From positions 1 through 20,366 of IMG/VR virus record IMGVR_UViG_3300042391_000814: DNA of 20,366 nt. One strand, 5' to 3'. The stretch comes from a virus. This document shows positions 1 through 20,366 of the stretch, piece by piece. How positions within the stretch are numbered: position 1 is the first letter of the stretch; each line of letters starts with the position of its first letter. Both the position numbers and the translations under genes were made by a program. The notes beneath the pieces are model-generated. The model was not told the DNA's origin and made no database searches. It saw only the letters and a list, made by a program, of their open reading frames with translations.

Positions 1-924
1 TTTGGATAGAACTAAGTCATCCCATCCAGTTTGTGTTGCTCCTTTTAATAATTCTCTAACTGCTTTGAATCCCATATCTCCCGCATCCTTTCCTTTTGGT
101 ATAATATTCTTTACATTAATACCATTCTTTATAAAATAGTCAGTATGCTTTGTGGAATCTGCAATAGCATCTGAATCTAATAGTATTGTTATATCCTTAA
201 CTCCTTTCTCTATAATCTTATTCTTTAATTTACTCAATAAGAACTTACCAAGTAAAGGAATACAATTTCGTTTAACTGAAAATGAATCAAACACACCTTC
301 TACTAAAGTGATAGGTTCATTCCAATTGATTTGATTTTCAAACACAATAACATCTCTATTTACCGGAGGATTCTTATACTTCATTCGTTCTTCTTTGTAA
401 TATGAACGAGCTACGAAATAATTCAAGTCACCATTCTCATCATACGATGGAACGATAACTCTACCAAAGTAAAGTCCTTCCGAACAATACCCAATATTGT
501 ACTTAACGATATCAGCTTGTGTAATTCCTCTTTCTTTAAGGTAATTAATTGCCTGATTGTATTCGGGATTAAATCCTTTTGGTTTGAAGTGTAATTGTTT
601 GAATTCTGATGGTAGTTGTAACTTAGCTACATACTCCTCTTTCTCAACTAATGTATAATCATCTTCACCATAGATATCTTTTAATCTATTTAGGTCTCGT
701 ATATCTACATTGAGTTTGCGAAGAAGGGATTGGATTGACCTACCCTTAGAATCACATACCCAGCAATGCCATCTTTGGGTATCTAAGTTTACTTGTAGTT
801 TTTTCTTATGGTGATTACAAAATGGACAATGATGTGCCTGTTCATTTCCTTTTAAAGATGAACCCACACCCAATGCGGCGTCTAAAATGTTAATTACTGT
901 TAGTTTGTTCTTCCCAGATACCAT
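1..924 (-). CDS. DNA primase, DnaG/T4 gp61-like (3' end beyond window)
   Basis: This is a TOPRIM-type DNA primase that would make RNA primers for lagging-strand synthesis at the phage replisome. Reading from the ATG at 924, the frame stays open for 308 codons to the window edge, so the C-terminus is missing. An N-terminal zinc ribbon is visible as C33-P-F-C36 and C54-W-V-C57. The TOPRIM core follows: LVEG with E209, then D213; LLDSD with D250 and D252; and GKDAGD with D280 and D283. T4 gp61 is about 340 aa, so probably only a few dozen residues are lost. Spacing and motif order match a complete catalytic core with no frameshift. It is the only replication gene here and has its own promoter immediately upstream, which suggests expression apart from the structural genes. 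The alternative, a primase-helicase fusion, cannot be excluded because the end is missing. Confidence 0.93.
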   Translation of the reverse strand, partial: MVSGKNKLTVINILDAALGVGSSLKGNEQAHHCPFCNHHKKKLQVNLDTQRWHCWVCDSKGRSIQSLLRKLNVDIRDLNRLKDIYGEDDYTLVEKEEYVAKLQLPSEFKQLHFKPKGFNPEYNQAINYLKERGITQADIVKYNIGYCSEGLYFGRVIVPSYDENGDLNYFVARSYYKEERMKYKNPPVNRDVIVFENQINWNEPITLVEGVFDSFSVKRNCIPLLGKFLLSKLKNKIIEKGVKDITILLDSDAIADSTKHTDYFIKNGINVKNIIPKGKDAGDMGFKAVRELLKGATQTGWDDLVLSK

Positions 925-934
925 TATTAGTATA

Positions 935-973
935 TTCTATACAAATATACAACTTTTTTGGGAATTTACCAAA
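935..973 (-). promoter_or_regulatory. Bacteroidetes-type promoter for the primase gene
   Basis: On the minus strand a TTTG box (970-973) is followed after exactly 20 nt by TATATTTG (942-949). This matches the Bacteroidetes primary sigma-factor consensus TTTG / TAnnTTTG. The predicted transcription start is near 935-937, giving a leader of about 12 nt before the ATG at 924. The -33 box starts right beside the stop codon of the upstream 66-aa gene. The match is seen directly; its function is inferred. Confidence 0.75.
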
Positions 974-1174
974 TTAATGGTTAGAATTCTTCACATCGTA
1001 AAGGAAATCAGCTAAAAACTGCATTTTTGCTGCAATTGGAGCTTTTGGTTGGTTTGCTTCCAACATTCCTTTAAGGTCTACTAAAGATGCTGCAGCTATT
1101 TGAAGTGCATCATCCTTTGCGTTTAAATAAGCTTCGGAGATTCCGTACTTTTTTGCGATTTCAGGTATTGTCAT
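974..1174 (-). CDS. Small helical protein, unknown function (66 aa)
   Basis: I do not recognise this protein. It is predicted to be mostly helical, with an N-terminal stretch (IPEIAKKYGISEAYL, residues 3-17) that loosely resembles one helix-turn-helix unit, followed by an Ala/Leu-rich amphipathic region. There is no signal peptide, membrane segment or cysteine. It starts 2 nt after the stop of the GIY-YIG gene, so the two are probably co-transcribed. The gene is called real because it is tightly packed in the operon and ends just before a strong promoter. A DNA-binding role is possible but not supported beyond the weak resemblance. Confidence 0.7.
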   Translation of the reverse strand: MTIPEIAKKYGISEAYLNAKDDALQIAAASLVDLKGMLEANQPKAPIAAKMQFLADFLYDVKNSNH

Positions 1175-1176
1175 AA

Positions 1177-1590
1177 CTATTGGTTTAGTATATCCCTACG
1201 GAAGAACTTTCCCATAAGGTTTTCGTTTATTGCTTGTTCGTTGGCAAGGACATCGTAATGAAACTGCCATTTAATTTCGTAATATGATAAGGATTTCTTT
1301 GAGAAACAAAATTGAATGATTTCTCTTTCAAAGTATTCAGCGTTTCCAGCTTTTACTTCTGATTTAATCCATTCGTTTGATGAATAGTACTTCTCCCAAT
1401 CCGATGCTTTTTTTACAACCCTCTTACGAGTCTTTCCCTTAAGGGGTTTCAATCTACGGGTTTGAGATAGGGATTTCTTTCCTATATAAAATCTATTAGT
1501 TCTAGTATCAACTATCTTATAGACAAATCCAACCGCACCTTCAGGTGTGGTTTCTTCTGTAACAATATTTCCATTAAATTTCCAACTCAT
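1177..1590 (-). CDS. GIY-YIG nuclease-like protein (SegE-type)
   Basis: This is probably a small GIY-YIG-fold endonuclease of the type seen in T4 Seg proteins and their free-standing phage relatives. The two hallmark strands are GFVYKI (residues 21-26, Tyr24) and FYIGKK (34-39, Tyr35, Gly37). A basic linker (RRLKPLKGKTRKR) and a W-x2-Y-Y-S-S segment (65-71) follow. The possible metal-binding Glu lies in SYYE (Glu105), and a late Asn in NENL (122-125) follows. At 137 aa it has room for the catalytic domain but for no large separate DNA-recognition domain. It sits 3 nt downstream of the 101-aa gene and 2 nt upstream of the 66-aa gene. It could be a homing endonuclease or a domesticated DNA-processing nuclease; the sequence does not decide. 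Confidence 0.8.
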   Translation of the reverse strand: MSWKFNGNIVTEETTPEGAVGFVYKIVDTRTNRFYIGKKSLSQTRRLKPLKGKTRKRVVKKASDWEKYYSSNEWIKSEVKAGNAEYFEREIIQFCFSKKSLSYYEIKWQFHYDVLANEQAINENLMGKFFRRDILNQ

Positions 1591-1593
1591 TGA

Positions 1594-1899
1594 TTATTTC
1601 TTAACTACCTTAGAATATGATTTATCTCCAGGTGCGTACGATGGTGCAGTAAAATTAGTTGGTAATTTACCAGCTGGCATAGCTCCAATAGCTCCACCTC
1701 TACTTGCATCTAAAGTTTTTTGTGTAAATCTTTCTTTATCGCCTGTTTTTAAATCTATATCACCAAAAGATGCATCTGATACACCAGCTGTTATTGTTGG
1801 AGTTGAACCTCCTTTGGAATAAGGGGTTTCATCTTTATTATCTACAATGGTTTTGAACTTACCAGTTGATGCTGCGTATAAATCTTCTAATTTTGACAT
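1594..1899 (-). CDS. Small hypothetical protein (101 aa), possibly virion-associated
   Basis: I do not recognise this protein. It is polar and low in predicted structure, rich in Gly, Ser, Thr, Lys and Asp, with a basic C-terminus ending KVVKK and no membrane segment or cysteine. A Gly/Ala/Pro-rich stretch (about residues 68-88) looks flexible. The ATG at 1899 is supported by a promoter-like sequence 21-52 nt upstream and by the stop of the 284-aa structural gene 40 nt away. It heads a three-gene run with the GIY-YIG and 66-aa genes. Its position after structural genes suggests a minor virion or assembly protein, but this is inference only. Confidence 0.75.
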   Translation of the reverse strand: MSKLEDLYAASTGKFKTIVDNKDETPYSKGGSTPTITAGVSDASFGDIDLKTGDKERFTQKTLDASRGGAIGAMPAGKLPTNFTAPSYAPGDKSYSKVVKK

Positions 1900-1919
1900 T
1901 TTTTTCTATTTTACTAATA

Positions 1920-1951
1920 TAAATATAAAACTTTTTGGTTTAAGTATCAAA
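1920..1951 (-). promoter_or_regulatory. Probable promoter for the 101-aa / GIY-YIG / 66-aa run
   Basis: On the minus strand TTTG (1948-1951) is followed after 20 nt by TATATTTA (1920-1927). This differs from TAnnTTTG only at the final base and keeps the same spacing as the primase promoter. The first start codon lies 21 nt downstream of the -7 element. The TTTG box falls inside the end of the preceding structural gene. Confidence 0.55.
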
Positions 1952-2794
1952 ACGAACTATAAAGTTTATTGGATAGTCCGGTAATGATTTAATTGGTTGA
2001 GGTAATTTAGCTACAGCAACCATGTTTAATTCATTATCATATAATCCAATTGTAGTGATGTATGGTGCTAAATAAGAACCAGTTGGGTCAACAGACCCAC
2101 TATATAAGTAATCTGCAAATCCACCAACCTTTAACGGATTTATTGTAGAACGGATATTATGTAGTTTTATTCTACCAATACTTCCATCATAATCAACAGC
2201 GGTTGGGTTTTGGGATACATTAAATTCGTTTTCTAATACAGATAAAAATATTTCATTTTCGTATATTGTTTTGGTTGAACGAAAGTTTAAAGTAAATTGA
2301 TTTAATACAGAACCACTAACTATATCTTTTGTTACAACAACAAGTCCTCTATCATAAAATATATTACCCCAAATACTTCCAGTTACATCAACTAAATTTG
2401 AATATCCATCATCAGTATATGTTCTATTTGATGTTTCATCTTCCAATACTACAGTTCCAACCTTCATACCTTCACCATAATATCGTTGAGGTACTGAAAA
2501 TACTGCTATATTATCTTCTAATATACGTTCATCGGTTGATGCATATGATTTTCTATTACCAACTTCAGTTAAAATAGATGCGGTTGCCGAATTTGTATAA
2601 AATTGGCTTCTTATAGATGCATGTATTATTTTTTTAGTAAACCCTTGACTTTTAGAATCATATTCAGGATCTATAAACGTACCATCCCCATTTTCTCCAA
2701 AAATTGGAAAAATATCGTTTTCGTCTAATGTCCATTCTTTATAAACCTTAATAGGTCTTACGATAATATCAGATTTTGGAATTTCTTTAATCAT
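1940..2794 (-). CDS. Virion structural protein, paralogue of the 421-aa protein (284 aa)
   Basis: This is probably a tail or baseplate-associated virion protein of a type seen in T4-like marine phages. It is beta-rich and has no signal peptide or membrane segment. Its last ~100 residues share a module with the 421-aa neighbour: ENEFNVSQNPT, then APYITTIGLYD, then VAVAKLPQPIK. Upstream, IFYDRGLVVVTKDIV corresponds to LFYPDRGVIILNAKAI in the paralogue. The N-terminal part (SDIIVRPIKVYKEW) is not shared, so this is a shorter variant with a different N-terminus. It is separated from the 421-aa gene by a terminator, so it may have its own promoter; only a weak AT-rich motif (around 2813-2822) is visible there. 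The virion assignment is from family resemblance and context. Confidence 0.75.
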   Translation of the reverse strand: MIKEIPKSDIIVRPIKVYKEWTLDENDIFPIFGENGDGTFIDPEYDSKSQGFTKKIIHASIRSQFYTNSATASILTEVGNRKSYASTDERILEDNIAVFSVPQRYYGEGMKVGTVVLEDETSNRTYTDDGYSNLVDVTGSIWGNIFYDRGLVVVTKDIVSGSVLNQFTLNFRSTKTIYENEIFLSVLENEFNVSQNPTAVDYDGSIGRIKLHNIRSTINPLKVGGFADYLYSGSVDPTGSYLAPYITTIGLYDNELNMVAVAKLPQPIKSLPDYPINFIVRFDT

Positions 2795-2825
2795 TTAGTC
2801 TTCCGATTTGTATATAAATATTGAT

Positions 2826-2856
2826 TAAATAAAAAACCCCCATTGAAGGGGGTTCT
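2826..2856 (-). terminator. Rho-independent terminator after the 421-aa gene
   Basis: On the minus strand a perfect 7-bp stem AACCCCC / GGGGGTT (2835-2841 and 2848-2854) encloses a 6-nt loop. It is followed by a T-rich tract (TTTT, then ATTT). It begins 23 nt after the stop codon at 2878 and should end the long structural transcript. It is the only strong GC hairpin found in this AT-rich window. Confidence 0.88.
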
Positions 2857-2877
2857 CTTTATTATGTTTCTAATTAA

Positions 2878-4143
2878 TTAGAATGATAATTTAACTTTAA
2901 TTAAAACTTCCTTATCAAACGATTTAACGATTGGTTGGGATGTTTTAGCCACAGCAATCAATTCATTTGCATCATTGAAAAGTCCAATTGTTGTAATGAA
3001 TGTTTGTGGGTCGGTTTCAAATGTACCTTCTATAAAGAATCCATCAGCATCTACATATGTAGGGTTGTTAGAATAGTTAAATTCTCTATTCGTTGCTCTT
3101 ACAAAGAAATGTTGAGTAGAAATGTTTTCAGTTCTACGTGCTTCAAAATCAGCACCAGCTTCAATTGCTTTAATTAATCTAATTTGATTAAATTGTTCAG
3201 ATGCTTGTGAGTGAGAACCACTAACACTACCACTTACTAGCATAGTACCATCTTTAGTATATACTCTAGCAGGTGCTAAAATATCACCAACAACAGAACC
3301 AATTGCTTTAGCGTTAAGAATGATAACTCCTCTATCAGGATAGAATAAACCATATCCTTCACCAGTTACAGGTTTACCAACTGCTAAGTCAGTAGCTGTA
3401 TCTGCTTCATTTTTAATTGTAGCTTCATTTTCAGTTCCTAAGTTCAATGAACCAGAAACCACTTTGAATACTCTACCACTTAATCCTAAGTCATCTCCAA
3501 ATTTCTTACCACTATTATCAATAAATGTGAATAAACCATTTGTACCTCTTATCTTTAATGACCAGTTGCCAGCATCCATTTTTTCTCTAAATCTATTTCT
3601 AGCTATGTTAATTGCGTAAACACCATTTGCATCAGTTGCAATATTAGATGAATTTAAGAATGAGAATTTAGTATCAGTTGGGTCTAACAACATTGCTTTA
3701 TATTGAGCGTAAGTTGCTTTAGTTGCTAATAAAGCATTATCGTTATCAGCTAAGTTCATAGAACCACTACCATTAACGTGTCCATATGCTACTGCAAATT
3801 GAACTTCTTCGTTATCTCCTAAATCAGGATTACTATTATATACATTGAAATAGTAGTATCCACTATTTGTTGTTGTTTGACTTGATGCAGTATAGAATGC
3901 TGTTAATGAACCAGAATCCCCAGTCCACAATCCAGTTGTTACTACTTCTACTTTTGCGTTTACTTTATCAAATTCACCGAATCTTTTATAGATACCAGTT
4001 GAAATACCTGCACCAGCCGCAATTTGCTGTCCAGCCGGTAACACTGTATTTAATAATGCTACAATTTCATTTGAGTCCAGTGTACCCGTATTAGCTAAGT
4101 CTCTAATTTGGGCGGTTACATTAGGGTCGTTTATTAGTGCCAT
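2878..4143 (-). CDS. Virion structural protein (421 aa), tail/baseplate-associated
   Basis: This is a large, beta-rich, Gly/Ser/Asn-rich protein with no signal peptide or membrane segment, typical of a virion surface protein. The N-terminus (ALINDPNVTAQIRDLANTG) is helical. The middle contains W-S-L-K-I-R-G and Y-P-D-R-G-V-I-I-L segments. The C-terminal ~77 residues carry NREFNYSNNPTYV and ITTIGLFNDANELIAVAK, which recur in the 284-aa gene downstream. The two are therefore paralogues or share a module. I know such ITTIGL-x-AVAK C-termini from uncharacterised structural proteins of T4-like phages. The gene starts 18 nt after the 206-aa gene's stop and ends before a clear terminator, so it is likely the last gene of the long structural transcript. 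Confidence 0.8.
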   Translation of the reverse strand: MALINDPNVTAQIRDLANTGTLDSNEIVALLNTVLPAGQQIAAGAGISTGIYKRFGEFDKVNAKVEVVTTGLWTGDSGSLTAFYTASSQTTTNSGYYYFNVYNSNPDLGDNEEVQFAVAYGHVNGSGSMNLADNDNALLATKATYAQYKAMLLDPTDTKFSFLNSSNIATDANGVYAINIARNRFREKMDAGNWSLKIRGTNGLFTFIDNSGKKFGDDLGLSGRVFKVVSGSLNLGTENEATIKNEADTATDLAVGKPVTGEGYGLFYPDRGVIILNAKAIGSVVGDILAPARVYTKDGTMLVSGSVSGSHSQASEQFNQIRLIKAIEAGADFEARRTENISTQHFFVRATNREFNYSNNPTYVDADGFFIEGTFETDPQTFITTIGLFNDANELIAVAKTSQPIVKSFDKEVLIKVKLSF

Positions 4144-4161
4144 TTGTTATATCTTTTTTTA

Positions 4162-4782
4162 TTATGCTTTATAAGTTACAGTTACAGGAATAGTTTTTGA
4201 ACCTCCAGTTTCGTTACCATAAATAGTGATGGTTGTTGCAATATCCATTGTTAGGTTTGGATTTGGAGTAAATCTAAATTCTTGTCCACTAGCAACTTGT
4301 GCTGTTGTTGTTATTTCCTCACCTAAGAATACAGGCACACTTCCTACTGCGGTTGCTCCTCTAGTTACAGTTATTGTACCAGCTCTTGTATCAGCCAATA
4401 CAGCGGTATAACCTGCAGTTGTATTTGCCGGCGGTGTGGTTGTTGGTGTAATTGCATCACCACCTGCGTTTTGGTTTACACTAATTGAAGGTATTGTACT
4501 AATAGTAGGAATTTGGGTTGTTCCTTTAGCAAATGTAACCAATCTATATCTTAACACTTGAGTTTCATCAGGCGATGCTTCCGTAATAGGAATTGCTCTG
4601 ATTGCAGAATCGTAATAAGCCGAACCTTTTGGATGCGCTGGTTCGTAAAGCGTATAATCAATCTCGTCATCACCCAAAGCAAACTTTGTAATGTTTAAAG
4701 ATTGACCGGATGCTAATTTTTGTCTACCTTTTTTGGTAAGAATTGCATCTACTGTGATTTCCGAGTTATCTAAATATGCCAT
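4162..4782 (-). CDS. Tandem-duplicate virion protein, copy 2 (206 aa)
   Basis: This is an uncharacterised phage structural-type protein. The N-terminal domain (about residues 1-85) has YLDNSEI, ILTKKGRQKLASG and KFALGDDEIDY, a pattern I associate with T4-like virion proteins. The C-terminal half is Thr/Val/Gly-rich and looks like an Ig-like beta-sandwich, with FTPNPNL, YGNETGG and TVTYKA at the end. It is a clear tandem duplicate of the 204-aa gene: the N-terminal domain and the last strands are nearly the same, and the middle has diverged. It has no signal peptide or cysteine. A decoration, fibre-adaptor or neck role is possible; the sequence does not decide. Confidence 0.8.
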   Translation of the reverse strand: MAYLDNSEITVDAILTKKGRQKLASGQSLNITKFALGDDEIDYTLYEPAHPKGSAYYDSAIRAIPITEASPDETQVLRYRLVTFAKGTTQIPTISTIPSISVNQNAGGDAITPTTTPPANTTAGYTAVLADTRAGTITVTRGATAVGSVPVFLGEEITTTAQVASGQEFRFTPNPNLTMDIATTITIYGNETGGSKTIPVTVTYKA

Positions 4783-4862
4783 TTGATATTGTTTTTAAAC
4801 TATTATTTCTTAAAATAAATATAACTATTTAATATTTTCAAATTAATCAACCTCAATAATTG
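4783..4862 (-). repeat. Duplicated intergenic segment with a fossil 3' end of the 1786-aa gene
   Basis: This spacer is nearly identical to 5496-5575, offset by exactly 713 bp, including TTCTTAAAATAAAT and AATATTTTCAAATTAATC. The copy at 5496-5575 spans the stop codon and last codons (ILEVD-stop) of the 1786-aa gene. Here the equivalent bases read IIEVD-stop in the same frame (stop at 4843-4845), but no gene precedes them. The segment is best explained as a leftover of a tandem duplication whose unit began inside the 3' end of the large gene. It also holds the leader of the 206-aa gene and may carry a shared promoter element (TATATTTATT near 4814-4823). Confidence 0.8.
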
Positions 4863-4880
4863 TTTTATAGTGTCTTTTTA

Positions 4881-5495
4881 TTATGCTTTATAAATTACAT
4901 TAGTGGGTATGGTGCGTGAACCGCCGGTTTCATTTCCATAAACAGTGATAGTTGTATAAACATCAATTGTTAAATTTGGGTTGGGAATAAATATAAATTC
5001 ATTTCCAGTTACTACTTGTGCTGTTGATGTTAGTTCACCTGCTTCAAATACTGCTACTGATGTCATTTCTATTGCACCTTTACTAACTATTAATGTACCT
5101 GCCCTTTGGTCTGCCAATACTGCAGTATATCCGCCAATTGTATTTCCTTCGGGAGATGTATTAGGTGTTATTGTAATAAGTGAATCGCTTTGATTTACAC
5201 TAATTTTATTTGGAGATAATCTTACAACTGACATTTGGGTAGTTCCTTTTGGAAGGGTTACTAATTTGTGGTTTAGTGCATGTGTTTCATCAGAACATGC
5301 TTCAGTTATAGGAACACCTAACATTGTATAAGCTGGTCCATTTTCATTATTAACATCATAAAATGTATAATCAATCTCGTCATCACCCAAAGCAAACTTT
5401 GTAATATCTAGTTTTAAACCAGATGCTAATTTTTCTCTTCCTTTTTTAGTAAGGATAGCTTCTACTATGATTTCTGAATTATCTAAATATGCCAT
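4881..5495 (-). CDS. Tandem-duplicate virion protein, copy 1 (204 aa)
   Basis: This is the paralogue of the 206-aa protein that follows it. It shares MAYLDNSEI, ILTKKGREKLASG, KFALGDDEIDY, GYTAVLAD-x-RAGT, PNPNLT and YGNETGGS-x-TIP. It differs mainly in the linker around residues 50-115, and it has one Cys in ITEACSDET where copy 2 has Pro. A 41-nt block encoding the IDYT/ALGDDE region is identical between the copies (4652-4692 and 5365-5405). The order is an N-terminal conserved domain, then a C-terminal Ig-like beta domain. It is the first gene after the giant baseplate protein, with a 60-nt spacer. Keeping two diverging copies suggests hetero-oligomers or split roles, but this is inference. 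Confidence 0.8.
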   Translation of the reverse strand: MAYLDNSEIIVEAILTKKGREKLASGLKLDITKFALGDDEIDYTFYDVNNENGPAYTMLGVPITEACSDETHALNHKLVTLPKGTTQMSVVRLSPNKISVNQSDSLITITPNTSPEGNTIGGYTAVLADQRAGTLIVSKGAIEMTSVAVFEAGELTSTAQVVTGNEFIFIPNPNLTIDVYTTITVYGNETGGSRTIPTNVIYKA

Positions 5496-5555
5496 TTAAT
5501 ATTGTTTCTAAACTATTATTTCTTAAAATAAATACCAATATTTAATATTTTCAAA

Positions 5556-8500
5556 TTAATCCACTTCCAAAATTGGTTCACCACTACCTCTACCAGTCTT
5601 AGCCACTCTAAGAATGTTAGGATTAGTTGTAAATGTTTCTACTGCTGGTAATCCATCGGGCGTTGTAAATGCTGTTTGAAAAGAACCTTTAAAATAAGCT
5701 CTTTGTAACCCTTCCGATAAATTATTTACAAATTTATAGTGTGTAGGGAAATATCCATTTAAAGTTTTTATTTGAGCAATTTCAGGACTACTAGCTATAC
5801 TTCCACTAAAAGGTAATTTAGATACTTCATATTTGTATTTTACTACATCAATATCAGCGTATCTAACTCTATCACCGGGTTGTGACCCAGATCTAGGGTA
5901 TCCAGCTATTTGAGTTGATATCTTTTGATTATATTGTTTTTTAACAAGATATACATTCTGTCTACTTCCTGTTGATTCGGTATTTCCAAATATACTATCA
6001 AATCGTCTAACAATACCAGTACCACTATTAGCATATAATCCAAATCCAGCATTTGCTAAAGAATTTAATTCCATTCCTACTTGTTCAAATGAAAATGAAT
6101 CAACTTCACCAGTCAATGTTTCACCAGTAGGACAATCTATAAATGTATTGTAGAATGGTGCGGATGCTTCTATAATATCATCTAAATTATAATCAATATT
6201 AGTATCATAATTTGGATTCAATCCTTCCAATGAATATACATCATTAGCATCAATCACAGAATCGTAATTATTTTTTTCACCCGTAATATTACTTATATTA
6301 GTTGCATCTAAATCACCTTCTTTTGTTTCATACGAAGATTCTATTTCATTATTATCTTGTATTGATACAATGCTTTCATAATCATTTCTTTCTGATTCAG
6401 GTTTTTTCCATCTCGTTTTACTCCTTTCTAAATAGTGGGGTTCTATTAATAAACCTTTAGAAACCTTTGCTCTAGCAGGTGCTAAATCGGCAAGTACATC
6501 AAAAAGGGATTTATCAATATATCTTACTAACTGGATATATTCATTTATGTTTCTATCTAATCTTTCAAAATAGTAATGTCTTAATGTATCTAATTCTCTA
6601 TAATTATCTTTATACTCATCGGATGGGTCACCTATATAGTTATCAATATTGAATTCTCCAAATGTTTTCAGTATATCCATATTCAATTCCTTAATTGGAG
6701 AGAAAAATAATCCCAAACGATTTGAATCTATTGGAGCTCTATCAAATGCTTTTTTAGTTGCTCTATTTTTATAAGAAAGGTCAGTTACCATTGTCTGGTC
6801 TTCAAAACGAATTTTATTAGCAAAACCAAATCCAACAGATGGAACATCTGCGGTTACAGTTCTTTCGTATGGAGTGTATTGATACGGATATGCAGATGCT
6901 GAATACATATTTTCTGCATATGCAACATCTTCACCATAATTATCACTAATTGATACATTCTTTATTCCAATATTTTCAGTTATAGTTCTATCCTTTGGAT
7001 ATTCAAAATCTAAACGGAATATTAAATCTGCCGTTGATGCTGTATATGAGTTACCATTAATAGCATCTGGGAATAATGTGTGATTTTCAAATTTACTTCT
7101 TTGTAGTGGAACAGTCCATAAACGGAATTCATCAAAGTTACCATTAAAGTTATCTCCGCTTAAATGTAGGAAGCTTCCAGTTTCCCATTGGTTATCATCT
7201 GTCAAAATTGACATACTCACAAATGTAGTAATTCTCTTTCCATCAGATGTAGCTAACCAAACTTCATATAAAGAAGAATTACCAGGATAGTTGTGTCTAT
7301 TAATAGCAATATTAGAATAATACTCATTTGAAATTGGAAAATCTAAACTTTGAGTAACTAAATCAGCACCATACACATATTCAATAGTTGTTTCCACATA
7401 ATATGTAGATACTGCGGGCGAACCACTCAAAAATGGTTCTAAAAAATAAGGATTAACACTAGAATCTCCACCAAAGTTTAATTCTAATTTAGCAAAAGAA
7501 CCAGTTGTTTGTACTAAATCTAAATTCCACTCACTACCACTAATTAAAGTGTATGATGGATTTGGTATTGAATCAGGAAGTATTCTAAACTCTACACAAT
7601 TTGGATAGCTTAAACTACCAGCATTATATTTCCAAGGAACTTTTACTGCAGAACTACCACTTAAATAAAGCGCCGCAGTTCTATCATCAAAAGTAAATTT
7701 AGTACTACCACCTTTTGTTGGGTCTTGCGGTCCACCAAATTCCATTATTGTTAATAAAGATGAAGGTACGCCATAACAAGCCATTACGGCCTTCATAGCT
7801 CTTCCAGTTCCTTTATGTTTTAAAATGTATGGCAGGTTGTTTAGAATTCTTCTCCAAACTTGCTCATTAGCATCTTTAAGAGGCATTGAATATTTTTGAA
7901 ATCCATCTTTATTTGTTCCAAACATATATTCCCATAGAAATTGAGAATCAAAAGCTTTTTTAGTATTCCATCCTAACGATTCAAGCATATGCTGAACCAA
8001 TGTATTTGCAATTCCTTTTGTTTCGGAAGCTTCCAATTGTTTCATTCTTGATAACCCACCGATATACGCCCATATGATATCAAAATGCTGTCCTATCATG
8101 TGTAAAAACGCTAAAAAGTCTTGATTATCAGAATCCTCTTTTATGAATGTAGGAATATTATTTGTTAATAAATTTGCATTATACTTATCATGCTCTATCG
8201 ATAAACTAAGAAAACTAGAATACCATGTTACAACATCCGGATGCGTTGTTTGTTTTAGAATATATGTACCAAGTCCACTTGTTGGATGTATATATAAAGT
8301 TTTTGGATATGCTAATACATTAGTAGATGTATATAAAAATTTTTCATATCCATCCAATCCTCTTATAGTTTCATTTAATAACCCAAATATCTTTTTTGCT
8401 TCATTCATTTGAGCAATACCTTGATATTGAGCAACTTCCCATTGAATATCAAATATTCCATCTTCTGTTATTAATTGTGCACCATCAAGAGTTAAATCAA

Positions 8501-10916
8501 TATGGTCAACATATGCTTCTGCTATTATACCACCATCATATCCGCCGTATGGAGGTATGAATGTTGTAGTTAAACTTTCGTATTTATTTTTATAATATTC
8601 AAGTAATTGTATTTTGTAAAAAAAGTTATTCAATCTTTCTTCGGCTGAACTAAAATTTATAAAATTTTCAAATAAATAATTAGAACCACTTACATATTGA
8701 ATATTTAATTTAGATGTATCTATACCAATTGAATTAGCATATTGATTAACTAAATCATTTGATGTAACAGAACCACTTGCTACTAAATCTTCATATATTT
8801 GATATTCAATTCCATTATCAGGATGTAGAGAAAAATTTGGGCCTTTTAAAGTATTACAAACTTCAGTTGTTTCTGTAATCAATCTAACTGTCTCAACTAT
8901 TGGATTTGATATAAGTTTAGATATAAAAATTTCCTCATTTGGTTGAACTGTTGTTGGAATTGGTTCATATAATTTTGCTATCAAAGAACCTTCGCTACCC
9001 GTCCATGTGGTTATTACTTTAGTATCACCATCAGGAAAATGAAGTAAGTGTGTTAAATATTTAGATGTTTCTTTGGAAAAAATAGAATCATCTAATTGAG
9101 ATGAAAAAATATCAGCAATTCTATTAATAGCTAAATTTCTAGGTATTTGATTTGCACCTTTATTAAAATTAATTTTAACTATTTCGGTTTTTCCAATTAC
9201 CTGTTCAACCCCACTAATATTATATGGTACTAATTTTAAAATTAATGAAATGGATTGAGCATCTTCTGATACATTAGTGCCACTTACATTTAAAAGAGTT
9301 TTTAAATTTAATTCTAATTTACCATCTGATTTTTCTTGTATGAATGTAGTTGAATCACCTACATATATTCTTACAAAATCAGTATTTTCAGATTCATATT
9401 CAATATCAAAATCTACATTTGTCCCAGCATAATCAGGACCAACTAATTCTAATGGATATATTATATTTCTTAAATCAGGAACTCCAACATAGAATTCATC
9501 AACAACAGATATGCTAGTTTCAATCGAATCACCATCACCATCTCCATTAGAAGGTACAATAAATACTTTATAATTTGCAATACTTTTAAATGCTTCAGCT
9601 GGAATAGCTATTATAGTTGCTTTAGACGAATTAAATTGCGGATTATCAAATACAAATTTAGATTCTCCGATAAATGCAGTTATTTTTGCTATCGGAGAAT
9701 TATTCAAACTAATAATAGTAATAGGATATTCCGTTTTACTATTTATATTATATTTTCTAGTTTGAATTGGATTTTCAAGTTGAATTACAGGAGAACTATT
9801 TTGTACCGTTGAAAATTGTTCAGATAATATATCAATTGCGTAATTACTGTCAAGAGTTATTTTAGTAGTTAAACTTTCTAAATTTTCAGGTAATAATGTG
9901 GATGATTTAAATCCTTCTGCGGTTGCAACAATTTTATTTACCTTATATAAATTTAAATTAGCTGAACTTATTGAATAGACACTACCAATATCAGATACTA
10001 TTGTATTTCTTCCTTTAAGTAATCTTGTAAAATCAACACCTCCATCTTTTGAAACTAATACCGAATTATCAGGACCATCTAAAGTAATAGTTAATATATT
10101 AGTAGATACTGCATTTGAAACATTTTTTTGTCCTGCTGTCTGAGTATTAAGTTCAAAACTTAATTCTTTTATTTCATTATTATCTAATGTACCATCGGTG
10201 GATTGTAATACACCATTTATATATTTTTCTATTTTAAAAACATATGCAGGTGTTTGTGTGTATATCCTTTTATTTTTCTTTGGACCAATATTTATTAATG
10301 AATCCTGTTGTATTAAATCATTTTCATAACTATCAAGTGTAGTTTCATTGAAATCAGGGTTTTGAATAGCTGTTACTAAATATGCAGTTGTAGAAGTATA
10401 TCCTTCTTTTTGTAATGTAATTGTTTTAACACCATCTTTTACAACATCAGACAATCTAAATCCTAATGTATTAGGAGTTGTTTTATATGTATTTTCACCA
10501 TTTACGAATACAGCTGCTCCATTTTGATTTGCTGATATTTTAAAACTTATGTTTGAATTTTGGTTTATTGTTCCTCCAGTATCTTCACCACCAAGCGGAA
10601 TTATATTATTTGAATTTGTTAATATACCTACTCCACCATTGGGTAATATTGCACCAGCAACAGGATTTCTATCTGCAAAAAAACCAAGTTTTTTATTTCT
10701 CTTTTCTTCAGTAGTTGTTGTATCTAAATCGGTGATTGTTTTTCCAGAATCTAAAGAATCTTTTCTTTGAAACAATTTTCCTGTTAATGAATTAGCTGCA
10801 GATGGTAATGATTTCTTTTTTTTACCAAAAAGTTTAGTTAAACCAGTTGCAACAACACCAGTAGCGCCACCAATTATACCTCCAATTAACTTTTTACTCC
10901 TTTTATTATCTGCCAT
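5556..10916 (-). CDS. Giant baseplate protein, gp7/P2 gpI-like with PEGA and LamG-like modules (1786 aa)
   Basis: This is probably the baseplate wedge component equivalent to T4 gp7 and P2 gpI, which pairs with gp6 around the hub. Visible order: a Gly-rich hydrophobic N-terminus then KKKK (about 10-35); a PEGA-like module (121-182, VFVNGENTYKTTPNT then KEGYTS); a second similar beta module (273-356); further Ig-like beta segments (to about 590); a long mixed region; a gpI-like helical core (about 905-1062) with WRRILNNLPYILKHKGTGRA and ACYGVPSSLLTIMEFGG; a LamG/concanavalin-like sandwich (1072-1310, FDEFRLW); and a helical C-terminal part with LADLAPARAKVSKGLLIEPH (1476-1493). T4 gp7 is 1032 aa, so this is much longer, through added beta modules. 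The gp7 label rests on the core and on synteny with gp25 and gp6. PEGA and LamG calls are by eye. Confidence 0.8.
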   Translation of the reverse strand: MADNKRSKKLIGGIIGGATGVVATGLTKLFGKKKKSLPSAANSLTGKLFQRKDSLDSGKTITDLDTTTTEEKRNKKLGFFADRNPVAGAILPNGGVGILTNSNNIIPLGGEDTGGTINQNSNISFKISANQNGAAVFVNGENTYKTTPNTLGFRLSDVVKDGVKTITLQKEGYTSTTAYLVTAIQNPDFNETTLDSYENDLIQQDSLINIGPKKNKRIYTQTPAYVFKIEKYINGVLQSTDGTLDNNEIKELSFELNTQTAGQKNVSNAVSTNILTITLDGPDNSVLVSKDGGVDFTRLLKGRNTIVSDIGSVYSISSANLNLYKVNKIVATAEGFKSSTLLPENLESLTTKITLDSNYAIDILSEQFSTVQNSSPVIQLENPIQTRKYNINSKTEYPITIISLNNSPIAKITAFIGESKFVFDNPQFNSSKATIIAIPAEAFKSIANYKVFIVPSNGDGDGDSIETSISVVDEFYVGVPDLRNIIYPLELVGPDYAGTNVDFDIEYESENTDFVRIYVGDSTTFIQEKSDGKLELNLKTLLNVSGTNVSEDAQSISLILKLVPYNISGVEQVIGKTEIVKINFNKGANQIPRNLAINRIADIFSSQLDDSIFSKETSKYLTHLLHFPDGDTKVITTWTGSEGSLIAKLYEPIPTTVQPNEEIFISKLISNPIVETVRLITETTEVCNTLKGPNFSLHPDNGIEYQIYEDLVASGSVTSNDLVNQYANSIGIDTSKLNIQYVSGSNYLFENFINFSSAEERLNNFFYKIQLLEYYKNKYESLTTTFIPPYGGYDGGIIAEAYVDHIDLTLDGAQLITEDGIFDIQWEVAQYQGIAQMNEAKKIFGLLNETIRGLDGYEKFLYTSTNVLAYPKTLYIHPTSGLGTYILKQTTHPDVVTWYSSFLSLSIEHDKYNANLLTNNIPTFIKEDSDNQDFLAFLHMIGQHFDIIWAYIGGLSRMKQLEASETKGIANTLVQHMLESLGWNTKKAFDSQFLWEYMFGTNKDGFQKYSMPLKDANEQVWRRILNNLPYILKHKGTGRAMKAVMACYGVPSSLLTIMEFGGPQDPTKGGSTKFTFDDRTAALYLSGSSAVKVPWKYNAGSLSYPNCVEFRILPDSIPNPSYTLISGSEWNLDLVQTTGSFAKLELNFGGDSSVNPYFLEPFLSGSPAVSTYYVETTIEYVYGADLVTQSLDFPISNEYYSNIAINRHNYPGNSSLYEVWLATSDGKRITTFVSMSILTDDNQWETGSFLHLSGDNFNGNFDEFRLWTVPLQRSKFENHTLFPDAINGNSYTASTADLIFRLDFEYPKDRTITENIGIKNVSISDNYGEDVAYAENMYSASAYPYQYTPYERTVTADVPSVGFGFANKIRFEDQTMVTDLSYKNRATKKAFDRAPIDSNRLGLFFSPIKELNMDILKTFGEFNIDNYIGDPSDEYKDNYRELDTLRHYYFERLDRNINEYIQLVRYIDKSLFDVLADLAPARAKVSKGLLIEPHYLERSKTRWKKPESERNDYESIVSIQDNNEIESSYETKEGDLDATNISNITGEKNNYDSVIDANDVYSLEGLNPNYDTNIDYNLDDIIEASAPFYNTFIDCPTGETLTGEVDSFSFEQVGMELNSLANAGFGLYANSGTGIVRRFDSIFGNTESTGSRQNVYLVKKQYNQKISTQIAGYPRSGSQPGDRVRYADIDVVKYKYEVSKLPFSGSIASSPEIAQIKTLNGYFPTHYKFVNNLSEGLQRAYFKGSFQTAFTTPDGLPAVETFTTNPNILRVAKTGRGSGEPILEVD

Positions 10917-10929
10917 TAGTTATAAATAT

Positions 10930-12156
10930 TTATAAAAGATTTTGTTGGTTTTCCATTAAATTAATAGAATCATTATCCCTAAACCCATAGTTTCTAAAAC
11001 CATCATTCCTAATTTTCATATTTCCAGAATCAGATGAAATGTTACCATACACACCATCATTTAAATCATCACGTCTTAATCTGGCTTTAGATATAGGTGG
11101 TGTATCGCTTGGTTCTTTTGTTTCTATTTGAATAGCTTTTTCAAAACTTAATTTTTTAGAAGTTTCTGTTGCTGTTTTTAAAATGGCTTTTGATACTGTT
11201 GGACTTGATGTGTCTATTTTCATGTCCGATGTTTTTGTTTGTAAGATTTTTTCTGCAGTATCTATACTTTCTATTTTTTCATTTTTTCTAGAACCAAACT
11301 TTACATCAGGTATTGATAAATATTTACTTATAGCGTTTACTAATAATTTTTCAACCGATTTTTTAACATCTTCTTTTGTTAAAGATAACGATGGTTTGAA
11401 GGGTTTAGGTAATCCATAGTTCATATCATTTATATCCGAAATTCTGCCAGTAAATTCATTAATAGCTGATTCTAAAAATTTGTTATATACTTGTGTTGAG
11501 AATATATCCATACTTTGTATTTTATATTCGCTAACAAAGCTGCCAAACCACGCATTTCCATATTTTTGCTTAAGTGAACTTGCTATATTATTTGGATTTA
11601 TTTTTTCAACATATTCTATTGCAAATTTTGATACATCATCTCTAAATTCACCACCATTTATTAATAAATTAAATCTGTCACCAAGTTCTTTATTTATTTC
11701 AATTCCTTTTGTATTTGGAAATAATCGTATTTCGGTTCTAGATGGTGATATTTCGGATATCCATAATTTATCTAATTGACTATCACTACCAACTCTTTTA
11801 TTTATAAGAGTTATTTGTGTTTTAAATATACCATTTGAATACCCAGCTTCTCTCAATAATCTTTGTACATCGATAAAATATTCCGAAGGGAATTTATATT
11901 TTTGAAGTAATGTACCTTCTGCAATTAAAAAATAATCGCCTATATTTTCAGATGTCATTGGAATATATCTTACCATACCATACCCCGATTGTGGTAATTG
12001 ATTATCATTTGAATCATATATTATAAATTCAATACAATCATTATTACTTAATCCAAAAAAAGATTGGACAGTACCATTTTCAAATATCTGTCTATCGTTA
12101 GTTTCAATACGATATCCTTTGTTTTGTAATATTTCTTTAAATGTTTTTATTGCCAT
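10930..12156 (-). CDS. Unrecognised structural protein (408 aa)
   Basis: I cannot assign this to a named family. The N-terminal ~165 residues look like a folded beta-rich domain ending in LWISEISPSRTEIRLFP (about residues 130-146), a segment that recurs in my memory of phage structural proteins. A helical middle follows (FAIEYVEKINP, VYNKFLESAINEF). The last ~150 residues are Lys/Ser/Asp-rich and probably disordered. It lies 3 nt downstream of the coiled-coil gene, and its stop codon sits within the leader of the 1786-aa gene, so it belongs to the baseplate operon. No signal peptide, membrane segment or catalytic motif is evident. A wedge or wedge-fibre adaptor role is inferred only from position between gp6-like and gp7-like genes. 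Confidence 0.75.
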   Translation of the reverse strand: MAIKTFKEILQNKGYRIETNDRQIFENGTVQSFFGLSNNDCIEFIIYDSNDNQLPQSGYGMVRYIPMTSENIGDYFLIAEGTLLQKYKFPSEYFIDVQRLLREAGYSNGIFKTQITLINKRVGSDSQLDKLWISEISPSRTEIRLFPNTKGIEINKELGDRFNLLINGGEFRDDVSKFAIEYVEKINPNNIASSLKQKYGNAWFGSFVSEYKIQSMDIFSTQVYNKFLESAINEFTGRISDINDMNYGLPKPFKPSLSLTKEDVKKSVEKLLVNAISKYLSIPDVKFGSRKNEKIESIDTAEKILQTKTSDMKIDTSSPTVSKAILKTATETSKKLSFEKAIQIETKEPSDTPPISKARLRRDDLNDGVYGNISSDSGNMKIRNDGFRNYGFRDNDSINLMENQQNLL

Positions 12157-12159
12157 TTT

Positions 12160-13164
12160 TTATTTCTTTTTCTTACGCATTCTAAATGTTAATGTACTAC
12201 TTCCACCGGGATTTTTTAATATTATATTACCATCATAATCCTTATCTTGGCCCGCAATTGCTCCTCCAAAAATACCACCACTACTCTTAGGGTTTTTAGT
12301 TGCAGCTTTTGCAGTATCAACTACTAATGTTAATACTTTAGTTTCTTTTGGTTGTATAGTAATTGGAGATGTTTCTTTTAATAAATCCTGTGCTTCTTCT
12401 TTTACTTCAACAGTTACAGCCGTATCTTTTGGATTATATATTTCAATTTCAGGACCATTTACCCAATTAACAGAAAGACCAGCAGTTACTTCTACTCTTA
12501 AATCCTTATCATCAGGCGCTCCTCTCTTTACTATCTTATATGTAATATCACCAGACCCTTTATGCCCATCAGCTATTTTAGATGCTTTACCTTCAATTTC
12601 TTCTTTATATGTTTTATTTTGCTCTTCTAATGCTTGAGTACGTGCCGTAAGAGATACTCTTTGAATTGCTTCAGATGTTGCTTTTTGAATTGCATTTGAT
12701 AAATCTTGAATAGTTGATTGCACTTTTAAATTAGATTGTTCTCCTTGATTTGTTGCTGATGCAGCTACTATACTTGAATTATCAATTTCAACTCGCAAAC
12801 TTTCTGTTACAATTTGCAATTCAGATACTTTTGATTGCAAATCCGCCACTTCACTATTTAATCGGATAACCTCAACAGTTAAATCTATTACAGATTGTGT
12901 TACAGGATTATAAATTCTTCTTGGTACTGTATCTTCTAATGGAACTGGTTCTAGTGGTAATAATTCTATAATTACAGTATCTACTGATTTTACTAATTCA
13001 TTTTCATTATAAAGAGGTCTATTTAATTTACCTGATATAATACCACCGCTTACAGATGCTTCAAATGTATGAATTCCATTATCATTTTTTGTTCGTATGG
13101 CTAAAGAACCACTTGTGGCTAACTCACTAATAAATTGTTCATCTCGTAAACCTGTATTTGCCAT
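12160..13164 (-). CDS. Coiled-coil structural protein (334 aa)
   Basis: I do not recognise a named family. The N-terminal ~80 residues form a beta-rich head (GIHTFEASVSGGIISGKLNRP). Residues about 88-125 are a heptad-like coiled coil (LTVEVIRLNSEVADLQSKVSELQ), and a further helical part runs to about 195. The C-terminal ~130 residues look like a beta-sandwich, with a Gly-rich loop (GGIFGGAIAG) and a very basic end (RMRKKKK). Head, coiled coil and beta tip together resemble a short trimeric fibre or whisker-like protein. It starts 4 nt after the DNRLRE gene, within the baseplate operon. A fibre role is an inference; a structural linker is an alternative. Confidence 0.75.
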   Translation of the reverse strand: MANTGLRDEQFISELATSGSLAIRTKNDNGIHTFEASVSGGIISGKLNRPLYNENELVKSVDTVIIELLPLEPVPLEDTVPRRIYNPVTQSVIDLTVEVIRLNSEVADLQSKVSELQIVTESLRVEIDNSSIVAASATNQGEQSNLKVQSTIQDLSNAIQKATSEAIQRVSLTARTQALEEQNKTYKEEIEGKASKIADGHKGSGDITYKIVKRGAPDDKDLRVEVTAGLSVNWVNGPEIEIYNPKDTAVTVEVKEEAQDLLKETSPITIQPKETKVLTLVVDTAKAATKNPKSSGGIFGGAIAGQDKDYDGNIILKNPGGSSTLTFRMRKKKK

Positions 13165-13168
13165 TTTA

Positions 13169-14242
13169 TTATTTTATAATATTGAATACAATTTCATCAT
13201 CAAAAAATTGAGTACTATCATTTAAATCTACTTTAAATTCTATTTTATATGCTCTATTAGCTTCCCAATTTGTTAAATTTAAATTAATGTAATTTCCAGT
13301 AGAATCACAACTAATTTTTGAATAATCTGAAAATGGTATTATTACATCTTCCGAATTAAAATCTTTTATCTGATAATATGTTGTATTTGGTAAATACTTT
13401 ATATCAGAATATTGAAATGTAGTTGAAAATGTTTTTATTGGATACATCTCTCTACCAAAAATTCTTAATTTATTAATAGTTCCTACTTTATATTCTTTTT
13501 TTAAATTAGTTATTCCTATTTTAATATTTTCAGAAACTATTGCACTTAAAGATGAAGTTACAAATTTTTGGTCATCCCATCCTATTCTTATTTTTGGTTG
13601 ATATATAGTATTTGTTTCTTTACTAAACAATTTAACAATACCATAATCCAATGAATCATCTTCAGCTTCAGCGGAATGTTTTATTATCATACCTTCATTT
13701 GAAATAGAACCACTCATCCATACTCTAAGCATAGATAATACATCCATATTTATATCGGCTGTTTGATAGTTAAAAGATTGATATGCAAATGGGGTTTTAT
13801 GCCAAACACCACCCCTACCATCACCAGGATATGAACCAGTTGATGTATTTAAAAATACATTAGTAGGTAACCAATCTAATGTAGAATCACCTTCTCTATA
13901 ATTCCAAGTTACTCCTTGTGTTGATATTTCATCAAATCTAGTACCATTGCCCATTTGCCAACTTTGAGAAATAGGATATGCATACAATGTATATTCCAAT
14001 GGAAGTTCTTCACTTTTAGTTTCTTTTAGTATTAATTCAGCTGAGCTCATTGTAATACTATTATTAGAAATTGATGCTGATATGTATCCTACATCAAATT
14101 TAATTAAAGTATGAGATATATCTCTAATATTACCATAGAAAACTTTACTAACTTCCAATATCTCATCCAATCCAGTATTTTGGTTTGGTTGTTGAAGATA
14201 TACCGATGCATCTTTTGATGCTGTTAAAAAATAATATGCCAT
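13169..14242 (-). CDS. DNRLRE-domain structural protein (357 aa)
   Basis: The N-terminal ~215 residues match the DNRLRE (CBM96-like) beta-sandwich pattern: KDASVYLQQPNQNTGL (about 10-25), HTLIKFDVGYI (44-54), then SSAELIL, YPISQSWQMG and GVTWNYREG. This fold is known in extracellular carbohydrate-binding or adhesive proteins, so a role in surface contact is plausible. The C-terminal ~140 residues are a separate beta-rich region. The start overlaps the stop of the gp6-like gene by one base (TAATG), which suggests coupled translation. It is therefore likely made with the wedge. There is no signal peptide, as expected for a cytosolically assembled virion protein. Whether it binds sugar or only serves as a scaffold is not shown. 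Confidence 0.78.
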   Translation of the reverse strand: MAYYFLTASKDASVYLQQPNQNTGLDEILEVSKVFYGNIRDISHTLIKFDVGYISASISNNSITMSSAELILKETKSEELPLEYTLYAYPISQSWQMGNGTRFDEISTQGVTWNYREGDSTLDWLPTNVFLNTSTGSYPGDGRGGVWHKTPFAYQSFNYQTADINMDVLSMLRVWMSGSISNEGMIIKHSAEAEDDSLDYGIVKLFSKETNTIYQPKIRIGWDDQKFVTSSLSAIVSENIKIGITNLKKEYKVGTINKLRIFGREMYPIKTFSTTFQYSDIKYLPNTTYYQIKDFNSEDVIIPFSDYSKISCDSTGNYINLNLTNWEANRAYKIEFKVDLNDSTQFFDDEIVFNIIK

Positions 14243-16278
14243 TATCTTACTCTACCTTTTATATCTGAATCTGGAAACTTTATTTCAAAAACCGATGGGT
14301 CTAAAGATGGATATACAATCTTATCTTTCGTTGCCGCATCTATATTATACGAATGCGGTGCATACTTACCACCACATTTATTTGTTATTTTTAACATTGG
14401 TACAGATGATACACCTTCTATATTTGCCAGCATCAATTCAATCTCACTTAAATTAATAGTTTGATTAAATGTCATATTATCTATTAAAAAATATTCTTTT
14501 AATGAAGTTATGCATTGTATTAGTATTTCACTTTTATTGTAATTTGGATAACATATAATTTCAAAATCAACTCCAATATTAATAACAAATCCATCTAACA
14601 TATTAACACCATCTGTTAATATTTTGTATTCATTTAAATATGTTTTAAGATTTTCTTTAACTGCTCTATTAATATTTGTTATATTATTATTTGAATCGTA
14701 TGCTAAAAGATATAAATTTATTGCAAATGGATTGTTCTTTTCATTTTCGTTAGAAGTTTTACCAACTAAAAATTTTGTAATTTGTTCTTTAACAATAGCT
14801 TGAGATGGTTCTTCTGAATCTGGTTTATTTACAAAACTCATAACTAAATCAGTAAATTCTTGCAAATGATTTGGAGATGCTAATATAGATGATGGTGAAT
14901 TGTTATCCAATGTACCATCGGCAACAGCGTAAGCTTTTGCAATAGCTCCAAATTTTGAAGGCATTGATAATACTCTAATTTGATAATCCTTTGCAGTTAC
15001 TGCTCTATTTTGTGCTGAAAAGTTAGCCAATGCATTTTCTCTTATTTCATTTATGCTATCACCACTCCTACCACCTGTTGCTGGGATTTCATTATCGATT
15101 GCAATTGAATCTTTCATTCTAATATATAAACTCAATTGCTGTGTGTTAAAGTAACTTGTATCTTCATCAAATTCAATACTATCTATTGTAGTTATTGAAT
15201 TAACCGGTACATTTGATATAACACCACCTCCGATTAAATATTTAACATCAATTGTTGTATTCGCTGGAGAAGTGCCATACGTTTTTGTTTTTAAGAAGTT
15301 TGTTGGGTCAAATGATTCTTCTAATCTACTAATAGAATTTGGTAATCCTAATCCAACATTTTTAAGATTTGGAATTAATTGTTCATCAGATGAAGTTGAA
15401 TCACCACCACCAAATTGTAAAGTTGTAGTTCTATCACTATTTACATTAGTTACAAATCTTCTTGATGTTTTTAATGTTTTTAGTATAAATGGAATTGTTG
15501 ATTTAAATTGATATAAATCAGGATCATTTGCTTCAGTATTTGGTTGTTCAATAAACACCATTTCTTGTGCTAAATATGGAACTTCATACCATTTGTTGTT
15601 ATTTGAATCTCTAACATCTAATATTTCTATTATATTAGTTTCAGGTAAATCAATTCTTTGGTATGGTGAATATGCATCAAATTGAACTGATTTATTAACG
15701 ATAGTACCTGCTCCAGCATCTACATATTTTTTTACAAGATAATAGGTTGGTTCTCCTGTTGTATTATCTCTTTCATAAACTGTTATTTCTCTGTTATTTT
15801 CATCAGAAAAATCTACAACATCTTTTGTTATAAAATTTATACCATTTACAGACGAACGAGCTTTCATTCCAGCCTTAATTCTAATATAATATTTTGAATC
15901 AGGCATATTATTTGCACTAACTCCGATTGATGGTACTAATTGATATACAGATAGTTTTGTTACAGCAGGCGCCGTAACTTTTGGCTTATATCCCAAATAT
16001 CTTGCTAATGGTATTACACTTTGTATATCATCCGCATATAACATTAATGATTGCTTAAATGTATCATCTACATAATAAGATAGAGTGTCACCTACATAAG
16101 ATGCCATCTCAATAAACATAGTACCTGGAGATGCTTCACTAAAGTCGTTATATGTTTTTGGAAAATAAGTTTTTGCAAATTCAATTAAATTATCTTTAAA
16201 TTGATTAAAATCTTTATTAAGATATTTTATATCCTTTCCTTTATTTTTAAAATTTGTATTTGTATTATTGAGTGCCAT
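14242..16278 (-). CDS. gp6: Baseplate wedge protein gp6-like (J family)
   Basis: This is the baseplate wedge core subunit of contractile phage tails (T4 gp6, P2 J, TssF in type VI secretion). It forms the ring around the hub and triggers sheath contraction. The N-terminal ~115 residues hold the family pattern IKYLNKDFNQFKDNLIEFAK, then DFSEASPGTMFIEMASYVGD and LARYLGYKPK. A later segment (ENALANFSAQNRAVTAKDYQ) matches the J-like domain entry (RAVT-x2-DY). At 678 aa its length is close to T4 gp6 (660 aa). It lies 3 nt downstream of the gp25-like gene and overlaps the DNRLRE gene by one base. Assignment is strong from motifs plus neighbour order. Confidence 0.93.
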   Translation of the reverse strand: MALNNTNTNFKNKGKDIKYLNKDFNQFKDNLIEFAKTYFPKTYNDFSEASPGTMFIEMASYVGDTLSYYVDDTFKQSLMLYADDIQSVIPLARYLGYKPKVTAPAVTKLSVYQLVPSIGVSANNMPDSKYYIRIKAGMKARSSVNGINFITKDVVDFSDENNREITVYERDNTTGEPTYYLVKKYVDAGAGTIVNKSVQFDAYSPYQRIDLPETNIIEILDVRDSNNNKWYEVPYLAQEMVFIEQPNTEANDPDLYQFKSTIPFILKTLKTSRRFVTNVNSDRTTTLQFGGGDSTSSDEQLIPNLKNVGLGLPNSISRLEESFDPTNFLKTKTYGTSPANTTIDVKYLIGGGVISNVPVNSITTIDSIEFDEDTSYFNTQQLSLYIRMKDSIAIDNEIPATGGRSGDSINEIRENALANFSAQNRAVTAKDYQIRVLSMPSKFGAIAKAYAVADGTLDNNSPSSILASPNHLQEFTDLVMSFVNKPDSEEPSQAIVKEQITKFLVGKTSNENEKNNPFAINLYLLAYDSNNNITNINRAVKENLKTYLNEYKILTDGVNMLDGFVINIGVDFEIICYPNYNKSEILIQCITSLKEYFLIDNMTFNQTINLSEIELMLANIEGVSSVPMLKITNKCGGKYAPHSYNIDAATKDKIVYPSLDPSVFEIKFPDSDIKGRVR

Positions 16279-16281
16279 ATG

Positions 16282-16713
16282 TTATCCCTTTATATTAAAA
16301 TCTACTGTAAAAGCTTGGTTATTGTAATTAGCTATAAATGTAATACTAACTCCTACTTGATTTGCATTTTTCATTTCGTCTGTTGCTTCTACAAATATAT
16401 CCGCAATACTCAATTGAGGTAGCCAATATTTAATTGAACTTTCAACGGCTTGGTATATTTTACCTTCAAGACTATCATCGTTTGGTTCAAAAAGTAATTT
16501 ATGTAAATCAGTACCAAAATTTGGTTGAGCAACCCGTTCCCCTTTTCTAGTTAAAAGTAAATTTTTTACATTTGATTTTAATTGTAATAAATTATCATAT
16601 GATTGATTGAAAGTATTAGTTGACATTTGTAATGGCAATGTTAATCCTATTGCATAATCATCGATTTGTTCATTTCCATTACTTAATATATATGTTCCTA
16701 ATACTACTGCCAT
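16282..16713 (-). CDS. gp25: Baseplate wedge protein gp25-like (GPW/TssE)
   Basis: This small baseplate protein joins the wedge to the tail sheath in contractile tails and is homologous to P2 W and type VI TssE. The diagnostic stretch is LLTRKGERVAQPNFGTDLHK (residues 53-72) followed by LLFEP. It includes the conserved GER (58-60) that in TssE/gp25 proteins serves sheath binding. At 143 aa it is close to T4 gp25 (132 aa). It starts 2 nt after the 165-aa gene and is followed by the gp6-like gene after 3 nt, the usual neighbour pair for this family. No anomaly was seen. Confidence 0.95.
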   Translation of the reverse strand: MAVVLGTYILSNGNEQIDDYAIGLTLPLQMSTNTFNQSYDNLLQLKSNVKNLLLTRKGERVAQPNFGTDLHKLLFEPNDDSLEGKIYQAVESSIKYWLPQLSIADIFVEATDEMKNANQVGVSITFIANYNNQAFTVDFNIKG

Positions 16714-16715
16714 TA

Positions 16716-17213
16716 TTACTTTTTAAATCTTTTTACAAGTTCTGAATAATCTCTATTCAATGCTTTATCTATTTCAGCTACTCCAGTATTTACTCCCAAT
16801 CCAGTTGGAGAAGGTCCTTTAGCCATATCACCATAACCCATTTTATCGGCTACTGCCGTTCTACCTGCAATTGAACCCATATCACCTTGTCCAAAATTCA
16901 TTGTTCTGAACCCTCCATCTCCTTGTGGTATTCCACCTCTGGTTTCATTAAGGATTTGGTTAATCATTGGGTTTTTACTGTATTGCTTTGTTGGTGCGGC
17001 TTTTTGTTGAACCGATTCTACGATTGGTTCATCTTCTAAAATAGCCTTAGCCATTGAAATACCCTTTGATTGTGGTTTTGGTGCTACTTTTGTTTCAGAT
17101 AGCATCTTTTTCATTTCAGCCTTCACACCTTCCTTAATTAAAGCAGGTAATTGCTCTTTAAGCTCCTCTTTAATAAGAATTTGAATGGCTTCTAATAGTT
17201 TATCCATGTCCAT
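16716..17213 (-). CDS. Small structural-region protein, unknown (165 aa)
   Basis: I do not recognise this protein. The N-terminal ~40 residues form a charged amphipathic helix likely to be a coiled coil (LLEAIQILIKEELKEQLPALI). The middle is Gln/Ser/Pro-rich and low in structure. The C-terminal part has NPMINQILNETRGGIP and a Gly/Met-rich loop, and ends in a basic helix (LVKRFKK). There is no signal peptide or cysteine. It lies directly upstream of the gp25-like gene (2-nt gap) and after a 66-nt AT-rich spacer, so it may begin the wedge transcription unit. A chaperone or small wedge role is possible, but nothing in the sequence shows it. Confidence 0.7.
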   Translation of the reverse strand: MDMDKLLEAIQILIKEELKEQLPALIKEGVKAEMKKMLSETKVAPKPQSKGISMAKAILEDEPIVESVQQKAAPTKQYSKNPMINQILNETRGGIPQGDGGFRTMNFGQGDMGSIAGRTAVADKMGYGDMAKGPSPTGLGVNTGVAEIDKALNRDYSELVKRFKK

Positions 17214-17279
17214 AATATTCTATTCTTTGTTTTGTTATGTTTATAAATATTTAAATAAAGTATTTTTGAGATTTGCCTG

Positions 17280-18152
17280 TTATTTTGCAAATATAGTACC
17301 TCCTATTACTTTTGCTGTTGGTGGGTTTAACTTAGTTCTTTCTCGGAGAGCATACATGAAATTTATATTAGTACCTGCTTTATAGTTGTCTGCACCATTT
17401 GCTGTAAAATAATACCAATCTCTAGGTACATCTTTTAAGAATGTAGTGGACCCATATATAGCTTGAGCACTAGCTGCACTTGGTCCAGTTATGAAAGCTG
17501 GAACAGGCCCGGGTTTGAATCTCGTACCAGTAACCGGTTGAAATTGGAATGGTTGTGATATAATATCAATTAAATTTGCAAACTTATATTTTGCGTTTTT
17601 GAAACCAGCCGGTGTGAAACTATCTCTAGTTCTATTTAATATAATACCCATAACCCATCCTCTTTCAGTTTGATTTGTTGATGATTCAGCGTTAGTTAGT
17701 GATACTAAATTATTCCATTCAGCATCACTCATAGACCTACCCAAATACGCTTCTGCTGTTTTTCTAGCTTCATCGTTTGAAGCTTTAAAATTAGTTTGAG
17801 GTGTATTTGCTGTATTTGGAGTGGTACTACCATCTACTCTAGTATATTGAGTTGGTGTAAAATTTGATCTGTATTCAAGTTCCAAATCCACTTCTTCTGT
17901 AAATCTATCACGTGTAACTAATGCATCGGATTGAAAATTTGTTCTACCTGATATAGTATCTTGTTGAGTTGGTAGTTCATCTGGAATTTTATAACCGGTC
18001 CATCTACATATACTTGGTGCAGGTGGTAATGGTGGCTGGTATGTAGATAAAACAGATGCCTGCCCAGATACAGTTAATAGATGAGCTTTTGCATATCGTA
18101 TAAAGTCATCTACTAATAATATTGGATTACTATTTGGTTCTACATATGACAT
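17280..18152 (-). CDS. SleB-like cell-wall hydrolase, probable baseplate lysozyme
   Basis: This is probably a peptidoglycan-cleaving enzyme (SleB/CwlJ Hydrolase_2 fold, a lytic transglycosylase type) that opens the cell wall during injection. The catalytic domain is the C-terminal ~170 residues: NAES with the likely catalytic Glu156, then RGWVMGIILNRT (164-175), then QPFQFQPV (200-207), WYYFTA (246-251) and a final IGGTIFA. The N-terminal ~120 residues are an unrecognised region with a Pro-rich start (PPLPPAPS). There is no signal peptide, which argues for a virion location rather than export for lysis. It overlaps the SGNH hydrolase gene by one base (TAATG). An endolysin role is the alternative. 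Confidence 0.75.
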   Translation of the reverse strand: MSYVEPNSNPILLVDDFIRYAKAHLLTVSGQASVLSTYQPPLPPAPSICRWTGYKIPDELPTQQDTISGRTNFQSDALVTRDRFTEEVDLELEYRSNFTPTQYTRVDGSTTPNTANTPQTNFKASNDEARKTAEAYLGRSMSDAEWNNLVSLTNAESSTNQTERGWVMGIILNRTRDSFTPAGFKNAKYKFANLIDIISQPFQFQPVTGTRFKPGPVPAFITGPSAASAQAIYGSTTFLKDVPRDWYYFTANGADNYKAGTNINFMYALRERTKLNPPTAKVIGGTIFAK

Positions 18153-19270
18153 TATAAAGCGTTTATTATTATATTTGCAATTTGTCTAGCCTGTACTGCG
18201 CTTGGGTGAATACCATCTATTGTTAATGGTCCAAGATCAAATATTCCTATAAATTTAGCATTTTGAATTGTAGTTGGCATTTGTTGTTGATATTCGTTAT
18301 ATCTTTCTATTAAAGGAATATATTCGCTTATATCTTTCAAATATCTTGTAACTTTCAGTCTAGTGTAATCCATATTTTTTACATCATATCCAATTATAAC
18401 GTATGCTTTAGCTCCATTTGAAATTGCCAAATCAACCATTTTTTGTATATTACCTAAAGCCGCTTTAAAGGAAACCCCAGAAAACATATCATTAGTACCA
18501 CCCCATATATAAACTCTATCATATTTTGTAGTTGCTAATTGAGATGGTAGATTTTGTAGCATCCAACTTGTTTGTTTTGCTGGGATAGCTAATACATCTA
18601 CAGTTGCGTTTGGTAATGATTTTCTAACAGAGGTTGGATATGTCCAAGTAATATTCTGTCCTTTTTCATTTATTATAGCTGATAGAGAATCTCCTACAAA
18701 TAATATTTTTTCTTTTGTATTTGTATCTATTGGGTCTGCCGTAGTAGCATTTGCACCAATTCCCGTAATTCTATTGTTATTTGTGGATTGATTATTATTT
18801 ATATTAATGGCAGCTAATGGTTTTATCCATTTACCGGGGTTTGATACTATATTTGAATAAACTACAATGTTAGCAGTAACTCCACTTATCAATTGTTGTA
18901 TCGTTACTAATGGTATTGGAAAAATATTCATTGTTATTGCACCCGGTGGTGGTTGGTTTGGATTTGGTGGGATTAATAGTGGTGGTGCTGGTTTAGTACT
19001 CCAATAAGCAATAACCCCTTTACCCATTTCACCAACTAAATCATATTTTTCATTATAGTTAAGACCATTATCTAAAGCTTTTTTAAAATAAGCTTCCATA
19101 GCTTGAACATTTCCTTTTTGTAATGGTACTTTATTTACAATATCCCCACCCCTCTTAACTGCCAAATCATATTCTCTAGCATATGTCTTTGCAATTATAT
19201 CAGTATTACCAATGTTTTCAGGTCTAAGTGATATTTGTAATATATTTTTTCTAAATATTTCCCAAGACAT
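18152..19270 (-). CDS. SGNH/GDSL hydrolase with N-terminal virion-type domain (372 aa)
   Basis: The C-terminal ~185 residues form an SGNH/GDSL hydrolase, a fold that removes acyl groups from sugars, lipids or polymers. Its hallmark blocks are complete: GDS with nucleophile Ser195, GGTND with oxyanion Asn260, and DGIH with Asp352 and His355. The block II glycine seems replaced by Ala (around AIPAKQ, 228-233). The N-terminal ~110 residues have a pattern (FRKNILQIS, then AREYDLAVKRGGDIV, then LVGEMGKGVIAYW) seen in phage structural-region proteins. A Pro-rich linker (93-109) and an Asn-rich stretch (about 155-167) separate the parts. It sits with the spike and lysozyme genes, so a tail-associated esterase is inferred. 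The substrate is unknown. Confidence 0.82.
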   Translation of the reverse strand: MSWEIFRKNILQISLRPENIGNTDIIAKTYAREYDLAVKRGGDIVNKVPLQKGNVQAMEAYFKKALDNGLNYNEKYDLVGEMGKGVIAYWSTKPAPPLLIPPNPNQPPPGAITMNIFPIPLVTIQQLISGVTANIVVYSNIVSNPGKWIKPLAAININNNQSTNNNRITGIGANATTADPIDTNTKEKILFVGDSLSAIINEKGQNITWTYPTSVRKSLPNATVDVLAIPAKQTSWMLQNLPSQLATTKYDRVYIWGGTNDMFSGVSFKAALGNIQKMVDLAISNGAKAYVIIGYDVKNMDYTRLKVTRYLKDISEYIPLIERYNEYQQQMPTTIQNAKFIGIFDLGPLTIDGIHPSAVQARQIANIIINAL

Positions 19271-19271
19271 A

Positions 19272-19850
19272 TTATCCTCCTATTTTATTTGCAATATTAG
19301 AAACCGAGTTTTGTGCTTGTGATTGTAAATTTGATATTGCACCTTGTGCGTTTGATGCTAAACCTTGTGCTTGCGATGCTAAACCTTGTGCCTGTGATGC
19401 TAATCCTTTAGCTTTAGATGCAAGAGCTTCTGCTTGGTTTTTTGCATTAAGTACTGATTCTTTTGCAGAATTTAATTGATTTGCAAATCCTTTTAATTTT
19501 TTCTTTTCTAATATTTTTTCTTTTTTAGTTTTTGGCATTTTTTTAGGCTTTAGTTGAAACAACGCAGCTTTAGCTTTAAACTTTAAAACTTTTAAATTTG
19601 GTTTTTTAGGAATTTCAGGAAGATTTGGAGGTATTGGTAGTTTTGATTTTAAACTAGCTAATAAAGCTTTAGGGTCAACTGCTCCATTTTCTAATCCCTT
19701 TAATGCATTTCTAACAGCATCTACACTACCTGCTCCCGGAATTGAACTAAGTGCTCCTTTTGCTAAATTAGTTGCGGATGATATTGCACCCTGTGCTAAA
19801 TTGGTTGCAGATGATACTGCTCCTTGAGCTATATTTGTTAAATTATCCAT
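19272..19850 (-). CDS. Repetitive Ala/Gln/Gly protein with basic centre (192 aa)
   Basis: I do not recognise a named family. The N-terminus has three 11-residue repeats of the form TN-L/I-A-Q/K-GA-x-SSA (residues 5-36). The middle is very basic and Pro/Lys-rich (KKMPKTKKEKILEKKKLKG). The C-terminal ~60 residues contain heptads of the form LASQAQG, which could form a coiled coil or amphipathic helix. There is no signal peptide or cysteine. It starts 1 nt after the spike gene's stop and ends 1 nt before the SGNH gene, so all three are coupled. Such a protein could be a tail-tube plug or spike-associated factor, but this is inference. Confidence 0.75.
   Translation of the reverse strand: MDNLTNIAQGAVSSATNLAQGAISSATNLAKGALSSIPGAGSVDAVRNALKGLENGAVDPKALLASLKSKLPIPPNLPEIPKKPNLKVLKFKAKAALFQLKPKKMPKTKKEKILEKKKLKGFANQLNSAKESVLNAKNQAEALASKAKGLASQAQGLASQAQGLASNAQGAISNLQSQAQNSVSNIANKIGG
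19276..19281 (-). promoter_or_regulatory. Strong Shine-Dalgarno site for the SGNH hydrolase
   Basis: AGGAGG lies 5 nt before the ATG at 19270 on the minus strand, inside the last codons of the 192-aa gene (Gly-Gly then stop). Most other starts in the window have only A/T-rich leaders, so this one stands out and fixes the start. Confidence 0.7.
19341..19424 (-). repeat. 21-bp tandem repeats encoding LASQAQG heptads
   Basis: Three near-identical 21-bp units (19341-19361, 19362-19382, 19383-19403), each starting ACCTTGTGC on the plus strand, are followed by a more diverged fourth unit (19404-19424). They encode 7-residue repeats and are in frame. Confidence 0.8.
19743..19838 (-). repeat. 33-bp imperfect repeats encoding 11-residue units
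   Basis: Three in-frame units encode TN-L/I-A-Q/K-GA-V/I/L-SS at residues 5-36 of the 192-aa protein. The period differs from the 21-bp heptads at the other end of the same gene, so the two ends were repeated independently. Confidence 0.7.
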
Positions 19851-19851
19851 A

Positions 19852-20366
19852 TTAAGATGTTTGATTTGTTTTACTCATCATATTTGCTAATTTATCACTT
19901 ATTGCAATAAAATCATTATAATTTTCGGGCCCTACTGCAGTTGGTCCAGATGGTGTTTTAAATGTTTGAGAAAGAATAGCTATTATAAGTTCTTCAAATA
20001 TTTTTTTCAATTCATTTCCTTTTACTAATGGTTCTAAATTATTATCACCTAAAAATATTGCACCATTTCCGGTCTTAAATAAAACATCCCTTCCGTTTGT
20101 ATCAATATTAATATTATCATTAACACTAACATCAATACCACCTTTATTATCAATTGACATACCACCATCCGATATAAATCCGTAATTCTTTTTTGAATGA
20201 AATATAAGTTCTCCACTTTTTGCAGAAAATATTAATCTACCAGAATTTAAAAGTATTTGGTCTCCAGTTAATTTATCAGGATAATCCGTAAATGAATCCG
20301 GTTTAGTCGTATTTGTACTTGAAAATGGTAATTGATATTGATTAGATGACATTACCAAAACACTAC
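19852..20366 (-). CDS. gp5-like baseplate spike protein, C-terminal part (5' end beyond window)
   Basis: This looks like the C-terminal part of a baseplate spike or hub protein. DQILLNSGRLIFSAKSGELI (about residues 35-54) and a run of short beta turns with Gly/Asp/Asn (GGMSIDNKGGIDVSVNDN) suggest a beta-helix or stacked-strand spike. A helical tail follows (LKKIFEELIIAILSQ). The frame is open to the right window edge with no stop. An internal ATG lies at 20352 and a TTG at 20358, but the gene probably starts further upstream. The gp5 label comes from this pattern plus the neighbouring hydrolases; no lysozyme domain is visible in this part. A free-standing 166-aa protein is the alternative. 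Confidence 0.65.
   Translation of the reverse strand, partial: SVLVMSSNQYQLPFSSTNTTKPDSFTDYPDKLTGDQILLNSGRLIFSAKSGELIFHSKKNYGFISDGGMSIDNKGGIDVSVNDNINIDTNGRDVLFKTGNGAIFLGDNNLEPLVKGNELKKIFEELIIAILSQTFKTPSGPTAVGPENYNDFIAISDKLANMMSKTNQTS

Follow-up and report, generated by a model that had tools for sequence, protein, structure and literature searches.

A putative contractile-tail tip with two exchangeable enzyme slots in uncultured phages

Conserved anchors beside a tail spike

We consider it reasonably probable that the gene row at the end of the viral contig studied here encodes the tip of a contractile tail with two enzyme slots, which would bring wall enzymes in together with the spike; the first slot (gene X) carries an SGNH hydrolase and the second (gene Y) a SleB-like domain. 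As judged by comparison between loci, the X and Y proteins share one layout, in which a conserved N-terminal domain (hereafter referred to as the anchor) is followed by a linker and an exchangeable C-terminal enzyme (the cargo). Virion-borne enzymes cutting the cell wall are already known; in the present group they would be borne by a pair of conserved domains beside the spike. A wider reading, offered tentatively and with some doubt, is that of an interchangeable two-socket tip with two hitherto undescribed docking domains and cargos from at least nine Pfam families, X favouring enzymes that cut peptides or esters and Y those that cut glycans, in which the esterase of this clade would unmask acetylated peptidoglycan for a transglycosylase.

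Gene order

The window (the whole stretch analysed, 20,366 nt; IMG/VR record IMGVR_UViG_3300042391_000814, positions 1 to 20,366) ends in a minus-strand row encoding, in order of reading, a spike C-terminus (19852 to the contig end, at about 20364-20366, where it is open), a 192-aa repeat protein (19272..19850), the 372-aa X protein (18152..19270; Pfam, AlphaFold2, Foldseek and VIA) and the 290-aa Y protein (17280..18152; comparison and model). By the coordinates, the first two junctions are 1 nt each and the third is a 1-nt overlap, which the letters show as TAATG; this bears out the coupled four-gene row claimed in an earlier note on this DNA. The repeat gene, recognized from its tandem arrays and an alignment of relatives, contains 21-nt and 33-nt units (Tandem Repeats Finder) and is optional in relatives (31 of the 90 distinct loci match its profile). 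Beyond gene Y, on the same strand, lie a conserved 165-aa protein (16716..17213; profile match in 87/87 X/Y loci), a gp25-like baseplate wedge protein (16282..16713; Pfam GPW_gp25, 52.6 bits) and a gp6-like baseplate wedge protein (14242..16278; PHROG 219, E 8.3e-16), the last with 37.6-42.2% identity to Flavobacterium and Microcystis phage proteins. A second contig, L003, is 98.4% identical to the window across about 6.5 kb. This row is not a chance arrangement, because L003 and 86 other distinct loci all have spike, X, Y (or an X-Y fusion) and gp25 in this order.

T4 gp5 is the spike protein of a contractile tail. It contains its own lysozyme (PMC5380687), whereas no lysozyme family was matched in any of 44 full-length spike relatives of the group studied here (Pfam, E≤0.01), in which GH24 lysozyme is instead a cargo on Y or on a fused X-Y protein. 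The contig end truncates the window spike, leaving only its last ~170 residues; a complete spike gene (402 aa) is present at L003:876-2084. A lysozyme domain further upstream in the spike gene, considered as a candidate, was rejected on the same 0/44 Pfam result in full-length relatives. The earlier claim of enzymes encoded apart from the spike is supported, and the description of a split spike and lysozyme holds as regards the absence of lysozyme from the spike, but not as an unusual feature: the spike fold of the contractile-tailed Anabaena myophage A-1(L) is likewise described without a lysozyme domain (PMC10966104). Sequence searches of solved structures with the spike alignment and three further alignments gave no believable match. 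DUF2345, a VgrG spike domain, was matched by 2 of the 44 full-length spikes (Pfam).

Distribution of anchors and cargos

Loci were taken from two profile searches (the best 80 of 238 and the best 80 of 165 confirmed loci), and pairing was limited to those in which spike and gp25 were both present: 153 out of 174 that had any marker, some of them different stretches of the same contig. Distinctness was keyed on the terminal 600 nt at the end of the spike gene, shorter spike pieces receiving an empty key; the window and L151 were merged in this way with L125 and hence lie outside the 87 distinct X/Y loci. The 90 distinct loci include three named outgroup records. All 87 X/Y loci, which come from uncultured phages, have both anchors between spike and gp25. 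Both anchors also occur in all 80 loci kept from the spike-profile search, each of which holds spike and gp25. The X anchor (about 130-150 aa; residues 1-148 in the window, 18827..19270) and the Y anchor (about 57 aa; residues 1-57, 17982..18152), delimited by comparison across loci and by models, are both N-terminal, and the former is present regardless of cargo. Four helices followed by a proline-rich stretch with poor structure are predicted for the X anchor, and one helix and two strands for the Y anchor; the linkers are the least well predicted regions of both models. No Pfam match was obtained for the X anchor among 38 members (E≤0.01), or for the Y anchor.

X and Y are separate genes in 76 of the 87 loci and are fused in 11, with the anchors placed back to back. 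The proposal of a two-enzyme tip in the earlier note stands insofar as an enzyme pair next to the spike is widespread among these phages; the anchor and cargo design, the main point here, had been missed. Cargo clustering excluded ORFs open at a locus end, and cargo types were assigned by Pfam on 20 cluster representatives, rather than on each member. On this basis, X carries M15-type peptidases, CHAP or SGNH, and Y carries GH19, GH24, SleB-like or M15. The cargo families comprise SGNH, SleB-like, GH19, GH24, CHAP, M23 and three M15-type peptidase families, the M23 and Hydrolase_2 matches being below their Pfam cut-offs. In the 76 split loci, X bears a peptidase/CHAP-type cluster in 46, SGNH in 18, the untyped cluster 7 in 11 and a broken gene in one, whereas glycosidase clusters occur 55 times on Y (GH19 28, SleB-like 19, GH24 8) and never on X. 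Cluster 7 and some further cargos have no type assignment, and a search of solved structures with individual cargos from clusters 7, 10 and 14 and an extra domain of L137 gave nothing below E 0.015. Anchors without cargo were found in L081 (as an X-Y fusion), L064 and L080; the anchor-only L081 protein had no match among annotated phages.

Different cargos occur in phages with spikes 94-95% identical. L154 and L155 are 95% identical in the spike, 99% in gp25 and 92% in the X anchor, and their X cargos belong to clusters 8 (M15_3-type, L154 itself being below the M15_3 cut-off) and 7, respectively. L077 and L132 differ in both cargos, with 90% identity in the spike and 88% in both anchors; L087 and L100 share an X cargo (91% identical) and have M15_4 and GH19, respectively, on Y. 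Two apparent swaps were rejected: that of L091 (in 7 of 36 compared pairs), in which the X gene is split by a frameshift with VanY pieces in two frames, and that of L074 (in 1 of 36), in which the Y gene has an internal deletion and a frame change.

A spike tree and 90% clustering were obtained for 83 loci (55 clusters), four partial-spike loci being left out. The SGNH and SleB-like loci form a single clade of 19 rows, L058 included (SH-aLRT 99; quick tree, no bootstrap), and the SGNH state changes twice on the tree (label counts without a shuffled control); the pair arose once. Co-occurrence of the two domains was rejected as independent evidence of a joint role, since the 17 intact pairs sit in this one clade. 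The same restriction is consistent with the two domains being functionally unrelated and their pairing an inherited accident of independent cargo swaps, as is the separate change of cargo at the two slots in other loci; the retention of both active sites across the clade and the presence of a full-length SleB-like partner in 17 of 18 SGNH loci argue against such an accident, which we judge unlikely, although of appreciable weight. The remaining locus, L074, has a broken partner gene, owing perhaps to decay or to a sequencing error. The catalytic residues are retained (17/17 and 24/24) in proteins with as little as 36% identity to those of the window. The SleB-like cargo also occurs with M15_4 (L024 and L025) and as a single cargo (L058).

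The SGNH domain

The SGNH domain (residues 186-372; 18155..18715) matches Pfam Lipase_GDSL_2 (PF13472) with 43.4 bits (cut-off 32.9), and the AlphaFold2 model of the X protein has a pLDDT of 83.6. In an alignment of 17 SGNH rows, Gly193-Asp194-Ser195, Gly258, Asn260, Asp352 and His355 are invariant; the hallmarks of SGNH/GDSL enzymes (Ser in GDS, the block III Asn, and the block V Asp and His) are present, among them the catalytic residues Ser195, Asp352 and His355 named previously. Residue 231, presumably the position of the expected block II oxyanion-hole glycine, is Gly in 15 rows and Ala in two, including the window. The best solved match is 4rsh_A (Z 19.4, rmsd 2.4, 163 residues), and fold matches to acetylesterases and TesA-type thioesterases are indistinguishable (Z 18.8 vs 18.7). 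Comparison of the window protein with annotated phages gave one weak, unrelated match.

Peptidoglycan O-acetylesterases of the Ape type are described as carrying GDS(H/F) and Dx(V/T)H as signature motifs (PMC1199599). Neither motif was found in any of the 17 rows: the residue after GDS is I in 14 rows, V in two and L in one, and block V reads D-G-x-H, where x is F in 13 rows, L in three and I in one. The protein may work like an Ape, although it is not classed as one.

The first target had been proposed to be surface polymers or lipids, and it can be envisaged that the SGNH enzyme acts before puncture, on acyl groups of capsule or O-antigen or on outer-membrane lipids, leaving peptidoglycan to the SleB-like enzyme alone. 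Deacetylases are known in phage tailspikes (PMC5380687), SGNH domains have been reported in tail fibres (PMC10684548), the SGNH domain of L009 matches the tail-fibre PHROG 5240 (E 3.2e-8), and the top fold matches include the acyl thioesterase/lysophospholipase TesA. However, the same X anchor bears peptidase/CHAP-type clusters in most split loci (46/76), the X gene sits between spike and gp25, and Pfam and PHROG searches of the 372-aa protein revealed no fibre or receptor-binding family besides matches over the SGNH domain itself. We therefore consider action before puncture rather improbable and the previously proposed target unsupported; the composition of the X slot makes peptidoglycan the likelier substrate.

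The SleB-like domain

The C-terminal domain of gene Y (residues 115-290; 17283..17810) was assigned on the basis of Pfam matches of its family, conservation and VIA. The assignment is weak for the window protein, which scores 13.9 bits against PF07486 (cut-off 27), and no match above this cut-off was found anywhere in the window record. PF07486 was matched at E≤0.01 by 13 of 20 family domains (best 6.6e-6), the window member not being among them, and the highest whole-protein score was 25.6 (L024), also below the cut-off; the domain is accordingly filed as SleB-like only. Glu156 and Asn173-Arg174 are invariant in the 24 SleB-like rows aligned, in agreement with the catalytic Glu156 named earlier, and the spacing from Glu to Asn-Arg is, we assume, that of SleB. 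In Bacillus cereus SleB, Glu157 is the catalytic residue (PMC11533991). The top VIA rows for the model are 8yq7_D (MltG; Z 4.7, rmsd 3.8, 115 aligned) and 2r1f_A (YceG; Z 3.8, rmsd 5.7, 128 aligned). No solved structure was matched by Foldseek below E 2.8, and no SleB entry was among the Foldseek or VIA rows, which does not exclude a SleB fold. An NCBIfam search gave no match above cut-off, the window protein had no match among annotated phages, and a profile search of genome contigs with the SleB-like alignment yielded 161 pattern matches, none of which was confirmed.

X and Y might also serve in lysis or assembly, with genes that lie among those for the baseplate but products that form no part of the tip. 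A precedent is g16 of the Rhodobacter gene transfer agent (GTA), SleB-like by model comparison, which follows tail genes and for which a role in ingress or egress is left open (PMC9552610). This alternative appears quite improbable, given that N-terminal anchors link the enzymes to the baseplate block in 87/87 loci and that the cargo-free anchors would be unneeded by a lysis enzyme. The SleB-like domain is, moreover, also fused to a protein of 1441-1543 aa, which in L027 lies beside a baseplate-type gene (PHROG 7145). As a whole, this hub-like L027 protein was not found in 13 longer records (fragments) of the group; its C-terminal SleB-like part was matched in five of them.

Proposed mechanism and known systems

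Returning to the two-slot tip, synteny and the natural X-Y fusions suggest that X and Y are probably docked at the spike or hub. On sheath contraction, the spike would pierce the outer membrane, and both tethered enzymes would enter the periplasm. The conserved Glu156 and the order of motifs point to the Y domain, SleB/MltG-like, as a probable lytic transglycosylase cutting the glycan strand. Lytic transglycosylases require a free C-6 hydroxyl (PMC1199599), and for this reason the likeliest task of the SGNH esterase would be removal of O-acetyl from MurNAc C-6, an assignment for which our confidence stops somewhat short of even. The reported level of peptidoglycan O-acetylation is 69.4% for Bacteroides fragilis and 27.0% for B. 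thetaiotaomicron (PMC1199599). In Neisseria, the GDSL-type de-O-acetylase Ape1 (PMC1199599) is found in complex with the lytic transglycosylase LtgA, and each of the two stimulates the other (PMC7083599); these are cellular enzymes, and the window SGNH protein lacks the Ape motifs, so the likeness is an analogy of function only. The SGNH and SleB-like pair would allow the question of a tail-borne esterase acting on O-acetylated peptidoglycan to be tested directly; if this reading is correct, the phage would inject a counter to wall O-acetylation.

The proposed two-slot tip would fall within the virion-associated lysins as a variant and forms no new category. Most virion lysins have just one lytic domain according to a 2017 review, in which PRD1 and phi11 are the sole viruses named with two different ones (PMC5380687). 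The closest systems are phi11 Gp44 and the A-1(L) hub. Gp44 (Tal) of the Staphylococcus phage phi11 similarly combines a tail-tip endopeptidase with a carbohydrate-esterase-like SGNH domain of uncharacterised activity, but it is a single protein, the Tal/hub itself, of a siphovirus with a Gram-positive host (PMC4876445), whereas the window encodes two proteins on separate predicted anchors, a contractile tail and a probable glycan-cutting partner. The A-1(L) hub protein gp15 has lysozyme-like, endoglucanase and peptidase domains and places endoglucanase and peptidase activities in the centre of the baseplate; its enzymes are part of the hub, and neither an SGNH domain nor an exchangeable anchor is among the features described in the available text (PMC10966104). 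No paper describing the two-slot system was found in a literature search of titles and abstract openings, with subscription journals largely outside its reach.

Type VI secretion and contractile injection systems have cargo adaptors, which the docking domains may resemble in logic. With exchangeable enzymes on conserved anchors, it becomes feasible to compare, over a large number of uncultured phages, which enzyme is carried with the wall chemistry of the host. The Microcystis phage Mel-JY01, for which the literature search found no paper, has no detected X or Y anchor; its gp6 is 42% identical to that of the window, and a protein annotated as a putative chitinase, unmatched by Pfam at E≤1, lies between its spike and gp25.

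Gene order and spike

The window of 20,366 bases is a complete virus record, and its minus strand carries, in this order, a spike C-terminus, a repeat protein, an SGNH protein, a SleB-like protein, a 165-aa protein, gp25 and gp6. The tight packing of the first four genes described in the earlier note was borne out (gaps of 1 nt at the first two junctions, a 1-nt overlap at the third), and the catalytic residues named there are correct (Ser195/Asp352/His355 in the SGNH protein and Glu156 in the SleB-like protein) and conserved. The first IMG/VR contigs (n=9) were recovered with the SleB-like gene. The retrieved contig L003, 98.4% identical to the window over ~6.5 kb, contains a complete spike gene (402 aa), in which neither Pfam nor PHROGs detected a lysozyme. 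No lysozyme family was found in 44 full-length spike relatives either (0/44, E≤0.01); two of the 44 match DUF2345. Because no such family was detected in these spikes, the objection that the spike encodes its own lysozyme fails at the sequence level, consistent with the separation of spike and lysozyme proposed earlier.

Anchors between the spike and gp25

A profile scan with the SGNH protein matched only its N-terminal part in 62 of the 80 listed loci (the best 80 of 165 confirmed), the matches ending at residues 148-230. Open reading frames between the spike and gp25 were classified for each locus. An X anchor and a Y anchor, each a conserved N-terminal part to which a linker and a C-terminal enzyme (the cargo) are attached, follow the spike and precede gp25 in 87 distinct loci, and the 165-aa protein is present in all of them (87/87). 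As the SGNH-protein search might itself have produced this pattern, loci fetched with the spike profile were also counted, and both anchors were present in 80/80 listed loci.

Anchors also occur without cargo, as a 187-aa X-Y fusion (L081:1499-2062) and as 69-aa Y proteins (L064:4221-4430 and L080:10677-10886). In a 484-kb uncultured phage (LR756508), the same slot holds a 175-aa protein (L013:8040-8567) that is possibly a remote form of the anchor without cargo: with hhalign it reached 65% probability against the X anchor, where the highest of 20 shuffles gave 1.6%, and a weak 10% against the Y anchor, where one of 20 shuffles gave 7%. The conserved 165-aa protein of the window (16716-17213) has NRDYSELVKRF near its end; by eye, the proteins in this slot end alike in LR756508 (NRDYSELV) and Mel-JY01 (NRDYTQLM), and immuto has a gene there that lacks such an ending. 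An immuto gene between spike and gp25 (L012:10393-11508) is annotated "DNA repair ATPase RecN", a label that looks doubtful in view of this position and of a sequence that, by eye, suggests a structural protein of coiled-coil type.

Predicted structures

For the SGNH protein, AlphaFold2 (pLDDT 83.6) predicts four N-terminal helices, a linker modelled with low confidence (residues 152-173) and an SGNH fold (best solved match, Z 19.4). The fold matches do not reveal the substrate, as aryl esterase, carbohydrate acetylesterase and TesA score alike. In the SleB-like model (pLDDT 84.5), an anchor of one helix and two strands is followed by a domain made up largely of helices. A Foldseek search with this model brought up no solved structure better than E 2.8, and re-alignment of 130 chains to it by VIA gave MltG (Z 4.7) and YceG (Z 3.8) as the top two, both low. 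Excerpts of PMC8135044 and PMC11533991 describe SleB and MltG as related and Glu157 as the catalytic residue of SleB. The SleB identity was upheld in part: PF07486 is reached at E≤0.01 by 13 of the 20 domains, the window's own not among them, and this wall-hydrolase candidate is called SleB-like here.

The same SleB-like domain also lies at the C-terminus of a protein of 1441-1543 aa (L027:4176-8501, L028:4176-8501 and L032:3909-8540; 1344 aa and open at the contig end in L029:3-4037), which may be a hub that contains its own enzyme. The L027 protein directly follows a gene of baseplate type (PHROG 7145, with Tail_X and LysM under the Pfam cut-off).

Cargo types and exchange

Cargo types were assigned by Pfam on cluster representatives of the C-terminal parts, yielding GH19, M15_4, CHAP, VanY, GH24 and M15_3, with Hydrolase_2 and M23 under the cut-off; SGNH cargo was typed separately by Pfam, and representatives of clusters 7, 10, 13 and 14 gave no meaningful Pfam match. 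Among the 87 loci, the X+Y pairs were SGNH+SleB-like (17), cluster 7+GH19 (11), CHAP+GH24 (8), VanY+GH19 (7), M15_4+GH19 (6), VanY+M15_4 (5), M15_4+M15_4 (5), M15_4+SleB-like (2) and other split pairs (15); X and Y were fused in 11 (GH24 3, cluster 10 3, M23 2, SleB-like 1, M15_3 1, none 1). These loci include near relatives: when the 83 that have a near-full spike are grouped at 90% spike identity, 55 clusters result, 13 of them taken up by SGNH+SleB-like. In the 76 split loci, the X slot holds peptidase- or CHAP-type clusters (46), SGNH (18), cluster 7 (11) or a broken gene (1), and the Y slot is glycosidase-type in 55 (GH19 28, SleB-like 19, GH24 8) and carries other cargos in the remaining 21, including 11 with M15_4.

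Cargos differ on shared anchors. Among split loci whose spikes share 75% identity or more, 36 pairs carry different cargo labels, and eight of these pairs trace to broken genes. Three cases are clear. Loci L154 and L155 differ in X cargo, with spikes 95%, gp25 99% and X anchors 92% identical; L077 and L132 differ in both cargos (spike 90%, both anchors 88%); and between L087 and L100 the X cargo is retained (91%) but the Y cargo is not the same. On a spike tree of 83 loci and three outgroups, raw counts gave 23 changes for X labels (15 kinds; minimum 14), 21 for Y labels (18 kinds; minimum 17) and two for the SGNH state. Two broken cargo genes, which may be sequencing errors, are a SleB-like gene with an internal deletion taking in the Glu156 region (L074:3162-3856) and a VanY gene split by a frameshift (L091:2547-3751).

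Possible mechanism and known systems

The X and Y proteins would be docked at the tail tip and their enzymes delivered by contraction. Both proteins would be active, with the SGNH enzyme acting first, removing O-acetyl groups and so letting the SleB-like protein, a probable transglycosylase, cut. The O-acetyl step is suggested by the free C-6 hydroxyl that lytic transglycosylases require (PMC1199599, in excerpt), by the analogous de-O-acetylase/transglycosylase partnership of Neisseria Ape1-LtgA (PMC7083599, in excerpt) and by the wall-directed nature of other X-slot cargos. It is weakened by the single origin of the SGNH+SleB-like pair and by the absence of the Ape signature motifs of peptidoglycan O-acetylesterases (0/17 SGNH rows). 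Judged by gp6, the closest relatives with annotation are a Flavobacterium phage (37.6%) and a Microcystis phage (42.2%), a sequence likeness that hints at the host, short of an assignment.

Available excerpts describe a tail-tip SGNH and endopeptidase domain in phi11 Gp44 (PMC4876445), glycan and peptide cutters at the baseplate of the myophage A-1(L) (PMC10966104) and, in the Rhodobacter gene transfer agent, a protein after the tail genes that resembles SleB by model comparison (PMC9552610). In the literature searched, no earlier account was found of an N-terminal domain pair with interchangeable cargo or of an esterase paired with a SleB-like enzyme, and as far as that literature shows these parts are new; the system is therefore classed beside the known kinds, not apart from them.

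Additional observations

Some VanY cargos carry an extra domain (L056:2903-4819, L137:4629-6179 and L153:3275-4822; also mid-protein in L065:7242-8918 and L101:4116-6038). By eye it reads like an alpha/beta hydrolase, with a Ser in a GxSxG-like motif and, in the aligned L056/L137 pair, a His close to the end; neither Pfam nor PDB supports this reading, and the domain is possibly a second esterase-type enzyme. In the window, the N-terminus of a tail-region protein (13169-14242) weakly resembles CBM96 (20 bits against a cut-off of 26, E 6.5e-4), and two adjoining tail-region genes (4162-4782 and 4881-5495; ~205 aa each), alike at the start (MAYLDNSEI...ILTKKGR...), are apparently paralogues by eye.
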